From: Microbacteriaceae bacterium PS02332
GTDB taxonomy: Bacteria; Actinomycetota; Actinomycetes; Actinomycetales; Microbacteriaceae
Direction: 5' to 3'
Length of the DNA stretch: 64,000 nucleotides
Assembly: GCA_029959645.1 (NCBI GenBank)
Contig: JASCOJ010000002.1
Coordinates: 1 to 64,000, forward strand
Shown here: positions 1 to 64,000 of the stretch, in pieces
Layout of the letters: the number at the start of each line of letters is the position of its first letter
Numbering within the stretch: position 1 is the stretch's first letter
Notes under the pieces: model-generated
What the model was told of the DNA's origin: nothing
What the model saw: the letters and a program-made list of their open reading frames with translations, nothing else
The model's database searches: none
Made by a program: the position numbers and the translations under genes

Positions 1-39
1 CGCCCGGGGGGGGGCCCGCCCCCCCCCCCCCCCCCCCCC
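1..39. repeat. C/G homopolymer runs at window start
   Basis: The first 39 bases are almost only long runs of G and C, including about 21 C in a row. They interrupt the open frame of the surface-protein gene that follows. Runs this long are not seen elsewhere in the window except at 918-973, so I treat them as probable sequencing or assembly artefact rather than real coding sequence. Confidence 0.7.
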
Positions 40-891
40 GACCCCGAGGACCCGACCTGGACGCCCGAGTCGCAGCTCCCCGAGGGCATCACGCTCGACG
101 CGGCGACCGGCGTCCTCTCCGGCACGACCGAGAGCGCCGAGGACGACGTCTTCGCGATCACCGCGACGAGCCAGGGCGTGTCCACGACCCAGTACGTCGA
201 GCTCACCGTCGAGGCCGCGGCCGCGTCCGGCGTGCAGGTGTTCGCGCTGGACCGGGCCGACTACGCGAAGTACGCCCAGGGCGACGCCACCGGCTCGTTC
301 ACCAGCTGGATCATCGACGCGGACGGTTCGGTGTCCACGGACGTCACGACCGTCACGTCCGACGACGAGGGAGTCACCTTCGGCGACGTCGTGACGCCGG
401 GCGGCACCGTGACCGTCGGGCAGGGCGGGACACTGGTCGTCAACGGGGACGTCGTCGACCGGTTCGGCAACCCGGTCACCGATGCCGACGGCACCGGCGC
501 GCCGATCTCCGTCCGGTCGGACGTCGCGTCCGACGTCGTCGTCGTGGAACCGGACGAGGACGACTTCAGCGCGGGCTCCGTCGACGTCACGTTCCCGCAC
601 GCCTCGACGCACCGCCTGACGGTCGCTGCGGCGGACGTCGCCACGGCGTTCGACGTCACCGTCGTGCCGACCGCGGCGACCGCGCCGACGGCGGTCACCC
701 CGGTCGCCACGCCGGCCGCGCAGCCCATCGGCACCCGCCAGGCACCCGCCGTCGCCCGGGTGACGGCGCACCGCCTCGCCTACACGGGCACCGAGACCAC
801 CGGCGTCCTGCCGTGGGCGCTCGGCATGCTCGCCGCCGGTGCGGCGCTGGTCGGGCTGCGCACCGCGCGTCGCCGTCGCGCCCAGCGCTGA
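1..891 (+). CDS. Sortase-anchored surface protein, 5' part missing
   Basis: C-terminal part of a secreted cell-surface protein. The frame is open back to about base 40, where it meets the homopolymer, so start and signal peptide are not readable. Bases 76-126 encode LPEGITLDAATGVLSGT, the strand pattern typical of putative-Ig (He_PIG) domains of bacterial adhesins. An Asp/Val/Thr-rich region and an Ala/Pro/Thr linker follow. The end carries a complete sorting signal: LAYTG at 775-789, a hydrophobic helix and the basic tail ARRRRAQR. LAxTG is the motif used by class E sortases of high-GC Gram-positives (family knowledge), so covalent attachment to peptidoglycan is likely. The GTG at 178 is just an internal start-like codon. 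No sortase gene is present in the window. Confidence 0.75.
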   Translation, partial: RPGGGPPPPPPPPDPEDPTWTPESQLPEGITLDAATGVLSGTTESAEDDVFAITATSQGVSTTQYVELTVEAAAASGVQVFALDRADYAKYAQGDATGSFTSWIIDADGSVSTDVTTVTSDDEGVTFGDVVTPGGTVTVGQGGTLVVNGDVVDRFGNPVTDADGTGAPISVRSDVASDVVVVEPDEDDFSAGSVDVTFPHASTHRLTVAAADVATAFDVTVVPTAATAPTAVTPVATPAAQPIGTRQAPAVARVTAHRLAYTGTETTGVLPWALGMLAAGAALVGLRTARRRRAQR

Positions 892-1077
892 CCGGCCTGG
901 AGGCCCCTCCCGCGGGCGGGGGGGGGGGGGGGGGGGGGGGGGCCGCGCGCTGCGGGGGGGGGGGGCCCCCCCCGGGCCCCGGGCGCGCGGGCCCGGGCGG
1001 GCGGGGGCCGTCTCGCTGTCCACAGGCGTTCCGCCGCACACGTCGACGCGGCGAGCCCCGGCAGTAGCGTGACCTGC
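892..1077. other. Intergenic GC-only tract with poly-G runs
   Basis: Follows the surface-protein stop. It begins with a plausible GC hairpin (GGCCTGGAGGCC at 896-907) and then contains 25 G (918-942), 12 G (954-965) and 8 C (966-973). Several open frames cross it, all poly-Gly/poly-Pro, and none is credible. The last 15 bases hold the promoter of the next gene. Confidence 0.7.
1065..1070 (+). promoter_or_regulatory. -10 box TAGCGT of azoR
   Basis: TAGCGT ends 7 nt before ATG 1078, matching the TAnnnT pattern seen before many genes here; it suggests a leaderless mRNA and supports that start. Confidence 0.45.
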
Positions 1078-1707
1078 ATGCCGACCCTGCTGCACATCGA
1101 CTCGTCCGCCGACCTCCGCCACTCGCGCTCCCGCGCCCTGACCGCGGCCTTCGCCGACGCCTGGCGAGCCCGCGGTCCCGAGTACACGGTCGTGCGGCGC
1201 GATCTGCACGTCGACCCGCTCCCGCACCTCGAGACGTCGGCGCTGCACTGGGCCGCCGCCGACCGCACGCCGGAGGAGTCCGTGCCCGAGGACGCCGAAC
1301 GACGCCGGCAGGAGGTGGTCGACGAGCTGCTCGGCGCCGACGCCGTCGTGATCGGCTGCCCGCTCTACAACTACACGGTGCCGTCGACGCTCAAGGCCTG
1401 GATCGACCGCGTGCACCTGCCGGGGGTGCTCGTCGGCGACGTGCGGCCCCTCGCCGGACGGCCGGTCGTGACGGTCGTCACCCGGGGTGGGACCTACGAC
1501 GTCGGGACGCCGACCGAGCACTGGGACCACGCGTCACCCGTGCTCGACATCGTCCTCGGGTCGGCCCTCGGCATGCGGGTGTACCCGGTCGTCGTCAGTG
1601 CCACGCTCGCCGGGCGGGTGCCGGCGCTCGCGCCCCTCGTCGAGCACGCGGCAGGCGAGTTCGCCGACGCCCGGACGACGCTCGAACGGCTCGGGGCGAC
1701 CCTCTGA
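1078..1707 (+). CDS. azoR: FMN-dependent NADH-azoreductase family protein
   Basis: Cytosolic flavodoxin-fold oxidoreductase. The family uses FMN and NAD(P)H for two-electron reduction of quinones and azo compounds and is usually linked to electrophile or quinone detoxification. Visible are HIDSSADLRHSRSRAL at residues 6-21 (phosphate-binding loop), the AzoR signature CPLYNYTVPSTLKAWIDRV at 94-112 and a TRGGTY segment near 140. The 209-residue length is normal. ATG 1078 is preferred over the in-frame GTG 1069 because a -10-like TAGCGT lies 7 nt before it. It stands alone, followed after about 50 nt by a convergent gene. The true substrate cannot be read from sequence. Confidence 0.88.
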   Translation: MPTLLHIDSSADLRHSRSRALTAAFADAWRARGPEYTVVRRDLHVDPLPHLETSALHWAAADRTPEESVPEDAERRRQEVVDELLGADAVVIGCPLYNYTVPSTLKAWIDRVHLPGVLVGDVRPLAGRPVVTVVTRGGTYDVGTPTEHWDHASPVLDIVLGSALGMRVYPVVVSATLAGRVPALAPLVEHAAGEFADARTTLERLGATL

Positions 1708-1758
1708 CCGCTGATGCTGCCGCCGCCGGGGCGGTGTGCCGAGCGGGCGCTCCGTGGG

Positions 1759-2835
1759 TCAGGCCGGGCGGATCTCGTCGGACCGGCCGAGCAGGTCCGC
1801 GTGGAACGCCGTCTGCGTGAGGGCGCTCGCGAGCAGGAACCCGGTCATCGTCTCGATCCCACCGCTGAACGGCACGCGGGACGCCACCTCGTACAGGGTC
1901 GGCCGGTCCAGCGCGTCGAGGGCGGCGGCCACGTGGCGGGAGCGCTCCGCGCGGTGCTCGGCGAGCGCCCGTGTCCGCGGGACGACGTCGACGAACCGGT
2001 ACTCGTGGCCGGGGCAGACCTCGAGCGCGCCGTACCCCTCGAGTCGGGCGAGCGAGGCCAGGAAGTCCCGGAGGGGGTTGGTCGGCCCGCGCCCGCCCAG
2101 TCCGATGCCCGAGTTGATCCGAGGCAGCACGTGGTCGCCGGTGAAGAGCAGACCGTCGACCTCGTCCACGAAGCACAGGTGCCCGCGGGTGTGGCCGGGG
2201 GTCGCGAGCGCGCGGACGGAGCGACCCGCGATCGGCAGGAGGTCGCCGTCGTCGAGCAGGACGTCGGAGTACGGCGGCCGGGCAGCACCGAGCCCCACGC
2301 GTCGGCCGCTCCCCCACGCGGCGCTGACCCCGTCGCGCAGGTCCTCCGGCAACCCCCACGTCGCCAGGTCCGCCTCGTTCGCGGCGGCGTCCTCACGTTC
2401 GTGCTCGAGCGCGCGCACCTCGGCGGCGTGCATGCCGATCGGGGCGCCGGACACCTGCCGGAGCGCGGCCGCGGCACCGAGGTGGTCGGCGTGCAGGTGA
2501 GTCACCGCGACGAACCCGACGTCGTCCAGCGTGCGTCCCATCGCCCGGAGCCCTCCGGCCAGCTCAGTGAGGTCGCCGTCGGCCGACCACCCGGGGTCGA
2601 CGACGGTCACCGAGCCGTCGGTCCCGTCGAGGAGGTAGGCGAGCGTCGCGTCCGCGGCTCCCCGGCGGAACGGCACCGCCACGGTCCAGATCCCGGGCCG
2701 GACCTCCTCGACCGGCGCGAGCCCACCGTCACGGAGTGCCGCGGCCTGCACGGCGCTCACCGGTCGCGGCGGCGCAGCCGGCGGTGCGAGCGGCGGTGCT
2801 GATCGAGACGACTGGGCATCGGAGGCGTCGGTCAC
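1759..2835 (-). CDS. Metallo-beta-lactamase-fold hydrolase
   Basis: MBL-superfamily metal-dependent hydrolase of 358 aa. The metal ligands are visible: HLHADH at 113-118, H215/H219 in ATPGHTRGH, the FTGDH aspartate at 234, and H277 in CPGHEYR. A C-terminal helical part (about 290-358) resembles the MBL_C extension of glyoxalase-II-like and LACTB2-like enzymes. The substrate is unknown. The N-terminal 25 residues are Ala/Pro-rich and probably disordered. GTG 2835 is chosen because TATCGT lies 6 nt upstream on this strand; longer frames to 3171 run into the ligase gene. Divergent from the ligase by about 110 nt. Confidence 0.85.
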   Translation of the reverse strand: MTDASDAQSSRSAPPLAPPAAPPRPVSAVQAAALRDGGLAPVEEVRPGIWTVAVPFRRGAADATLAYLLDGTDGSVTVVDPGWSADGDLTELAGGLRAMGRTLDDVGFVAVTHLHADHLGAAAALRQVSGAPIGMHAAEVRALEHEREDAAANEADLATWGLPEDLRDGVSAAWGSGRRVGLGAARPPYSDVLLDDGDLLPIAGRSVRALATPGHTRGHLCFVDEVDGLLFTGDHVLPRINSGIGLGGRGPTNPLRDFLASLARLEGYGALEVCPGHEYRFVDVVPRTRALAEHRAERSRHVAAALDALDRPTLYEVASRVPFSGGIETMTGFLLASALTQTAFHADLLGRSDEIRPA

Positions 2836-2841
2836 GCCGCC

Positions 2842-2847
2842 ACGATA
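2842..2847 (-). promoter_or_regulatory. -10 box TATCGT of the MBL-fold gene
   Basis: On the minus strand TATCGT is followed after 6 nt by GTG 2835, which is the spacing expected for a leaderless transcript. Confidence 0.45.
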
Positions 2848-2946
2848 CCCAGCCCGGCGGCGCCCCCGGCCGACCACACCGCTCCGGGGTGCGCCGTCCT
2901 GCTGGCGCTGCCGGGCCTCCCCACCGTCGCCGCGTAGACATGCTCC

Positions 2947-3993
2947 ATGGAGACCATCGCACCCATGCTCGCCAAGGCCGTCCCCACGGTCCCGGAACCC
3001 GACAGCGTCACCGGTGGCCTGCGGTACGAACCGAAGTGGGACGGCTTCCGCGGCATCGTGACCGTCGACGGCGACGACGTCGAGATCGGCAGCCGCGGCG
3101 CGAAGCCGCTCACCCGGTACTTCCCGGAACTCGTCGAGGCGTTCCGCGCCCAGCTCGGCGGACGCGAGCACCCCGTCGTCCTCGACGGTGAGGTCGTCGT
3201 CCGGGCCGGCACCCCGGGCGACGAGCGCCTCGACTGGGAGGCCCTGTCACAACGGATCCACCCCGCGGCCTCGCGCATCGCGAAGCTCAGCGTGGAGACG
3301 CCCGCGCAGTTCGTCGCGTTCGACCTCCTGCACCTCGACGGCGCGGACCTGACCGGCCGTCCGTTCGACGAGCGGCGCGAGGCCCTCGAACGACTCGCCG
3401 GGCAGCTCGAGGCCCCGCTCTTCACCACGCGCACCACCCTGGACGTCGAGACCGCGCGCCGCTGGTTCACGACCTTCGAGGGCGCCGGACTCGACGGCGT
3501 CGTCGCGAAGCCCCGCGCGCGGCCGTACGAGCCGGGCAAGCGCACGATGCTCAAGGTGAAGCACCACCGCGAGGCCGACGTCGTCGCGCTCGGCTACCGG
3601 GTCCACAAGAGCGGCAGCGGCGTCGGGTCCCTCCTGGTCGGCCTGTACGACGACGAGGGCGTCCTCCGCCAGGTCGGCGGCGTCTCCGCCTTCTCCGACA
3701 AGCGGCGACAGGAGCTCGTCGAGGAACTGGAACCGCTCGTGGAACGGGATGCGGACGGGAGGCCCGTCACCGGTGCGGGCGAACGCTCGCGGTTCTCGTC
3801 GGGTCGCGACACGTCCTTCGTCCAGCTCGCGCCGGAACGTGTCCTCGAGGTGCGCTACGACCAGATGGAAGGTGACCGCTTCCGGCACACGGTGCAGTTC
3901 TCCCGGTGGAGGCTCGACCGCGACGCACGCTCGTGCGGGTTCGAGCAGCTCGAGGTGCCGGCGGAGTACGACCTGGGCGACGTGCTCGGCTGA
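2947..3993 (+). CDS. ligC: ATP-dependent DNA ligase (LigC type)
   Basis: Seals nicked DNA using ATP. The nucleotidyltransferase motif I is YEPKWDGFRG with the adenylated lysine at about residue 30, followed by motif III/IIIa segments (FVAFDLLHLDG, about 120) and motif IV/V (EGAGLDGVVAKP, LKVKHHREAD). An OB-fold covers roughly 210-348. At 348 aa it matches stand-alone actinobacterial LigC rather than the multi-domain LigD. A LigD-type polymerase gene lies 450 nt downstream in the opposite orientation. In mycobacteria, LigC and its stand-alone Prim-Pol partner act in excision repair, and this pairing suggests a similar role. No Ku gene is in the window. TAGACA sits 6 nt before the ATG. Confidence 0.9.
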   Translation: METIAPMLAKAVPTVPEPDSVTGGLRYEPKWDGFRGIVTVDGDDVEIGSRGAKPLTRYFPELVEAFRAQLGGREHPVVLDGEVVVRAGTPGDERLDWEALSQRIHPAASRIAKLSVETPAQFVAFDLLHLDGADLTGRPFDERREALERLAGQLEAPLFTTRTTLDVETARRWFTTFEGAGLDGVVAKPRARPYEPGKRTMLKVKHHREADVVALGYRVHKSGSGVGSLLVGLYDDEGVLRQVGGVSAFSDKRRQELVEELEPLVERDADGRPVTGAGERSRFSSGRDTSFVQLAPERVLEVRYDQMEGDRFRHTVQFSRWRLDRDARSCGFEQLEVPAEYDLGDVLG

Positions 3994-4133
3994 CCCCTGT
4001 CCGGGGCGCATGTGTCCGATAGGCGCTCTTGTCACATCAGTAGTTAGGCGAACTAGCGACTTCGTGCCACGATCGAGACATCGACAAGAACGACGGTTCT
4101 CGACCGTCGCGCCGGACCGGAACGGAGCGGACC

Positions 4134-4295
4134 ATGAGCAACGCACTCCTCCTTCGACGGGCACATCGGAACCCCCTGAGCGAGGTCCGCGAAGCCCGTC
4201 AGCTGCGGATGCTGCAGACGAGTGCCATCGTCAGCGGCATCGCCGGCGTGACCGTCACGGCGCTCGCCTTCGTCACGATCGGACTCGGCGCATGA
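4134..4295 (+). CDS. Small membrane protein (53 aa)
   Basis: Unrecognised. The frame encodes a basic N-terminal half (LLLRRAHRNP, VREARQLR) and one clear transmembrane helix near residues 29-52 (AIVSGIAGVTVTALAFVTIG), ending GLGA. A purine-rich GGAACGGAGCGG stretch precedes the ATG. Its TGA overlaps the ATG of the next small frame (ATGA), suggesting translational coupling. The 140 nt upstream after ligC are AT-richer than the surroundings and can hold a promoter. Too short for gene finders, but the overlap and the helix make it plausible. Confidence 0.5.
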   Translation: MSNALLLRRAHRNPLSEVREARQLRMLQTSAIVSGIAGVTVTALAFVTIGLGA

Positions 4296-4441
4296 TCCTC
4301 GTCGACGGCATCAGCCAGGGCAACCGACAGACCTGGTCCCGCCTCACCCGCCTGCACACCGCGAGCGTAGGCCTGCCGATGCAGACGAGCCGCGTGGTCG
4401 ACGAGGACCGTCGGCGCGAGGACCTCTCCTCCGTCGCCTGA
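4292..4441 (+). CDS. Small hypothetical protein (49 aa)
   Basis: Starts inside the stop of the preceding small membrane-protein gene (ATGA) and encodes a soluble, charged peptide with an acidic/basic tail (VVDEDRRREDLSSVA). No recognised domain. The overlap is the main evidence for translation; an accidental open frame in GC-rich DNA cannot be excluded. It ends 4 nt before the stop of the convergent polymerase gene. Confidence 0.35.
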   Translation: MILVDGISQGNRQTWSRLTRLHTASVGLPMQTSRVVDEDRRREDLSSVA

Positions 4442-4445
4442 CGCG

Positions 4446-5465
4446 CTAGGACTTCTTCGCCCGTGAGGGCTGCACGCGTGGCGGCTCGCCGGGCATCTTC
4501 GGGAAGTCGGGCGGGAACGGCAGCTCGCCGAGGCCGTTCTCCAGGTCCCGCTCCCACCAGCCGAGCAGCGGTGCGATCGATCCCGGCTCGGCGTGCATGG
4601 CCTCCCACGGGTCGCCGGTGGTCCGGAGCCGTTCCGGCACGGTCAGGACCGTGAACGCGGTCGGGTCGGCGCCGTCGAGCTCCTCCCACCGCAGCGGTGT
4701 CGAGACCGCGGCGTTCGGGAGGGCCCGCGGGCTGTACGCGCCGGCCATCGTCCGGTCCCGGTTCGCCTGGTTGAAGTCGACGAAGATGCGCTGTCCGCGC
4801 TCCTCCTTCCACCACGCGGTCGTCACGCGGTCCGGCATCCGCCGCTCGAGTTCCCGTGCGGCGGCGATCACCGCGTGCCGCACGTCGAGGAACTCGTGCT
4901 CCGGGCGGATCGGCACGAAGACGTGCAGGCCACGGTTGCCGCTCGTCTTGATCCACGCGGTGAGGCCGACCTCGGCGAGGACCGCGCGGAGTTCGACGGC
5001 CGCCGGTACCGCGTCGGAGAAGTCGGTGCCGGGCTGCGGGTCGAGGTCGATGCGGAGCTGGTCCGGGTGGTCGCTGTCACCGGCGCGGGAGGCCCACGGG
5101 TGGAAGACGACGGTGTTCATCTGCGCCGCCCAGACCGCGACCGCCGGCTCGTCGACGACGAGCTGCGGGTGGCTCCGCGCGCTGGGGTAGGTGACCGTGA
5201 CCGAGCGGACGTAGTCGGGTGCGCCCTTCGGCGGGTTCTTCGAGAAGAACTGCTCGCCGTCGATGCCGCCGGGGAACCGCTGCAGCGAGATCGGTCGGTC
5301 GCCGTTCGCCCGGACGAAGGCATCGCCCACGTCGACGAGGTAGTGCGCCAGGTCGCCCTTCGTGATCCCGAGGTCGGGCCAGAGCACGCGGGACGGACTG
5401 CTGATCCGCACCTCCCGGTCGCCGTCCGGACCGGGCACCGTCAGCGTCGTCGCTTCGCTCGCCAT
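4446..5465 (-). CDS. LigD-type polymerase / primase domain protein
   Basis: Stand-alone archaeo-eukaryotic-primase-type polymerase of the LigD PolDom family (339 aa). These enzymes add ribo- or deoxynucleotides at DNA ends or gaps. Visible are the catalytic acidic pair in LRIDLDPQPG (D140, D142), the preceding VVFHPW and the characteristic GNRGLHVFVPI and IFVDFNQANRDRTMAGAYS segments. The N-terminal VLWPDLGITKGDLAHYL is also typical. There is no ligase or phosphoesterase domain, so it is a split component; the ligase is the convergent ligC gene. ATG 5465 is supported by TAGGTT 7 nt upstream. The promoter overlaps that of the divergent DUF429 gene. Confidence 0.9.
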   Translation of the reverse strand: MASEATTLTVPGPDGDREVRISSPSRVLWPDLGITKGDLAHYLVDVGDAFVRANGDRPISLQRFPGGIDGEQFFSKNPPKGAPDYVRSVTVTYPSARSHPQLVVDEPAVAVWAAQMNTVVFHPWASRAGDSDHPDQLRIDLDPQPGTDFSDAVPAAVELRAVLAEVGLTAWIKTSGNRGLHVFVPIRPEHEFLDVRHAVIAAARELERRMPDRVTTAWWKEERGQRIFVDFNQANRDRTMAGAYSPRALPNAAVSTPLRWEELDGADPTAFTVLTVPERLRTTGDPWEAMHAEPGSIAPLLGWWERDLENGLGELPFPPDFPKMPGEPPRVQPSRAKKS

Positions 5466-5472
5466 GCAGCGG

Positions 5473-5482
5473 AACCTACTCT
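5473..5482. promoter_or_regulatory. Overlapping divergent -10 boxes
   Basis: In the 23 bp between the divergent starts at 5465 (minus) and 5489 (plus), the plus strand carries TACTCT (5477-5482, 6 nt before GTG 5489) and the minus strand carries TAGGTT (5473-5478, 7 nt before ATG 5465). The boxes share two base pairs, so both promoters could not be occupied at once. Confidence 0.5.
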
Positions 5483-5488
5483 GGCACG

Positions 5489-6334
5489 GTGAGCGCGTAC
5501 ATCGGGGTCGACCTGGCCTGGGGGCTCGGCACCGCACGCCGGGCGCCGAACGAGACCGGGCTCGCCGCCCTCGACACCGACGGCACGGTCGTCGACGCCG
5601 GGTGGGCCCGCGGGGTCGACGCCGTGACGGCGTGGGTGCTCGACCACCTCGGACCCCGCTCGCTCATCGGGGTGGACGCCTCACTCGTCGTGACCAACCC
5701 GACCGGGATGCGCCAGGTCGAACGCCAGGTCGGCCAGCGGTACGGGCGGTGGCGCGTCGCTGCGAACGCGACGAACACCGCCTCCGCGGCGAGCGCCGGC
5801 GCCCTGCTCCTCGACCGGCTGTCCGACGCCGGCGTGCCCTACGTGTCCGACACCGGGGCGATGCGCGAGCGGACCGGACCGGTCGTGTTCGAGTGCTACC
5901 CGTACACCACGCTCGTCGGCGTCGAGGAGCTCGGCTACGACGGAGAGCGCCCCCGGTACAAGCGGCTGGACACCCGGGTGGCGGCGCCGGTCGCACGGGC
6001 GCGCCGGGCGGTGGCGTTCGACGACCTCGTGCACCGGCTCCGCACGACGCCGCTCGACCCGCCGCTCGCCCTCGACACGCACCCGCTCACCCGCGGCCTC
6101 GCCGACCCGTCGGTGTTGCACGGACCGACGCACAAGCACCGCGAGGACCTGCTCGACGGCGTGCTCTGCGCGTGGACCGCGGCGTTCTGGGAGCGGCACG
6201 GCGACGGGCGGGTGCAGGTGCTGGGACGCGGGCCGGGCCTCCCGTCCGATCCCCCGGACACCGCCGGGCGGCACCCGGCCCTGGTCGCGCCCGCGCGGCC
6301 GTCGCAGCGGCCGACGCAGCGGCCGGATCGCTAG
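5489..6334 (+). CDS. DUF429 protein, predicted RNase-H-like nuclease
   Basis: 281-residue DUF429-family protein. The start YIGVDLAWG and later LIGVDASLVV show the acidic strand ends expected of an RNase-H-like fold, and VFECYPYTTLVG plus the tail segment REDLLDGVLCAWTAAF are family-typical. Nuclease activity is predicted for the family from structure and not proven here. GTG 5489 is supported by the TACTCT box. Its TAG stop is part of the putative -10 box of the glycosyltransferase gene that follows. The last 40 residues are Pro/Arg-rich and low in complexity. Confidence 0.8.
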   Translation: MSAYIGVDLAWGLGTARRAPNETGLAALDTDGTVVDAGWARGVDAVTAWVLDHLGPRSLIGVDASLVVTNPTGMRQVERQVGQRYGRWRVAANATNTASAASAGALLLDRLSDAGVPYVSDTGAMRERTGPVVFECYPYTTLVGVEELGYDGERPRYKRLDTRVAAPVARARRAVAFDDLVHRLRTTPLDPPLALDTHPLTRGLADPSVLHGPTHKHREDLLDGVLCAWTAAFWERHGDGRVQVLGRGPGLPSDPPDTAGRHPALVAPARPSQRPTQRPDR

Positions 6335-6337
6335 GCT
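6332..6337 (+). promoter_or_regulatory. -10 box TAGGCT of glycosyltransferase gene
   Basis: TAGGCT lies 6 nt before GTG 6344, and its first three bases are the TAG stop of the preceding gene. The next gene can therefore have its own leaderless promoter despite the 9-nt gap. Confidence 0.45.
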
Positions 6338-6343
6338 GGCGCG

Positions 6344-7579
6344 GTGACCACGACGACCGGACCACTGCGCATCGGACTCGTCTCACTGCACACCTCCCCC
6401 GGCGACGAGCCGGGCTCCGGTGAGGTCGGCGGCATGAACGTCGTCGTCCGTCACCAGGCCGAGGCCCTCGCCGACCGCGGGCACCACGTCGAGATCATCA
6501 CGCGCCGCTCATCGCCGGACCAGCCGGACTCCGTGTCCCTCGTCCCCGGGGTCTGCCTGCGGTTCCTGTCCGCCGGACCCGCTGCCGCCGTGCCGAAGGG
6601 CGAGCACGACGCGTTCATCGAGCCGTTCCAGCACGAGCTGGAGGCGCTCGGCCCCTTCGACGTCCTGCACTCCCACCACTGGTTCTCCGGCGCCGCCGCG
6701 CTGCCGGTCGCCCGCGAGCGCGGCATCCCGCACGTCCAGTCGTTCCACTCGATCGCCGCCGCGCCGGACACCCCGCTGTCCGAGGGCGAGCGACCCGAGT
6801 CAGGCGGTCGGCTCGCCGGTGAGCGGATGCTCGCGCAGGCCTCCGACGCGGTCGTCGTCGTGAGCGAGGCCGAGGCGGAGACCGTCCGCGTCCGGCTCGG
6901 CGGCGACACCGCACGCGTCTGGATCGTCCCGCCGGGCGTCGACGGATCGGTGTTCCGGCCCGCGACGGCGGGCGCACGGCGCGCGACCGCCCCCTACGTG
7001 GTCGCAGCGGCGCGGGTGCAGCCACTCAAGGGCCTGGACCTCGCGATCGCGGCGATCGCCGGCATCGACGCGGAGGCCCGGCCCACCCTGGTCATCGCCG
7101 GTGACGCCTCGTCGGAGGCGGGCGACCACGTCGCCGAGCTGCGTCGGCTCGCCGCGTCGCTCGGGGTGGCTGACCGCGTCACGTTCATCGGACCGCAGTC
7201 GCGTGCCGACCTCGCGTTCCTCTTCCGTGGTTCCGCCGCGGTGCTCGTGCCGTCGCACTCCGAGACGTACGGCCTCGTCGCCCTCGAGGGGTCGGCGTCG
7301 GGCGTGCCGGTCGTCGCCGCGGCCGCCGGGGGCCTCCGTGAGGCGGTGGTCGACGGCGAGACCGGTGTGGTCCTCGAGTCCCGCGACCCGGCCGTCTGGG
7401 CGGCGGAGATCCAGCGTGTCCTGACCGAACCCGACTACGCGGCCGCCCTCTCGGCGGCCGGCCGGGAGCACGCGGAGCGGCTCAGCTGGGAGCGGTCGGC
7501 CGCTGGCCTGGAGCAGGTGTACCGGCGGGTCCTCGACTCCCCGGAGCGGGTCGAGCTGCTCGCACACACCGGGCGCTGA
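6344..7579 (+). CDS. MshA-like glycosyltransferase (GT4)
   Basis: Retaining GT-B glycosyltransferase of family 4. The N-terminus SLHTSPGDEPGSGEVGGMNV (residues 14-33) closely follows the signature of MshA, the enzyme that links N-acetylglucosamine to inositol-3-phosphate in the first step of mycothiol synthesis. DVLHSHHWFSGAAALPVA, FHSIAA and the C-terminal SHSETYGLVALEGSASGVP (nucleotide-sugar E-x7-E region) also fit. It has 411 aa, slightly short for MshA. Actinobacteria can hold several paralogues, so another acceptor sugar is possible. It is followed by the UDG-like gene after 3 nt, suggesting co-transcription. Confidence 0.82.
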   Translation: MTTTTGPLRIGLVSLHTSPGDEPGSGEVGGMNVVVRHQAEALADRGHHVEIITRRSSPDQPDSVSLVPGVCLRFLSAGPAAAVPKGEHDAFIEPFQHELEALGPFDVLHSHHWFSGAAALPVARERGIPHVQSFHSIAAAPDTPLSEGERPESGGRLAGERMLAQASDAVVVVSEAEAETVRVRLGGDTARVWIVPPGVDGSVFRPATAGARRATAPYVVAAARVQPLKGLDLAIAAIAGIDAEARPTLVIAGDASSEAGDHVAELRRLAASLGVADRVTFIGPQSRADLAFLFRGSAAVLVPSHSETYGLVALEGSASGVPVVAAAAGGLREAVVDGETGVVLESRDPAVWAAEIQRVLTEPDYAAALSAAGREHAERLSWERSAAGLEQVYRRVLDSPERVELLAHTGR

Positions 7580-7582
7580 GGC

Positions 7583-8188
7583 GTGCTCGACCTGGCGGCG
7601 TTCTGGTCGGCGCTCGACGCGGTGCCGGCCGACGACGACGCCGAACGGTTGTACGACCCGGCGGACGGCGCGCTCCGGCGAGCGAACCTCGACCGCTACC
7701 TGCAGGCCGTCGCGCCCGCGGCGGACACCGTGCTCGTCGCCGAGGCACCCGGGTGGCGCGGCATGACGAACACGGGCGTGCCGTTCACGAGCATGCGGGA
7801 GCTGACCGACCCCGACGGGCTGTACCGGGACGTGCCCTTCGCACTCCCGGCGGCGCCCACCGCGCCGTGGGAGGCGTCCTCGCGGGTGGTGCACGCGGCC
7901 CTGCGCGACTGGCGTGGGCCGCTGCCGGTGACGTGGGCGGTGTTCCCGCACCACCCCTTCGTCGCACCCGACCGGCGGACGAACCGGACGCCCCGACCGG
8001 CGGAGGTGCGTGCCGGTGCTCCGGTGGCGCTCGCCCTGGCCGAGGCGATGGGTGCCCGGCGCTTCGTCGCGGTCGGCCGGAAGGCCCAGGGCGCGCTGGC
8101 CGCCGCCGGCATCGACGCCGTCGCGGTCCGCCACCCGGCCCAGGGCGGCGCCGCGCTCTTCACGGCGCAGCTCGCCGCCCTCGCCTGA
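7583..8188 (+). CDS. Uracil-DNA glycosylase superfamily protein
   Basis: 201-residue protein with the UDG fold pattern. VLVAEAPGWRGMTNTGVPFTS near residue 50 corresponds to the uracil-binding and catalytic loop region, and VRHPAQGG near 185 to the HPSxGG DNA-insertion loop. The middle AVFPHHPF also fits. It differs from canonical Ung, and members of this branch are annotated only as UDG-like, so true excision of uracil is unproven. GTG start directly after the glycosyltransferase stop; probably one operon. An Ala-rich C-terminus ends the protein. Confidence 0.72.
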   Translation: MLDLAAFWSALDAVPADDDAERLYDPADGALRRANLDRYLQAVAPAADTVLVAEAPGWRGMTNTGVPFTSMRELTDPDGLYRDVPFALPAAPTAPWEASSRVVHAALRDWRGPLPVTWAVFPHHPFVAPDRRTNRTPRPAEVRAGAPVALALAEAMGARRFVAVGRKAQGALAAAGIDAVAVRHPAQGGAALFTAQLAALA

Positions 8189-8206
8189 CGCGGCGGTGCT
8201 CAGCGG

Positions 8207-8635
8207 TCAGGCCGAGCGGACCTCGACGTCCTTCGCCGCGAGGGCGTCGGCGACGTGGGCGGGCAGCGGGGCCGCGGCGAACACGGTGCGGAGGGCCGGG
8301 AGCTCGAGGACGTCGTCCCAGTTCTGCGGGTCGAAGCGGTCGTCGGAGCCCTCCCACCCGGGGTGCACGTCCTGCAGCACCTCGAGCTCGGAGTCGACGG
8401 TCAGCTCGGTGACCAGCGCGAGGTGCGAGGGCAGCAGGTCGAGGTCGTCGTAGTACTGCCGGGCGCGGTCGTCCTGACCCTCGACGTCCTGGTCCTCGTC
8501 GGCCTCGTCCTCGTCCTCGCCGTCGTACGGCTCCAGCACGCCCAGGTCGTAGCAGAGGACGTCGAGCACGAGCAGCTTCGCGTTGAAGTCGGCGAACTCG
8601 ACGGGCTCTTCGGTGGTGTTCGACGCGTCGTCCAT
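8207..8635 (-). CDS. Acidic hypothetical protein (142 aa)
   Basis: Function not recognised. The N-terminal half has FADFNAKLLVLDVLCYDLGVLEPYD, then a strongly acidic linker (GEDEDEADEDQDVEGQDD), a YYDDLDLLPSHLALVTELTVDSELEVLQDVHP stretch and a short C-terminal domain. The pattern resembles small immunity-like or DUF6892-like proteins, but I could not confirm this. ATG 8635 is chosen over an upstream GTG because TACGCT lies 7 nt before it on this strand. Divergent from the APC permease gene. Confidence 0.65.
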   Translation of the reverse strand: MDDASNTTEEPVEFADFNAKLLVLDVLCYDLGVLEPYDGEDEDEADEDQDVEGQDDRARQYYDDLDLLPSHLALVTELTVDSELEVLQDVHPGWEGSDDRFDPQNWDDVLELPALRTVFAAAPLPAHVADALAAKDVEVRSA

Positions 8636-8721
8636 GCAGTGGAGCGTAGCCACGCCCCGCTGCGTGCGGTGATGTTCCTGTGGGACTGGACAGGAAGGCC
8701 TCTGTCGGACGAGGGTGGGGC

Positions 8722-10170
8722 ATGGCCACAACCACGCAGACCGAACCGAAGGGCTCCGGGCAGCAGACCGAGCTCCGCCGTGTCATCGGTCCGAAGCTCC
8801 TGCTCCTGTTCATCGTCGGCGACATCCTCGGCACCGGCGTCTACGCGCTGACCGGGCAGGTCGCAGCCGAGGTCGGTGGGGCAGCGTGGCTGCCCTTCCT
8901 CGTCGCGTTCGCCGTGGCGCTCCTGACGGCCTTCTCCTACCTCGAGCTCGTCACGAAGTACCCGCAGACGGCCGGCGCCGCGCTCTACGTGCACAAGGCG
9001 TTCGGCGTGCACTTCGTGACCTTCATCGTCACGTTCATCGTGATGTGCTCCGGGATCACGTCGGCGTCGACCGCGTCCCGGGCGTTCGCGGCGAACCTCG
9101 GCGTCGGCTTCGGACTCGAGCTGCCGAACACCGTCGTGATGCTCATCGGGATGGGCTTCATGCTCGCCGTGATGGCCGTCAACTTCCGCGGGGTCAGCGA
9201 GAGCGTCAAGACGAACGTGGTGCTCACCCTCGTCGAGTTGTCCGGGCTCGTGCTCGTCATCCTCATCGGCTTCTGGGCGATCGCCGGCGGCAACGCGGAC
9301 TTCTCGCGGGTCGTCATGTTCGACACCCCCGAGGACAAGAGCCTGCTGCTGTCGATCTCGACCGCGACCTCGCTGGCGTTCTTCGCGATGGTCGGGTTCG
9401 AGGACTCGGTGAACATGGCCGAGGAGACGAAGGACCCGTCCCGGATCTTCCCGAAGGTGATGCTCACCGGGCTCGGCATCACCGCCGTGATCTACGTGCT
9501 CGTCTCGATCTGCGCCGTCGCGGTGGTCCCGATCGGCGAGCTCGCCGGCAACGAGACGCCGCTCGTGACGGTCGTGCAGACGGCGGCACCGGACTTCCCG
9601 ATCGGCGCCGTGCTGCCGTTCATCTCGATGTTCGCCGTGGCGAACACCGCGCTCATCAACATGATGATGGCGTCCCGGCTGCTCTACGGCATGAGCAAGC
9701 AGGGCGTCCTGCCGGCGTTCCTCGGCCGGGTGTCGCCGACGCGCCGCACCCCGTCGACCGCGATCGTGTTCACGACGCTCATCTCGCTCGCCCTGATCGG
9801 TTGGGTCTCGCTGAGCCCGGACTCCCCCATCGTCGTCGTCCTCGGCGGCACGACGTCGTTGCTCCTGCTGACGGTGTTCGCCGTGGTGAACACCTCGGTG
9901 CTGGTGCTGCGTCGTGACCGCGTCGACCACCGTCACTTCCGCGCCGGTGTCGTGGTGCCGGTGATCGGCCTGGTCGCCTGCCTCTGGCTCGTGCTGCCGT
10001 TCTCCTCCGGCCGCGCCGTCGAGCAGTACCAGATCGCCGGCGGCCTCCTCGCGCTCGGCGTCCTGCTGTGGCTCGTGACGTGGCTCACGCACGGCCGGAA
10101 GCCCACGGAGAAGGCACCGACCGGCGTCGTCACCGAACCGACCGCCGTGCAGCGTGGGGAGGACCGCTGA
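8722..10170 (+). CDS. APC-family amino acid permease
   Basis: Integral-membrane transporter of 482 aa with about 12 hydrophobic helices. The first-helix motif LLFIVGDILGTGVYALTGQV is the substrate-binding broken helix of the amino acid-polyamine-organocation family, and AMVGFEDSVNMAEETKDPSR is the conserved loop after helix 6. It is most like basic-amino-acid/polyamine permeases, but the substrate is unknown. The ATG is preceded by GAGGGTGGGG as ribosome binding site; the longer frame from 8680 has no such signal. Convergent with the ADP-ribosylglycohydrolase gene, 3 nt apart. Confidence 0.9.
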   Translation: MATTTQTEPKGSGQQTELRRVIGPKLLLLFIVGDILGTGVYALTGQVAAEVGGAAWLPFLVAFAVALLTAFSYLELVTKYPQTAGAALYVHKAFGVHFVTFIVTFIVMCSGITSASTASRAFAANLGVGFGLELPNTVVMLIGMGFMLAVMAVNFRGVSESVKTNVVLTLVELSGLVLVILIGFWAIAGGNADFSRVVMFDTPEDKSLLLSISTATSLAFFAMVGFEDSVNMAEETKDPSRIFPKVMLTGLGITAVIYVLVSICAVAVVPIGELAGNETPLVTVVQTAAPDFPIGAVLPFISMFAVANTALINMMMASRLLYGMSKQGVLPAFLGRVSPTRRTPSTAIVFTTLISLALIGWVSLSPDSPIVVVLGGTTSLLLLTVFAVVNTSVLVLRRDRVDHRHFRAGVVVPVIGLVACLWLVLPFSSGRAVEQYQIAGGLLALGVLLWLVTWLTHGRKPTEKAPTGVVTEPTAVQRGEDR

Positions 10171-10173
10171 CCG

Positions 10174-11118
10174 TCAGTGCCGCGGGCCGCGCTCGAGCCC
10201 GCGCAGGGCGAGTCCGCGGAGCCAGTCCAGCCGCTTGCCCGGCCACCCGTGCACCTGCTCGGTCCACTCCTGCGGCAACGCGGACGCCCCGTACAGGGCC
10301 CCGGCGAGGCCACCGGTGATCGTCGCGACCGTGTCGGTGTCACCACCGCCGCGCACGGCCCGCTCGAGGGTGTCGACGAGTCCGTCGCCGTGCGTGAGTG
10401 CCGCGACCGCGGCCTGCACCGACGCGACGACCCACCCGTTCCGGTCGGTGTGGTCGCGGGGCTGCGACTGCTCGGCCGCCGTGATGCGTTCGGCCCACAG
10501 CGTCCGACGCGCCTTCGGCAGCAGCGCGATGCCCCGCCGCACGTCGAGCCGACCGCGGCGGACGGCGTGCCGGATCGCGACCGTCCAGAGCACGCAGGCG
10601 TCCCCGGCGTCCTCCTCGTGGTGGGTGAGGTCACTGACCCGACGCGCCGCGGCCGCGAGGGGCCGCTTCCCACCGTCGCCGAGGAACGCCAGCGCGAGCG
10701 GCGCCGTCCGCATGAGCGACCCGTTCCCCGCCGATCGGCCCGTCTGCTCGTGCACGGCCCGGGCGGCGTCCTTCGCGGCGACCTCCGTGTTCGCGCTGAG
10801 ACGGGCGAGCACCGCCCGTGTCTGCGCGCCGACGTCGGGCGCGTCCTGCGCCCAGTCCGCCCACGCCGCGAGCAGGCGCCCGTGCGTCCGCGTCTCGCCC
10901 CACCGGGCGCCGTTCGCGACCGCCTCGAGCACCGGGATCGCCATGCTCGTGTCGTCGGTCCACTCCCCCGGCTCCCACCCGAACGGACCGCCGCCCCGCA
11001 TGCGCACCGGTTCGTCGTCGGGCAGCGGTGGCCCGAACTCGTAGGCCGCGCCGAGCGCATCGCCGCACGCCCCCGCGAGCACGGCGCCGAGCGCCCGGTC
11101 CTGCATCCCAGCGTCCAT
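10174..11118 (-). CDS. ADP-ribosylglycohydrolase (ARH/DraG family)
   Basis: Hydrolyses the bond between ADP-ribose and a protein side chain or small molecule, using a binuclear Mg site. The ligands are visible as WTDDTSM near residue 55 and GGGDTDTVATITGG near 265; GDALGAAYEF near 20 is also family-typical. 314 aa. GGAGGGA precedes the ATG. A paralogue with about half of its residues recognisably shared lies at 41.5 kb, beside an NrtR-like regulator; this copy has no such neighbour. The target of de-ADP-ribosylation is unknown. The reading frame stays open far upstream on this strand, but that part has no coding character. Confidence 0.88.
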   Translation of the reverse strand: MDAGMQDRALGAVLAGACGDALGAAYEFGPPLPDDEPVRMRGGGPFGWEPGEWTDDTSMAIPVLEAVANGARWGETRTHGRLLAAWADWAQDAPDVGAQTRAVLARLSANTEVAAKDAARAVHEQTGRSAGNGSLMRTAPLALAFLGDGGKRPLAAAARRVSDLTHHEEDAGDACVLWTVAIRHAVRRGRLDVRRGIALLPKARRTLWAERITAAEQSQPRDHTDRNGWVVASVQAAVAALTHGDGLVDTLERAVRGGGDTDTVATITGGLAGALYGASALPQEWTEQVHGWPGKRLDWLRGLALRGLERGPRH

Positions 11119-11247
11119 CGTCCCTCCGCGCTCCACGGTAGTGCCGTGAACCGGGGTCGTGCGATCCCCAGCGCGGTCGCTTACCCTCGTCCTGCCCGTT
11201 CCCGTTCCCGTCCCCGGCGTCCGCCACCGACCAGGAGATCCCGACTC

Positions 11248-11868
11248 ATGCGCCGTGCCGGCATCGCGCTCGCCTCCGTCTTCGGCGTCGGCGTCGTCGC
11301 CGCCGTGGTCGGCGTGGTCGTGCTCGTGGTGGTCGCGGTCTCCTCGCTCGGCGGCGCTGCCCGATCGGCCGCCACCCCGGCCGCGGTCACGTGCCCCGCC
11401 GTCGCGGACCAGACCGTCGGCGGCATCGTCGTGCCGGCCGGGCCGGTCGCCGGCTTCTGCCAGGACCGGCTGGTCAACGCCGCGCAGGTGATCAACGCGG
11501 CCCGGGCCCTCGGGATCGGCCCGCACACCCAGGCCGTCGGTGTCATGACGGCGATCGGCGAATCGAGCCTCGTCAACCTCGACCACGGCGACGCCGCGGG
11601 TCCGGACAGCCGGGGTATCCTGCAGCAGCGGGACAACGGCGCGTGGGGCACGTACGAGCAGCGGATGGACCCGTACACGGCGGCCTCGATGTTCTACGCG
11701 AAGCTCGTGAAGGTGCCCGGCTGGAAGACCATGACCCCCACGCAGGTCGCGCACGCGGTGCAGGTGAACGCCGACCCCGACCACTACTCGAGGTCCTGGC
11801 CGGCCGCGAAGCAGATCGTCGAGACCCTGACCGGCGAGACCGTCCCGGACACCACCCCGCAGGGCTGA
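11248..11868 (+). CDS. Membrane-anchored lysozyme-like protein
   Basis: 206 aa with an N-terminal transmembrane or signal segment (residues 4-35, Val/Ala-rich) and an extracytoplasmic domain. The segment AVGVMTAIGESSLVNLDHGD, with its glutamate, is followed by SRGILQQRDNGAWGTYEQRMDP and the tail PTQVAHAVQ. This is the pattern of lysozyme-like/soluble-transglycosylase domains found in actinobacterial cell-wall hydrolases. The likely role is peptidoglycan remodelling. CAGGAG lies about 10 nt before the ATG. The rest of the long open frame upstream overlaps the glycohydrolase antisense and is not coding. Confidence 0.75.
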   Translation: MRRAGIALASVFGVGVVAAVVGVVVLVVVAVSSLGGAARSAATPAAVTCPAVADQTVGGIVVPAGPVAGFCQDRLVNAAQVINAARALGIGPHTQAVGVMTAIGESSLVNLDHGDAAGPDSRGILQQRDNGAWGTYEQRMDPYTAASMFYAKLVKVPGWKTMTPTQVAHAVQVNADPDHYSRSWPAAKQIVETLTGETVPDTTPQG

Positions 11869-11948
11869 CGTCCGCCGTGCGACGCTGACCCCCACCAGGG
11901 TGGTCACGCAGACGAGCGCGGACACGGCGACGTACGCACACGCCCGCC

Positions 11949-12389
11949 TCACGCGATCGCCGCCACGTCCTGCGGGTCGTCGTCGAGCTCGACCATCGAC
12001 GCGCCGTCGTCGTGCAGGACGACCTGCCCCCGCAGGCGGACGCCGCGCTCCTGGAGCGTGCAGGCCATCGCGTCGACCCACTCCCAGTCGACCGGGAACA
12101 ACCCGGTCGACCCGGGCCGCTCCCACGCGAGCACGACCTGCGACGCGCCGACCTGCGCGACGACGTCCTCGACCAGGGCGCCGAAGTCCTCGACGTGCTC
12201 GTCGGGCTGGTACGGCAGGTCGGCCATCGGCATGAGGAAGTGCACGGGTACGCCCCGCTCGCCGAGGAACAGCACCCAGCACTGTCGGCGGATCGGGGCG
12301 TCGATGAGGGCGACCACCAGGTCGACCACGTCGTCGTCGGTACGGACTGCGGTTCGCTCGAGCCGTTCGAGCACGTCGGTGTCAGGCAT
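11949..12389 (-). CDS. Hypothetical protein (146 aa)
   Basis: Unrecognised soluble protein with alpha/beta character: a helical start (DVLERLERTAVRTDDDVVDLVVALID), strands CWVLFLGERGVPVHFLMPM and SQVVLAWERPG, and an acidic tail. WERPGSTGLFPVDWEWVDAMAC resembles the actinobacterial family of RadC-unrelated hypothetical proteins described only as conserved. GATGAGGGC just upstream can serve as ribosome binding site. Nothing nearby indicates a function. Confidence 0.6.
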   Translation of the reverse strand: MPDTDVLERLERTAVRTDDDVVDLVVALIDAPIRRQCWVLFLGERGVPVHFLMPMADLPYQPDEHVEDFGALVEDVVAQVGASQVVLAWERPGSTGLFPVDWEWVDAMACTLQERGVRLRGQVVLHDDGASMVELDDDPQDVAAIA

Positions 12390-12485
12390 GCCCTCATCGT
12401 CGCGAGCAGGACCGCCCCGCCGCGGGCCGATCAGGCGCTCTGTGGACGGCCGGGACGCTGACCATCCCTGTGCAGGACCGACCGC

Positions 12486-12974
12486 TCAGATGCCGACGGT
12501 CACCGCGCCGGACGCGAGCAGCCGTGCCACGACGGCGACACCGACGACGAGCCCCAGCCCGAGGAACGCGACCGGCCACGCGAGCCGCGCCCGCACCATC
12601 CGGACGACGGACACCACCACGGCCAGCAGGAGCACCACGCCGACCGCGACCGGCCCCACCGTCACCGCCACGGTCCCCACGGCCTCGTCACAGCGGTTGC
12701 CCGGCGTGGCGCACGAGCGGAACGCCAACGCGGAGAACGCGACCGCGTAGGAGGCGATGATCGCCACGAGGACACCGACCACGAGCAGCACGACCGTGGC
12801 GACCACGTCGGCGACGCGACGCCCACCGCGCAGGCCGGGCCGGGCCTCCCGACCGACAGCAGGGGCCACTCGACCACCCGTGCCGCCGACCGGACCCAGG
12901 CCGACACCGTCATCGGCACCGCCTGCGCCGGGACCCGGGCCAGGCGGGCCGGACGGTCCCGACGCGTCCGCCAT
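12486..12974 (-). CDS. Four-helix membrane protein, DUF6264-like
   Basis: 162-residue integral-membrane protein with a Gly/Pro-rich N-terminal tail (about 35 aa) and four hydrophobic segments (VVATVVLLVVGVLVAIIAS, a Cys-containing loop, TVGPVAVGVVLLLAVVVSVV and two more). The loop SCATPGNRCDEAVGT between helices is distinctive, and proteins of this plan are common in Microbacteriaceae under DUF6264. I assign the family name from memory, with caution. The ATG overlaps the TGA of the upstream DoxX gene by one base (TGATG), so the two are co-translated. Confidence 0.65.
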   Translation of the reverse strand: MADASGPSGPPGPGPGAGGADDGVGLGPVGGTGGRVAPAVGREARPGLRGGRRVADVVATVVLLVVGVLVAIIASYAVAFSALAFRSCATPGNRCDEAVGTVAVTVGPVAVGVVLLLAVVVSVVRMVRARLAWPVAFLGLGLVVGVAVVARLLASGAVTVGI

Positions 12975-13351
12975 CAGCGGCGCGACCCGCGCGTCGACCA
13001 CAGTGCCGCCGCGATGAGCAGCGGCTGCCCGAACAGCCGGCCGATGCGCTTGCCGTCCGTGTCGAGGCCGAACGCGTCCCGCCGGTTGACCCACTGCGAG
13101 AGGTTGCCCGGGAAGATCGCCGTGAAGAACAGCGCCGCCACACTACCGACGAGCCGCCGGCGCTTCCGGGCGAGCACGAGCGCCGCACCGAGCGAGATCT
13201 CGACGACGCCGGACGCGAGCACGGTGGCGTCCTCGTCGAGCGGCACGAACTCCGGCACCTGGGCGCGGAAGTCCTGACGCGCGAAGGTCAGGTGGCTGGT
13301 CCCGGCGAAGACGAGGGCGAGACCGAGGAGGACACGGACGAAAGAACGCAT
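12974..13351 (-). CDS. DoxX-family membrane protein
   Basis: 125-residue, four-helix DoxX/DoxD-like protein: VRVLLGLALVFAGTSHLTFAR at the N-terminus, then ASGVVEISLGAALVLARKRR and VAALFFTAIFPGNLSQWVNRRD. Family members are membrane subunits of oxidoreductases or of unknown role. ATG 13351 is chosen over ATG 13360 because CACCAT lies 7 nt before it in a -10-like position; the difference is three residues. Followed with one-base overlap by the DUF6264-like gene. Divergent from the CAT-type permease gene by about 120 nt. Confidence 0.8.
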   Translation of the reverse strand: MRSFVRVLLGLALVFAGTSHLTFARQDFRAQVPEFVPLDEDATVLASGVVEISLGAALVLARKRRRLVGSVAALFFTAIFPGNLSQWVNRRDAFGLDTDGKRIGRLFGQPLLIAAALWSTRGSRR

Positions 13352-13471
13352 ACGTCCCATGGTGCCCGTCCGGACCGCGCGGTGCCCACCGCCGACCCGC
13401 CGGACGGGAGGCCCGGCACCGGCCCGCCACGGGACTTCCGCCGACGCGTGGCCGGGTGCATCATGGGCCGG

Positions 13472-14899
13472 ATGACGACGACGCCGAACGCCAGGAGCCT
13501 GTTCCGACGGAAGCCGATCGACACGATCGACGACGACTCCGGGGGCGAGGGCGGCCTGAAGCGCCACCTCGGGCTGTGGCAGCTCACCGCGATCGGCATC
13601 GGCGGGATCATCGGGGCGGGGATCTTCACGCTCGCCGGCACGGTCGCCCACGGGGTCGCCGGCCCGGCCGTCCTCATCTCGTTCCTCGTCGCCGGGGTGG
13701 CCAGCGCGGCCGCAGCGCTGTCCTACGCCGAGTTCGCCGGGCTCATCCCGAAGGCGGGCAGCGCCTACACGTACGGGTACGCGGTGCTCGGCGAGGTCGT
13801 GGGGTGGTTCATCGGGTGGGACCTGCTGCTCGAGTACACCGCGATCGTCGCCGTCGTCGCGATCGGCATCTCCGGGTACGTCGGGTTCCTCGTCGGCCAG
13901 TTCGGCATCGACCTGCCCACATGGATGCTCGGCGCACCCGGCACCGGACACGGGCACGTCGTCGACGTGTTCGCCGTCGCGCTCTGCCTGCTCACGGCCT
14001 TCGTGCTGACGCGCGGCATCCGGAGCGCAGCGCGCTTCGAGTTCGTGGCGGTCGGGATCAAGGTCGCGCTCGTGGTCCTCATCGTCGTGCTCGGGGTGTT
14101 CCACATCGACAGCGCGAACTACGACCCGTACTTCCCCTTCGGCTTCGGCGGGGTGATGACCGGCGCCGCGACCGTGTTCTTCGCCGTGTTCGGCTACGAC
14201 GCGATGTCGACCGCTGCCGAGGAGTCGAAGGACGCCCGGAAGCACATGCCCAAGGCGATCCTGCTGTCGCTCGGCATCTCGATGGTGCTCTACGTCCTCG
14301 CGACGATCGTGCTCACCGGCATGCAGAAGTACACCACCATCGACCCCGCGTCCGGGTTCTCGTCGGCCTTCGCGTCCGTCGGGCTCGGTGGCGTCGCGAA
14401 CGTCATCGCGATCGGGGCGATCATCGGCATCGTCACCGTGCTCGTGACGTTCATGCTCGGGGCCTCGCGGGTCTGGTTCTCGATGAGCCGCGACGGCCTC
14501 ATGCCGAAGTGGTTCGCGAAGACCGACCCGAAGCGACACGTCCCGACCCGGGTCACCTGGATCCTCGGCATCGCGTCGGCGGTGCTCGCCGGTGTGCTGC
14601 CGATCGGCGTTGTCGCCGAGCTCACCAACATCGGCATCCTGCTCGCGTTCGTGGTGGTCTGCTCGGCGGTGGTCGTGCTCCGCTACCGGCAGCCCGACCT
14701 GCCCCGCCAGTTCCGGCTGCCGTTCATGCCGGTCGTCCCGGTGGTCGGCGTCGTCGCGTCACTGTGGCTCGTCACGTTCCTGCAGTGGGAGACGTGGGTG
14801 CGGTTCGCGGTGTGGTTCGCGATCGGACTCGGCGTGTACTTCGGGTACTCGCGGAAGCACAGCGCGCTCGCGTCCCCTGTCGGAGACCCGGCGCCGTAG
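13472..14899 (+). CDS. Cationic amino acid transporter-type APC permease
   Basis: 475 aa, about 12 transmembrane helices. The soluble N-terminus RRKPIDTIDDDSGGEGGLKRHL and first helix GIGGIIGAGIFTLAGTVA are characteristic of the CAT-type subfamily (basic amino acid uptake), as are FFAVFGYDAMSTAAEESKD after helix 6 and the SRVWFSMSRDGLMPKWFAK loop. The exact substrate is unknown. The start is ambiguous: ATG 13463 and ATG 13472 are both in frame, and CATCAT placed 7 nt before 13472 favours the latter. Convergent with the DUF1345 gene. Confidence 0.88.
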   Translation: MTTTPNARSLFRRKPIDTIDDDSGGEGGLKRHLGLWQLTAIGIGGIIGAGIFTLAGTVAHGVAGPAVLISFLVAGVASAAAALSYAEFAGLIPKAGSAYTYGYAVLGEVVGWFIGWDLLLEYTAIVAVVAIGISGYVGFLVGQFGIDLPTWMLGAPGTGHGHVVDVFAVALCLLTAFVLTRGIRSAARFEFVAVGIKVALVVLIVVLGVFHIDSANYDPYFPFGFGGVMTGAATVFFAVFGYDAMSTAAEESKDARKHMPKAILLSLGISMVLYVLATIVLTGMQKYTTIDPASGFSSAFASVGLGGVANVIAIGAIIGIVTVLVTFMLGASRVWFSMSRDGLMPKWFAKTDPKRHVPTRVTWILGIASAVLAGVLPIGVVAELTNIGILLAFVVVCSAVVVLRYRQPDLPRQFRLPFMPVVPVVGVVASLWLVTFLQWETWVRFAVWFAIGLGVYFGYSRKHSALASPVGDPAP

Positions 14900-14903
14900 A
14901 CGG

Positions 14904-15533
14904 TCAGCCTCCCTGCGTGAGGCCGGTCACGAGGTTGATGGCGACCGCGACCACGAAGGTGCCGAAGAAGTACGACAGGAGCGCGTGCCCCATGGCGACG
15001 CGACGCGAGGGTGTGGACGACTGGGTGATGCTGCTCGCGCTGTACGCCATCCCGATCGAGAACGCCGTGAAGGCGAAGTCGCTGTAGGACGGCTCCTCGT
15101 CCTGGTCGAAGTCGAACCGGTGACGGTCGTCGATGTAGTACATCCGCGCGTACTTGAAGGCGTAGACGGTGTTGACGAGTGCCCAGGCCGCCACCACGCC
15201 GACGACCGCGAGGAGCGCAGCTGCTGATCCGACGAGGTCCTTCTGCTGGCTGCGGACGAGCGCGAAGACCACCAGCACCAGGCTGAGGAACGTGGCGACG
15301 ATGATGAGGGTGTCGACCAGCTTCCGGGACCGGTCCTCATGCCGCGCCAACGACCGGGTCCGTTCAGGACCGGCGGGCCACGCGCGGGACCAGGCCCACG
15401 CGAGGAACACCGTGGCGGCGACCGCCCAGCCCAGGAGCGGCGAGAGGTCGGGGACGCCGAGGAGCGCGGCGCCCACCGCCACCACGAGACCGACGACCGC
15501 GGCGACGGCGGCCTTGACTGACAGATGGGACAT
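14904..15533 (-). CDS. DUF1345 membrane protein
   Basis: 209-residue integral-membrane protein of the DUF1345 family: two N-terminal helices (VKAAVAAVVGLVVAVGAALLG, LLGWAVAATVFLAWAWSRAW), a cytosolic RKLVDTLIIVATFLSLVLV segment, then VNTVYAFKYARMYYIDD, FDFDQDEEPSYSDFAFTAFS and SYFFGTFVVAVAINLVTGL. The YSDF and FFGT motifs are family hallmarks; function is unknown. GGAAGG ahead of the ATG is a good ribosome binding site. It ends 5 nt from the stop of the convergent permease gene. Confidence 0.85.
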   Translation of the reverse strand: MSHLSVKAAVAAVVGLVVAVGAALLGVPDLSPLLGWAVAATVFLAWAWSRAWPAGPERTRSLARHEDRSRKLVDTLIIVATFLSLVLVVFALVRSQQKDLVGSAAALLAVVGVVAAWALVNTVYAFKYARMYYIDDRHRFDFDQDEEPSYSDFAFTAFSIGMAYSASSITQSSTPSRRVAMGHALLSYFFGTFVVAVAINLVTGLTQGG

Positions 15534-15598
15534 GGCATTGCCTTCCTGGTCGTCGTCCGACGTGATCTGGCGGCGTGCACCGTCCGGTGCCGCAGCGT

Positions 15599-16609
15599 TC
15601 ACCCGGACCCAGCTCGTGCGAGCGGGACGTAGAGGCCGGCACGCTCGGCCCGGACAGCAGCGAGCGTCCGGGACGGCGCGTCCAGCTTGCAGAGGATGTG
15701 CTCGAGGTGTGCGGCGACGGTCCGTGGGGCCACTCCGAGCGCGCGGGCTATCTCGAGGTTGGAGCATCCCTCGACCAGGTGTCCCAGCACCTCGAGCTCC
15801 CGCGGAGTCAATCCCCGGAGACGGGTGGCGGGAGACAGGACGACCACCCCGCACGCAACGGTGTCGAGATCGCGCTCGCAGGGCAGCACCGTCACCCGGA
15901 CGTAGCCGTCCGGGGCCTGTCGACTCCCGCGCGGCCACAGGAAGGAGACGTAGTTCGCTCCCTCGCTGATGGCGTCCCTGGCGGCGGCGATCAGCGCTGA
16001 TCCTGTGGCGAGGAGTTCGTCGTCACACAGTCCCGGGAGACGATCGACCCCGTCCTCGGGCAGCAGGACCACACCCGCTCTGGCTCCGCTGATCAACGCC
16101 GCGGCGGCACCGAGCGCCCGGACCGGGTCGATGCCGGCGGCGAGCCTCGGCAGGACTCGTGCGAGCTGCCGGCGAACGGCCTGCGACGGCGGGTCCTTGC
16201 TCTGGAACAGCACCGTGATGAAGCCGACGTGTCGCCCTCCGTCCTCGAACAGTGCGGCGGACAGGGTCTCGTGGAACCCCGCGGGGAGCAGGCACTCGGC
16301 CCAGGTCTGCAGGTCGTCCGGGGACCACGGGACGTCCGCCAGGCTGGTCGGCGGGCGTTCACGATCAGCCCCGGTCAGCTCGATGTCGCTCGCCATCTGT
16401 GGCCCACTCAGGTACCGGACGCTCGACGCTTCGAGGTTCGTGCTCGCCAAGGACGTGTACCCGGTGCCACCCGGTTCAGCCAGCGCCATCCACGCGCCGT
16501 CGAAGGGGATGTGGTCGTGGAGTTCGGCGAGCAGCGCCTGCGCCCGCTCGCGGACGGGCCCCGGGCTCGCTGCGATCGCAGCGAGCTTGAGATCGGCAGT
16601 TCGTGTCAC
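15599..16609 (-). CDS. LuxR-type transcriptional regulator with GAF-like sensor
   Basis: 336-residue regulator. The C-terminus is a LuxR/NarL helix-turn-helix: RGLTPRELEVLGHLVEGCSN then LEIARALGVAPRTVAAHLEH (about 268-315). The N-terminal 240 residues look like a GAF-type sensor (FDGAWMALAEPGGTGYTSLA, VGFITVLFQS) without a phosphorylatable receiver. GTG 16609 is used; the frame is open to 16825 without convincing coding sequence. It is divergent from the alcohol dehydrogenase operon with 230 nt between, so it probably controls that operon (inference). Confidence 0.8.
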   Translation of the reverse strand: MTRTADLKLAAIAASPGPVRERAQALLAELHDHIPFDGAWMALAEPGGTGYTSLASTNLEASSVRYLSGPQMASDIELTGADRERPPTSLADVPWSPDDLQTWAECLLPAGFHETLSAALFEDGGRHVGFITVLFQSKDPPSQAVRRQLARVLPRLAAGIDPVRALGAAAALISGARAGVVLLPEDGVDRLPGLCDDELLATGSALIAAARDAISEGANYVSFLWPRGSRQAPDGYVRVTVLPCERDLDTVACGVVVLSPATRLRGLTPRELEVLGHLVEGCSNLEIARALGVAPRTVAAHLEHILCKLDAPSRTLAAVRAERAGLYVPLARAGSG

Positions 16610-16839
16610 GGGAATCGGCCACCTTCCGACGATCGGTAGCGGGTGTGGAGGAGCTGTCCGGGATCCGGTACCCCATGGCCTACCACGGTGGTGCTGTGCC
16701 GCGGTGCGGCCGACCGCGGATCCGGGTGGGCATGTCTGCCGATGGTGCCTCGTCGCCGGGCGACGTGACATGGACCTGTCGCGTGGTCGACCGGCCCGCG
16801 TCCCGTTCGGAGTCGAGTGCAGCACAAGAGGAGACCACC

Positions 16840-17991
16840 ATGAGAGCAGTCGTGTACGAGGGACCGCGCAAGGTCACGGTCAGGGACGTTCCGGATGCGC
16901 GCATCGAGCGCCCGACCGATGTGCTGGTGCGTGTCACGACGACGAACATCTGCGGATCCGACCTCCACATGTACGAGGGGCGCACGAGCTTCGAGACCGG
17001 GCGGTGGTTCGGGCACGAGAACATGGGTGAAGTGGTCGAGGTCGGCAGCGGCGTCGACAAGATCGCGGTGGGCGACCACGTCGTCCTGCCGTTCAACGTC
17101 GCGTGCGGGCACTGCAAGAACTGCGAACGGGGCCTGACCAACTACTGCCTCACCGCCCAGCCCGTGCCGGAGTGGGCCGGCGCAGCCTACGGGTTCGCCG
17201 ACATGGGGCCGTGGGCGGGCGGCCAGGCCGAGCTGCTGCGGGTGCCGTGGGGCGACTTCAACTGCCTCCGTCTCGGCGAGGACGCGGAGGAGAAGTCCGC
17301 CGACTACGTGATGCTGGCGGACGTCTTCCCGACCGGGTACCACGCGACCGAGATGGCGGGCGTGCAGCCGGGTGACCAGACCGTCGTCTACGGCGCCGGC
17401 CCGGTCGGCCTGATGGCTGCGTTGTCGGCCACCATCAAGGGTGCGAGCAAGGTCATGGTCGTGGACCGGCACCCGGATCGACTGCGGTTGGCGGAGTCGA
17501 TCGGTGCGATCGCCATCGACGACTCGGCGGTCGATCCGGTGCAGGCCGTGCTCGAGCAGACCATGGGACTCGGCGCCGACAACGGCTGCGAGTGCGTCGG
17601 TTACCAGGCACACGACCCCGGCGGCGAGGAACAGCCGAACACCACGCTCAACCGCCTGGTGCAGTCCGTGCGGTTCACCGGCCGCATCGGCACCGTCGGG
17701 GTGTTCGTGCCGCAGGACCCCGGCGGCGCCGACGAGCTCGCGAAGCAGGGACAGGTCGCCTTCGACTTGGGGCTGCACTGGTTCAAGGGCCAGACGATGG
17801 GTACCGGACAGGCTCCCGTCAAGAAGTACAACCGCCGGCTCCGCGACCTGATCGCGGCGGGGAAGGCGACGCCGTCCTTCATCGTCAGTCACGAACTCCC
17901 GCTCGACCGCGCAGCCGACGCCTACGAGCACTTCGACAACCGCGACGACGGGTGGACCAAGGTCGTCCTCAAGCCCGGGAAGGTGGCCTGA
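16840..17991 (+). CDS. Zinc-dependent alcohol/formaldehyde dehydrogenase
   Basis: Medium-chain dehydrogenase/reductase of 383 aa. The catalytic-zinc segment NICGSDLHMYEGR and GHENMGEVVEVG, the structural-zinc cysteines in ACGHCKNCERGLTNYC and the Rossmann motif GAGPVGLMAALSA are all visible. Closest in plan to glutathione-independent formaldehyde dehydrogenase-like enzymes. The ribosome binding site AAGAGGAG lies 7 nt before the ATG. First gene of a three-gene operon with a small protein and a second dehydrogenase of the same superfamily; likely role is aldehyde or alcohol stress metabolism. Confidence 0.88.
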   Translation: MRAVVYEGPRKVTVRDVPDARIERPTDVLVRVTTTNICGSDLHMYEGRTSFETGRWFGHENMGEVVEVGSGVDKIAVGDHVVLPFNVACGHCKNCERGLTNYCLTAQPVPEWAGAAYGFADMGPWAGGQAELLRVPWGDFNCLRLGEDAEEKSADYVMLADVFPTGYHATEMAGVQPGDQTVVYGAGPVGLMAALSATIKGASKVMVVDRHPDRLRLAESIGAIAIDDSAVDPVQAVLEQTMGLGADNGCECVGYQAHDPGGEEQPNTTLNRLVQSVRFTGRIGTVGVFVPQDPGGADELAKQGQVAFDLGLHWFKGQTMGTGQAPVKKYNRRLRDLIAAGKATPSFIVSHELPLDRAADAYEHFDNRDDGWTKVVLKPGKVA

Positions 17992-17993
17992 CC

Positions 17994-18461
17994 ATGGCGC
18001 ACAAGGCGGCAGTGGCGGTCGGGGTCGGCGTGGCAGGAGTCGCAGCCGGACTCGTCGCGCGGTCCCTCGTGGGGAAGGACCGCGGATCGGACGGAGATGC
18101 TGCGCACCCGCAGGGGTGGAAGGCCGTCACCGTCCTCGGCGACGCCGAGGACTTCCGGAGCGGTGGCGAGTATCCCGAACCCCTGCAGCGTCTGGCGGGA
18201 TCGCTCGAGATCCGGATCGATCCCGCCCCCGGGGACGAGGGCTTCGAGGTCCATGCCCGGATCCGCCAGGGGGTCGACGTCGACGTGGAAGGCGACCCGG
18301 ACGCGGCGTTGCGTGCCGCGCTGCGCGATGCCAAGCAGGTCTTCGAGACCGGCGAGGTCCTGCGTGCGACACCGAGACCGCACGGGAAGCGTCCACGCAC
18401 CCTCCTGGGCGGCGCGGTCGACGAGGCTGAAGACGACGCGAAGGGCGAGGGTGTGCTGTGA
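17994..18461 (+). CDS. Hypothetical protein between two dehydrogenases
   Basis: 155 aa, unrecognised. Residues 4-28 form a hydrophobic segment (AVAVGVGVAGVAAGLVARSLVG), probably a membrane anchor. The soluble part (VTVLGDAEDFRSGGEYPEPLQRLAGSLEIRIDPAPGDEGFEVHARI) and the basic/acidic tail carry no motif I know, though VTVLGDAEDF and the later strands resemble parts of polyketide-cyclase-like (SRPBCC) proteins. It starts 2 nt after the first dehydrogenase stop and its TGA overlaps the GTG of the second (GTGA), so all three are translated together. Confidence 0.7.
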   Translation: MAHKAAVAVGVGVAGVAAGLVARSLVGKDRGSDGDAAHPQGWKAVTVLGDAEDFRSGGEYPEPLQRLAGSLEIRIDPAPGDEGFEVHARIRQGVDVDVEGDPDAALRAALRDAKQVFETGEVLRATPRPHGKRPRTLLGGAVDEAEDDAKGEGVL

Positions 18462-19627
18462 AGGCGCTGTGTTGGACCGGAGTGGACGAACTGTCGGTGG
18501 AGAACGTCGAGGACCCCGCGATCCTCAACGCCCAGGACGCCATCGTGAAGGTGACGCTGAGCACGACCTGCGGATCGGACCTCCACCTCCTCGGCGGGTA
18601 CGTCCCGACCATGCGTGCCGGCGACGTGCTCGGCCACGAGTTCATCGGCGAGGTCGTCGAGGTCGGATCGGCAGTGACGAAGCACGCGGTCGGCGACCGT
18701 GTGGTGGTCTGCTCGTTCATCAGCTGCGGGAAGTGCTGGTACTGCCAGAACGAGCTGTTCTCGCTCTGCGACAACGGCAACCCGAACGCGGGGATCCCGG
18801 AGATGCTCTGGGGCCAGGCCCCCGGCGGCTGTTACGGGTACTCGCACGCGCTGGGGGGATGGGCCGGGAGTCACGCCGAGTACATCCGGGTGCCGTACGC
18901 CGACCAGGGTGCCTTCCACGTGCCGGACGGGGTCAGTGACGAGCGGGCGCTGTTCGCCTCCGATGCCGCCCCGACCGGATGGATGGGCGCGGACCTCGGT
19001 GGCGTCGGCCCGGGCGACGTCGTCGCGGTCTGGGGTGCCGGCGGCGTCGGGCAGATGGCGGCACGCGCCTCGCTGCTGCTGGGCGCCGAGCGCGTCATCG
19101 TGATCGACCGCTTCCAGGAACGACTGACGCAGGTCGAGCAGGTCATCGGCGCGGAGACCATGAACTACGAGACCAGCGAAGTGACGGCCGAGCTCCGCGA
19201 GCTCACCGGCGGCCGGGGCCCGGACGTGTGCATCGAAGCGGTCGGGATGGAGGCACACCACGACGGCCCCGACTTCGCCTACGACCAGCTGAAGCAGCAG
19301 CTGCGGCTGCAGACCGACAGGCCCACCGCCGTCCGGGAGGCCGTGTTCGCTGCCCGCAAGGGAGGCAGCCTCTTCGTGCTGGGCGTCTTCGGCGGCTACG
19401 TCGACAAGTTCCCTCTGGGAGCGGTGATGAACAAGGGCCTCACGATCCGGTCCGCGCAGCAGCACGGACAGCGGTACATCCCGATGCTCCTCGAACGGAT
19501 GGCACGTGACGAGCTCGTCACCGAGCACCTCGCGACACACGTGATGCCGCTCGACGACGGACCCGACGGGTACGCCATGTTCAAGGAGAAGACCGACGGA
19601 TGCGTGCGGGCGGTCTTCCGCCCGTGA
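18458..19627 (+). CDS. Zinc-dependent alcohol dehydrogenase, second copy
   Basis: 389-residue MDR-family dehydrogenase. TTCGSDLHLLGGYVP and GHEFIGEVVEVGS hold the catalytic zinc site; CGKCWYCQNELFSLC is a full structural-zinc lobe with four cysteines; AVWGAGGVGQMAARA is the NAD-binding loop. Similar in design to glutathione-dependent or factor-dependent formaldehyde dehydrogenase-like proteins, including the GLTIRSAQQHGQRY region near the C-terminus. GTG start overlapping the previous stop. The operon ends in a strong hairpin right after the TGA. Mycothiol might be the cofactor partner (speculative). Confidence 0.88.
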   Translation: MKALCWTGVDELSVENVEDPAILNAQDAIVKVTLSTTCGSDLHLLGGYVPTMRAGDVLGHEFIGEVVEVGSAVTKHAVGDRVVVCSFISCGKCWYCQNELFSLCDNGNPNAGIPEMLWGQAPGGCYGYSHALGGWAGSHAEYIRVPYADQGAFHVPDGVSDERALFASDAAPTGWMGADLGGVGPGDVVAVWGAGGVGQMAARASLLLGAERVIVIDRFQERLTQVEQVIGAETMNYETSEVTAELRELTGGRGPDVCIEAVGMEAHHDGPDFAYDQLKQQLRLQTDRPTAVREAVFAARKGGSLFVLGVFGGYVDKFPLGAVMNKGLTIRSAQQHGQRYIPMLLERMARDELVTEHLATHVMPLDDGPDGYAMFKEKTDGCVRAVFRP

Positions 19628-19635
19628 ACGACCGA

Positions 19636-19681
19636 GAACCGCCTTCCCCACGACCGTTCCGGTCGACGGGGAGGGCGGTTC
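19636..19681 (+). terminator. Long hairpin terminator after dehydrogenase operon
   Basis: GAACCGCCTTCCCC (19636-19649) pairs with GGGGAGGGCGGTTC (19668-19681), one G-T pair, and the loop contains a second stem CGACCG-TTC-CGGTCG. The result is an almost continuous 20-bp stem between the operon end and the convergent tetR gene, with no T tract. Confidence 0.75.
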
Positions 19682-19720
19682 CGTCGCGACGGCCTCGTCG
19701 GCGCGACGCGTTCCGCTGGG

Positions 19721-20359
19721 TCAGACCGCCAGGTCGAGGTCCCACGCCGGGGCGACGTACTCCCGCGACCAGCCGTCGCGCATGCGCGTGACCGCACGGT
19801 CGTACGCCTCGAGCATGTCCATCTCCGGCCGGACCATCGACTGGAGCTGCAGCCCCTCGTACGTCGCGAGCAGCTGCTCGGCGCCGCGGGCGGGCTCCAT
19901 CGTGTGCGGCTCGCGACCGAGCTGGACGTCCTGCTGGAGCGACTGCACCACGAAGGCGTGGAACTTCCGCCAGCGCGTGTAGAGCATCGGCGCGAGCGGG
20001 TGCTGCGGGGTCGCGGCGATGTTCAGCAGCGAGGTGAGGAAGCGCATGAGCGCCGGGTCCTCGATGTTCCGCACGACGATCGCACGGAGGAACAGCACGG
20101 TGCCCTTCGCAGGGGCGATCGGCATGAGCGGGGCCGTGCGCTGGGCGTTCCACTGGTCGACGGTGGCGAGCAGCAGGCCGTCCCAGCTCGGGAACACGAG
20201 GGAGAGCTCGCGGGTCGAGCGCCCGGCTTCGGTCGCCACGAGGTCCGGCGTGGTCTCGTGCAGGGGGTGCGCGCGGAGCACGCGGATCATCGCGGAGACG
20301 ATCTCGGCGCGGTCATCCGCCTGGTCGACGACGCTCGTGAGGACACCATCCATGGTCAT
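19721..20359 (-). CDS. TetR-family transcriptional regulator
   Basis: 212 aa. The N-terminal 50 residues fit a TetR DNA-binding domain (AEIVSAMIRVLRAHPLHETTPDLVATEAGRSTRELSLVFPS: helix, turn, recognition helix). The rest is the helical ligand-binding and dimerisation domain (QRTAPLMPIAPAKGT, FLTSLLNIAATPQHPLAPML). The ligand is unknown. Start ATG 20359, with an alternative ATG 20353. An inverted repeat AGAACG-N9-CGTTCT at 20401-20421 lies 42 nt upstream and may be its own operator. Convergent with the dehydrogenase operon. Confidence 0.8.
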   Translation of the reverse strand: MTMDGVLTSVVDQADDRAEIVSAMIRVLRAHPLHETTPDLVATEAGRSTRELSLVFPSWDGLLLATVDQWNAQRTAPLMPIAPAKGTVLFLRAIVVRNIEDPALMRFLTSLLNIAATPQHPLAPMLYTRWRKFHAFVVQSLQQDVQLGREPHTMEPARGAEQLLATYEGLQLQSMVRPEMDMLEAYDRAVTRMRDGWSREYVAPAWDLDLAV

Positions 20360-20400
20360 GACACCAGCGGACCACGGCGCCGGACCCGGGTGCTACCCCC

Positions 20401-20421
20401 AGAACGGGAAACGCACGTTCT
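20401..20421. promoter_or_regulatory. Inverted repeat upstream of tetR-type gene
   Basis: AGAACG-N9-CGTTCT, a perfect 6-bp dyad in the intergenic DNA between the BLUF gene end and the TetR-type start. Possible TetR operator; no other evidence. Confidence 0.35.
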
Positions 20422-20453
20422 CCGCGGCGGAGCGGCGTGCGCCGCACCGCCGG

Positions 20454-20930
20454 TCAGGCGTCGCGACGGTGCTTGCCCTGCGCCGCGGTCGGGTCGGCGA
20501 GCGGGTGGTTGCGGAACCAGCGGAGGAGTTCGCGGGCGCGGCTCGCGTCGGCGCTGTGGTCACCCGCGGCCAGGAACGCACTGAACCCGTCCGGCGGGTC
20601 GAGCTGCGCCTCCCGGTCGTAGGCCATCGACCACTCCGGGAACCGGCGCGTGTGGATGGACTCCTCGACGAGGAGCCGGACGTCGTCGTGCCGCGGGTCC
20701 GCGATGATCCGACTGTACGTGGCGATCACCGCGTCGTGCGGGCCTTCGAGGAGCTGCATGAAGCGCCCGGACCGGTGCACGAGCAGGCCGGACAGGCCGT
20801 CGGCGGTGTTCCGGACCCGCGAGTGCTCCAGGACGCCCTCGAGCTCCGCATCGTCGAACGGGAGGGTCGCCGAACTCATGTAGACCAGTGACTGCAGCAT
20901 GGTGAGTTGATCGTCCCTCGTCTGCCCCAT
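20454..20930 (-). CDS. BLUF-domain blue-light photoreceptor
   Basis: 158 aa with an N-terminal BLUF domain (FAD-binding blue-light sensor). The key residues are visible: the photoactive tyrosine in QSLVYMSSA, the asparagine in SRVRNTADGLSGLLV and the glutamine in RFMQLLEGPHDAV; then IIADPRHDDVRLLVEESIHTRRF. The C-terminal 50 residues (ADASRARELLRWFRNHPLAD) form a short output helix without a known effector domain, so it probably signals by protein contact. ATG 20930 is used; MLQSL at 20900 is an alternative. Divergent from the SWIM/SNF2 helicase gene with 72 nt between. Confidence 0.88.
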   Translation of the reverse strand: MGQTRDDQLTMLQSLVYMSSATLPFDDAELEGVLEHSRVRNTADGLSGLLVHRSGRFMQLLEGPHDAVIATYSRIIADPRHDDVRLLVEESIHTRRFPEWSMAYDREAQLDPPDGFSAFLAAGDHSADASRARELLRWFRNHPLADPTAAQGKHRRDA

Positions 20931-21002
20931 CGCTGTCACCCCCAGTTCCGGGGCGGGCGCGCGGCGGCAGCGGTGGTCGGTGGGGCCTGGCACGATGGGC
21001 GG

Positions 21003-24000
21003 GTGCCAGCAGCCCCGATGATCGACGCCGTCGACGTCATCCGGTTCGTCGGGCCGCAGACCTTCGGGCGTGCCCGCGACGTCGTCCGCGCCGGCCTGGT
21101 CGAGGACGCCACCTGGCACGACGACGGCATGATCACGGCTGTGGTCGGCGGGTCCTCCGACGACCCGTACGAGCTGCAGGTCGAGACGACCCAGGCACAC
21201 GGCGACTTCGTGCGTCCGGTCCGGAGCAGCTGTTCCTGTCCCATCGGCGGCGAGTGCAAGCACGTCGCGGCTGCACTCCTCACGATCAACGCGCGCGCCC
21301 TCGCCAGCAGGGCGGGTCCACGGGCCGAGGCGCCGACGGCGCCCACCCCGGACTGGAGGCGCGACCTCGCCCGTCTCGCCGGTGACGACGAGGAGGCGGT
21401 CGCGTCCGGTACGCGCCCTGCCGCGACCATGGGCCTCCAGTTCGAACTCCGCGACGCGGTCCCGGCACGCCTGGCGCAGCGTGCACGGTCGGCGGGGCGG
21501 GCCGTGCCGACGGCCTCCCGGTCGGTGCGGCTCGGGGTGCGGCCGGTGATGCGCAGCGCGGCCGGCAACTGGGTGCGCGGGCAGCTGACCTGGGGGTCGC
21601 TCCCCTACTCGATGAACCGCCACGGGCTCGATCCCGACCAGCACGGCTGGTTCCTGCAGTTCGCGGCGCTCCACCGCACCGGGCAGCTCGCCGGGCTGCC
21701 GGGCGAGGCCGACTGGCTGCACCTCGACGACTTCACCAGTCCCTTGCTCTGGCCGCTCCTCGGCCGGGCCGCGACGGTCGGTGTCGCGTTCGTCACCGGG
21801 AAGCGCGACGGCGGGGTCGTCCTCGGGTCCGAGGCCCGGGTACTCCTCGACGCCGTCCGCTCCGAGCGCGGGCTCGACATCGGGGCGAGTGCGGTCGTCG
21901 ACGGCCGGCCCGTCGCCGAGGGCGCCGCGCGGACGATCGGCGACCACGGCGTCTACGCGTTCCGGGAGTCGCCCGAGTTCTCCGTCACACTCGCACCGAC
22001 GCCCGACCCGGTCCCGGCCGACCAACGGCGGATGCTCGTCGAGGGGGCGCGCATCGTCGTGCCCGCGGACGACGTCGACGAGTTCCTCGCGGACTGGTCG
22101 CCGCGCCTCCGCGGATCGCTCGGCCTCGTCAGTTCCGACGGGTCCCTCGAGCTGCCGGAGCGGACGCCGCCCGAACTCGTGCTGTCGGTGACGTTCGAGC
22201 CGGCGCGGGCGCCCCGCACCGACGACCGCGCACACCTGCAGTGGCGCTGGCACGTCGACGGGCGGAAGGACCCGGTCGCGTTGCACGGGCCGCTGCCCGA
22301 CCTGTCGGCGGTACGGGCGGCGGACGACGCGACCACGGGCACGACGCAGGAAGAGGACGGTCCCGGTGCCGCGCCTCCAGGCCGGGCGGCCGACAGCGCG
22401 GGCGGGCCGGGTGGCGGGCTCGACTGGTTCGTCGACGGCACCGTCGAGGGGGCCGACGTCGCCGTCCTCGTGAACGAGCTGCTGCCCGCGCTGCCGGCCG
22501 CCAACGTGCGTGTCGTGACCCAGGGCGAACTCGTCGACTACGAGCGGCTGACCGGGCGTCCGCACATCCGTGTGACGACGATGCCGTCGTCGAAGCACGA
22601 CTGGTTCGACCTCGGCATCATCGTCAGCGTGAACGGCAAGGAGATCCCGTTCACGCCGCTGCTGCGTGCGCTCGCCAAGCGCGACCGGCGGCTCAAGCTC
22701 GTCGACAACTCGTACCTCTCCCTCGCCGACCCGGCGTTCGACCGGCTCAAGGAGCTCATCGAGCAGGCGCGGGAGCTCGACGAGTGGGAGCCGGACCAAC
22801 CGATCACGGTCACCCCGTACAAGGCGGCACTGTGGTCGGAGTTCGACCAACTCGCCGACGAGACCGAGCACGACGACCGGTGGCGGGAGATCGCCGCACG
22901 CCTGCTCGACGCCACCGCACCGGCCGACGTCGTGGTGCCGGCGACCGTGCACGCCGACCTCCGGCCGTACCAGCGGGACGGCTTCGCCTGGCTGTCGTTC
23001 CTCGTCGGCCACGGCGTCGGCGGCGTGCTCGCCGACGACATGGGGCTCGGGAAGACGCTGCAGGCGCTCGCGATGATCGCCGAGCAGCGCGCTGCCACGC
23101 CCGACGCGCCGCCCTTCCTCGTCGTCGCGCCCACCTCGGTCGTCGGCAACTGGGCGGACGAGGCCGCGAAGTTCGTGCCGTCACTCCGGGTCACCACGAT
23201 CACCGGGACCTCGGTGAAGGACCCGGCCCGGGTCGCCCGGACCGCAGCCGCCTCGGACGTCGTCGTCACCTCCTACGCGCTGCTCCGGCTCGACGCTGCC
23301 GCGTACCTCGACCTGTCGTGGGCGGCGCTGCTCCTCGACGAGGCGCAGTTCGTCAAGAACCCGCAGTCGCAGACCCACCGGGCGGCGGCGGACCTCCGCG
23401 CGCCGGTCAAGATCGCGATCACGGGCACGCCGCTCGAGAACGGGCTCGCCGACCTCTGGGCGCTGTTCGCGATCGTCGCACCGGGGATGCTGTCGTCGTG
23501 GACGCGGTTCGGTGACGACTACGTGAAGCCGCTCGCCTCCCCCGAGCTCCAGGGCGCCGCGCGCAAGGAGCTCACCGACCGGCTGCGACGACGGATCCGT
23601 CCGCTCATGCTCCGCCGGACGAAGGAGATGGTCGCCGCCGACCTGCCGGAGAAGCAGGAGCAGGTCGTCCGGGTGACGCTCGACCCGGCGCACCGCGAAC
23701 TGTACGAACGGACGCTGAACCGGGAGCGTCTCAAGGTGCTCGACCTCGTCGACGACCTCGACCGCAACCGGATGATCGTGTTCCGGTCGCTGACCCTGCT
23801 GCGGATGCTCGCGCTCTCCCCCACCCTCGTGTCGGACGAGCACGACGACGTCCCGAGCGCGAAGCTCGACCTGCTGCTCGACGAACTCGAACAGCTCGCC
23901 GCCGAGGGGCGCCGAGCACTGGTGTTCAGTCAGTTCACGTCGTTCCTCCGCATGGTCTCCGACGCGCTCGACGCCCGTGGGGTCGCGTACGAGTACCTCG

Positions 24001-24359
24001 ACGGGTCCACCCGCCGCCGCGGGGCCGTCATCGACCGCTTCCGGAACGGCACCGCACCGGCGTTCCTCATCTCGCTCAAGGCCGGCGGCTTCGGGCTCAC
24101 CCTGACCGAGGCGGACACCGTCTTCGTCCTCGACCCGTGGTGGAACCCCGCCGCCGAGAACCAGGCCGTCGACCGGACGCACCGCATCGGGCAGACGCGG
24201 TCGGTCACCGTCGCGCGGCTCATCGCCGAGGACACCATCGAGGAGAAGGTGCTCGCGCTCGCGCAGCGGAAGGCGCAGCTGTTCGCGACGATGATCGACG
24301 ACGACGCGCTGTTCGCGGAGGGGCTGAGCGCGGAGGACATCCGGTCGCTGTTGGCCTGA
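21003..24359 (+). CDS. SWIM zinc-finger SNF2-family helicase
   Basis: 1118-residue Swi2/Snf2 ATPase. A SWIM finger near residue 75 (SCSCPIGGECKHVAAALL, CxC...CxH) is followed by a long bacterial SNF2-associated region. The motor begins with LADDMGLGKTLQALAM (motif I, about 677), DEAQ (motif II, about 778), TGTPLENGLADLWALF, and the C-lobe SLKAGGFGLTLTEAD and NQAVDRTHRIGQTR (about 1060). These proteins are thought to translocate on DNA or remodel protein-DNA complexes, such as stalled RNA polymerase (RapA-like). GTG 21003 is 6 nt after CACGAT; ATG 21018 is an alternative. Confidence 0.9.
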   Translation: MPAAPMIDAVDVIRFVGPQTFGRARDVVRAGLVEDATWHDDGMITAVVGGSSDDPYELQVETTQAHGDFVRPVRSSCSCPIGGECKHVAAALLTINARALASRAGPRAEAPTAPTPDWRRDLARLAGDDEEAVASGTRPAATMGLQFELRDAVPARLAQRARSAGRAVPTASRSVRLGVRPVMRSAAGNWVRGQLTWGSLPYSMNRHGLDPDQHGWFLQFAALHRTGQLAGLPGEADWLHLDDFTSPLLWPLLGRAATVGVAFVTGKRDGGVVLGSEARVLLDAVRSERGLDIGASAVVDGRPVAEGAARTIGDHGVYAFRESPEFSVTLAPTPDPVPADQRRMLVEGARIVVPADDVDEFLADWSPRLRGSLGLVSSDGSLELPERTPPELVLSVTFEPARAPRTDDRAHLQWRWHVDGRKDPVALHGPLPDLSAVRAADDATTGTTQEEDGPGAAPPGRAADSAGGPGGGLDWFVDGTVEGADVAVLVNELLPALPAANVRVVTQGELVDYERLTGRPHIRVTTMPSSKHDWFDLGIIVSVNGKEIPFTPLLRALAKRDRRLKLVDNSYLSLADPAFDRLKELIEQARELDEWEPDQPITVTPYKAALWSEFDQLADETEHDDRWREIAARLLDATAPADVVVPATVHADLRPYQRDGFAWLSFLVGHGVGGVLADDMGLGKTLQALAMIAEQRAATPDAPPFLVVAPTSVVGNWADEAAKFVPSLRVTTITGTSVKDPARVARTAAASDVVVTSYALLRLDAAAYLDLSWAALLLDEAQFVKNPQSQTHRAAADLRAPVKIAITGTPLENGLADLWALFAIVAPGMLSSWTRFGDDYVKPLASPELQGAARKELTDRLRRRIRPLMLRRTKEMVAADLPEKQEQVVRVTLDPAHRELYERTLNRERLKVLDLVDDLDRNRMIVFRSLTLLRMLALSPTLVSDEHDDVPSAKLDLLLDELEQLAAEGRRALVFSQFTSFLRMVSDALDARGVAYEYLDGSTRRRGAVIDRFRNGTAPAFLISLKAGGFGLTLTEADTVFVLDPWWNPAAENQAVDRTHRIGQTRSVTVARLIAEDTIEEKVLALAQRKAQLFATMIDDDALFAEGLSAEDIRSLLA

Positions 24360-24416
24360 GGGCCACCCGGTGAAATACGACATACTGAGGGCTTGGTCCT
24401 GGCATCGAGCGTTCAC

Positions 24417-24422
24417 TACCGT
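24417..24422 (+). promoter_or_regulatory. -10 box TACCGT of the VapBC-type operon
   Basis: TACCGT lies 6 nt before ATG 24429, and TTGGTC (24393-24398) is 18 nt further upstream as a possible -35, giving a leaderless promoter. Confidence 0.5.
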
Positions 24423-24428
24423 CGGCCC

Positions 24429-24656
24429 ATGCTCCTCGAACGACCGACCACCGAAGCACCGCCTCTCGAACCTGACGTCGACCCCGACCTCGGCCTCGTC
24501 GCGGACGATCGCCACCGGACGATCCGTCGGACCAGCAGCGCGTTGTCCGAGATCCTGCTGACCAACGGGGAACGCGTCGTGCTCCACGGCATGGCGGGAT
24601 CCGGTGGCTACCCGCCCGGGTACCTGGAGCGACTGCGGACCGCAGGCGAGTGCTGA
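24429..24656 (+). CDS. Putative VapB-type antitoxin
   Basis: 75-residue protein directly upstream of, and overlapping by 7 nt, a PIN-domain toxin gene. The N-terminus is acidic (EAPPLEPDVDPDLGLVADD), the middle basic and helical (RTIRRTSSALSEILLTNGERVVL), and the end Gly/Pro-rich. I do not recognise a standard DNA-binding fold such as AbrB or RHH, so the antitoxin call rests on position and size. The operon is probably autoregulated by the complex, as in most such pairs. Confidence 0.65.
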   Translation: MLLERPTTEAPPLEPDVDPDLGLVADDRHRTIRRTSSALSEILLTNGERVVLHGMAGSGGYPPGYLERLRTAGEC

Positions 24657-25138
24657 CCGTCGACGCGAACATCCTGATCGCCCTGATGGACCCGGGGGAC
24701 GCCAGTTACGTCCTCGCGGTCGAGATCCTCGACGCACACGAGTGGGACGAGCTGGCCACGTCGACGGTCACGCTCGCGGAGGTCCTGGTACGGCCGATGA
24801 ACGAGGGCGTGTACGGGGAACAGCTCGATGCCGTGTCGGCACTGGGCGTCCACCTCATGGGCGTCGACGGCGAGCGTGTCCGCACGATGACCGAGCTCTC
24901 CGCCCACCATCGGCTCCGCCCTCCCGACGCTGTGGTGTTGGCGGTCGCCATGGCGACGAGCAGTGCCATCGTGACGCTCGACGTACGGGTGGCGAAGGTC
25001 GCGCGACGCCTCGGCTTCCCGGTGATCGACCGACCGGATGACGAGTCGGCGGCTCCGGAGGGCGTCGGCGCTGACGACGCGCAGTACTTCAGGCACAGCA
25101 CGACGGCCTGGTGGGAGGACGTCCCACCAGGCCGGTGA
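24650..25138 (+). CDS. vapC: PIN-domain toxin, VapC family
   Basis: 162 aa. The PIN ribonuclease acidic residues are in place: D5 in VDANILIALMD, E44 in VTLAEVLVRP, D93 in RPPDAVVLA and D111 in IVTLDVRVAKVARRLGF. Family members cut tRNA or rRNA when freed from antitoxin. GTG start inside the antitoxin gene. After residue 125 there is a tail (DRPDDESAAPEGVGADDAQY...) beyond the usual PIN length. The final codons are also the 13-bp stem of a hairpin terminator at 25104-25134, so the tail may partly reflect that element. Confidence 0.85.
   Translation: MLTVDANILIALMDPGDASYVLAVEILDAHEWDELATSTVTLAEVLVRPMNEGVYGEQLDAVSALGVHLMGVDGERVRTMTELSAHHRLRPPDAVVLAVAMATSSAIVTLDVRVAKVARRLGFPVIDRPDDESAAPEGVGADDAQYFRHSTTAWWEDVPPGR
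25104..25134. terminator. Perfect 13-bp hairpin inside the vapC 3' end
   Basis: CGGCCTGGTGGGA (25104-25116), loop GGACG, TCCCACCAGGCCG (25122-25134). It lies within the last codons of vapC and 24 nt from the stop of the convergent aldo/keto reductase gene, so it can end transcription in both directions. Confidence 0.7.
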
Positions 25139-25157
25139 TCGTGCGGTCGCTGAAGGG

Positions 25158-25937
25158 TCAGCTGCCGAGGGCGTCGATCCGTGCGAGCTCGTCCGCCGTC
25201 AGTTCGAGCGTCGCACCGGCGGCGTTCGAGCGGATGCGGTCGGGGTTGGTCGACTTCGGGATGACCACGAACTCGTGCGCGACGTGCCAGGCGACGATGA
25301 CCTGGGCGGCGTCGGCGTCGTGCGCCTCGGCGATCTCGACGAACGTCGGGTCCTGCAGGTTGCTCGCCTTGAACGGGCTGTAGCCCTCGAGGACGACTCC
25401 GCGCTCACGGAGACCGTCAGCGACCTCGCGGTCGAACTCGGCCGGGCTCCAGCGGATCTGGTTCACGGCCGGGGTCGCGCCCGTGGCGTCGATGAGCTCG
25501 TCGATCTGCGCGAGCGAGTAGTTGCTCACGCCGATCGCCTTCGTGAGCCCGGCCTCCTGCGCCTCGACGAGCTGCTGCCAGACGTCGGGACGGGCCTCGC
25601 CGTTCGGCGGCCAGTGCACGAGCCACAGGTCGAGGTGGTCGAGCCCGAGCTGGTCGAGGCTCTCCTCGATGGTGGCCCGGACGCGGTCGCTGTTGTCCGG
25701 CGGCAGCTTGGTGGTGATGAACAGGTCGTTCCGGTCGAGGCCGGAGTCGGCGATCGCCTTCCCCACCCCGCGCTGGTTCTGGTAGCCGGTGGCGGTGTCG
25801 AGGTGCCGGTAGCCGGCCTCGAGCGCGGCGGCGACGGCGGCGGGTGCGTCGGAGTCGGCGATCTGCCAGGTGCCGAAGCCGAGGAGCGGCATCGATCCCC
25901 CGGTGACGGGTACGGACGGTTGTGCGTAGTCGGTCAT
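25158..25937 (-). CDS. Aldo/keto reductase
   Basis: 259-residue NADPH-dependent oxidoreductase with a TIM-barrel fold. The catalytic tetrad region is visible: GYRHLDTATGYQNQRGVG (Asp and Tyr), FITTKLPP (Lys) and WLVHWPP (His). Later segments KAIGVSNYSLAQIDEL, VNQIRWSPAEFD and VVIPKSTNPDRIRSNAAG (NADPH phosphate binding) confirm the family, close to 2,5-diketo-gluconate-reductase-type enzymes. The substrate is unknown. CAAGGA precedes the ATG. Convergent with vapC, with the shared hairpin between them. Confidence 0.92.
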   Translation of the reverse strand: MTDYAQPSVPVTGGSMPLLGFGTWQIADSDAPAAVAAALEAGYRHLDTATGYQNQRGVGKAIADSGLDRNDLFITTKLPPDNSDRVRATIEESLDQLGLDHLDLWLVHWPPNGEARPDVWQQLVEAQEAGLTKAIGVSNYSLAQIDELIDATGATPAVNQIRWSPAEFDREVADGLRERGVVLEGYSPFKASNLQDPTFVEIAEAHDADAAQVIVAWHVAHEFVVIPKSTNPDRIRSNAAGATLELTADELARIDALGS

Positions 25938-26086
25938 GCGTCCTTGCTACCCCGGTGCCCCGCGCCGGTGTCCAGGAGGCCGTGGGTTGCTCGGCTCGCC
26001 GCGCAGGGGCACCCGGGTGTCGGTCGCGTCCGACAGGATCGTCGAGTCCCACCAGTCACACCAGCACCACCAGGAGCTCCACCCGC

Positions 26087-26878
26087 ATGACGTCCCGCCG
26101 ACGCCGCACCCGCACGACCCTCACCTCCACGACCCTGCTGCTCGTCGTCGCCCTCGGGTGGTGGGCGCTGTCGGCGTCCGGGGTGTTCACGACCCGGGGA
26201 GACGAGCCCACCGCGGCGACACCGGACGCGTCCACCCGGACGACCGTGACCGAGGCGGCGGAGCCGAGCCGGGCCTCCCGTCCGTCGGTGACGCAGACGC
26301 CTGGCGACGACGACGGGAGCGCACCCGCTGCCGCCGAGGCCCGCACCACGCTCGCCACGCTGCCCGTCAAAGGCAGCGCCCCCGCGACCGGCTACGACCG
26401 CGTCGGCGACTTCGGCACCGCCTGGCTCGACGTCGACCACAACGGCTGCGACACCCGGGACGACGTCCTGGCGCGCGACCTCTCGGACGTCGTGCGCGCC
26501 GGGCCGTGCCGGGTCGTGACCGGTGAGCTGCTGTCCCCGTACACGGGCGCACCGGTGCACTTCGTGCGGGGCGAACGGACGTCGACCCTCGTGCAGATCG
26601 ACCACGTGGTCGCCCTCGAGAACGCCTGGCGGACCGGCGCGCAGCAGCTTCCCCAGGAGCGCCGCGAGGCCCTCGCGAACGACCCGCGCAACCTGCTCGC
26701 CGTCGACCAGCACTCGAACGCACAGAAGCGGTCGAGCGACGCGGCGACCTGGCTGCCGGCGTCGAAGGCGTTCCGCTGCACCTACGTCGAGCGTCAGATC
26801 GCGGTGAAGGCGGCGTACGACCTGTGGGTCGTCCCGGCCGAGCGCAGTGCGATGGAGCGGGTGCTGGCAGCCTGCTGA
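26087..26878 (+). CDS. Secreted HNH nuclease (GmrSD C-terminal/DUF1524 type)
   Basis: 263 aa. A basic N-terminus and hydrophobic segment (TLLLVVALGWWALSASGVF, about 13-32) direct it to or through the membrane, followed by a Thr/Pro/Ala-rich linker. The catalytic part has GYDRVGDFGTAWLDVDHNGCDTRDDVLARDL, then the nuclease core QIDHVVALENAWRTGAQ and NDPRNLLAVDQHSNAQKRSSDA, i.e. DH...N...N of HNH_5/DUF1524 proteins. Likely an extracellular DNase for nutrient scavenging or competition. CAGGAG is 11 nt before the ATG. Confidence 0.85.
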   Translation: MTSRRRRTRTTLTSTTLLLVVALGWWALSASGVFTTRGDEPTAATPDASTRTTVTEAAEPSRASRPSVTQTPGDDDGSAPAAAEARTTLATLPVKGSAPATGYDRVGDFGTAWLDVDHNGCDTRDDVLARDLSDVVRAGPCRVVTGELLSPYTGAPVHFVRGERTSTLVQIDHVVALENAWRTGAQQLPQERREALANDPRNLLAVDQHSNAQKRSSDAATWLPASKAFRCTYVERQIAVKAAYDLWVVPAERSAMERVLAAC

Positions 26879-26915
26879 CCTGGCGCTCCTGAACGACAGG
26901 TGTAGCCTAAGTATC

Positions 26916-26938
26916 GGTTCATGCAGCAGCATGTAACC
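26916..26938. promoter_or_regulatory. Imperfect inverted repeat upstream of SDR gene
   Basis: GGTTCATGC (26916-26924) and GCATGTAACC (26929-26938), arms that match apart from one inserted base. AT-rich TAGCCTAAGTAT just before it could be a promoter. It may be an operator or a leader hairpin. Confidence 0.4.
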
Positions 26939-27001
26939 GGACTCGCCGCCCCGCCGCGGGACCCGAGCCCTTCATCGTCGAAGACCTCAGGAGGCCTCCC
27001 C

Positions 27002-27805
27002 ATGACCGACACCAGCTCGTCCACCACCCGTTTCACCGACCGTGTCGTCCTCATCACCGGCGGCGGCTCCGGCCTCGGTCGCGCGACCGCCGTCCGCCTC
27101 GCCACCGAGGGCGCCGCGCTCTCCCTCGTCGACGTCTCCGCCGAGGGACTCGAGGCCACGAAGGCCGCCGTCCTCGACGCCGCCGCCGACGCGCGGGTTC
27201 TCACCACCGTCGCCGACGTGTCCGACGAGGCCCAGGTCGACGCCTACGTCCGTGCCACGACCGAGCGCTTCGGCCGCATCGACGGCTTCTTCAACAACGC
27301 CGGCATCGAGGGCAAACAGAACCTCACCGAGTCGTTCACCGCCGCCGAGTTCGACAGGGTCGTGTCGATCAACCTCCGCGGGGTGTTCCTCGGCCTCGAG
27401 AAGGTCCTCGCCGTCATGCGCGAGCAGGGCTCCGGCATGGTCGTCAACACCGCCAGCGTGGGCGGCATCCGCGGCATCGGCAACCAGTCGGGCTACGCGG
27501 CCGCCAAGCACGGCGTCGTCGGCCTCACCCGCAACTCCGCCGTCGAGTACGGCCAGTACGGCATCCGCATCAACGCCATCGCGCCGGGCGCGATCTGGAC
27601 GCCGATGGTCGAGAACTCGATGAAGCAGCTGAACGCCGAGGACCCGCGCGCCGCGGCGGAGGAGTTCATCCAGGTCAACCCGACCAAGCGCTACGGCGAG
27701 GCGCCGGAGATCGCGTCGGTCGTCGCGTTCCTCCTGTCGGACGACGCGTCCTACGTCAACGCGACCGTCGTGCCGATCGACGGCGGGCAGTCGGCGAAGT
27801 ACTGA
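27002..27805 (+). CDS. Short-chain dehydrogenase/reductase
   Basis: 267-residue classical SDR. VLITGGGSGLGRATAVRLA (TGxxxGxG cofactor loop), FFNNAGIEG (NAG motif), NTASVGGIRG with the catalytic Ser, and YAAAKHGVVGLTRNSA (YxxxK) are all present; NAIAPGAIWTPM follows. An Asp after the second strand (SLVDVSAEG) favours NAD over NADP. The substrate is not predictable. AGGAGG 8 nt upstream of the ATG is an ideal ribosome binding site. Single gene, with a possible operator 65 nt upstream and a terminator hairpin immediately after the stop. Confidence 0.92.
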   Translation: MTDTSSSTTRFTDRVVLITGGGSGLGRATAVRLATEGAALSLVDVSAEGLEATKAAVLDAAADARVLTTVADVSDEAQVDAYVRATTERFGRIDGFFNNAGIEGKQNLTESFTAAEFDRVVSINLRGVFLGLEKVLAVMREQGSGMVVNTASVGGIRGIGNQSGYAAAKHGVVGLTRNSAVEYGQYGIRINAIAPGAIWTPMVENSMKQLNAEDPRAAAEEFIQVNPTKRYGEAPEIASVVAFLLSDDASYVNATVVPIDGGQSAKY

Positions 27806-27808
27806 CAG

Positions 27809-27827
27809 AGGCCCGGGCCCCGGGCCT
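27809..27827 (+). terminator. GC hairpin after SDR gene
   Basis: AGGCCCGG-GCC-CCGGGCCT, a perfect 8-bp stem starting 4 nt after the stop codon. Confidence 0.55.
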
Positions 27828-28305
27828 TGGACTGGAGGCCCGGATCACTCCGCTACAACGTTTGCCGAGATTGGTCGGCCCAACCGTCTAATGCTCCTCA
27901 CCGCCGCGTGCGCCCCACTGACCCAGCCTCCGATCAGCACCAACGGAGAGGACGTCCGCGCAGCCGGCGGAACCCACGCCCCTCGCTGCTGCTGAACCTG
28001 CCTCGTCGAAGTGCCAGAGGTTCCGCTGTGTCCAACACCTTTCGACCGCCAGCACCAATCGCATCCCGGGGGCGAGTAGCGTCAGACTTCCCTCACCGAG
28101 CGGCGTCGCCTCGTTCCCCTGGCTATACGCAGCGCAATCCGACGCTGATACATCTGAAGTGGAGGAAAGGCGCTCTCGTCAGGACGGCTCCTTGAAAGCT
28201 CGCCTAGCTGCGTCGCAAAATAGCATCTCTTGGCTGCTCAATTAGCGGACCGCCGGGAAGCTTCGCGTTGAGGTAGTTCGGCGCGATCAGAGCCAGACTC
28301 CACCA
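27828..28305. other. Gene-free stretch at left edge of low-GC island
   Basis: About 480 nt without a credible gene. GC falls gradually from left to right. A 122-codon plus-strand frame exists but has only Arg/Pro/Ser-rich, domain-free sequence. I see no tRNA, integrase remnant or clear direct repeat that would mark an attachment site. Confidence 0.55.
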
Positions 28306-28947
28306 CTAGGACCACCCCGGCGGTGAAGGAAACCCCCGGGATACAGCATATTGACGCAGTGCCTCGGTATACTCGACGTCATCACCGCACGCTTCTTCGA
28401 TCAACTCCGCGAGCAATTCCTTATGTCCCGGCCGGAGTTCTTTCATCCAAGAAACAACAATCATCTCCAGCTTTTCAATCTGGTTCATACGTCCCAAAAT
28501 TAAAGGCACCAACGCCTTCATTTTCAGCTTATGCAACGTCACCACCCCTCGTGAGTCACCGCCTCTCGCGAACAACGCAGGTCCGCTGAACACAAAATGC
28601 TGCTTCAGATCATCCTTATAGGGATCGAGGATGCGCAAGTCAATTTCGTCGCTCCAGTACGCTCCTTTACTAGTGTTGCATCTTTGACAACAGTATCCGA
28701 GATTATCCCAATCCAAAGCTCGCTCCGGAAAACGTGATTTGGGCGCGATGTGCTCTACCGCACCGTAACTCACATCTTCCATGAAAGATTCGCAGTACAT
28801 GCATTTACTTTTCGCGTCGCGCCGCAAGCCCGCAACGATGTCGGCGTGCCTCCAGGAACTTTTGCCATCCTCGACAAACGCCTCCTGCTGAGCGGCGCGA
28901 TCCGACTCGAGAACCGGCGGAACGGGACCGCGCGAGATTGATCTCAA
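28306..28947 (-). CDS. HNH endonuclease, Septu PtuB-like
   Basis: 213 aa. The HNH core is clear: CMYCESFMEDVSYGAVEHIAP (first Cys pair and catalytic His), then LDWDNLGYCCQRCNTSKGAYW (Asn and second Cys pair) between residues about 48 and 105. The C-terminal half is helical. An HNH protein of this size directly following an AAA-type ATPase gene is the arrangement of the Septu antiphage system (PtuA ATPase, PtuB nuclease). TTG 28947 overlaps the ATPase stop (TTGA), giving coupling. Base composition is markedly lower in GC than the flanking genes, indicating horizontal acquisition. Confidence 0.78.
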   Translation of the reverse strand: MRSISRGPVPPVLESDRAAQQEAFVEDGKSSWRHADIVAGLRRDAKSKCMYCESFMEDVSYGAVEHIAPKSRFPERALDWDNLGYCCQRCNTSKGAYWSDEIDLRILDPYKDDLKQHFVFSGPALFARGGDSRGVVTLHKLKMKALVPLILGRMNQIEKLEMIVVSWMKELRPGHKELLAELIEEACGDDVEYTEALRQYAVSRGFPSPPGWS

Positions 28948-30476
28948 GCGTCAGCCCTCGTGTCAATGGCGTCGATAGCGGCGGGGAACTGCCGCTCGAG
29001 ACCCAGAGATGCCAGGCGCTCCTTCAAAGCACGCAAGTCCTCCACCGTCGGGTCGTCTGGCGTGGCAGCAATAGCAGCAGATATGTCTCGCTCGGCCCAG
29101 AGAGCGAGCGGGCTATCGAGCCCCAACACCTTTGTCAGCGTCTCGTCGGGTGTCGCCGCCGCATTGAACGTCTCGAGCCGACGCGAACTTACTCTCCCGC
29201 GATCATCCCGCTCAAGGGCATAGATGAACGCGTCGGAGTCGGCAGTTACGATGAAGGGACTATGCGTTGCAAGTACAAACCGCACCTTTGGGAAGGAGCG
29301 GAGGAGTGCTGGGATGACGGACCGTTGCACCGAAGGGTGAAGATGATTCTCCGGCTCATCGATAACGACAGTGAATGCCTCCGCCCCCCTGCTCCGTAAA
29401 AAGATCTGCCACGAAAGCTCGAGCAACGCGCTGATACCGCCTGAAGCAGCCTCGAGAGGGAATTCCGATCCCGCGCAGGTGAGGTAGAGCTCCCCGTCGG
29501 CGACAACTAAGCGCTCGAAGTGCAATTCCTCGGGCAGGAGTTGACTAAGAATTGCCTGGAAGCCCTCCCAGATGGATCTTGCTTCCACATTGGGACGAAC
29601 GGCTTGATTGCCGTAACCGTACAGCGCCGCGCTCACCAGACCCTCCTTCATTCGATACAACGGTGAGAACTGCGAATTCGAGCCTTGATAGCGAGTTTGT
29701 ACTTCTGAAGCAAATTGTTGAAGCAAGGCTTCGGATTCTGAAAAGCGTGCAGGCAAATTCTGCAATTGCAGATAGTTACTCACGGATCGATGGCTAGAAA
29801 TGTAGATTCCTGGAACGGGCTGCTGATTAACCATTTGCGGGTAGACGACAGTAACTCCAGGCGCGCCGACCGTCGACTCAGCCATGGATGCAGTGGCACC
29901 ATTGCTGTAAACCAGCTTCCCGATCTTCGCGGAAGACGAGGATGAACTGCTCTTCCCAGAATTAATCAATTGGGCCGACCAATTGAAATGCGATGAGAGC
30001 AAATTTAGTAGCGTAGTCTTACCAGCAGCGTTCACACCAGTGAGAACCGTAAGGCGATCATGAAAAATAATATCGATCTCAGCGAACTGCCGCCAATCTT
30101 GGACCGTCAATCGCGAGAAAGTGTTGTGCGAGGTCCAGATACCACGAGCTAGCGCTTCGTTGAATTCCTGTCGCTCGAACCAGGCGGCGGCACCCTTGGT
30201 TTCAAGGCTCACGGGAGCCGTGGGACGTCGCATAACAGCCGCCCGCCCATCTGATCTGACTGTCAGCATCCACGGGTCTGGTCGCTCGACGTAGGCGACG
30301 TCATCGAGCAGGTCGATCGCTTGCGCGGAGAGCGTTTGTTGGTTCGGATCGGGGCTTCCCATTGATGTGAACCCTCCGACTGTTCCGAAGACCACCTCCA
30401 GGGGCACCGACTCGTTGTGGGCGGACAGTAGGCGAAGCACCTCGGTTGCACGTTCCAAGACGGCAGCTACATTCAC
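28944..30476 (-). CDS. AAA/SMC-like ATPase, Septu PtuA-like
   Basis: 510 aa. After an N-terminal domain of about 110 residues that reads like a winged helix (VLERATEVLRLLSAHNESVP, WMLTVRSDGRAAV), an OLD/SMC-type ATPase follows: Walker A TGVNAAGKTTLLNLLSSHF, ABC-type signature ASGGISALLELSWQ, Walker B FTVVIDEPENHLHPSVQR and the switch RFVLATHSPFI. A seven-serine run interrupts the lobe. No TOPRIM domain is present, which separates it from OLD/GajA nucleases. AGGATCGTGGT precedes the GTG start. With the following HNH gene it fits Septu; a retron-type origin is unlikely because no reverse transcriptase is nearby. Confidence 0.78.
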   Translation of the reverse strand: MNVAAVLERATEVLRLLSAHNESVPLEVVFGTVGGFTSMGSPDPNQQTLSAQAIDLLDDVAYVERPDPWMLTVRSDGRAAVMRRPTAPVSLETKGAAAWFERQEFNEALARGIWTSHNTFSRLTVQDWRQFAEIDIIFHDRLTVLTGVNAAGKTTLLNLLSSHFNWSAQLINSGKSSSSSSSAKIGKLVYSNGATASMAESTVGAPGVTVVYPQMVNQQPVPGIYISSHRSVSNYLQLQNLPARFSESEALLQQFASEVQTRYQGSNSQFSPLYRMKEGLVSAALYGYGNQAVRPNVEARSIWEGFQAILSQLLPEELHFERLVVADGELYLTCAGSEFPLEAASGGISALLELSWQIFLRSRGAEAFTVVIDEPENHLHPSVQRSVIPALLRSFPKVRFVLATHSPFIVTADSDAFIYALERDDRGRVSSRRLETFNAAATPDETLTKVLGLDSPLALWAERDISAAIAATPDDPTVEDLRALKERLASLGLERQFPAAIDAIDTRADA

Positions 30477-31051
30477 ACCACGATCCTAAAGCGTTGGTTC
30501 ATCAACGACCCCCATGGCCGCGGTGATGAGCTCCGGCCGCACGGAGAGCGGTACTCTTGTTGTTCCCACGAGCCGGTGGGTTACTCACCGAGGACTGCGC
30601 GATCCCGGAGTTCTGTCCCGCCCGATCAGCGGCGAGCTCTCACTGAAGAAGAATCGACGCTCGCTTCCGTGTCGGTCGAACATCTAGTCCTGATGGGTCG
30701 GCTACGACACGCTGTGTTCAGTGCGTGGACCACTGCGAACCGGTGCCCCGGTCAGCGCGACGCAGGCAAGGCCGACGCCGCGGAGGCCGCGAAGTTCGCC
30801 CAGGGCCTTCTCGGAAGATGACCCGTCGCCGGAGTCAGGGTTGTCACGCTGCGGCACCGATTTGCGCGGGAAGGTCCGACTTCTTCAATTCGGAGGCGGA
30901 GGCACTCCTTCAGTGCCCTATGGACCCGAAACGAAGCGCGGAGGGCCATCAGGTTGCACTGGGCACCGTCGGAAGGAAACGGCCTTTCCCGAGGCAGGCA
31001 CGTCGCGCCTGAGTCGTATGGGCCGGTTAGAAAGCGATGTTATGTCGAACC
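30477..31051. other. Gene-free stretch right of the Septu-like pair
   Basis: About 575 nt. It presumably holds the promoter of the ATPase gene at its left end and the 3' flank of the nuclease-helicase gene at its right. Short plus-strand frames (for instance 30576-30821) show no domain, no ribosome binding site and no codon bias; I do not call them. Confidence 0.55.
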
Positions 31052-34000
31052 TCACGCCCGCGGCGACACCAACTCGATGAACCGCGACAGCAGCGCCAGC
31101 CCCGGGATCGACGGCGGCAGCGCGGTCGTCAGCGCCGGCGAGTACACGAGGTACGCCGCCCACTTCGCCCGTGACAGCGCCACGTTCAACCGGTTCGGCA
31201 TGAGCAGGAAGTCCAGCCCGCGTGGGATGTCCGCCGCTGAGGACGCGGCCAACGACGTGATCGAGACCACGGCCTCCCGGCCCTGGAACAGGTCGACGGT
31301 CCCGACCTGCGTGCCGCGGAACCCGGCTGCGTCGAGTGCCTCGCGGATCACCGCACCCTGCGCGTTGTAGGGCGCGACGACGATGACGTCCTCGTCGGTC
31401 AGCTTGCGCGTGCCTCGGTCGTCCGTCCAGGTCCGCCGGACGACGTCCGCCACGAGGGCGACGACCCGCGCCGCTTCCTCCGGCGACGAGGTCGTGTTCC
31501 CCGCGTGCACGATCGGCACCGGGTGCACCCCGGGCTCGATCCCGTCGAGGTGCCGCCCGGAGACCATCGACGCGAGCTGCCCGTCGTAGGAGAGCCCCGA
31601 CACCGCCGCGGTCAGTGCCGGCTCCATCCGCCGAGTCTTCGCGAGGAAGTACCCGAACTCCGGCGGCAGCACGTGCTCGCCGTCCGCCAGCCACCCGAGC
31701 GCGGACTGGTCGACCGGCTCCGGGTGGGACCCCTGCGACACCTGGGGCAGCTGCTGCGGGTCGCCGAGCAGGAGCAGGCGGGACGCGGCGACGGCGGAGG
31801 CGATGGTCGGCGCGAGGGAGAACTGCCCGGCCTCGTCGACGACGAGCAGGTCCAGGGAGCGCCGACCGATCGTCGCGTCGTTCGCGAACGTCCACGCGGT
31901 CCCGCCGACGACCCCACCGGTGCCCGTGTCGGCGCAGGACTGCAGGAACGCGGCGATCGCTGCGCCGTTCTTCACCGGCGTCCACGCCGCGGCCTCGATC
32001 TCCTCGGCGTCGGCCCCGCTCTTCGGCTGCTTCACCACGCGGTCGGCCGGCACCCCGGCGGCGATGACCGCGTCGAGGAAGTTCTCGCTCGTCGCGTGCG
32101 ACTGCCCGACGACGCCGACTCGCCAGCCGTGCTCGCGCACCAGCTTCGCGACGACGTTCGACCCGACGTACGTCTTGCCGGTGCCGGGAGGCCCCTGGAT
32201 CGCCAGGTACGACCAGTCCAGCCCGAGCATGGTCGCCACCACGGCGCCGACCGTGTCGTCCCCGACGACCGGCGCCAGCGCCCCGCGCGGCGGCACCCGG
32301 CGGAGGAGATCGAGCGCCGGGTCGGGGAGCATCTCCGGGAGGGCGTCGAGCACCGACGCGCCCCACTCCGCGATCGCCTCCGGCTGCGGCTTCGCCCGGG
32401 GCGGCGACGACGGTGCCAAGGCGACCGGGAAGTCCGCGTGCGGCTCTCCGCCGCCGACCGGCAGTCGTTCGAGGAGCAGCACCTCGGTGGCGTTCCCGTT
32501 GTCGCGCACCTCGAGGATCGTCGCCCGGTCCGTGCCGGCCTTCGAGCCCGGCCCGGGCGCGGGGAGCGACGCCGGAAGTGGGTCGTCGTAGACGAGGTGG
32601 GGCGCGCCTCCAGGCCGGAGCCGCGAGCCGGGCGCGAGCGTCCCCGACACCCGGATCTCTCGTGACTGCGACCGCGCACGCGGCATCGTCGCCCAGTCGC
32701 GCTCGACGGACGCACGCTCGACGACCAGGACGTCCCGGGTGTCCGCCCACTCTTCGACGGGACTGCGGAGGCGGTCGAAGTGGTCCTGCCAGAAGGTCTT
32801 CGCCTCGCGACGGTGGTAGTCGATCGCGGCCGCGGCGAGCGCCAACGCGGTCTGGTCGGGCGTGCGGTCGAGGGCGTCGACGTCCGCCAGGTACTCGGTG
32901 AGCGCGACCGTCACCGGGTTCGGCTCGCGCTCGACGGGGACGGGCGGGAGGCCCTCCAACTCGACCACGCTCGTCGCGTCCGGCGCGTGCTCGGCGCGCA
33001 GCTCCAGCAACCAGTCGCGGAGGCGCAGCGTCGACCGGCAGTCGTAGGCGTTGTAGTCGGCGACCTGGTCGAGCTGCCTCTGCCCCTCGGCGGAGTCACC
33101 GTCCCGGAGCTCCTCGATCGCGTCGACGTAGGCGGTGATGCTGTCCGCCGCGTTCGTCACGTCGCTCAGCCGCAGGTCGTCGCCCATGTATAACGGCTCG
33201 AGCTTCTTGATCGAGTAGCTGCGGCTGCCGACGACCAGCGCCTTCCGCACGATCGGGTAGAGGTCGACGAGGACCCCGGTTCGGAGGAGGTCGTCCACCG
33301 TTTCCTCCCCCACCCCGTGCCGCGCGGCGAGGGACAGCAGGTGCGTTCGCTCGTACGAGGCGTAGTGGTAAATGTGCATGCCCGGGTACTGCTGGCGGCG
33401 CTCCTCGATGAACGCGAGGAAGTCTTCGAGCGCCCGCCGCTCGTCGCGGATCGTGTGCGCCCAGAACGCGCGGAACTCGGCCTGGTCGTCGACGAGGCCG
33501 AACAGGTAGTCGAGGCCCCAGTGCACGCCGTCCTCGGTGTGCAGGGGGTCGCCCTCGAAGTCGAAGAAGACGTCACCGGCGTCCGGTGCCGGGATCGCGT
33601 CGAGGGCGCGGGGGTCGAGGACGTCGAAGGCGGGGCGCTTGGGCGCGCCGTCGCCGCTGTTCTTGCTCACGTCGCGACGCGCGTTCCGCTCGGTGTCGAT
33701 CTGGAGGCTCGCCTGCCGCACCAGCCGCTCCTGCGTCGACCGCGGGAGACCAGGCACCGAGGCGGTCCGGACCGCCAGGTCGTCGATCGTCCGCACCCCC
33801 TGCCGGATCAGCTTCGTCCGCTGGTCGAGACGCATGCCCGCGACGAGGACCAGGTCGCGGTGCTGCTCGACCTGCTGCTGGCAGGCGCTGCACCGGCCGC
33901 AGGAGCTGTACCGCGGGTCGCCCCACTCGAGCGGATCCTGCGCTCCCAGCCGTTCGTCGATCACCCGGTCGAGCTCGGCCCGCTGCGTGCGGTACACCGG

Positions 34001-34561
34001 CGCGATGTCGGCGAGGTCGTGCGTGGTCGTCGTCCGATCGCCCAGCACGAGGTGCACCTGCGCGCCCGTCGGGATGCCGTTCGCCTGCATCTGCTCGGCG
34101 TAGGCGGCGAGCTGCAGCAGGGCGCTGATCTTGGCGTGCCGGGCGAGCTTCGTGTCGTAGACCTCGTACTCGCCGCGGTCGTTGCGCATGATGAAGTCCG
34201 CGAACCCGATGAAGCCGGCGCTGTGCTCGGTCGGCGGGGCGTGGAAGGTCGGCTGGAAGAGGACGTCGGCACCGTCCCGCATCGCCTGGATCGCTGCGGC
34301 TGCCGCCTCCGGGTACTGCGGCGGGGCCGGGCGTTCGAACTCGACGACGTCGTGCGTCTGCCGGAGTGCCTCGAGGTGGTCGGCCTCGTGCTGGTCCCCG
34401 AGGCGCGCGGTGCGGTCGAGCATGTCGTCGTGCTCGTCAGGCAGGGGCTCACTCCGGCCGAGCTTGGCGTCGAGTCGGCGGAGGAAGGCCCACTCGCACG
34501 TCGCCCACGTGGTGAGGTCGCTCGGGCTGAGCAGCGCTCGGCCGCTCTCGGTGATCTGCAT
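31052..34561 (-). CDS. RecB-like nuclease fused to SF1 DNA/RNA helicase (TM0106 family)
   Basis: 1169 aa. N-terminus: predicted RecB-family nuclease (LSPSDLTTWATCEWAFLRRL, then FADFIMRNDRGEYEVYDTKLA, and a Cys cluster YSSCGRCSACQ typical of an Fe-S or zinc site). Middle: an RNase-H-like exonuclease region (DVFFDFEGDPLHTEDG, YNAYDCRSTLRLRDW). C-terminus: Dna2/NAM7-type helicase with LAIQGPPGTGKTYVGSNVV (about 792), LLVVDEAGQFSL, LLLGDPQQLPQVSQG, TVDLFQGREA and MPNRLNVALSRAKW. Probably DNA end processing. ATG 34561 has GGGGAG 4 nt upstream; the ATG at 34612 lacks one. Confidence 0.88.
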   Translation of the reverse strand: MQITESGRALLSPSDLTTWATCEWAFLRRLDAKLGRSEPLPDEHDDMLDRTARLGDQHEADHLEALRQTHDVVEFERPAPPQYPEAAAAAIQAMRDGADVLFQPTFHAPPTEHSAGFIGFADFIMRNDRGEYEVYDTKLARHAKISALLQLAAYAEQMQANGIPTGAQVHLVLGDRTTTTHDLADIAPVYRTQRAELDRVIDERLGAQDPLEWGDPRYSSCGRCSACQQQVEQHRDLVLVAGMRLDQRTKLIRQGVRTIDDLAVRTASVPGLPRSTQERLVRQASLQIDTERNARRDVSKNSGDGAPKRPAFDVLDPRALDAIPAPDAGDVFFDFEGDPLHTEDGVHWGLDYLFGLVDDQAEFRAFWAHTIRDERRALEDFLAFIEERRQQYPGMHIYHYASYERTHLLSLAARHGVGEETVDDLLRTGVLVDLYPIVRKALVVGSRSYSIKKLEPLYMGDDLRLSDVTNAADSITAYVDAIEELRDGDSAEGQRQLDQVADYNAYDCRSTLRLRDWLLELRAEHAPDATSVVELEGLPPVPVEREPNPVTVALTEYLADVDALDRTPDQTALALAAAAIDYHRREAKTFWQDHFDRLRSPVEEWADTRDVLVVERASVERDWATMPRARSQSREIRVSGTLAPGSRLRPGGAPHLVYDDPLPASLPAPGPGSKAGTDRATILEVRDNGNATEVLLLERLPVGGGEPHADFPVALAPSSPPRAKPQPEAIAEWGASVLDALPEMLPDPALDLLRRVPPRGALAPVVGDDTVGAVVATMLGLDWSYLAIQGPPGTGKTYVGSNVVAKLVREHGWRVGVVGQSHATSENFLDAVIAAGVPADRVVKQPKSGADAEEIEAAAWTPVKNGAAIAAFLQSCADTGTGGVVGGTAWTFANDATIGRRSLDLLVVDEAGQFSLAPTIASAVAASRLLLLGDPQQLPQVSQGSHPEPVDQSALGWLADGEHVLPPEFGYFLAKTRRMEPALTAAVSGLSYDGQLASMVSGRHLDGIEPGVHPVPIVHAGNTTSSPEEAARVVALVADVVRRTWTDDRGTRKLTDEDVIVVAPYNAQGAVIREALDAAGFRGTQVGTVDLFQGREAVVSITSLAASSAADIPRGLDFLLMPNRLNVALSRAKWAAYLVYSPALTTALPPSIPGLALLSRFIELVSPRA

Positions 34562-34770
34562 CCGCTCCCCGCTCTCTCGTGGCCCGACAAGCCTAGGAGC
34601 GGGGGCCGACACCTCAGCGCCTGCTGTGGAGAAGCGACCGCAGGGCGACGATCCCTGCCGAGGTCAGCCCGGGCGATATATCGAGCGTGCTTACAAGTCC
34701 GACATATGACATGTTCGGTGCAGGACGAGCGTTCGCTCGATCCTGGAAGCCGTCGAACAAGGAGACGCCC
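34562..34770. promoter_or_regulatory. Promoter region of the peptide operon
   Basis: Between the divergent nuclease-helicase and peptide genes. It contains an AT-rich part unlike its surroundings (GATATATC at 34675-34682 and CATATGACATGT at 34703-34714) and a palindrome CGAGCG-TT-CGCTCG at 34726-34739, 32 nt before the peptide start. AAGGAG sits 6 nt before ATG 34771. The exact -10/-35 boxes are not clear. Confidence 0.45.
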
Positions 34771-35031
34771 ATGACGACCCTGTCAGCCCTGCCCGTGACC
34801 ACCATGACGCACGCGTCCGAGTACGGGGACCTCCGCGTCCGGCGCGTGGCGGCGAGCCGGAACCCCGTCCTGATCATCGTGGTCGCCGCCGCGATCGTCC
34901 TCGGCCTCGGCTTCGTCGCGTACCTCCAGGTGCAGTGCGTGTCGCACGGGTACCGCGCGTTCAACGCGGTCGCGAACATCAGCTGGCACGGCGCGGTCAA
35001 CGCCACCGTGAAGTTCACCTGCGTCAAGTGA
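34771..35031 (+). CDS. Small two-cysteine membrane peptide, possible bacteriocin/RiPP precursor
   Basis: 86 aa. Residues 1-31 are hydrophilic with mixed charge (leader-like, ending RVRRVAASRNP). Residues 32-52 are one strong helix (VLIIVVAAAIVLGLGFVAYL). The final 34 residues are Cys-bounded: C56 and C84 enclose 27 residues poor in charge (VSHGYRAFNAVANISWHGAV...). This leader, helix and Cys-closed tail plan is seen in several secreted antimicrobial peptides; no named family matches. It heads an operon with an ABC exporter and an M50-like protease, each gene overlapping the next. Its TGA overlaps the ATPase GTG (GTGA). Alternative: a regulatory or immunity peptide. Confidence 0.6.
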   Translation: MTTLSALPVTTMTHASEYGDLRVRRVAASRNPVLIIVVAAAIVLGLGFVAYLQVQCVSHGYRAFNAVANISWHGAVNATVKFTCVK

Positions 35032-35852
35032 TCGACGTGCCGGTTCCGGAGCCCCTCGTCGCGCTCGGCTGCACGAAGCGGTACAGGACCGGCACACGCG
35101 CCCTCGCCGGGGTCGACCTCACCGTCGGCCCTGGCGAGCTGGTGGCGGTGCTCGGCCCGAACGGCAGCGGGAAGTCGACGTTCATCCACGGCATCGTCGG
35201 GCTGCACACGCTCGATGCCGACGCACTCGCGATCTGCGGCCACGACGTCGACGACGTCGAGACGAAGGAGGTGCTCGGCTTCGTCCCCGACGAGCTGCCG
35301 ATCCCGCAGTCGCTCACCGGGTGGGAGTACCTCGACCACCTCGAGCGCCTCCGTGGCACGTGCGACAACCGCTGGCGAACCGTCCTGATCGACGAGCTCG
35401 GCCTGAGCCGCCACCTCGACAAGTTCATCGGCGACATGTCGCACGGGACGAAGAAGAAGCTGCAGATCGTCGCCGCCGTGCAGCACGTCCCGCGTCTGCT
35501 CGTGCTCGACGAACCGTTCCGGGGGCTCGATCCCCGGTCGGTCGTCGTCATCCGCAGTGTCCTCGACGTGCTGCGGTTGCGCGGGGCGGGCATCCTCGTG
35601 GCGACGCACGACGTCCTCGCCGCCGAGCGGTGGTTCGACCGCGTGGTGATCCTGCACGACGGCGTCGTCATCGCCGACGGAGCACCCGATGCGCTCGTCG
35701 CCGCTCGACGAGCGGACTCACTCGAGGCCGTGCTGCTCGCCGCCACCGACGCCGACTCCACCGATGCCGTCGGCGAGCGCCTCCGCTGCGGCCTCGCTGA
35801 CGCGACCCCGAGCACCCTCGCCACCACCGAGCACAGCAGGAGCCCCCGATGA
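35028..35852 (+). CDS. ABC transporter ATP-binding protein of the peptide operon
   Basis: 274 aa. Walker A LGPNGSGKSTFIHGIVG, signature DMSHGTKKKLQIVAAV (MSHGT instead of LSGGQ, as in several bacteriocin/immunity exporters), Walker B LLVLDEPFRGLDPRS and H-loop ATHD are present. The C-terminal 50 residues (AARRADSLEAVLLAATDADS...) extend past the usual domain. GTG start overlaps the peptide stop and its TGA overlaps the next ATG (ATGA). It presumably energises export of, or resistance to, the upstream peptide together with the two membrane proteins that follow. Confidence 0.85.
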   Translation: MIDVPVPEPLVALGCTKRYRTGTRALAGVDLTVGPGELVAVLGPNGSGKSTFIHGIVGLHTLDADALAICGHDVDDVETKEVLGFVPDELPIPQSLTGWEYLDHLERLRGTCDNRWRTVLIDELGLSRHLDKFIGDMSHGTKKKLQIVAAVQHVPRLLVLDEPFRGLDPRSVVVIRSVLDVLRLRGAGILVATHDVLAAERWFDRVVILHDGVVIADGAPDALVAARRADSLEAVLLAATDADSTDAVGERLRCGLADATPSTLATTEHSRSPR

Positions 35853-36124
35853 CCGCACTCCGCGTCGCGCTGACCGTCCTCGCTTCGATCCTCGGCGCGG
35901 CCATCGTCCTCGCCGTCGTCGCGGCTGCGAGCATCGCAACCGCGATGACCAGCGGCCACGACGTCCACGTGCCGGGCCTCCTCGACATCGCCGTCGGCAG
36001 TGGCCGGGACCTGGCGAGCGCCTCCACCGGCGGTGGGGTGCTCGTCTGGTTCGCGGCAGTCACGGTCACCTTCGTCGGCATCGGCCTCGTCCGTCTCCGA
36101 GCCAGGCGCAGCCACGATGTGTGA
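35849..36124 (+). CDS. Small membrane protein of the peptide operon
   Basis: 91 aa with two transmembrane helices (VALTVLASILGAAIVLAVVAAASIA and VLVWFAAVTVTFVGIGLV) joined by an extracytoplasmic loop with His/Asp (TSGHDVHVPGLLDIAVGSGRD) and ending in a basic tail RLRARRSHDV. No known family. Overlaps the ATPase stop by 4 nt and the next gene by 8 nt. Candidate for an exporter subunit or an immunity protein. Confidence 0.6.
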   Translation: MTALRVALTVLASILGAAIVLAVVAAASIATAMTSGHDVHVPGLLDIAVGSGRDLASASTGGGVLVWFAAVTVTFVGIGLVRLRARRSHDV

Positions 36125-37529
36125 AGTCGCCCGCTTCGCCTGCCTGACCCGGGCGCTGTGGCGCGGCGACGTCACCCGGAGCATCACCGGATCGCGTGCC
36201 GGCACCACCGCACTGGAGGCAGCACTCGTCCTCCTCGTGGTCGCATGGCCGACACTCACGGTCCTCTCGGTGGAGCCCGGGCTCGACGGCATCCCGCCGG
36301 AACTCCAGCTGCGCCTCCTCGACGACGCCGTGCAGGGAGCCGCACTCGTGAGCGCGTGCATCACCGCCGTGCTCACGGTGTTGATGCCGGGCTCGCGCGC
36401 GCTCGAGACGATGCTCGTCACGCTGCCGCTCTCCCGCACGACACGCGCCGTCGGCCCGCTGGTCCCCCTGCTGGTGACCGCACTGGTGGGAGGCCCGGTC
36501 GTCGTCTCCCCGCTGCTCGCGCCCGCCGTGCGGCTGGGTTCACCAGCGGTCGCCGTCGCGGCCGTGCTCTTGACGGGAGGCGCGGCCCTCGCCGCCGCGC
36601 TCGTCGCCACCGCGCTCATCCGGTTGTTGCGGTGGCTCGCCGTCCGTGTGGGGCTGGCGGAGGTCCTCGCGACGAGCGTCGCGGCGGCGCTGACGCTGGC
36701 CGTCGCGGTGGTGGCCCTCGTCGGAGTACGGGGCCTCCCGCTCGCCGCCCTCGCTCCGGTCGACGCGACCGGGTCGGCTCTCGCACTGCGGGCCGTCGCC
36801 TGCCTCCTCGCTCTGGCCGTCGGCGTCGTCTCGCTGGTCGGCGCTGCGCGACTCCGCCGCGCCTCCCCGTCGATCATCGGCGTCCGTGTCCTCGTGCATC
36901 GCGGGCGGAGTCTGGCGCGGGGCAGGTCCGCCGTCGTCGACGCGCTCCTCTGGTGCCGGGATCCCGCAGCCGTATCGACCCTGCTGCTGATGGCGCTGCT
37001 CGTCGTCGCGACAGCCGTGGCCGCGCGCACCGGCAGCTGGTGGGCCGCGGTCCTCGCTCTGCCGCTGCTGCTCGGGGCACCGAGCGCGGTCGGTCTCGTA
37101 CACTACGGGACGGACCGCACCACATCGTGGCGGCGCAGCACCGTCCTGCCGCTCCATGAAGACCGTTGGGCGATCGTGCGCACGGTGGAAGGGCTCGTCC
37201 TCGGCCTCGTCGCCGGCGGGCTGACCGCACTGCTGCTGGTGCCGCGGGACGTCGGGGAGGACTGGTGGCAGATCCTGGCGCTGGTGGCCTTGGCAGCCGG
37301 TGCAGGCCTCCTGGCCGGGGTCATGGTGCCGAGCGACCTCGAGCTCCCGGGTGCGTCGGTGTTGGCGGCGGCGCTCGCGGCGGTGCTGACAGGAGTGCCG
37401 ACGTGGGCGTTGACGCATGCGGCACCGGACGGCCGTTCGCCGGCGGTGCTCGCCGTCGTGGCGGCGGTCCTGGGAATCGCGACGCCCGTCGCCATCCAGG
37501 TGCGCCGGCGACGAGCGGTGACGGCGTGA
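36117..37529 (+). CDS. Polytopic membrane protein (ABC permease-like) of the peptide operon
   Basis: 470 aa, about 10-12 hydrophobic helices, with cytosolic loops such as HRGRSLARGRSAVVDALLWCRDP and HYGTDRTTSWRRSTVLPLHEDRW. The general plan (paired helix blocks with a long loop in the middle) resembles ABC-2-type permeases, but I see no sequence signature. Together with the preceding ATPase it could form an exporter. Starts 8 nt inside the small membrane-protein gene and stops over the GTG of the protease gene. Confidence 0.72.
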   Translation: MCEVARFACLTRALWRGDVTRSITGSRAGTTALEAALVLLVVAWPTLTVLSVEPGLDGIPPELQLRLLDDAVQGAALVSACITAVLTVLMPGSRALETMLVTLPLSRTTRAVGPLVPLLVTALVGGPVVVSPLLAPAVRLGSPAVAVAAVLLTGGAALAAALVATALIRLLRWLAVRVGLAEVLATSVAAALTLAVAVVALVGVRGLPLAALAPVDATGSALALRAVACLLALAVGVVSLVGAARLRRASPSIIGVRVLVHRGRSLARGRSAVVDALLWCRDPAAVSTLLLMALLVVATAVAARTGSWWAAVLALPLLLGAPSAVGLVHYGTDRTTSWRRSTVLPLHEDRWAIVRTVEGLVLGLVAGGLTALLLVPRDVGEDWWQILALVALAAGAGLLAGVMVPSDLELPGASVLAAALAAVLTGVPTWALTHAAPDGRSPAVLAVVAAVLGIATPVAIQVRRRRAVTA

Positions 37530-38224
37530 CGGTGGAGCCGCACGCCGGTGTGGCCGTCGCTCCGCTGGCGGACGGGTTGCGGGTCCGTGACCCCGCGACG
37601 GAGGTCGACGTGGTCGTCCCGTCCCCAGCGCTCGAGGCGTTCCTGCTCCGGAACGGCCTCGGACGGCTGAGTGGCGTACGGCCCGCCGGTGCCGACGCGG
37701 GTGGCTGGGGCCGGGCGATGCGGACCACTTCGGCCGCTCCCGGCATCGTCGGCGCGTGCGAGGCGACCGTCGTCGCTGTCGTGCGCGCGTACGGCGTCGT
37801 CGCACTCGTCATCGGTGTCGGTCTCGCCGCCGTCTTCACGACGGCAGACGCACCGGTGCGGCTCGTCGCGGGCGCCGCCGTGGCGCCGCTCCTGGCGCTG
37901 GTCGTCGTGATCGTGCACGAGGCCGCGCACTGGGCGGTGCTCCGCCTCCTCCGCGGCGGGTGTGCCGGGGCCGTCGTCGTCGGGTGGCGCACGTGCATGG
38001 TCGTGCACGCGGTGTTGCCCGCCCGGCAGGACCGGCTCGTGGCCGCAGCCGGACCGGGCGTGGGGTTGCTCGTGTCGCTCGGGAGCCTGCCGATCACGCT
38101 CGGGGACTTCGCCGGGGCGTACACGAGCGTCGTCCTGGTGATCGTGAACCTGCTCGGATTCACGCCGCTGACGTCGGACGGGCGGCGGGTGCTCGGCGTC
38201 CAGGAGGAGCAGGAGGCGTGGTGA
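37526..38224 (+). CDS. M50-like membrane metalloprotease of the peptide operon
   Basis: 232 aa. The zinc-protease motif HEAAH (131-135, HExxH) lies in a membrane helix (ALVVVIVHEAAHWAVLRLL), and NLLGFTPLTSDGRR (208-221) supplies the second M50-type motif with a possible third ligand D218. Two helices precede the motif. The first 75 residues are soluble (LADGLRVRDPATEVDVVVPS, LEAFLLRNGLGRL) and could be a leader-recognition domain. Such proteases accompany peptide clusters such as yydFGHIJ, where they are proposed to trim the precursor. GTG overlaps the permease stop; last gene of the operon. Confidence 0.72.
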   Translation: MTVEPHAGVAVAPLADGLRVRDPATEVDVVVPSPALEAFLLRNGLGRLSGVRPAGADAGGWGRAMRTTSAAPGIVGACEATVVAVVRAYGVVALVIGVGLAAVFTTADAPVRLVAGAAVAPLLALVVVIVHEAAHWAVLRLLRGGCAGAVVVGWRTCMVVHAVLPARQDRLVAAAGPGVGLLVSLGSLPITLGDFAGAYTSVVLVIVNLLGFTPLTSDGRRVLGVQEEQEAW

Positions 38225-38290
38225 CGGCGGCGTGTCGCTCGAACGGGTCACTGGCGGGCAGGACACCAGGCGACCAGACTCGTACCGGAT

Positions 38291-38314
38291 CGGAACGGCA
38301 TGGGGACCGTTCCG
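38291..38314. promoter_or_regulatory. Inverted repeat upstream of NERD helicase gene
   Basis: CGGAACGG-N8-CCGTTCCG, perfect 8-bp arms, ending 37 nt before ATG 38352. A likely repressor site. It differs from the actinobacterial LexA box (GAAC-N4-GTTC), since the GAAC/GTTC spacing is 12. Confidence 0.45.
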
Positions 38315-38351
38315 GATACCGCGCTCACTCCCCTCGGGGAAGGACGACCGC

Positions 38352-40412
38352 ATGAGCATGCCGGGGGCATCAGCAGGGCGTCGCGCACGCCACCTGGAGC
38401 GAGCGGCCGCCGAAGATCCGGCGCAGGCGGCAGCACTGCTGGCGGAGTCCGGGCGGTTCGCGGTCGCCGAGCAGACCGAGGCGCGGACGGCACAACTCGT
38501 CGCCGAGCTCGCTGCCGAGGGCTACCAGCTCCTCGCTGACCGTCGATGGCCCGGGTCGAAGACCGCGCAGGTGGACCTCGTCGTCGTCGGGCGGACGGGC
38601 GTGTTCATCGTCGACACGAAGGCATGGCGCGACTTCTCGCTGCAGGACGGCCGGCCGTACCGCGGGCAGGAGGACGTCAGCGACGACTTCGACTCGCTCG
38701 CAGCACTGCTCGACAGCACGCAGGAGGCGTTCGCCGAGGTCGGGTTACCGCCGAACCAGGTGCACTGCATCGCCGCCATGCACCACCAGCCGAGGATCGA
38801 GGCCTCAGTGGGGACGGTCGAGGTGGTCGGTTGCGAGAGGCTCGTCGACCGTCTCCAACGACCGGGAGCTCGCTTGACCGTGCAGGACGTCGAGCATCTC
38901 GCAGCGGTGGCACGCGACTGGTTTCCCGTCATCGTCGACCCCGAGGACGGTCCGTCGGCGCTGCAACTCGACATCGAGGTCGAACCCGCACCGCTCTTCG
39001 ATCTCGACGAGTTCCACCGGGGCCTCCTGCACCTCGACGAAGCGCCGATCGAGACGTGGATGTCGTTCCTCGACCCCGCTCAAGCGAAGATCGCCCGGCG
39101 CAGCTTCAACGGGCCAGCGCGAATCCGTGGGGCGGCCGGCACCGGGAAGACCGTCGTCGGATTGCACCGGACGGCACACCTCGCACGGGCGGCGACGAAC
39201 ACGGTGCTCGTGACGACGTACGTCAAGACGTTCCCGGCGGTCCTCGAGTCGTTGCTGCGCCGGATGGAGCCCGTGCACGCGAGCAAAGTGCAATTCGCCA
39301 GCGTGCATGCGATCGCACGGAAGATCTTGGTCGAGCGCGGCGTCCCGTTCGCGATCGACTCCGACCTGATCGACACCGCCTGGTGGCGCGCCTGGCACGC
39401 GCTCGACTCCGAGAGCCCGCTCGCGTCTGCCCGCTTTGACGGCAACTACTGGCGTGATGAGGTCCAGCACGTGATCAAGGGCCGGGGCTTGGTCGAGTTC
39501 GAGCAGTACGCCCGCGTCGCCCGCGTCGGTAGGAAATACGCGCTGCCGGTCGAACTCCGTGAGCACGTGTGGAAGCTCGCGGAGGCGTACGAGCGCAACC
39601 TCACCGCCGCCGGCATCATCGACTGGGCCGACCTCGCCCGGATGGCCCGCGACGAACTCCGCGAACGGCCACTCGACCGGTACGAAGCGATCGTGATCGA
39701 CGAAGCCCAGGACCTCGACTGCGTGACGGTCGGGATGCTCCACGCCCTCGTCGGCGACCGGCGCGACGGGCTGACACTCATCGGTGACGGGCAGCAGTCC
39801 ATCTACCCAGGCGGCTACACCCTCGGCGAGATCGGCATCAGTCTGGCCGGCCGAGGGGTCGTCCTCGACGTCAACCACCGCAACACCCGCCAGATCGCCG
39901 CCTTCGCACGACGTCTGGTCGAGGACGACATCATCACGGACATCGAGGGCACGGACGCTGCTGGCGACACCGTTGCTGCGATCACTCGGACCGGCCCCGA
40001 GCCGGTCCTACGCCGGTTCGCCGGCACCCGTGACCACGACCGCGCCCTCGCAGCCGTCCTGGAGACCACCACCCATCTCGGCGTTCGTGCCGGCGACATC
40101 GGGGTGCTGGCGCAGAGCAACAAGTCGGCTGAGCGGATCATCGCGACCCTCCGACGTCAGCGGATCCCGGCGATGTCGATCGAGCGGTACACCGGTCAGA
40201 CGACGAACCACGTCAAGGTCGGCACGATCAAGCGCGCCAAGGGCCTCGAGTTCAAGCACGTCTTCCTGGCGGACGTGCCACCGCGCCTCCTGGACGACAC
40301 CACCGGCTCGGAGAGCGAGAGTCTCCTCGAGCGTCGCCGACTCGATCTCCGGGAGCTCTACGTCGGCATGACCCGCGCGCGCGATGAACTCTGGGTGGGC
40401 GTCTCAGGCTGA
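38352..40412 (+). CDS. NERD-domain UvrD/Rep-like helicase
   Basis: 686 aa. The N-terminal NERD (nuclease-related) domain is visible at residues about 35-130: YQLLADRRWPGSKTAQVDLVVVGRTGVFIVDTKAW, with D and xxK of a PD-(D/E)xK-like core. The SF1A helicase follows: RGAAGTGKTVVGLHRTA (motif I, about 258), VIDEAQDLD (motif II), LIGDGQQSIY (motif III), TIKRAKGLEFKHVFLAD (motif V) and YVGMTRARDELWV (motif VI). Probably acts on DNA ends or foreign DNA. ATG 38352 has GGGGAAGGAC upstream; the frame open from 38232 overlaps the operator and is not used. Confidence 0.9.
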   Translation: MSMPGASAGRRARHLERAAAEDPAQAAALLAESGRFAVAEQTEARTAQLVAELAAEGYQLLADRRWPGSKTAQVDLVVVGRTGVFIVDTKAWRDFSLQDGRPYRGQEDVSDDFDSLAALLDSTQEAFAEVGLPPNQVHCIAAMHHQPRIEASVGTVEVVGCERLVDRLQRPGARLTVQDVEHLAAVARDWFPVIVDPEDGPSALQLDIEVEPAPLFDLDEFHRGLLHLDEAPIETWMSFLDPAQAKIARRSFNGPARIRGAAGTGKTVVGLHRTAHLARAATNTVLVTTYVKTFPAVLESLLRRMEPVHASKVQFASVHAIARKILVERGVPFAIDSDLIDTAWWRAWHALDSESPLASARFDGNYWRDEVQHVIKGRGLVEFEQYARVARVGRKYALPVELREHVWKLAEAYERNLTAAGIIDWADLARMARDELRERPLDRYEAIVIDEAQDLDCVTVGMLHALVGDRRDGLTLIGDGQQSIYPGGYTLGEIGISLAGRGVVLDVNHRNTRQIAAFARRLVEDDIITDIEGTDAAGDTVAAITRTGPEPVLRRFAGTRDHDRALAAVLETTTHLGVRAGDIGVLAQSNKSAERIIATLRRQRIPAMSIERYTGQTTNHVKVGTIKRAKGLEFKHVFLADVPPRLLDDTTGSESESLLERRRLDLRELYVGMTRARDELWVGVSG

Positions 40413-40455
40413 CAGCGGCCAGCCGACAGCGGTGCTGCTGCTCCTCGACCGGGCG

Positions 40456-40461
40456 TACGGT
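40456..40461 (+). promoter_or_regulatory. -10 box TACGGT of the GRAM-like gene
   Basis: TACGGT is 6 nt before ATG 40468, supporting a leaderless transcript and this start over the longer frame. Confidence 0.45.
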
Positions 40462-40467
40462 TGCCGC

Positions 40468-40842
40468 ATGCGGCATGGAGACTCGGACAGGGAACTCCTG
40501 CGGAAGCACGCCAACCTCCTCATCGACCACGGCGACCCGAGCGCAGCATCGTCCGTCGCCGCCGAGCTGGGCCTGGTCGTCGGAGAGCGCACCGGCACCG
40601 AGGGCATCGGCGGCAAGCTGACCCTGTCACCCGGGGCGCTCTGGTTCCGCAGCCACGTCGTGAACCGTGTCCGCCCGGACTTCGGCATCCCGCTCGACGA
40701 GATCCGCGTGGTCCGAGACGTGTCGCATGGGCTCTCCCGGCAACTCGAGGTCGAGCTGCGCAGCGGTGCCCGAGCGAGGTTCGTGGTGTGGGGCGTCCCG
40801 CGCGTGATCGCGGCGATCGAGGAAGCGAAAGCGGCGGTCTGA
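40468..40842 (+). CDS. Small PH/GRAM-like protein
   Basis: 124 aa. After a helical N-terminus (ELLRKHANLLIDHGDPSAASSVAAELG) comes a beta-rich domain GKLTLSPGALWFRSHVVNRV, IPLDEIRVVRDVSHGLSRQLEVEL, ARFVVWGVPRVIAAIEEA. This alternation matches bacterial GRAM/PH-like domains, which often bind lipids or act as adaptors. Function unknown. It is 55 nt downstream of the NERD helicase, so read-through is possible, but it appears to have its own promoter. Confidence 0.65.
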   Translation: MRHGDSDRELLRKHANLLIDHGDPSAASSVAAELGLVVGERTGTEGIGGKLTLSPGALWFRSHVVNRVRPDFGIPLDEIRVVRDVSHGLSRQLEVELRSGARARFVVWGVPRVIAAIEEAKAAV

Positions 40843-40899
40843 CCGCCCGCCAGGAACGCCCGAGGCAACCACGTCCGACCGCGGCGGCGACGCCACGGA

Positions 40900-41370
40900 T
40901 TACTCCGGTCTGAGCCACGACTCGACCCGGACGAGGTCCTGCCACCTCGGCCCGAGGACATTCCGCAACTCCTGCGGCAGCACCGGGAGCAACGTGCCGA
41001 CGAAGGCGTCGATCTGAGTGCCCGGCGTCTCGTGCACCCGCACTTCGTACGGCAGCCACGACTCCGGAACCCGCCGGAGACAGTCGAACACCGCGTCAGC
41101 GTCCGACGACCGCCCCGACCCACGGGGCGGCTCCCCCAGGACGAGGCCGAGTGACCGCACCACGCGCCCGATGCTGCCGTGATCAGGGAAGCGCCGGACC
41201 GTGTCGATCTCCACGAGATGCGGACGGTTGCCGTCCGTTGCGTCCACGCCGGGCTCGGTCTCGGCCCACCAGCGCTGCGGATCCGGGCACGGGACGCAAC
41301 GAGACGTCCCTCCGGTCGGTTCGGCGATGACGACACCAGCCCGACGCACGAAGAACACCTCCGCGCGCAT
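40900..41370 (-). CDS. Hypothetical protein (156 aa)
   Basis: Unrecognised. Features: strands at the start (AEVFFVRRAGVVIAEPTGGT), a CVPCPDPQRWW segment, VEIDTVRRFPDHGSIGRVVRSLGLVLG, and a C-terminal DAFVGTLLPVLPQELRNVLGPRWQDLVRVESW. No metal or catalytic motif. ATG 41370 is preceded by AAGGCAGG; GTG 41391 would add seven residues and is possible. Composition is similar to core genes. The neighbours on either side are unrelated. Confidence 0.5.
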   Translation of the reverse strand: MRAEVFFVRRAGVVIAEPTGGTSRCVPCPDPQRWWAETEPGVDATDGNRPHLVEIDTVRRFPDHGSIGRVVRSLGLVLGEPPRGSGRSSDADAVFDCLRRVPESWLPYEVRVHETPGTQIDAFVGTLLPVLPQELRNVLGPRWQDLVRVESWLRPE

Positions 41371-41514
41371 CCGCCTGCCTTGACCAGCCACTGCTCCATG
41401 CTCCCGGCGGGTGGCGCCGATGCGTCACCAGCGCGTTACGGCTCCGTCAACAACACTTCATGACGGTCGCCAGACACAAAAGCCGGGCCCGCCGCCGGAC
41501 GCTCCCCCCATGGC

Positions 41515-41540
41515 AGCTTCCGACGCCGGACCCGGAAGCT
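41515..41540 (-). terminator. Hairpin after ADP-ribosylglycohydrolase gene
   Basis: AGCTTCCG (41515-41522) and CGGAAGCT (41533-41540) with a 10-nt loop, ending 5 nt beyond the stop of the minus-strand gene. Confidence 0.5.
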
Positions 41541-41545
41541 CGTGG

Positions 41546-42502
41546 TCAGGCCGTGCGTACGCCCTGCACGGCCTGCTCCGACAGCGCGACGAGATCGTCC
41601 GCGCGGAGGCCCGGCCACCCATGCAGCACGGCCCGCCACTCCTTGGGCAGGGCAGCCGCCCCGTACAGCGCTCCCGCGAGGCCACCCGCGATCGCCGCGA
41701 CCGTGTCGGTGTCGTTGCCTGATCGGACGGCCCGGATGAGCGCGTCCTCGAGCGAGGTCGACCGCCGCACCGCCGCGTAGGCCGCCTGCAGCGCCGACAC
41801 CACCCACCCGTTCGTCGCGGTGAAGTCGACCGGCTCCGCGTGCTCGGCCGCGACGAGGCGCTCCGTCCAGACACGCCGGGCGGCGGGCTCGAGCAGGTCC
41901 AGCCCCCGCAGGACGTCGAGCTCGCCGTGCAGCACCGCGTGCCGGATCGCCACGCACCACAGCACGCACGCGTCCCCCGTGTCCGCCTCGTGGTGCGTCA
42001 GGTCGCTGACCGCGCGCGCTGCCGAGGCGAGCCGCTCCTCTTCACCGTCATCCCCACGCAGGTACGCGAGGACGAGCGGCGCCGTCCGCATGAGCGAACC
42101 GTTCCCGGCCGACTTGCCGGTCGACTCGTGCACCTCGCGGGCCGCGACGCGGCTGGCGGAGGCGGTCCGGGCCTCCAGACCGTTCAGGACGCGACGCGTC
42201 TGGATGCCGACGTCGGGCGCTGTCTGCGCCCAGCCCGCCCAGGCGGCGACGAGACCGTCGAGGGTTGCATCCGCAACCGGGTCGTCACCTCGGGCGACGG
42301 CCTGGAGGATCGGCACAGCCATGCTCGTGTCGTCCGTCCACTGCCCTGGTCGCCACCCGAAGGAGCCGCCGCCCTTCATGAGGATCGGCGTCGGTTCCGG
42401 GACGGGTGGGTCGAACTCGTACCCGGCGCCGAGGGCGTCGCCGGCGGCGGAGCCGATGACAGCGCCGAGGGTGCGGTCACGGATCGAGGCGTGTTCGGTC
42501 AT
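41546..42502 (-). CDS. ADP-ribosylglycohydrolase, NrtR-linked copy
   Basis: 318 aa, ARH/DraG family. Motifs: GSAAGDALGAGYEFDPP, QWTDDTSMAVPILQAVARG (metal-binding Thr-Asp-Asp), TGKSAGNGSLMRTAPLVLAYL, and VRSGNDTDTVAAIAGGLAGAL (second metal pair). Clearly a paralogue of the protein at 10.2 kb, sharing GNGSLMRTAPL, SDLTHHE and the GWPG near the end. GGAGG precedes the ATG. The divergent neighbour is an NrtR-like Nudix regulator, and two similar palindromes lie between them, pointing to control by ADP-ribose or a related NAD metabolite (inference). Confidence 0.9.
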   Translation of the reverse strand: MTEHASIRDRTLGAVIGSAAGDALGAGYEFDPPVPEPTPILMKGGGSFGWRPGQWTDDTSMAVPILQAVARGDDPVADATLDGLVAAWAGWAQTAPDVGIQTRRVLNGLEARTASASRVAAREVHESTGKSAGNGSLMRTAPLVLAYLRGDDGEEERLASAARAVSDLTHHEADTGDACVLWCVAIRHAVLHGELDVLRGLDLLEPAARRVWTERLVAAEHAEPVDFTATNGWVVSALQAAYAAVRRSTSLEDALIRAVRSGNDTDTVAAIAGGLAGALYGAAALPKEWRAVLHGWPGLRADDLVALSEQAVQGVRTA

Positions 42503-42520
42503 CGGGTGACCTCCGTTCGG

Positions 42521-42542
42521 GTTTGCGCAGGACTGCGTTAAC
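42521..42542. promoter_or_regulatory. Palindromic operator 1 of NrtR-like regulator
   Basis: GTTTGCGCAGGACTGCGTTAAC: GTT..CGCAG and CTGCG..AAC are inverted. It lies 19-40 nt upstream of the glycohydrolase ATG, where its promoter should be, and shares GTTTGCGCA with operator 2. Confidence 0.65.
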
Positions 42543-42564
42543 TCGATGATGCACCAGCGGCGCG

Positions 42565-42586
42565 GTTTGCGCAACAGCGCGTAAAC
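42565..42586. promoter_or_regulatory. Palindromic operator 2 of NrtR-like regulator
   Basis: GTTTGCGCAACAGCGCGTAAAC: GTTT.CGC and GCG.AAAC are inverted. Its centre is 44 bp from operator 1. It covers TAAACT (42582-42587), the likely -10 box 7 nt before GTG 42595, so binding would block transcription of the regulator. Confidence 0.65.
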
Positions 42587-42594
42587 TCCTCCTC

Positions 42595-43239
42595 GTGACC
42601 GACACCGAGTACCGCGATCCGAACGGCAAGCGCCTGGTGGACTACCCGCACCCCTCCGTGGCAGTCGACACCGCGGTCATGACGGTCGTCGACGGCGAGC
42701 TGTCGGTACTGCAGATTCGCGACGCAGTTGACGGTGACTGGCGGCTGCCCGGGACGTTCGTGCACGAGGGCGAACGCCTCGCGGACTCGGTGCTGCGCTC
42801 CCTGCGCGAGAAGGCCGGCGTCGAGGGGCTCGCGCCGCGGCAACTCCACGTGTTCGACGATCCGGCGCGGGACTCCCGGGGGTGGGTGCTGTCGGTGGCG
42901 CACCTCGACGTCGTACCCGCCGCTGCCCTGACGATCGACTCCGGGCGGGCGCGCCTGATGCCCGTCGCGGCAGCGGGGGCGATGGTGCACGCGCATGACG
43001 ACATCCTCGGGTACGCGGTGGCGCAGTTGCGGGAGGACCATCGGGAGCGGCCGGACCCGCACGGGCTGCTCGGGGAGCCGTTCACGATGACGGAGATGCG
43101 GCGGTTACACGAAGTGGTGCTCGGGGTGGAGTTGCAGCCGGACACGTTCCGGAGGGCGATGGTGGGGCGGCTCGTGGTGGCCGAGGGGAAGCGGGCGGAG
43201 GGGCCGGGGAAGCCAGCGGGGTTGTATCGGCGGGGGTGA
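42595..43239 (+). CDS. NrtR-like Nudix/winged-helix transcriptional regulator
   Basis: 214 aa. Residues about 20-150 form a Nudix fold (VAVDTAVMTVVDGELSVLQIR, LPGTFVHEGERLADSVLRSL), but the catalytic box is degenerate: LREKAGV in place of REUxEExGU. This is typical of NrtR sensors, which bind ADP-ribose without hydrolysing it. The C-terminus (EPFTMTEMRRLHEVVLGVEL, DTFRRAMVGRLVVAEGKRAEG, GKPAGLYRR) is the winged-helix DNA-binding domain of the family. NrtR proteins control NAD-linked genes; here the target is probably the divergent ADP-ribosylglycohydrolase plus itself. GTG start, apparently leaderless. Confidence 0.85.
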   Translation: MTDTEYRDPNGKRLVDYPHPSVAVDTAVMTVVDGELSVLQIRDAVDGDWRLPGTFVHEGERLADSVLRSLREKAGVEGLAPRQLHVFDDPARDSRGWVLSVAHLDVVPAAALTIDSGRARLMPVAAAGAMVHAHDDILGYAVAQLREDHRERPDPHGLLGEPFTMTEMRRLHEVVLGVELQPDTFRRAMVGRLVVAEGKRAEGPGKPAGLYRRG

Positions 43240-43642
43240 GTGTCCCCTGGCGCTGGACTTGTCGAGGAAGCCCCATCTGTGCACGTAGCAGGACTCAACA
43301 ACGCCAACAGAAGCGATGTTCAGGGCGAAGGCCCCACAGCCTCGTCGATGCAGATTTGAGACAGCACAGTGACGGACCGGCAGAGGTCGCTCGCTGTGAC
43401 CACCATCCTCCGCCCGCTCCCACTCAGTGACCACGACGATTCTCACGTTTTTGCACTGCGAGAAGGTCGGGTGGCGGAAACCGTGGCATGAGTTGCTGAA
43501 CCCCTCGCTCACCACGAGGAGAAGCTCACGGGCACTTCGGGCTGTTCACGGAGCAGCCGCTGAGTCTTCCGGCTCGAAGAGGGGAAGCTGCCGAAGTTCG
43601 CCGGACAACGGGACAGCCTCGATGACTGGCTACAGTCGTCGC
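43240..43642. other. Gene-free stretch before the SHOCT gene
   Basis: About 400 nt of lower GC than the core genes. Open frames run through it (e.g. from 43427 in frame with the next gene) but lack coding character. The end holds the promoter of the SHOCT gene: TACAGT (43631-43636) 6 nt before ATG 43643. Confidence 0.5.
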
Positions 43643-44302
43643 ATGGCATCGAGCGGCAAGGTCATTGGCGGCACCTACATGGACTCCGCGGTGACCACTG
43701 CGTCATTCGGTAGCGGCATCGTGATTCAGAGCGGATTCCGCGGACGGAAGGTCGACGGAGAGACCGTCGCTCAATGGGAAGAGGTACCGCTCGAATCCCG
43801 CGGCGCCAAGACGGCCAGCGCCGTCAGCCAGGCCGTCGTGGAGGCAGTGCTCCCGCGCTTCCTGAGTAAGGGAGCATCGGCGGCCATCGGAGCATCGATC
43901 GATTCGTCGAGTCGGCCGCCACGTGCAGTGCGAATCGAATGGACCGATGGCAAGCAGCCGTCGTTGCTCAAGCTCCCCGATGATTTGTTCACTCACTTCG
44001 AGCTCCTCCTGAGCGCCCGTCGAGCAGTCTCGGCACCAGGGCCGGTCGCGGAGGAAGTTGCCGTCGTGTCGGCGGCAGTCATCGTCGACCCAACCGCCCC
44101 TCCGCAAACGATGTCCGAGCAGGCCTTCTCACTTGTTCAAGGCCTCCTGAAGAACCGGAATCGCCCAGCTGAGGAGGCTGTGTCCGTTACGGCCCCCGAC
44201 CTCCCTGAGCAGCTGAAGCAACTTGCGTCCCTTCGCGACGCTGGGATCCTCACTGAGGAGGAGTTCGCAGCGAAAAAAGCTGACCTCCTCAATCGCATGT
44301 GA
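43643..44302 (+). CDS. SHOCT-domain hypothetical protein
   Basis: 219 aa. The N-terminal part is beta-rich (GKVIGGTYMDSAVTTASFGSGIVIQ, VAQWEEVPLESRGAKTASAVS, PRAVRIEWTDGKQPSLLKLP) and resembles a PH-like domain. The C-terminal 33 residues (LPEQLKQLASLRDAGILTEE then EFAAKKADLLNRM) are a SHOCT short helical domain, which commonly closes bacterial proteins of unknown role and mediates oligomerisation. ATG 43643 is preferred to ATG 43622 because TACAGT is 6 nt before it. Unrelated to neighbours. Base composition places it in the accessory segment 43.3-47.7 kb. Confidence 0.72.
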   Translation: MASSGKVIGGTYMDSAVTTASFGSGIVIQSGFRGRKVDGETVAQWEEVPLESRGAKTASAVSQAVVEAVLPRFLSKGASAAIGASIDSSSRPPRAVRIEWTDGKQPSLLKLPDDLFTHFELLLSARRAVSAPGPVAEEVAVVSAAVIVDPTAPPQTMSEQAFSLVQGLLKNRNRPAEEAVSVTAPDLPEQLKQLASLRDAGILTEEEFAAKKADLLNRM

Positions 44303-44778
44303 CACGGTGTCGCGGAGGCGAACGATCAGAGAAGAGGCCGCTGTCCTCATCAAGACCTCCGCCGCCCCGAAGAGAAGTCCGGTCAGCCGGGTTCGAACTC
44401 GTGGTGCTCGACGCCACTAGCCCCTGGGTGCGCAGGGGGCTGTTCACCTTCGCAGACAGAACAACGGGTGACTTTCGACCAGCGATAGCCCGTCCTCGTG
44501 CGCGGCAGCCGCATCTTTTGCACGCCACGTGGGTCAACTTTGAGACCCTCGCCAGCACCTTCGGTACAGGCTGCCCTCGCTCGTGGGGCCATCTAGTACG
44601 AGTACTGCGGCGCGGTCCAGCCGGTGCGGCACCGATCACCAAGGGCGCGCCCTTGGTCCCTCTCGGAAGTTCGACCGAAAGGATAACGGGTCGGCTGCGA
44701 AGGCCTGAGTCGCGCCTTGTTGCTCATGGCGTGCCGGAACGTTTGACGGCATGAGTATTTTTTGGACATTCTGTATGC
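44303..44778. other. Gene-free stretch with hairpin and promoter
   Basis: About 475 nt. It contains the hairpin AGCCCCTG / CAGGGG(G)CT at 44419-44441 and, at its end, TTGACG (44743-44748) with CATTCT 18 nt later (44767-44772), 6 nt before ATG 44779: a possible leaderless promoter. A 151-codon frame starting at 44299 has no domain and is not called. Confidence 0.5.
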
Positions 44779-45804
44779 ATGAGTGATCACCACGGAGCTG
44801 TAGCAGTCGACTCGCCTCCTTCAAGGAACCTCGTCCTTCAGCCTGCCGGGCAGAGCGCTCAAGCGAATCTGCAGAGCTCCGTGCTGACGCCAGTGCCGCA
44901 TCAGAAGTGGTCACCGCATGTCTCCGCTGAAGACCGCTCGATCATCACCCGCAGTCATCCTTCAGGCGACGTCCCGATGTGGGGAACGACGAGGGGGCAG
45001 CTCGGCCAGATGCGCAACAAGTGGGATCGCATCGCTGCGGGAGACGCGATCCTGTTCCTGGCTTCAAGCCACGCCTACATGGCAGCGACCATCACTCATA
45101 AGTGGGTCAGTGCCGCGCTGGCGGACGAACTCTGGCCAAGGAAGCGGCTTGCTGACGGTTCTGAACTCCCCTGGGAGCTCATGTACAGCTTTACTGAACC
45201 GGTCGAAATCAAGGTCTCTTACTCAGACATGAGCGCTGCTGCTTCGACCGTGCGCAGTCTGGGCACTCGCCAACTGAACGTCTACGGCGAGGAGATCGCA
45301 GCCGCCGTACTCGGCTTACTGGGAACCGAAACGTCGGATCTGTTGATTCCGCCTGACCAGATCGACTACCCGTCGATAGCCAGGGACTTCGACCGCCTCG
45401 ACGCAACGGCCGCGACCACACGGAGGTTGGAACAATCATATCTGCGAAGCTACATACTTCCAGGGAGCACGGGGACCTGCGCGCTCTGCGGCAGGCGAAT
45501 GGAGTCCGTGTTCTTGGTGGCGGCACACATCAAGCGTCGAGCGGACTGCACTCTCGAAGAGAAGAACGATCTGCCGGCGGTGGCCATGCCTGCGTGCAAG
45601 TTCGGGTGCGATGAACTGTACGAACGCGGCCTCATCTGGGTAGATGCGACCGGCCGATTGAAGAAAGCGCCGAATCTGCCGGTTGGAGTAGCGCTACGGT
45701 ACTGGCAGGAGCACCTTCGCGGACGCTCTGTCGGAGTCTGGGAGTCCTCGCCGAGATCCCGTCGCTACTTCGAGGCGCACCGACAGAGCTTCGGTCACGC
45801 CTGA
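44779..45804 (+). CDS. HNH nuclease with EVE/PUA-like N-terminal domain (copy A)
   Basis: 341 aa. The N-terminal part has MWGTTRGQLGQMRNKWDRIA, AGDAILFLASSHAYMAATI and ELPWELMYSFTEPVEI, the strand order of PUA-fold modified-base readers (EVE/YTH-like). The C-terminus has the nuclease core CALCGRRMESVFLVAAHIKR (Cys pair, catalytic His), CKFGCDELYERGLIWVDATG and ends RRYFEAHR. The same core is present in the convergent gene at 45.9-46.8 kb, with a different N-terminal reader. Such fusions act as modification-dependent restriction nucleases (family knowledge). Composition is unlike core genes. Confidence 0.75.
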   Translation: MSDHHGAVAVDSPPSRNLVLQPAGQSAQANLQSSVLTPVPHQKWSPHVSAEDRSIITRSHPSGDVPMWGTTRGQLGQMRNKWDRIAAGDAILFLASSHAYMAATITHKWVSAALADELWPRKRLADGSELPWELMYSFTEPVEIKVSYSDMSAAASTVRSLGTRQLNVYGEEIAAAVLGLLGTETSDLLIPPDQIDYPSIARDFDRLDATAATTRRLEQSYLRSYILPGSTGTCALCGRRMESVFLVAAHIKRRADCTLEEKNDLPAVAMPACKFGCDELYERGLIWVDATGRLKKAPNLPVGVALRYWQEHLRGRSVGVWESSPRSRRYFEAHRQSFGHA

Positions 45805-45813
45805 CCACGGGAA

Positions 45814-45890
45814 CAACGCGGCATCCGAGAAACGGACGAACTACAGCCAGCGCATCGCTGAGGTGCTGCGCGACGGTCGCCGCCGCGTTG
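45814..45890. terminator. Long-range inverted repeat between convergent HNH genes
   Basis: CAACGCGGC (45814-45822) and GCCGCGTTG (45882-45890) are exact inverted copies 59 nt apart, filling the gap between the two stop codons; possible shared terminator. Confidence 0.35.
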
Positions 45891-45891
45891 G

Positions 45892-46842
45892 TCAATCGAG
45901 CTGGTACCGACGAGCCTCTTGCTTCTGCCAGTGACGGTGGTGAGCGAAGTACCGCTCCGTTGCAGCGTTCCAGGCGTTGCACGTCCTGCCCAAGAGCGCT
46001 GCCGCCGCGAATTCAAGGTCCTCGGTGGTGGGAATCCGTCGGGGACCTCGGCGAATCGTTCCGTCGCGAGCGACCACCACGTAACCGAGTTCGAACAACG
46101 AGTCGCATCCCAAGCGACAGGCCGACATGACGAGGTCCATGCGGCTCCGTTCGGCCGCCGACGTCGAGGCCCTGCGCTTGATGTGTGCGGTCACCAGCAT
46201 CGCCACCGGTAGATCCCGTCCACATAAGGCACAAGTAGCGAGCGTCTCGTCGCCGAACAGGTGCCGACGAAGCCGAGTCTGCTCCCCACGAGAGTTCGCA
46301 ATCACCTGCCGATCCCCGCGATAGTCGATTGAGGAAGGCAGGTCGCTGTCCTCGGGCCAGGAGGGCAGCTGTGCAACATCGACCCGTAGTCCGACTTCGG
46401 TCAGCAACCACTGCGCAAGAGCCCCAGCGACTTCAGAGAAGTAGACCTGTTTGACTGCACCCTTCTTCGAGAACGGCCAGCTCGTCTCGTCCCGTGCAGT
46501 CCGTAGTTCGAGCGGGATGGCGTCCAGCTCGATCGGGATGTCGACTTCCTCCATGTCGGTCCGAAGCAGCCGCCCATCAGAAGGCCACCGACTCGATGAC
46601 TCATCAAACGGCGGAGGACCATCGAAAGCGGCTGCTGCAACTCGGCTCCAGCCCCGGATCGCTCCTCGCGAGTAATGAATCACTACGTCGCCCGCCTGCG
46701 CTTCGCGGAGCCGGTCCCAGTGAGCGCGTGGAGTTCCGTCTGACTTCCCCGCTCGCGGCCGAGACAGCTTCGGCGCCCAGAGGACTCCTGCACGTCGCTC
46801 CTCGTCGAAGGTCAGCCCCTGGTTTACCCAAAATGTCCGCAC
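45892..46842 (-). CDS. HNH nuclease with EVE-like N-terminal domain (copy B)
   Basis: 316 aa. The N-terminus is a recognisable EVE-type domain: RTFWVNQGLTFDEERRAGVL, WAPK, then HWDRLREAQAGDVVIHYSRG, IRGWSRVAAAAFDG. The C-terminus is the same HNH core as in copy A: CALCGRDLPVAMLVTAHIKR, CRLGCDSLFELGYVVVARDG and the final ERYFAHHR. GTG 46842 is chosen since AGGGGA lies 5 nt before it and the EVE domain begins there; the frame is open to 47040 without support. Predicted to cut DNA carrying modified bases. Confidence 0.78.
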   Translation of the reverse strand: MRTFWVNQGLTFDEERRAGVLWAPKLSRPRAGKSDGTPRAHWDRLREAQAGDVVIHYSRGAIRGWSRVAAAAFDGPPPFDESSSRWPSDGRLLRTDMEEVDIPIELDAIPLELRTARDETSWPFSKKGAVKQVYFSEVAGALAQWLLTEVGLRVDVAQLPSWPEDSDLPSSIDYRGDRQVIANSRGEQTRLRRHLFGDETLATCALCGRDLPVAMLVTAHIKRRASTSAAERSRMDLVMSACRLGCDSLFELGYVVVARDGTIRRGPRRIPTTEDLEFAAAALLGRTCNAWNAATERYFAHHRHWQKQEARRYQLD

Positions 46843-47068
46843 GGTTCCCCTAACATCCGTTCTGCTAACGCAGGCGAGGCTACCGATCCGGCTCCGGCGA
46901 CGCCAAGTCAATCCATAGCTCCCTTCCCAGTCCCGGATCGGTTCATCCGTTCGATGAACCGTCGATGCGCCCCGAACAGGTGGTGTCGAGGGGCTGAGGT
47001 TCTCGAGAAGATGACGTGAAGCGGCCTCGGCAACTGCCACCCCTGGGGCGCTTCAGAAAGGTCCTTCA

Positions 47069-47611
47069 GTGCTTCGCAGAGCCGAAAACATCGGGATGGT
47101 GCACCGGGTGAACCTGTTCACGCGGAGAGGCCGAGTGCAGCTGACCCTTGGCCGTCACACGTACCTCGTCGGCCTGAAGCTTCGAAAAGACGAGCTCCGC
47201 GAGGTCTTTGCCCAGTCAAACCGTCGTCCTGCTTACGTTGGCACTGTGAAGGAGCGCCAGTACTGGTGGTTCCGCGGCCGTTGGTTCTGGGACAACGACG
47301 GTCTCAGTGCAGATGACGTGTTCGCGCTCCTCGAGACGCGGGATCGGCGGCAGGCAGCGTCGTTGGCTCGCGCGCAGACCTTGGCTTTCGCGCCGGAACG
47401 ACCCGTCCGATACCGCCGGACTGCCGTTCCTGCTGAAGTGAAACACTTCGTTTGGGTCCGCGACGGCGGTCGGTGCACGGAATGCGGTTCGACGAACGAG
47501 ATCCAGTACGACCATGTCATCCCTGTGTCGCGAGGTGGCAGCAACGAGCCTGCGAACATCCAGATCCTCTGCGGCCCGTGCAATCGCCGGAAAGGCGCTT
47601 CGGTGAGCTGA
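47069..47611 (+). CDS. HNH endonuclease
   Basis: 180 aa. The C-terminal HNH domain is textbook: VKHFVWVRDGGRCTECGSTN, then EIQYDHVIPVSRGGSNEPAN and IQILCGPCNRRKGA, with DH, N and two CxxC pairs. The N-terminal 110 residues include LTLGRHTYLVGLKLRKDEL and YVGTVKERQYWWFRGRWFWD, a small beta domain that may bind substrate. GTG 47069 has AGAAAGG 8 nt upstream; ATG 47096 has none. Third HNH nuclease within 3 kb, adjacent to the two EVE-like ones but with an unrelated core. Confidence 0.82.
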   Translation: MLRRAENIGMVHRVNLFTRRGRVQLTLGRHTYLVGLKLRKDELREVFAQSNRRPAYVGTVKERQYWWFRGRWFWDNDGLSADDVFALLETRDRRQAASLARAQTLAFAPERPVRYRRTAVPAEVKHFVWVRDGGRCTECGSTNEIQYDHVIPVSRGGSNEPANIQILCGPCNRRKGASVS

Positions 47612-47735
47612 CCTGCCGCTGAAGGGTCAGGCCGCGCAAGGATCGCAGGCAAACTCCTTTGGATGAGGACCGACTGCATCGCGATGAGAGTCCCCCCATG
47701 CCACGATGAAGCCAACGACCCGGGGAGGGGCACCA

Positions 47736-50393
47736 TTGGTCGACAAAGCACTCCGCGACCGCCTACAGACACTGTCGACGGCTGCCACAGCAATCCGCCA
47801 CCACCGCGCCTCCGTTCAGAACGCCGCCACAACGGCGAAGGACCAACTCCTCACCCGCCGCCTGACGATCACCGGCCCAGCCCTCTCCTGCTCCGTCCTC
47901 CCCCTCCGCGCCGCCGACTCGACCCTGGCGGCCGCGATGCAGCACGCCGTCCTACTCCCCCAGCTCGACGCCCCCGCCGAGAACGTCCTCACCGTCCTGA
48001 CGAAGGACGTCCCCCTCGCCCTCGCCGACGAGGACGCCACCTCCGGCATCGCCGGCATCTTCGCCGGCAAGGACCGCCGCGACGCAGCCGCACGAGCCGA
48101 CTACTACCTGGCCGAGACGAGCGCCTGGCTCGACGCCAGCGGCGCCCTCACGTCCCTCCAGGCCGTCGACATCCGTGACGTCCCCCGCCCCGACGGCACG
48201 CTCGACGCCCTCCTCGACACCGAGGGCCCGCTCCTCACCGCGACCGCGCACCTCGGCCCGGTCGCCTTGGTCGACCTCGCCCCGATGGCGCACCTCCCCA
48301 CCACGATCGCGACGCTCCGGTCGGTCGTCGAGACCGAACAGGAGGCCCGCAGCCGCGTCCTCGACGCCGGCCACCGCCTGCGAGACGTCGCCGCCCGGCG
48401 CGAGCTGAACGCGATGGACATCGACCGCCTCCGCGACGTCACGCGCGACCAGCTCCGCCTCGGCGCCGTCCGGGACGCCGGCATCCGGACGGTCGGCGAA
48501 CTCCTGCGGGCCCCGATCACCGCCGGACAGCTCCCCGGCGTCGGCGAGACCACCGCCGCGCGCATCAACGCCGCCGCCCGCTCCATCCAGGACGCCGCCC
48601 GCGAGGACGCCGCCGTCCAGATCGAGGCTCGCCGTCAGGACACCGCGAGCGTGGCGCTGGTCTCGGCCCTCCGACAGTGGGAGGCCGCGAAGAACGGCGG
48701 CGGCCCGCGAGCGGCTGTCCTCGTCGACGAGCTCGCTCCCCTGGCCGACGCGGTCGCGCAGCACGCGGTCCTGGGCATCGTGCACCAGCCGGGCGCCCGG
48801 GCCTCCGGCTCGTTCAACCCGGCCGAGGGCGCCGTCGAACGCATCGAGGCGGACGTCGACGACGCGCGCCAGCGCGCCGTCCGCGCAGCCGGCGACCGTG
48901 ACCGGGTCGCGACGACGGACGACTGGAGCGACTTCCTCGACCGCCCGGCGAGCTACTTCGCGCTCCTCGACGAGGTCGGGCTCACCGACTCGACGACGGC
49001 CGGCCGCGGGTCACTCCCCGAGGGCCTGATCGAGCAAATCGAGCAGTTCCACCTCGACACGTCCCTCCTGTCCGCGTCCCTCCGCGGCTACCAGCGCTTC
49101 GGTGCCGCGTTCGCCCTCGTGCAGGAGCGGGTCGTCATCGGCGACGAGATGGGCCTCGGCAAGACCGTGGAGGCACTGGCCGCCATCGCGCACATCGCCG
49201 CGACCGCGACCGACGGCATGCCCCGCTTCGTGGTCGTCTGCCCCGCAGCGGTGGTCGCGAACTGGTTGCGCGAGACCGAGAAGCACACGTCGGTCCCGGC
49301 GTTCCGCATCCACGGCGCCGAGCGTGTCCGTGGCCTCAGCGGCTGGCTCCGCGAGGGCGGCGTCGCGGTCACCACCTACGAGACGCTCGAGTGGTTCCGC
49401 TCGCAGGTGCCCGAGGACCAGCGCTTCGCCGCGGTCGTCGTCGACGAGGCCCACTACGTCAAGAACCCCGACGCGAAGCGCACGAAGAACACGCGTGCGC
49501 TCCTCGAACGCGCCGACCGTGCCCTGCTCATGTCCGGCACCCCGCTCGAGAACCGCGTCGAGGAGTTCCGCGTCCTCATCGACCACATCCGCCCGGACCT
49601 GATGATCGACCAGGACGACGACCCGCTGCGCTTCCGCAAGCAGATCGCCCCGGTCTACCTCCGCCGCAGCCAGGAGGACGTGCTCACCGAGCTGCCCGAA
49701 CTCGTCGAGGTCGAGGAGTGGACCGACCTGACCCCCGCCGAGGCGCAGCGCTACGCCACCGCGGTCGAGGGCGACAGCTTCCACACCATGCGCCAGCTGG
49801 CGATGCTCGACGGCCCTGCGTCGAGCAAGCTCGCGTCGCTCCGCGACGTCGTCGCGGAGGCCCGGTCGACCGGCCGCAAGACCATCGTCTTCTCGCACTA
49901 CCGCGCCGTCCTGGAGGCCGTGCTCACCTCTGTCGACGGCATCGTGTTCGGTCCGCTCAGCGGTTCGACGACGCCCTCCGGGCGCCAGGACATGGTCGAC
50001 GCGTTCTCCGCAGCGGCTCCGGGAGCCGTCCTCGTCGCGCAGATCATCGCCGGCGGCGTCGGCCTGAACATCCAGGCCGCGTCGGTCGTCGTGATCTGCG
50101 AGCCGCAGCTGAAGCCGACGACCGAGTGGCAGGCCATCGCCCGTGCACGACGGATGGGCCAGCTCGACGTCGTGCAGGTGCACCGCCTCCTGTCCGAGGA
50201 CGGTGTCGACGCCGCGCTCGTGCGGATGCTGGCGCGGAAGACCAAGACCTTCGCCGACTTCGCTGCCGTCAGCGACACGGCGAGCGCGTCCGCGCAGGCG
50301 TTCGACATCTCGGAGTCACAGCTCATCGCGCAGGTTCTCGCGGAGGAGCGTGCGCGGCTGGCCGGAGCCGCGACACCGGAGCCAGCCGTCTAG
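47736..50393 (+). CDS. SNF2-family DNA helicase with HhH region
   Basis: 885 aa from the TTG at 47736, which has GGGGAGG 7 nt upstream; ATG 47706 would add ten residues without a ribosome binding site. The N-terminal 430 residues are helical and Ala-rich, with a helix-hairpin-helix-like RTVGELLRAPITAGQLPGVG near 275. The motor has IGDEMGLGKTVEALAAIAH (about 468), VVVDEAHYVKNPDAKR (about 569), MSGTPLENRVEEF, IIAGGVGLNIQAASVV and IARARRMGQLDVVQVHRL. Likely a DNA translocase for repair or defence. Its TAG and that of the convergent exonuclease gene are the same CTAG palindrome. Confidence 0.88.
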   Translation: MVDKALRDRLQTLSTAATAIRHHRASVQNAATTAKDQLLTRRLTITGPALSCSVLPLRAADSTLAAAMQHAVLLPQLDAPAENVLTVLTKDVPLALADEDATSGIAGIFAGKDRRDAAARADYYLAETSAWLDASGALTSLQAVDIRDVPRPDGTLDALLDTEGPLLTATAHLGPVALVDLAPMAHLPTTIATLRSVVETEQEARSRVLDAGHRLRDVAARRELNAMDIDRLRDVTRDQLRLGAVRDAGIRTVGELLRAPITAGQLPGVGETTAARINAAARSIQDAAREDAAVQIEARRQDTASVALVSALRQWEAAKNGGGPRAAVLVDELAPLADAVAQHAVLGIVHQPGARASGSFNPAEGAVERIEADVDDARQRAVRAAGDRDRVATTDDWSDFLDRPASYFALLDEVGLTDSTTAGRGSLPEGLIEQIEQFHLDTSLLSASLRGYQRFGAAFALVQERVVIGDEMGLGKTVEALAAIAHIAATATDGMPRFVVVCPAAVVANWLRETEKHTSVPAFRIHGAERVRGLSGWLREGGVAVTTYETLEWFRSQVPEDQRFAAVVVDEAHYVKNPDAKRTKNTRALLERADRALLMSGTPLENRVEEFRVLIDHIRPDLMIDQDDDPLRFRKQIAPVYLRRSQEDVLTELPELVEVEEWTDLTPAEAQRYATAVEGDSFHTMRQLAMLDGPASSKLASLRDVVAEARSTGRKTIVFSHYRAVLEAVLTSVDGIVFGPLSGSTTPSGRQDMVDAFSAAAPGAVLVAQIIAGGVGLNIQAASVVVICEPQLKPTTEWQAIARARRMGQLDVVQVHRLLSEDGVDAALVRMLARKTKTFADFAAVSDTASASAQAFDISESQLIAQVLAEERARLAGAATPEPAV

Positions 50394-51673
50394 CGGTCCG
50401 AGCCCTGACCGGTCGCGGCGAGCGCCGCCTCCAGCACGTCCTCCTCGATGATCGGGATGCCGTACTGCCGGGCCTTCCGCGCCTTGCCCGACAGGCTGTC
50501 GACGTCCGCGGCGATGAGCACGGCGGTCTTCTTCGTGACGTTCGGCGCCGACCGGATCCCGAGCCGCGCGAGGTCCGCCTCGATCTCCGGCCGGCTCCGC
50601 CGCATCTCCCCGGTGAGCGTGACGATGCTGCCCTCGCCGAGCTCGACGGCGGCTTCCTCGACGGGCGCCGGCGTCGGCTGGTGCGCTGCGGAGAACGACC
50701 GCGCGCCCATCCGTGCCGGCTGTCGGCTGTGCACCGCGTGCTCGAGCTCGTCGTCGGTCACGCCGAGCAACCGCGCGACCCGCTGGAGCTGGATGTGGTC
50801 CTGGACGGTGAGCACGCCCTCCGCCCACACCGCTTCGACGAGGTCGCCGAAGTACCGGCGGTGCAGCCCGGCGCGGGTCGCGGCGTCCAGGCCGAACTCG
50901 TCCGCGTAGGCAGCGAGCTGCTCGGCGTCGCTCGCCGCGAGCAGGTCCTCGGAAAGTGCTCGGTCGAGGACGGCCGCGTAGAGGGTCGCTTCGACGGTCC
51001 CGTCGACGGCCGGGAGGCGGTCCGTCGCCACGTCCACACGCGTCCGGTCCTGCGCGCCAGCGGAACGGCGGCGCGGGACCCACGGCCGGTCACCGCGCGG
51101 AAGGCCCGGCCAGCGCAGCGCGGTGGCGCGTTCGCCGTACGTCGCCCACCGCGGGTCGGTGCGGTTCGAGTCGATGTAGGCACCGAGGAGGCGCGCGGTC
51201 GCGTGCGCATCGGCGAGTGCCTCGTGCGCGTCCACGAGTTCGATGTCGTACGCACTGCAGCAGTCGGCGAGCTTGCGGCCGGAACCGGGCAGGAACTCCT
51301 GCGCGAGCCGCATCGTGCAGAGCGCCGTGCTCGCCTGCCCGAAGGGCGACCGGTGTCCGAGTCGCTCGAACTCCGCGTGCAGGAACCGAGCCTCGAACGC
51401 TGCGTTGTGCGCGACCACGACCCGGCCCTGGAGGCGGTCCACGAGGTCCCCGGCGACGTCCGCGAAGGTGGGCGCCCCGGCCATGTCCGCACCACGGAGG
51501 CGGTGGATGTGCACCGGCCCGAGGTCACGGCCCGGGTGGACGACGGTCTCGAAGGTCTGCTCGACTTCGCCGTTCGGCGTGACGTGCACGATGCCGATCT
51601 CGATGACCCGGTGCCCGTACGACGGGGCGAGCCCGGTCGTCTCCAGGTCGATGACGGCGTACCCGTTGTGCAT
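50390..51673 (-). CDS. DEDDh exonuclease with C-terminal BRCT domain
   Basis: 427 aa. The N-terminus is a DnaQ-like 3'-5' exonuclease: YAVIDLETTGLAPSYGHRVI (DxE), VAHNAAFEARFLHAEFERLG, and DAHEALADAHATARLL (HxxxxD). A helical linker (about 190-330) is followed by a BRCT domain at the end (GSIVTLTGEMRRSRPEIEAD, KTAVLIAADVDSLSGKARKA). The fusion resembles DNA polymerase III epsilon-like proteins of actinobacteria and suggests a role in DNA repair. GAGGAG precedes the ATG. Stop codon interlocks with that of the SNF2 gene. Confidence 0.88.
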   Translation of the reverse strand: MHNGYAVIDLETTGLAPSYGHRVIEIGIVHVTPNGEVEQTFETVVHPGRDLGPVHIHRLRGADMAGAPTFADVAGDLVDRLQGRVVVAHNAAFEARFLHAEFERLGHRSPFGQASTALCTMRLAQEFLPGSGRKLADCCSAYDIELVDAHEALADAHATARLLGAYIDSNRTDPRWATYGERATALRWPGLPRGDRPWVPRRRSAGAQDRTRVDVATDRLPAVDGTVEATLYAAVLDRALSEDLLAASDAEQLAAYADEFGLDAATRAGLHRRYFGDLVEAVWAEGVLTVQDHIQLQRVARLLGVTDDELEHAVHSRQPARMGARSFSAAHQPTPAPVEEAAVELGEGSIVTLTGEMRRSRPEIEADLARLGIRSAPNVTKKTAVLIAADVDSLSGKARKARQYGIPIIEEDVLEAALAATGQGSDR

Positions 51674-51715
51674 CGCGCACTCCTCCCCAGCGCCGCGGTC
51701 CCGCACGACGTGGAA

Positions 51716-52420
51716 TCATCCTGGCCGTCTCGAGGCGCCCGAGCGACCACCTGTTCGAGGGACCGGCTGTCTCGGCGGTGCGAGGTCGAGCGCCGTCCCG
51801 CACCACGCGGCCAACTCGGGGTCATGTGTGGCCACCACCACCGCGCCTCCAGCGTCCCGGACGAGGTCGAGCCCTGCTCTGACCCGCCCTGCGCTGACGT
51901 CGTCGAGCCACGCGGTCGGTTCGTCGGCGAGGACCAGCCTCGGCCGCTGCACCAGCAGCCGTGCGACCGCCACCCGCTGCTGCTCACCACCGCTGAGCAG
52001 CCCCGCTCGGACCTGTTCCCGGCCGGTGAGTCCGACCGCGTCGAGCGCGGTGCCGATGCGGTCGCCGAGCTCCGCCCGTGTCAGCCCCTGCGGTCGGACG
52101 ACGCGGAGGTTCTGCCGGACCGACCACTCGGGGACCACCGCTTCGTCCTGCGGGATGAACCCCAGGGCGTCCCGCCGCAAGCGCCGCAGCGTCCGGCAGT
52201 CCGCATCGTGCAGATCGATGCCGAGGACACGCACAGTGCCCCGGGTGGGACGTTGCAGCCCGCCGAGGCATCGCAGGAGTGTGGACTTCCCCTGCCCCGA
52301 GACACCTCGGACGGCGACGGCCGATCCGGGTGCGACCGTCAGGTCCACCTGGTCCCAGAGCGTGCGGGTCGGGACGTCGAAGCCGAGCCCTTCGGCACGG
52401 AGCAACGGTTCGCCGCTCAT
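51716..52420 (-). CDS. ABC ATPase of lactococcin-972-type bacteriocin operon
   Basis: 234 aa. Walker A RGVSGQGKSTLLRCLGGLQ, Q-loop GFIPQDEAVVP, signature LLSGGEQQRVAVARLL, Walker B LVLADEPTAWLDD and H-loop THD are all intact. The LolD/MacB-like pattern is what accompanies lactococcin 972 precursors. Its ATG overlaps the stop of the large membrane protein (ATGA). Last gene of the three-gene operon; expected to provide export and/or immunity together with that membrane protein. Confidence 0.88.
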   Translation of the reverse strand: MSGEPLLRAEGLGFDVPTRTLWDQVDLTVAPGSAVAVRGVSGQGKSTLLRCLGGLQRPTRGTVRVLGIDLHDADCRTLRRLRRDALGFIPQDEAVVPEWSVRQNLRVVRPQGLTRAELGDRIGTALDAVGLTGREQVRAGLLSGGEQQRVAVARLLVQRPRLVLADEPTAWLDDVSAGRVRAGLDLVRDAGGAVVVATHDPELAAWCGTALDLAPPRQPVPRTGGRSGASRRPG

Positions 52421-54336
52421 CGTCCACGCCCTCGACCGCATGCGGTGAGCACGAGAACCACGGTCACGAGCACCGCGGACGAGAGCGCTGCGATCGTGCT
52501 CGTGACCGCGGACGCCCCGAGCGACCCTGCGCCCGACCCTCCGGTGACGAGTCGTGCGACACCCGCGGTGCCGGCGGCCGCGACGACCGTGGTCGCCACG
52601 AACCGGCGGTGCAGCGCGACGGGGTGACGTCCGACGAGCGTCCACAGTCTCGCCGGGCGACGCGATCGGAGACGGTGGTCGGCGACGAGCGTGCTGGTGG
52701 CGAACACGACGGCGGCCGCCGCGAGGACGACGGCGGTCGCAGCGGCGCGTCGTTCGTGCCGGATCGCAGCGAGTTCGCCCTCCACGACTGCGCCGACGCG
52801 TCGGACCTGGAGCACGACCCCGTCCAGACCAGCATCGTGGACGGCCCCGATGAGCGCGGAGCGGCCGTCAAAGCGGACTTCACCGTTCGCCACGGCCGTC
52901 CCGATGCGGTTCGGCGCGATGTCGGCCGGATCGGGGACGACCAGGACGGGGATCTCCGGCCACGTCGGTGCTTCCGGTGGGAGCGCTCTGGTCCAGTCGA
53001 TCACTGCCTGGGTGATGTCCGCCGTCGAGGGCACCGCGACGGCGTGCACCGTCAGGGCGTTCCCCGGTTCCGATCGTTCGACCTCCCACCCTGCTTCGAG
53101 ATCGGCTCGGGCGGCGTCGCGCAGGGCGTCGGTCGCCGAGGCGAGGACGGACGGGACGAGCAGAACGGGGTCGCCGCCACTCGCGGCGATGACGGTCCGG
53201 TACTCCTCGAGGGCGACGGTCGCGTCTCCGACCAGCGTGAACTGGTCGACGAAGGACGTCTGGGCCATGCTCGCGCTGCCGGTGGTCAACGGTCCGAGTG
53301 CCAACCGGCCGAGTGCCACGTCTTGGTCGTACTCGGTGAACGTCGTCCCGAGCACCACGTCGTTCCCGTGCGCTGCTTCTGCGACCAACGTCTCCTCGAG
53401 CGAGGCAGCGAGGGCCCGTTGCTGTGCCGTTGCGTCACCGAGGACGACGCAGAGCAGGACGAGCCCGACTCCTGCCGCGGCGACGACGGCGCGTGGCCAT
53501 CGCGGCGTCCGCGCAGTCCCGACACGGGACAGCGTCAGCAGGGTGAACAGGCAGTGTCCGCCGATCACCGTGAGGACGCACGGGATGACGAGGAGAGCAA
53601 CGGCTGCCGCCATGAAGTACCACACCGGCGCTCCCGCGCGCTGCACGACCAGGAACAGGACGATGGCACCGGCAGCGAGCAGGACCGCGGTTGCGGTGAG
53701 GAGCGCGATCGCCCCTGCTTCCTGTGCGATGACCGCTCGACGCGACCACCCCACGGTCGAGCGGAGGCGTTGCCGAGGGGCCCGTCGGACGGACTCCGCG
53801 ACCAGCGCGATCACGGTGCCCAGGGCGATGGCGATCAGCACGGCGGCCGTGGACGGCTGCTCGAGTGCTGCGGCGATCGCTCCGAACGGGTCCGGCGTGA
53901 GGTCGGCGTACTCGTACCCGGCTCGGTCGGCGTCGTGGAGGAAGGCGCGGACGGCAGCGGCAGAACCGTCGACCGCGTAGGTCGTCCGGAGGTCGAGGTC
54001 TCCGCTGTCCCGGACCGGGACGACGGTGGCGGCGCCGAGGAAGACCGGCTCGACCGGCCTGCCCCTGATGGTGAAGGCGGTCCACGAGCCCGGCTTGCCG
54101 TCGCGATCCGGGACGATCGCGGACAGGTCCACATCGGCCTGGTCGGCGAGTCGGCGGAGCGTCGAGGTCTGCTCGTTCGTCGTCAGACCGTAGGGCAGGT
54201 CGGTGATCGCGATGCTGGTCCGCCCGGCGAGCAACCCGAGCGACTCGACGCTGCCCACGACCGACGCGAGGAGCGCGCCGGTGCCGATGGCCACGGCCGC
54301 CACCGCGACGACGGTGGCGGCCGCGAAGGCCCTCAT
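52417..54336 (-). CDS. Bacteriocin-associated integral membrane protein
   Basis: 639 aa with an N-terminal helix, a large extracytoplasmic domain, then a block of helices (STAAVLIAIALGTVIALVAES, AIALLTATAVLLAAGAIVLFL, ALLVIPCVLTVIGG), a second external domain and a C-terminal block (AATAVVLAAAAVVFATSTLV, STIAALSSAVLVTVVLVLT). This repeated design and its place between a lactococcin-972-like precursor and an ABC ATPase match the known bacteriocin-associated membrane protein family. Start ATG 54336 overlaps the precursor stop (ATGA). The ATPase start overlaps its own stop. Confidence 0.82.
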   Translation of the reverse strand: MRAFAAATVVAVAAVAIGTGALLASVVGSVESLGLLAGRTSIAITDLPYGLTTNEQTSTLRRLADQADVDLSAIVPDRDGKPGSWTAFTIRGRPVEPVFLGAATVVPVRDSGDLDLRTTYAVDGSAAAVRAFLHDADRAGYEYADLTPDPFGAIAAALEQPSTAAVLIAIALGTVIALVAESVRRAPRQRLRSTVGWSRRAVIAQEAGAIALLTATAVLLAAGAIVLFLVVQRAGAPVWYFMAAAVALLVIPCVLTVIGGHCLFTLLTLSRVGTARTPRWPRAVVAAAGVGLVLLCVVLGDATAQQRALAASLEETLVAEAAHGNDVVLGTTFTEYDQDVALGRLALGPLTTGSASMAQTSFVDQFTLVGDATVALEEYRTVIAASGGDPVLLVPSVLASATDALRDAARADLEAGWEVERSEPGNALTVHAVAVPSTADITQAVIDWTRALPPEAPTWPEIPVLVVPDPADIAPNRIGTAVANGEVRFDGRSALIGAVHDAGLDGVVLQVRRVGAVVEGELAAIRHERRAAATAVVLAAAAVVFATSTLVADHRLRSRRPARLWTLVGRHPVALHRRFVATTVVAAAGTAGVARLVTGGSGAGSLGASAVTSTIAALSSAVLVTVVLVLTACGRGRGR

Positions 54337-54704
54337 CCGCGCGTGGCCCAGAACGCCTGGTTGCCGGACACTGCCGCGGGACGATGTGCGTTCGCGATCG
54401 CCGTCGGGGGCACCCACGCCGAACGGGTGACGACACCGTGCGACTTCACGGACGCTCGGTGGGTCGACCGCGGGTGTGCGTAGACGGAGTGCACCTCGCC
54501 GCTCCACACGCCGTAGGACCATGTCCCTCCGCCGACGTAGGCCGTCCCGTTGCGTGTGACCGGACCCCGATCAGCGTCGGCGCTCCCTTCCTGCACGGCA
54601 GCAGCGTCACGCGCTCCGGTCGTGGCGGTCGCAGTGGTGCTGCTGAACGCGACCGACAGCAGCGCCAGCACGCTCGCAGCGATGACGACGTTCTTCTTGT
54701 TCAC
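54333..54704 (-). CDS. Lactococcin-972-family bacteriocin precursor
   Basis: 123 aa. Signal peptide: NKKNVVIAASVLALLSVAFS ending near STTATA. The mature part has the family hallmark GGGTWSYGVWSGEVHSVYAH, then PRSTHRASVKSHGVV, SAW and the end SGNQAFWATRG. Lactococcin 972 is exported by Sec and blocks septum formation through lipid II in close relatives (family knowledge). The pro-segment between signal and GGTW is unusually long and acidic. GTG start with GGAAGGAC upstream. First gene of a tightly coupled three-gene operon, about 185 nt divergent from an unrelated ABC exporter. Confidence 0.88.
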   Translation of the reverse strand: MNKKNVVIAASVLALLSVAFSSTTATATTGARDAAAVQEGSADADRGPVTRNGTAYVGGGTWSYGVWSGEVHSVYAHPRSTHRASVKSHGVVTRSAWVPPTAIANAHRPAAVSGNQAFWATRG

Positions 54705-54889
54705 GATGCAGTGTCCTTCCGTCAGGGTGAGGCGGGGACCGCCCGGTCACCACGGTAAGCAGACGAAATGCCACATCGGGAACTCTGCGTATTTCGCTGC
54801 TGGTCGGCGTCGGGCATCCTCCGATCGGAGGACCCACCTCCGCCTCCCCCACCGACCCCGGCGCTGCGTGCCACTGCGAGGCTGATTGC

Positions 54890-55723
54890 ATGCCCAACAG
54901 CCCCGCCATCGAGGTCCGCAACCTCACCAAGCGCTACGCCACCGGCCACACCGCCGTCGCCGACCTCTCCCTCACGATCGACCGCGGCGAGACCGTCGCC
55001 CTCCTCGGGCCGAACGGCGCCGGCAAGTCGACCACGGTCGAGATCCTCGAGGGCTTCCGCTCCCGCACCTCCGGTGAGGTCAACGTCCTCGGCACCGACC
55101 CCGCCCGCCCGACCCGCGAGCACAAGGCCCGCGTCGGCATCGTCCTGCAGACCAGCGCGGAGTCGCCGAACGTGACCGTCGCCGAACAGCTGACGCACTT
55201 CGGCCGGCTCTACCCGCGCAGCCGCAGTGTCGAGGAACTCCTCACCGCGACCGGCCTGGAGGCCCAGCGCAACACCCGGATCAGCCGTCTGTCCGGTGGG
55301 CAGCGCCGCCGCGTCGACGTCGCCCTCGGCGTCATCGGCCGACCGGAGGTCCTCTTCCTCGACGAGCCGACCACGGGCTTCGACCCCGAGGCCCGTCGTC
55401 AGTTCTGGGACCTCGTCGACGGCATCAAGCGCGAGGGCACGACCGTCCTCCTGACCACGCACTACCTCGACGAGGCCGCCCACCTCGCCGACCGCGCGGC
55501 GGTGATCGCGAACGGTCAGCTCAGGGCACTCGCACCGATCGACGAGCTCGGCGGGACGGAGGCGCGGACACCGCGCGTCCGCTGGCGGGACGCCGGCGGA
55601 ACACGGCACGAGGAACGCACGCCGGACCCGGTGGCACGCATCCGCAGCACGACGACGCCGATGCTCGACCTCGAGGTCATCCGCCCGTCCCTCGAGGACG
55701 TCTACCTCGAGATGGTGGCCTGA
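54890..55723 (+). CDS. ABC transporter ATPase, drug-export (DrrA-like) type
   Basis: 277 aa. Walker A LLGPNGAGKSTTVEILEGF, signature RLSGGQRRRVDVALGV, Walker B VLFLDEPTTGFDPEARRQFW and H-loop TTHYLDEAAHLADR identify a DrrA/CcmA-like ATPase. The C-terminal 60 residues (REGT... ALAPIDELGG, EVIRPSLEDVYLEMVA) are usual for this class. First gene of an operon with an ABC-2 permease, a histidine kinase and a response regulator, 3 to -4 nt apart, typical of an inducible exporter for antibiotics or cell-wall peptides. Confidence 0.9.
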   Translation: MPNSPAIEVRNLTKRYATGHTAVADLSLTIDRGETVALLGPNGAGKSTTVEILEGFRSRTSGEVNVLGTDPARPTREHKARVGIVLQTSAESPNVTVAEQLTHFGRLYPRSRSVEELLTATGLEAQRNTRISRLSGGQRRRVDVALGVIGRPEVLFLDEPTTGFDPEARRQFWDLVDGIKREGTTVLLTTHYLDEAAHLADRAAVIANGQLRALAPIDELGGTEARTPRVRWRDAGGTRHEERTPDPVARIRSTTTPMLDLEVIRPSLEDVYLEMVA

Positions 55724-55726
55724 CCG

Positions 55727-56545
55727 ATGACGACTCCGAACCCGAGCCCCGTGTCCCTCGGCACCGCCCGCATCGCCTACGAGGTCCGCTCCTACTTCCG
55801 GGCCCCCGAGTCCGTCTTCTTCACCTTCCTGTTCCCCGTCGTCATGCTCGCGCTCTTCTCGGTCGCCTTCGCGAGCATGCGGGACATCCGGGGAGGGACG
55901 GCGAGCGTCGACTACGCGACGTACTACCTCCCAGGCCTCGTCGCGACGGGCATCCTCCTGTCGGGCACACAGGCCCTCGGCGTCGACATCGCCGGCGAGC
56001 GCAGCGACGGCACGCTGAAGCGTCTCGGCGGCACGCCGCTCCCCGTGATGTCGTACTTCGTCGGCAAGATCGGCATGGTCCTGGTGACCACGCTGGTGCA
56101 GACGGCGATCCTGCTGGCGGTGGCGAGCCTCCTGTTCGGGGTGACGCTCCCGACGGACGCCAGCCGTTGGGGCGTCTTCGCCGGTGTGTTCCTGCTCGGC
56201 ATCGCCACGAGCAGCGTCCTCGGCATCGCAGTGTCCGCCCTCCCCCGCGAGGGCCGCCGTGCCACCGCGACGATCGTCCCGATCGTCCTGGTGCTGCAGT
56301 TCATCTCCGGCGTCTACCTGCCCTTCATGCAGCTCCCCGAGTGGTTGCAGACCGTCGCCGGTGTGTTCCCGCTGCGCTGGATGGCGAGCGGCATGCGTGC
56401 CGTCTTCCTGCCGGACGCGTTCGCGTCCGCCGAGCCGGGAGGCTCGTGGCACCTCGGTCTCGGAGCCCTCGTCATGGCAGCGTGGCTGGTCCTCGGCCTG
56501 GTGGCCTGCCTCCGCACCTTCCGGTGGAACCGCGAGGACGGATGA
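55727..56545 (+). CDS. ABC-2 type permease
   Basis: 272 aa, six transmembrane helices. Characteristic ABC-2 features: SYFRAPESVFFTFLFPVVML at the start, the extracytoplasmic YYLPGLVATGILLSGTQALG, ERSDGTLKRLGGTPLPVMSY (the conserved cytosolic loop) and GVYLPFMQLPEWLQTVAGVF, PLRWMASGMRAVF. Partner of the preceding ATPase; 3-nt gap. Its stop overlaps the kinase start (ATGA). Substrate unknown. Confidence 0.9.
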   Translation: MTTPNPSPVSLGTARIAYEVRSYFRAPESVFFTFLFPVVMLALFSVAFASMRDIRGGTASVDYATYYLPGLVATGILLSGTQALGVDIAGERSDGTLKRLGGTPLPVMSYFVGKIGMVLVTTLVQTAILLAVASLLFGVTLPTDASRWGVFAGVFLLGIATSSVLGIAVSALPREGRRATATIVPIVLVLQFISGVYLPFMQLPEWLQTVAGVFPLRWMASGMRAVFLPDAFASAEPGGSWHLGLGALVMAAWLVLGLVACLRTFRWNREDG

Positions 56546-57858
56546 AGTCCGACCGAGCAACCCCTGTGGACAACTCCCGGCACGACACCGAGGGATGGGA
56601 GGCTGTGGGCATGCGAGCAGACGACGCCACCGCCACGACGTGGGCGCGCAACCGGTGGTTGCACGTCTTCTTCGCGGCCACGATGGTGATGACCATCGTG
56701 ATCGCGGTGGCCGGCTGGTCGCCGTGGGCGACGCGGTGGCCGGCCTTCCTGACGGTCGCGGTGCTCGTCCTGGCCTACGCGACGTACGGACACCGCGGCT
56801 ACGACCAACCGCGTGCCGCCCAGGCATTCGTCCCGCTCCTGCTCGTCGCCGCGGTCGTGCTCCCCGCGGTGACGCCGAGCGCCGCGTTCGTGCAGTGCAT
56901 CCTGTTCCCGCTCGTCTGGACCCAATCACATCGTGTCCGCTCGGGCGTGCTGCTCTCGGTCGCGGTCGGCGTGCTCAGCGGCGTCGGCCTGCAGGTCTCC
57001 GGCGGATCCGACGCCCTGATCGCCACCGTGCTCATCGAAGCGGTCAGCGTCGTGGGCACATGTGCGATCGGGTCGTGGATCACGAGCGTCTCGAAGCTGT
57101 CCGAGGAGCGGCGCCGGCTCGTCGACGAGCTCCGCGTCTCGCAGGCGTCCCTCGCCGAGGCCCACCGCACCGCCGGCGTGACGAGCGAGCGAGAGCGGCT
57201 CGCGCGGGAGATCCATGACACGGTCGCCCAGAACCTCGCGGGCATCGTGATGCTCACCGAGCGGGCCCGGAAAGACCTCGCCGACGACCGGGTGGACGTC
57301 CTCGACGAGCGGCTCACCGTCCTCGAGGAGTCAGCCCGCGCCGCGCTCGAGGAGTCCCGCGTCCTCGTCGCCGCGGGTGCAGCGGGCACCACCCGCGACA
57401 CCCTCGCCGGAGCCCTGCACCGCCTCGGCGAGCGCCACACCCGCGAGACCGGCACACCCGTCGCCGTCGAAGCAGCTGACGTCCCGCTCGAGCGGGACGC
57501 GCAGGTGGTCCTGCTCCGCGTGGCGCAGGAGGCCCTGGCCAACGTCCGCGCACACGCCGGCGCCGCCTCGGTGCAGGTCGGCCTGATCGGTGAACCGCAC
57601 CAGACCGTGCTCCGCATCATCGACGACGGCAACGGGTTCGATTCGACCGCGCAGTCCGCCGGGCGCGGCCTCCGCGGGCTCCGTGAGCGGCTCGCCCTGG
57701 CCGGCGGGACCTGCTCGATCGAGAGCACCCACGGAGGAGGGACGGTCGTGCGGGCGACCCTCCCGGCCGTTCCCGCGTCGCACTCCGACCCCGTCGCGGA
57801 ACAACAGAGCGCCGAACCAGAAGGACGATCCGCCGCCGGGGTCGTGGTGTCGCGGTGA
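56542..57858 (+). CDS. Sensor histidine kinase (NarL-family partner)
   Basis: 438 aa. Five to six N-terminal helices (WLHVFFAATMVMTIVIAVAG, AFVPLLLVAAVVLPAVTP and others) form an intramembrane sensor. The HisKA_3 phosphoacceptor is ERERLAREIHDTVAQNLAGI with the His near residue 225. The ATPase lobe has LLRVAQEALANVRAHAGA (N box), DDGNGFD and GRGLRGLRERLALAGG (G boxes). ATG 56542 overlaps the permease stop; ATG 56611 is an alternative. Senses probably the substrate or damage handled by the exporter. Confidence 0.88.
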   Translation: MKSDRATPVDNSRHDTEGWEAVGMRADDATATTWARNRWLHVFFAATMVMTIVIAVAGWSPWATRWPAFLTVAVLVLAYATYGHRGYDQPRAAQAFVPLLLVAAVVLPAVTPSAAFVQCILFPLVWTQSHRVRSGVLLSVAVGVLSGVGLQVSGGSDALIATVLIEAVSVVGTCAIGSWITSVSKLSEERRRLVDELRVSQASLAEAHRTAGVTSERERLAREIHDTVAQNLAGIVMLTERARKDLADDRVDVLDERLTVLEESARAALEESRVLVAAGAAGTTRDTLAGALHRLGERHTRETGTPVAVEAADVPLERDAQVVLLRVAQEALANVRAHAGAASVQVGLIGEPHQTVLRIIDDGNGFDSTAQSAGRGLRGLRERLALAGGTCSIESTHGGGTVVRATLPAVPASHSDPVAEQQSAEPEGRSAAGVVVSR

Positions 57859-58481
57859 TCCGGGCCATCGTCGCGGACGACCACCCCATCGTCCGGTCCG
57901 GGATCGTCGCGCTGCTCCAGGCGGCGGACGACATCGACGTCGTCGGGCAGGTCGCCGACGGGGCTGCAGCGGTGTCCCTCGCACTCGCCGAGCGCCCCGA
58001 CGTCGTCCTGATGGACCTCCGGATGCCCGTACTGGACGGCGACGCGGCCACCGCCGAGATCCTCGCGGCCGCCCCCGACGTGCGGGTGCTGATCCTCACG
58101 ACCTACGAGTCCGACGACCAGATCCTCGCCGCCATCGAGGCCGGCGCCACCGGCTACCTCCTCAAGGCCGCGCCCGAATCGGAGATCCTCGCGGGTGTCC
58201 GTGCGACCGCCCGCGGCGAGACGGCCCTCGCACCGTCGGCCGCTGCCGCACTGGTCCGGCGGACGGTCGGCACGAAACCGACCGGCCCGTCCCTGACGCC
58301 GCGCGAACTCGAGGTCCTCCGGCTCGTCGCGCAGGGCAACAGCAATCCGGCGATCGGCCGCGTCCTGTTCCTCAGCGAGACCACCGTGAAGACGCACCTC
58401 GGCCACGTCTTCGAGAAGCTCGGCGTCAACGACCGAACCCGTGCGGTGACCCGCGCGATGGAGCTCGGCCTCCTCCCCTGA
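57855..58481 (+). CDS. Response regulator, NarL/LuxR family
   Basis: 208 aa. Receiver: RAIVADDHPIVRSGIVALLQ (acidic pocket), VVLMDLRMPVLDGDAA with the phosphoacceptor Asp near 54, TTYESDDQI and LLKAA (Lys). Output: LTPRELEVLRLVAQGNSNPA, then TTVKTHLGHVFEKLGVNDRT. GTG overlaps the kinase stop (GTGA). Likely activates its own operon, as is usual for such exporters. Confidence 0.92.
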   Translation: MIRAIVADDHPIVRSGIVALLQAADDIDVVGQVADGAAAVSLALAERPDVVLMDLRMPVLDGDAATAEILAAAPDVRVLILTTYESDDQILAAIEAGATGYLLKAAPESEILAGVRATARGETALAPSAAAALVRRTVGTKPTGPSLTPRELEVLRLVAQGNSNPAIGRVLFLSETTVKTHLGHVFEKLGVNDRTRAVTRAMELGLLP

Positions 58482-58526
58482 CCTCGTGCGATCAGGGCTC
58501 CGGAGTCGCGACCAGTCGTCGCGCTC

Positions 58527-58790
58527 TCACGCGTACCGCGCCGCTCGCGCAAGCGCCGTCAGGTGGTCCCGCACCTCGCTCGGGAGCGCTGCCCGTGTAC
58601 CCGACGGAGACGAGGCGCTCGGGACTCGGTAGGTGTCGACGATGTACGCCGCGTGTTCGAGGACGTGCGCCGCGAGCGCCCCCACATCGACCATGCCGTC
58701 GACCATCACGAACTCCGGTCCGTGCTCCGGGTCCGGAACGGCACTGGCGTGTTCCTGCAGCTCGCTGACGAGGACTTCGATCAGGTCCAT
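58527..58790 (-). CDS. Small hypothetical protein (87 aa)
   Basis: Unrecognised, mostly helical: MDLIEVLVSELQEHASAVPD, an acidic/hydrophobic middle (VDVGALAAHVLEHAAYIVDT) and the end LPSEVRDHLTALARAARYA. CAGGAGG is 9 nt before the ATG, a strong ribosome binding site, which supports it being real. The frame upstream of this ATG is Arg/Ser-rich and lies over intergenic DNA. Followed on the same strand side by nothing; convergent with the response regulator. Confidence 0.6.
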   Translation of the reverse strand: MDLIEVLVSELQEHASAVPDPEHGPEFVMVDGMVDVGALAAHVLEHAAYIVDTYRVPSASSPSGTRAALPSEVRDHLTALARAARYA

Positions 58791-58851
58791 GGGGAGCGCC
58801 TCCTGCTCGTGGTGGTTGGTTCGTGGGCTCGGCGTCCCGGATGACGAAGCG

Positions 58852-59070
58852 TCAGTCCGGGATCGGCACGAACCGCGGTCCCTCGTACCCGTTCCGCGAC
58901 ACATGCGCCGTGAAGTCCGCCAGCGACCGCACCCAGTGCCCCCGCTCCCCGTACAGCGCCTGGTACACGACCAACGGCTCCTCGGTCTCGACGTCCTTCG
59001 CCACGAGCACGACCTCGTACTCCCCGCCCTTGAAGTGGCGGTACCGGCCGGGCGTGACGTCGCTGCTCAT
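58852..59070 (-). CDS. DUF1653 protein
   Basis: 72 aa. The sequence GRYRHFKGGEYEVVLVAKDV, then EEPLVVYQALYGERGHWVRS and the C-terminal F-x-x-x-V (FTAHVSRNGYEGPRFVPI) match the DUF1653 family, a single small beta-barrel domain of unknown role that occurs alone or as tail of other proteins. ATG 59070 has TAGCAT 6 nt upstream on this strand, so it appears leaderless. Divergent from the UvrA-like gene, 45 nt apart. Confidence 0.85.
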   Translation of the reverse strand: MSSDVTPGRYRHFKGGEYEVVLVAKDVETEEPLVVYQALYGERGHWVRSLADFTAHVSRNGYEGPRFVPIPD

Positions 59071-59102
59071 GCCCCGATGCTACGGCGACGGCCGAACCCG
59101 CC

Positions 59103-59108
59103 TACGCT
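59103..59108 (+). promoter_or_regulatory. -10 box TACGCT of the uvrA-like gene
   Basis: TACGCT is 7 nt before ATG 59116. The minus-strand TAGCAT (59077-59082) serves the divergent DUF1653 gene 20 bp away. Confidence 0.45.
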
Positions 59109-59115
59109 CGAACAG

Positions 59116-61593
59116 ATGCCCGCACCGCGCTCCGCCCTCACCCCGAACGACAGCCCGATGCCGGACACCACCACCCCGGACGGCACCACCCCGGACACCA
59201 CGACCGCCCGCGACGGCTTCATCCGCGTCCGCGGCGCCCGCGAGAACAACCTCCGCGACGTCGACGTCGACATCCCCCGCGACCGCATCGTCGCCTTCAC
59301 CGGCATCTCCGGCTCCGGCAAGTCGAGCCTCGCGTTCGGCACGGTCTTCGCCGAGGCCCAGCGCCGCTTCCTCGAGTCCGTCGCCCCGTACGCCCGGCGC
59401 CTCATCGCGCAGGGCTCGACCCCGCACGTCGACTCGATCACGGGCCTCCCGCCGGCGGTCGCCCTGCAGCAGCGCCGCGGTGCCCCGAGTTCCCGCTCGA
59501 CGGTCGGCACGCTCACCACCCTGAGCAACTCGACGCGGATGCTCTACTCCCGCGCGGGCACGTACCCGGAGGGCGCCGACCGCCTGGAGTCCGACTCCTT
59601 CTCGCCGAACACCGTCGCCGGCGCCTGCCCACGCTGCCACGGCCTCGGGACCGCGCACGAGGTGACCGAGGCGTCCGCCGTCCGCGACCCGTCGCTGAGC
59701 ATCCGCGACGGAGCGATCACCGCATGGCCCGGCGCGTGGCAGGGCAAGAACCTCCGCGACGTGACGGCCGGTCTCGGCTACGACATCGAACGGCCGTGGC
59801 GGGACCTCCCCCAGGAGGACCGCGACTGGCTCCTCTTCACCGAGGAGCAGCCCGTCGTCGAGGTCAGCCCGAAACGCGACCGCGTCGCCAAGCCCTACAA
59901 GGGCCGGTTCTGGAGCGCCCGGCAGTTCGTGATGCACACGCTTGCTGACTCCCAGAGCGAGACGCAGCGCACCAAGGTGCTGCAGTTCGTCGAGTCCGGC
60001 CCGTGCGCGCTCTGTGGCGGCACGGGTCTGACCCAGGCGGCACTGGCGGTCACGTTCGGCGGCCGGACGATCGCCGAGCTGAACGCGCTACCACTCACCG
60101 ACGTCGCGGACATCCTCCGACCGGCCGCCGATCTCACCGATGCCGCCGCCGCGACGTCCCGTGCGACCTCGGGCGAGCGCACCGAGGTCGCCGTCGCCAT
60201 CGCCCGTGACCTCCGCAGCCGCGTCGAGGTGCTCACGGGCCTCGGCCTCGGCTACCTCAGCCTCGACCGCGCCACGCCGACGCTCTCCCCCGGCGAGATG
60301 CAGCGCCTCCGCATCGCCACGCAGCTCCGGAGCGGTCTGTTCGGCGTCGTCTACGTCCTCGACGAACCGAGTGCGGGCCTCCACCCCGCCGACGCGGAGC
60401 CGCTCGTCCAGGTCCTCGAGGACCTCCGCGCCAGCGGCAACAGCGTCTTCGTCGTCGAGCACGACATGCGCATCGTCCGACAGGCCGACTGGATCGTCGA
60501 CGTCGGGCCGGGTGCCGGCTCCGCCGGCGGCACGGTCCTCTACAGCGGCCCGGTCGAGGGGCTCGCCGACGTCGAGGCGTCGGTCACCCGCCGCTTCCTG
60601 CAACCGCGTCGCCCCGGCCTGGAGGCCCGCCCTCCCCGATCACGGATCGGCACCCTGGAACTGCGGAACGTCACGCAGCACAACCTCCGCGGCCTCGACG
60701 TCGACCTGCCGCTCGGGGTCCTCACCGCGGTCACCGGAGTATCCGGCTCGGGCAAGTCCTCACTGGTCGGCGGCGTGCTCCCTGCCGCCGCGCTCACGCA
60801 CCCCACCATCGGCCGGGTGGTGGAGGTCGACCAGAAGCCGATCGGCCGCACGCCCCGCTCGAACCTCGCCACTTACACCGGCCTCTTCGACGCGGTCCGG
60901 GCGGCGTTCGCAGCGACTGACGACGCGAAGGCCCGCGGCTGGACGGCCGGGCGGTTCTCGTTCAACGTCGTCGGTGGTCGGTGCGAGGTGTGCCAAGGCG
61001 AGGGGTCGGTCTCGGTCGAGCTGCTGTTCCTCCCCGGCAGCTGGGCGCCGTGCCCGGAGTGCCACGGTGCCCGCTACAACGCCGAGACCCTCGAGGTCCG
61101 CCTCGACGGAGCGACCATCGCGGACGTCCTCGGCATGACCGTCGACGAAGCGACGTCGTTCCTCGCCGACCTTCCCGCCGCCGCCCGCGCACTCGACGCC
61201 CTCGGCCAGGTCGGTCTCGGCTACCTCCGCCTCGGCCAGCCCGCGCCGGAGCTCTCCGGCGGCGAGGCGCAGCGCATCAAGCTCGCGACGGAACTCCAGC
61301 GCGCCCGCTCCGGGCACACGCTCTACCTGCTCGACGAACCGACCACGGGCCTCCACCCCGCCGACGTCGAGCGGCTCACCGAGCAGCTCTCCCGCCTGAC
61401 GGACGCCGGCAACACGGTCGTCGTCGTCGAACACGCGATGTCGGTCGTGGCGGCTGCCGACCACGTCATCGACATGGGCCCGGGCGGCGGCGACGCCGGC
61501 GGCCAGGTCGTGGCGGCGGGCACCCCGGCGGAGGTCGCTGCCTCGTCGGAGAGCCGCACCGCGCCGTACCTCCGCGCCGAACTCGGAGCGTGA
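59116..61593 (+). CDS. UvrA-like excinuclease subunit, class 2 (drug-resistance type)
   Basis: 825 aa, shorter than housekeeping UvrA (about 940-960). Two ABC modules: Walker A FTGISGSGKSSLAFGTVFAE and VTGVSGSGKSSLVGGVLPAA; signatures TLSPGEMQRLRIATQLRSG and ELSGGEAQRIKLATELQRAR; Walker B VYVLDEPSAGLHPADAEPL and LYLLDEPTTGLHPADVERL. Zinc sites CPRCHGLG, CALCGGTG and CEVCQGEG...CPECHG are present. The UvrB-binding insert after the first Walker A appears missing, as in class 2 UvrA, often linked to self-resistance against DNA-intercalating drugs. The N-terminal 30 residues are Pro/Thr-rich. Confidence 0.88.
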   Translation: MPAPRSALTPNDSPMPDTTTPDGTTPDTTTARDGFIRVRGARENNLRDVDVDIPRDRIVAFTGISGSGKSSLAFGTVFAEAQRRFLESVAPYARRLIAQGSTPHVDSITGLPPAVALQQRRGAPSSRSTVGTLTTLSNSTRMLYSRAGTYPEGADRLESDSFSPNTVAGACPRCHGLGTAHEVTEASAVRDPSLSIRDGAITAWPGAWQGKNLRDVTAGLGYDIERPWRDLPQEDRDWLLFTEEQPVVEVSPKRDRVAKPYKGRFWSARQFVMHTLADSQSETQRTKVLQFVESGPCALCGGTGLTQAALAVTFGGRTIAELNALPLTDVADILRPAADLTDAAAATSRATSGERTEVAVAIARDLRSRVEVLTGLGLGYLSLDRATPTLSPGEMQRLRIATQLRSGLFGVVYVLDEPSAGLHPADAEPLVQVLEDLRASGNSVFVVEHDMRIVRQADWIVDVGPGAGSAGGTVLYSGPVEGLADVEASVTRRFLQPRRPGLEARPPRSRIGTLELRNVTQHNLRGLDVDLPLGVLTAVTGVSGSGKSSLVGGVLPAAALTHPTIGRVVEVDQKPIGRTPRSNLATYTGLFDAVRAAFAATDDAKARGWTAGRFSFNVVGGRCEVCQGEGSVSVELLFLPGSWAPCPECHGARYNAETLEVRLDGATIADVLGMTVDEATSFLADLPAAARALDALGQVGLGYLRLGQPAPELSGGEAQRIKLATELQRARSGHTLYLLDEPTTGLHPADVERLTEQLSRLTDAGNTVVVVEHAMSVVAAADHVIDMGPGGGDAGGQVVAAGTPAEVAASSESRTAPYLRAELGA

Positions 61594-61598
61594 GCCCC

Positions 61599-61997
61599 AT
61601 GACGGGCCCCGAGGTGACCGCCGCCGACGTCCCGCTCGACCTGGTCGGAGGCGTCCTCGACGCGATCACCGTGAGCCACCAGCTCGACCTGCGCTTCTCG
61701 ACCGGCGCAGCGGTGACGATCGAGACCCCGTTCACCCTGACGTCCCCCGTCGGCACCGCGACCCTCCACGACCCCGACGACCCGACTTCCCTCGCCGCAC
61801 CGCTCCGCCTGCTCCACGACACCGTCCGGCACGCCCGTGTCGACCACGACGTCCTGACCATCGGCTTCGACGGCGGCACGGTCCTCACCGTCGGTCCGCA
61901 TCCCGACTACGAGTCGTGGCACCACCACACCGCGGCAGGGACACGGATGATCGGTCTGCCCGGCGGCGGCGTCGCCATCTGGCTCCCCAGCGACTGA
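61599..61997 (+). CDS. DUF6188-like hypothetical protein
   Basis: 132 aa beta-rich protein: LVGGVLDAITVSHQLDLRFS, TIETPFTLTSPVGTATLHDP, DDPTSLAAPLRLLHDTVRHA, LTIGFDGGTVLTVGPHPDYE and SWH, ending GLPGGGVAIWLPSD. The strand order and the final GG-x-A-x-W pattern match actinobacterial proteins listed under DUF6188; I name the family from memory. It starts 5 nt after the UvrA-like stop, so it is likely co-transcribed. Confidence 0.7.
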   Translation: MTGPEVTAADVPLDLVGGVLDAITVSHQLDLRFSTGAAVTIETPFTLTSPVGTATLHDPDDPTSLAAPLRLLHDTVRHARVDHDVLTIGFDGGTVLTVGPHPDYESWHHHTAAGTRMIGLPGGGVAIWLPSD

Positions 61998-62055
61998 CCA
62001 CACGGGGTTCTGCACAGATCGCATCGACGAGCCACGACGTGCTCCGCCCGTTCCG

Positions 62056-62061
62056 TACGGT
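62056..62061 (+). promoter_or_regulatory. -10 box TACGGT of the vsr-like gene
   Basis: TACGGT lies 6 nt before ATG 62068. Confidence 0.45.
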
Positions 62062-62067
62062 CGTGGC

Positions 62068-62697
62068 ATGGACCGATGGGAAGCCGACGCGGAGCGCAGC
62101 CGTCACATGGGCCGGTTCGGCCGCCGGGACACCGCTCCGGAACTCGCCCTGCGCCGTGCGCTCCACGCCCGCGGCCGGCGGTTCTTCGTCGACCGCCGGA
62201 TCAGCACCCGCACCCGAGCACGCGCCGACCTCGTCTTCCCCCGAGCCCGGGTCGCGGTCTTCGTCGACGGCTGTTTCTGGCACTGGTGCGAGGAGCACGC
62301 GCAGCTCCCGAAGGCCAACGCCGAGCTGTGGCGGGCAAAGCTCCTCGCGAACCGGCAGCGGGACGCCTGGCACGACGCGGTCCTGCGCAGCGAGGGTTGG
62401 GCGGTCATCCGCATCTGGGAGCACGACGAGGTGCAGCGGGGCGCCGATCAGGTCGAGGCAGCACTCGACCGCTGGCACCGCATCGCCTGCGGACACCGCG
62501 GACACCGTGTCAACCCGCCGCGGCGAACGCCTCCCGCGCCCCGGCAGCGTCCGCCGCCGGCGGCTGACCGTAGGCGTCCCGGTAGTCGCGCGAGAAGTGC
62601 GACGCGCTCCGGTACCCGACGGCCGCCGCCGCTCGCGCCGCGGTCTCCCCGAGCACGACCATGCGTCGGCGGGCCTCCCCGAGCCGTGCGCGCTTGA
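62068..62697 (+). CDS. Vsr-like DNA mismatch endonuclease, extended frame
   Basis: Very-short-patch-repair type nickase. The first 140 residues match Vsr: RRDTAPELALRRALHARGRR, RADLVFPRARVAVFVDGCFW (catalytic Asp), HWCEEHAQLPKANAELWRAK, NRQRDAWHDAVLRSEGWAVI and RIWEHDE. Vsr repairs T:G mismatches at methylated cytosines, but no cytosine methyltransferase is nearby. The frame continues 63 residues (VNPPRRTPPAPRQRPPPAAD...) over the 3' end of the antisense AraC gene, with Pro/Arg-only composition. Either the normal stop was lost or a frameshift occurred near 62500; the functional protein probably ends there. Confidence 0.78.
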   Translation: MDRWEADAERSRHMGRFGRRDTAPELALRRALHARGRRFFVDRRISTRTRARADLVFPRARVAVFVDGCFWHWCEEHAQLPKANAELWRAKLLANRQRDAWHDAVLRSEGWAVIRIWEHDEVQRGADQVEAALDRWHRIACGHRGHRVNPPRRTPPAPRQRPPPAADRRRPGSRARSATRSGTRRPPPLAPRSPRARPCVGGPPRAVRA

Positions 62698-63457
62698 GGT
62701 ACTGGGCGGGCGACATCCCCGTCGCCTGCTTGAACCGCGTGAACAGCGTCGAGGCGCTCGTCGTGAGCACGGCCGCCAAACGGTCCATCGACCACGCCTC
62801 GTCGAGCCGGCCGTTCAACAGTGCCGTGGCCCGTGCCACCACGGAGTCGTTGTCGAGCGCGGCGAGGATCCGCGGTGCCTGCTCAGTCTGGAGGAGCCGC
62901 AACACGACCTCGCGGGAGACGAGCGGGAACAGCACCGGCACGTCCTCGGGCGTCGCGAGCAGTCCGACGAGGCGCCCGAACGCATCCGCCAGGGGTGCGG
63001 TCCAGGTGCCCAGGCGCGGTAGTTCGACGAGCGGTGCGGCTGACCGGGACATCGACGCGGCGACCTCGCCGACGACGACCGGGTCGAGCCGCCAGACCAC
63101 CGACACGAAGCCACGGTCGGGATCGACGGCGGTGACGCCAGCGACGACGGGGAGGTCGACCGGCGTGATGAGGAAGTGCTCCCGTCCCCACTCCTGGTCG
63201 TCGTCCCCGACCACCGAGCGCTTCCGTCCGACGAGCACCACCGACAGCGACGGGACGTACCGCTGGTAGCCGAGCTCCGTCGGCGCGGCGACCCGCGAGA
63301 CCCGCATCTGCAGTGCGGCAGCGCGCCCCGTCGCTCCGGGCACCGGCAACATCCCGCCGTCGGCCCAAGCACCGCGTGGCACCGGCGGGATCCGCTCGGC
63401 GTGCGCCAACGCGGTCGCGGCAGCACGGTCGAGTGCGTGCGCCACCTGCTCGTCCAT
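62510..63457 (-). CDS. AraC-family transcriptional regulator
   Basis: 315 aa. The N-terminal half is the AraC_N type (LGYQRYVPSLSVVLVGRKRS, HFLITPVDLPVVAGVTAVDP). The C-terminal AraC DNA-binding domain has two HTH units: SMDRLAAVLTTSASTLFTRF with KQATGMSPAQYLKRARLGEA, and AAAAVGYRSASHFSRDYRDA. ATG 63457 is 6 nt after TACGGT on this strand. Divergent from the SDR gene at the window end, which is its probable target, a common arrangement for this subfamily. Its last 188 nt overlap the extended Vsr frame. Confidence 0.9.
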   Translation of the reverse strand: MDEQVAHALDRAAATALAHAERIPPVPRGAWADGGMLPVPGATGRAAALQMRVSRVAAPTELGYQRYVPSLSVVLVGRKRSVVGDDDQEWGREHFLITPVDLPVVAGVTAVDPDRGFVSVVWRLDPVVVGEVAASMSRSAAPLVELPRLGTWTAPLADAFGRLVGLLATPEDVPVLFPLVSREVVLRLLQTEQAPRILAALDNDSVVARATALLNGRLDEAWSMDRLAAVLTTSASTLFTRFKQATGMSPAQYLKRARLGEARRRMVVLGETAARAAAAVGYRSASHFSRDYRDAYGQPPAADAAGAREAFAAAG

Positions 63458-63463
63458 CACGCC

Positions 63464-63469
63464 ACCGTA
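63464..63469 (-). promoter_or_regulatory. -10 box TACGGT of the araC-type gene
   Basis: Minus-strand TACGGT, 6 nt before ATG 63457. Confidence 0.45.
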
Positions 63470-63599
63470 CCGCCGGACGACAGCCGCCGAGTCGCCGGAC
63501 AACGACCACCGGAGTCGACGCGGCGCCGTCACCGGATCCGGCAAGGAGTCGGCCGATCCGAGCAAGGCCGACCCGCACCGGGAGCACGAGCATCGGAGC

Positions 63600-64000
63600 A
63601 TGACCACGAACCCCACCACCACGACCCCTGTCCCCGGCACCACACTCGCCGGTCGGACCGCCCTCGTCACCGGCGCCTCGAGCGGCATCGGCGAGGCGAT
63701 CGCCCACGAGCTCGCTGCCGCCGGCGCTGCCGTCGTCGTCGCCGGCCGCGACGCCACCCGCACCGAAGCCGTCGTGACCGCCATCCGCGCCGCCGGCGGC
63801 ACGGCCGAGGCCGCCGTCGTCGACCTCGCCGGTGACCCTGACGACGTGCGTGCCCTGGCGGCCCGGGCCACGAGCCTCCTCGGCGGACGCGTCGACGTCC
63901 TCGTCAACAACGCCGGCGTCTACCCGGGCGGGCCCACGGCGTCCCTCAGCGACGCGGACATGCACGCGCTCTGGGCGACCAACGTCCGCGCGCCCCACCT
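63600..64000 (+). CDS. Short-chain dehydrogenase, 3' part beyond window
   Basis: First 133 codons of an SDR. RTALVTGASSGIGEAIAHEL is the cofactor-binding TGxxxGxG loop, VVAGRDATRT (Arg after the second strand favours NADPH), VDLAGD and VDVLVNNAGVYPGGP (NNAG) follow. The catalytic Ser-Tyr-Lys lie past the window edge. CGGAGC is close to the ATG as a weak ribosome binding site. Divergent from the AraC regulator with 142 nt between, so it is probably controlled by it. Confidence 0.88.
   Translation, partial: MTTNPTTTTPVPGTTLAGRTALVTGASSGIGEAIAHELAAAGAAVVVAGRDATRTEAVVTAIRAAGGTAEAAVVDLAGDPDDVRALAARATSLLGGRVDVLVNNAGVYPGGPTASLSDADMHALWATNVRAPH

Follow-up and report, generated by a model that had tools for sequence, protein, structure and literature searches.

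The 64,000-nt stretch of DNA analysed here (the window), from Microbacteriaceae bacterium PS02332, very probably carries a TMcin-type bacteriocin cluster. TMcins are recently described antibacterial peptides that carry their own membrane-spanning helix; they were published in August 2025 (PMC12328743), and a 2026 preprint (PMC13252029) worked out their characterisation stage by stage. Direct reading of the sequence places five overlapping genes at 34771–38224 (+ strand) that encode a peptide, an ABC ATPase, a protein with two predicted transmembrane (TM) helices, a permease and an HExxH membrane protease, in the order A-B-E-C-P (Table 1). The cluster would represent a strongly diverged branch of TMcins, a kind of system that is itself already known. 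The original prediction had described five genes overlapping head to tail, an 86-residue peptide with a leader, one helix and a Cys pair, and a membrane protease as the last gene, and these features all stand on inspection of the sequence and its hydropathy. A consensus scan found no promoter or terminator, which says little given the high G+C content.

Table 1. Features of the cluster and its flank in the window
Feature	Position	Strand	Basis
Probable ribosome-binding site AGGAG, 6 nt 5′ of peptide ATG	34760–34764	+	sequence
tmcA-like precursor, 86 aa, C56 and C84	34771–35031	+	open reading frame; Cys pair; purifying selection
Putative leader, residues 1–31, net charge +2, cytoplasmic by positive-inside rule	34771–34863	+	alignment of C56 with Cys25 of published mature TMcin
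Predicted TM helix, residues 33–51	34867–34923	+	mean hydropathy 2.83 over 19 residues
Cys-bounded C-terminal loop, C56 to C84	34936–35022	+	sequence
tmcB-like ABC ATPase, 274 aa, GTG start, GTGA overlap	35028–35852	+	Pfam ABC_tran 1.2e-20; tree
ABC signature MSHGT	35436–35450	+	sequence; SHG common to relatives
tmcE-like small protein, 91 aa, two predicted TM helices (6–24, 63–81), ATGA overlap	35849–36124	+	hydropathy
tmcC-like permease, 470 aa, 12 predicted TM helices, 8-nt overlap	36117–37529	+	hydropathy
tmcP-like intramembrane metalloprotease (S2P clan), 232 aa, GTG start, GTGA overlap	37526–38224	+	motifs; profile match to solved structure
Protease N-terminal extension, residues 1–63	37526–37714	+	comparable stretch in G820 and G814
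Zinc motif HEAAH, residues 131–135	37916–37930	+	H131, E132 and H135 invariant in 8 rows
Distal Asp218, candidate third zinc ligand	38177–38179	+	invariant in 8 rows
Flanking core nuclease-helicase (PDDEXK, RNase_H_2, AAA_11/12), divergent; outside the cluster, marks the site	31052–34561	−	domain content

The precursor gene is under purifying selection (dN 0.215, dS 0.597 over 85 codons against G820, the nearest relative found), and its reading frame is therefore not a chance one. Two Cys residues are kept in 19 of 19 family peptides, the window's included, in line with the proposed Cys-bounded tail; a peptide from another family (G654) has four. By sequence alone, the likeness of the window peptide to known TMcins is not significant: a profile built from 7 peptides, canonical or from other families, failed to separate it from shuffled ones (13.1 bits, with 16.8 bits for the best of 1000 segment-shuffled decoys). 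None of the NCBIfam models, for daptides or other modelled RiPPs, matched the window precursor, and four other precursors gave no NCBIfam match above cut-off. Elsewhere in the order, the G500 and G683 peptides, which belong to other families, resemble the published TMcin in their Trp-flanked helix and 25-residue Cys spacing.

The five genes are conserved as a set. Strong peptide matches number 10 in 398 family genomes (E of 2.1e-5 or less) and 12 in 67 genus genomes, with three loci in common and 19 in total. All five gene types are present at every one of these 19 family loci, the window included, in two gene orders; one gene is broken in frame at two of them. The peptide's homologues thus keep company with an ATPase and a protease at all strong-match loci, which favours the original prediction over a small protein that occurs mostly without such neighbours. 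A further 30 family genomes have weak peptide matches only (5.9e-4 to 0.01), and the two that were opened (G076 and G280) gave no permease, two-helix protein or protease match. Weak matches were also found in 13 non-self genomes, four of which were opened: G239 and G394 hold real clusters, and G264 and G283 hold no such cluster. Of three weak matches from another search (G131, G379 and G389), G131 was opened and gave no match. Among 20 non-self loci fetched across the order, a high-scoring ATPase lies next to the protease in four (G601, G654, G500 and G683); four of the remaining 16, all judged by profile only, have a lower-scoring ABC ATPase. Profiles of the two-helix protein and the permease matched none of the 20, and because they were silent even at the four real loci, their silence in the other 16 means little. 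Searches of plasmids with the window's protease, peptide and permease, and with the G683 permease, came back empty, as did the one search of phages, made with the window peptide; the G683 peptide alone led to Bacillota loci on plasmids. The peptide, the two-helix protein, the permease and the protease matched no PADLOC defence model.

To place the ATPase we relied on an unrooted tree, in which 15 TMcin-type ATPases (the window's and two from Bacillota included) split with support of 99/94 from all 82 generic ABC ATPases, chosen by likeness to the window's ATPase family. This grouping suggests that the window TmcB-like protein is related to TMcin ATPases; profile scores alone do not separate the two groups (144–205 bits for six from other clusters versus up to 200 bits for generic ones). 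The window ATPase sits on a long branch, and its exact position has no support (87/29); four ATPases from other clusters come between those of the family and the generic set. An 84,980-species collection, searched with the ATPase alignment, yielded 577 confirmed stretches. The best 80 were retained, to serve purely as an outgroup, and filtering showed a hydrophobic HExxH reading frame on the same strand in none of these best 80 of 577. The signature MSHGT is present as predicted, and its description as non-standard needs correction, since it is ordinary among the relatives of this ATPase: G820 and G814 share it, YSHGM or FSHGM occurs in G239, G394, G209, G371, G030, G164, G500, G683, Peribacillus and Paraclostridium, and YSFGM in G601 and G654.

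The protease carries HExxH, GP and distal P..D, and the HExxH together with the distal Asp and Pro points to the S2P clan. For its profile (A5) the best solved structure was MjS2P (3b4r, E = 0.0036), the same structure to which TmcP was matched by its authors (PMC13252029). In a profile–profile comparison, 10 family proteases matched 6 from other TMcin-type clusters (Prob 97.4, E = 1.3e-11). By count the window protease has five hydrophobic segments, versus four helices reported for TmcP. The TmcP of G1905 is reported as Pfam DUF3267 (PF11667) (PMC12328743, PMC13252029); the window protease has no match to this family at E ≤ 1. Six other proteases either score below its curated cut-off (Roseburia 2.2e-5, G500 0.0074, G164 0.6) or have no match (G683, G030 and Paraclostridium), and DUF3267 therefore does not define these clusters. 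Against NCBIfam the window protease reached 0.14, below cut-off, and neither three other proteases nor the window extension gave anything above cut-off. Searches of Pfam and NCBIfam and a comparison of profiles showed no PqqD-like leader-binding domain, which the extension had led us to suspect; the extension also has no similarity to PqqD-bearing relatives, and the Paraclostridium protease does carry the domain (PF05402, 1.2e-13). No relative of the window protease was found in the 84,980-species collection.

The two remaining membrane proteins agree with their TMcin counterparts in the number of helices counted by hydropathy. TMcins have two universally conserved Cys residues, a TmcC with 12 TM helices and a TmcE whose two TM helices are separated by a three-stranded sheet (PMC12328743, PMC13252029). 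TmcE is reported to stand in for the S2P helices that TmcP lacks, in a ternary complex with precursor and protease. The window's two-helix protein aligns with g79 relatives at 37% identity, and its similarity to known TMcin proteins is not significant (profile–profile Prob 0.5, no match to other-cluster counterparts). For the permease the profile–profile match to other clusters is weak (Prob 8.6, E 0.004; none of six cross controls exceeds 0.2), and the hydropathy count that gives 12 helices in the window gives between 10 and 12 in five others.

In the published work, removal of the leader by TmcP, formation of the disulfide, export, the need for TmcE, killing and pores are demonstrated for TMcin-G1905 only, a peptide from S. 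aureus pCT545 (PMC12328743, PMC13252029). By analogy, the helix of the window precursor would insert it into the producer membrane with the leader inside and the Cys loop outside, where oxidation would form a C56–C84 disulfide. The TmcE-like protein may escort the precursor, the TmcP-like protease would remove the leader by cutting at about residue 31/32, close to where the helix ends on the inner side, and the TmcBC-like ATPase and permease would extract the helix-plus-loop peptide, of about 55 residues, from the membrane. Once secreted, the peptide could enter the membranes of other bacteria, form pores and kill. The original reading of a precursor with an intramembrane protease, an ABC exporter and a probable disulfide is well supported by the recurrence of the five gene types and their match to the TMcin operon; it had overlooked the role described for the fifth gene type, the escort protein TmcE.

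Three peptide types, strongly unlike each other, occur within the genus, and two of them share one chromosomal site. We tentatively suggest a swappable locus, in which the site beside the core nuclease-helicase holds a type I or type II cassette and the third type, with another gene order, lies elsewhere; the loop type would set the target range, and the less conserved two-helix protein would act both as the escort matched to it and in self-protection. If so, cassette exchange would change weapon and immunity together. A thioredoxin-like gene beside the G164 cluster was considered as TmcD and rejected, because G036 and G019 lack the cluster and yet, judged by eye, seem to carry this gene near the site too.

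Other readings would keep the same genes and change their purpose or origin. The peptide might be a secreted signal, trimmed in the membrane, exported and sensed by the producer's own or neighbouring cells. Intramembrane proteases trim pheromones in Gram-positive bacteria and purifying selection on the peptide would suit this role, but there is no receptor or regulator among the five genes, the divergent peptide types in one genus, two of them at one site, fit antagonism better, and the gene set matches a cluster whose product kills (PMC12328743); signalling is therefore unlikely. It is about as unlikely that a class distinct from TMcins arrived at the same parts list independently. The peptide and small-protein sequences do fall below significance against other clusters; however, content and topology agree across five parts, the ATPases group in the tree, the protease profiles match, and clusters with canonical peptides occur within the same order.

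The least credible reading makes the peptide a membrane stress sensor cut by the protease in regulated intramembrane proteolysis, with the ABC transporter as a detoxifying pump. A single-TM substrate with a site-2 protease is the usual arrangement in such signalling. Against this, the N-terminal part of the precursor matches no Pfam or NCBIfam domain, the helix and outer Cys loop are better conserved across peptides than the inner part, and the permease has no Pfam or NCBIfam family match and is thus no known pump.

Genome mining missed TMcin because its cluster resembles no other bacteriocin cluster, according to its authors (PMC12328743). A parts list (Cys-pair loop, S2P protease, SHG-type ATPase, two-helix protein and 12-TM permease) does detect the window branch. 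The branch offers natural variants for testing what the pore requires (no flanking Trp, a longer loop and an operon that lacks DsbA). It is also a case in which dissimilar peptides share a site within a genus, which would make the question of TMcin self-immunity testable.

The nearest known systems are the published TMcin and TMcin-like loci. Three such loci lie on plasmids, in Peribacillus muralis (NZ_CP017081), Roseburia sp. 831b (NZ_CP135163) and Paraclostridium bifermentans (CP124688); their precursors share the window's plan but have a Trp-flanked helix, and in the unrooted tree the ATPases from Peribacillus and Paraclostridium lie on the same side as the window's. The Paraclostridium locus has all five gene types and adds the PqqD domain, for which the window gave no match; within the opened stretches, no protease was seen at the Peribacillus locus and no ATPase or permease at the Roseburia locus. 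The epipeptide system (yydFGHIJ, or EpeXEPAB), which the original prediction had named for comparison, combines a small precursor, a membrane metalloprotease and an ABC transporter and is not known to have a two-helix escort. It differs in its precursor and needs a radical SAM epimerase, which is absent from the five genes, as had been noted; it is not the nearest system. From the published TMcins, which include Actinomycetota (PMC12328743) and three gene arrangements and form beta-barrel pores (PMC12328743, PMC13252029), the window differs in several respects. Trp at both helix ends, highly conserved though not stated to be universal (PMC12328743, PMC13252029), is missing from its peptide and present in G500 and G683; its Cys spacing is 28 rather than 25; no DsbA-like gene is among its five genes; its protease is below detection for DUF3267; and neither its peptide nor its escort-like protein has a significant sequence match. 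The proposal of a new class is not supported, because the class is already published: the precursor, in which a leader and a single TM helix precede a C-terminal loop bounded by Cys residues, and the operon, with ATPase, 12-TM permease, two-helix escort-like protein and S2P protease, correspond one for one to the TMcin core set of tmcA, B, C, E and P (PMC12328743, PMC13252029).

The five genes of the cluster, all on the forward strand, overlap at every join (GTGA, ATGA, 8 nt and GTGA), exactly as the original prediction described. The G+C content of the source is about 70%. Pfam names the ATPase alone above the curated cut-offs, and NCBIfam names none of the five proteins among the matches listed (25 of 198 for the ATPase). 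The proposed plan of the peptide was also confirmed: hydrophilic residues 1–31 are followed by a predicted helix (33–51) and a segment running from C56 to C84, after which a two-residue tail, VK, ends the protein. The HExxH motif assigned to the protease is present as HEAAH at residues 131–135, and aspartate 218 lies within PLTSDG; an eight-row alignment shows no variation at H131, E132, H135 or D218.

Genes of the cluster in the window, read from the sequence
Gene	Coordinates	Strand
Peptide (tmcA-like)	34771–35031	+
ATPase (tmcB-like)	35028–35852	+
2-TM protein (tmcE-like)	35849–36124	+
Permease (tmcC-like)	36117–37529	+
Protease (tmcP-like)	37526–38224	+

TMcins are secreted bacteriocins that retain a transmembrane (TM) helix. 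As described in the text of PMC13252029 and PMC12328743, the precursor TmcA resides in the membrane, TmcP of the S2P clan takes off the leader, and in staphylococci TmcD forms the disulfide; TmcBC serves as the exporter, and TmcE, with two TM helices, as the escort. Three arrangements of the core operon are described, and its hosts belong to Bacillota and Actinomycetota. With regard to immunity, the authors of PMC13252029 suggest that the escort hinders oligomerization in the producer. Word searches for Microbacteriaceae and Curtobacterium terms in the text of both papers gave no match; as these searches covered the text alone, the branch of the window may already be within the authors' own tree.

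As a single query, the window peptide had no match in the 59 other genomes searched, of which 36 belong to its own genus. The window protease matched 14 of 398 genomes of the family, its own included, and most matches were marginal; two, both from another genus (g79), proved on opening to carry all five genes, arranged as in the window. A three-row protease profile matched 11 of the 398 genomes, and all five gene types are present in the window, in five g79 genomes and in G209 and G371, in which the order differs (peptide, 2-TM protein, protease, ATPase, permease). With a ten-row peptide profile, 40 of the same genomes matched, 30 of them weakly only; the 10 strong ones are the earlier eight together with G030 and G164, two members of the window's genus that also have all five gene types. 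The peptide is found in five of the nine g79 genomes. A second peptide profile, which takes in the G030 and G164 peptides, was run on the 67 genomes of the genus and found 12 loci in 10 genomes, each with the five gene types (12/12). The expectation that an ATPase and a protease constantly accompany the peptide thus held at 19 of 19 family loci with a strong peptide match, all with the five gene types, although one gene is broken in frame at two of them (the permease of G443 and the protease of G001). The split protease gene of G001 lies in its type II cluster (L196, 2747–4188) over two frames, by assembly error or decay; the second, type III cluster of this genome (L203) matches all five profiles.

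Sorted by eye, the peptides of the genus fall into three types. Between the window and G820, the peptides share 68% identity (dN 0.215, dS 0.597), the ATPases 73%, and the 2-TM proteins, permeases and proteases 50–54%.

Peptide types in the genus (A, B, E, C and P denote tmcA, tmcB, tmcE, tmcC and tmcP)
Type	Members	Cys spacing	Gene order
I	window, G820, G814	28	A-B-E-C-P
II	G164, G001, G011, G812, G021	24	A-B-E-C-P
III	G030, G001 second copy, G021 second copy, G805	22	A-E-P-B-C

The divergent gene upstream of the cluster encodes a nuclease-helicase that is present in 65 of the 67 genus genomes, and 6 of the 12 genus clusters begin within about 210 bp of it: type I in the window and G820, and type II in G164, G001, G011 and G812. 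In six opened genomes without a peptide match, other genes fill the site (in G019, another ABC-type pair), and the peptide, permease and protease profiles found no match there. Given that unlike clusters occupy one site and that other genes stand there elsewhere, the site is a variable region in which unlike TMcin cassettes alternate. At the same site in G027, one of these six (L206, 1943–2692), there is a weak, unexplained match to the 2-TM (TmcE-like) profile (E = 6.7e-5), unaccompanied by a peptide, permease or protease match. Directly downstream of the window cluster is a NERD nuclease plus UvrD-type helicase (38352–40412), with homologues at varying distances in 32 of 66 other genus genomes (40–51% identity); an ADP-ribosylglycohydrolase gene (41546–42574; PF03747, E = 5.1e-54) lies nearby.

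Beyond the family, an eight-row protease profile gave 21 matches in 396 genomes of the order, its own included. Among the 20 loci fetched, a high-scoring ATPase adjoins the protease in four, which were read. Their orders are peptide, ATPase, permease, 2-TM protein and protease in G500 and G683; four-Cys peptide, protease, ATPase and permease, then the contig end, in G654; and protease, ATPase, permease and small membrane protein in G601, in which no peptide was seen in the locus up to the contig end. The proteases of two related clusters from another family, f20 (L144, 4696–5745; L143, 2530–3366), have a longer N-terminal region, which had no Pfam match in G654, the one tested. The protease of a Paraclostridium TMcin-type locus (L186, 8496–9389) has a PqqD domain at its N terminus (PF05402, E = 1.2e-13), which suggests that leader recognition is part of the enzyme itself. 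Neither PMC13252029 nor PMC12328743 uses the word PqqD in its main text. After this protease, the locus continues with a thioredoxin-domain gene and another HExxH protein, the latter annotated as DUF3267. In Roseburia, a TMcin-like precursor adjoins a 502-amino-acid protein (L185, 7083–8591) that opens with CxxC stretches and includes a membrane part; judged by eye, it is of a thioredoxin or disulfide type and could have the role of TmcD.

Several comparisons bear on whether the window cluster belongs with the TMcins. Its gene content, Cys pair and protease motifs agree with them, as do the helix counts (12 in the permease, 2 in the small protein and one in the peptide). The best solved structure for the eight-row protease profile is 3b4r, MjS2P (E = 0.0036), and protease profiles of the family set and the other-cluster set match each other at Prob 97.4. 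For the same two sets, the permease comparison is weak (Prob 8.6, against 0.2 or less in six controls), and that of the 2-TM protein fails (Prob 0.5). ATPase profile scores alone gave no separation (other clusters 144–205 bits, generic ATPases up to 200). In an unrooted tree, nine family and six other-cluster ATPases split from 82 generic rows with branch support of 99/94; of the six, those from Peribacillus, Paraclostridium, G500 and G683 lie between the family and generic rows, both f20 ATPases are placed with those of the family, and the window ATPase, like others, has a long branch. With the canonical peptide profile, the window scored 13.1 bits against 1,000 decoys reaching 16.8, and G371 alone (18.8 bits) exceeded all of them. 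In the reverse test, the highest of 700 decoys reached 12.9; Paraclostridium (19.8) and Roseburia (16.6) scored above it, whereas the published TMcin (12.0) and the remainder fell short. Gene content, topology, ATPase grouping and the protease profile, rather than peptide sequence, therefore led us to file the window cluster as very probably a diverged TMcin-type cluster.

If C56 is aligned with Cys25 of mature TMcin, the leader would be cut near residue 31/32, and the product would have about 55 residues and a mass of 5795.14 Da with the disulfide. The window protease has five hydrophobic segments, compared with the four helices reported for TmcP in the text of PMC13252029. A query with the G683 peptide matched six plasmid records, and in the three that were opened the helices start with AW and end with WC, as in the published TMcin peptide.
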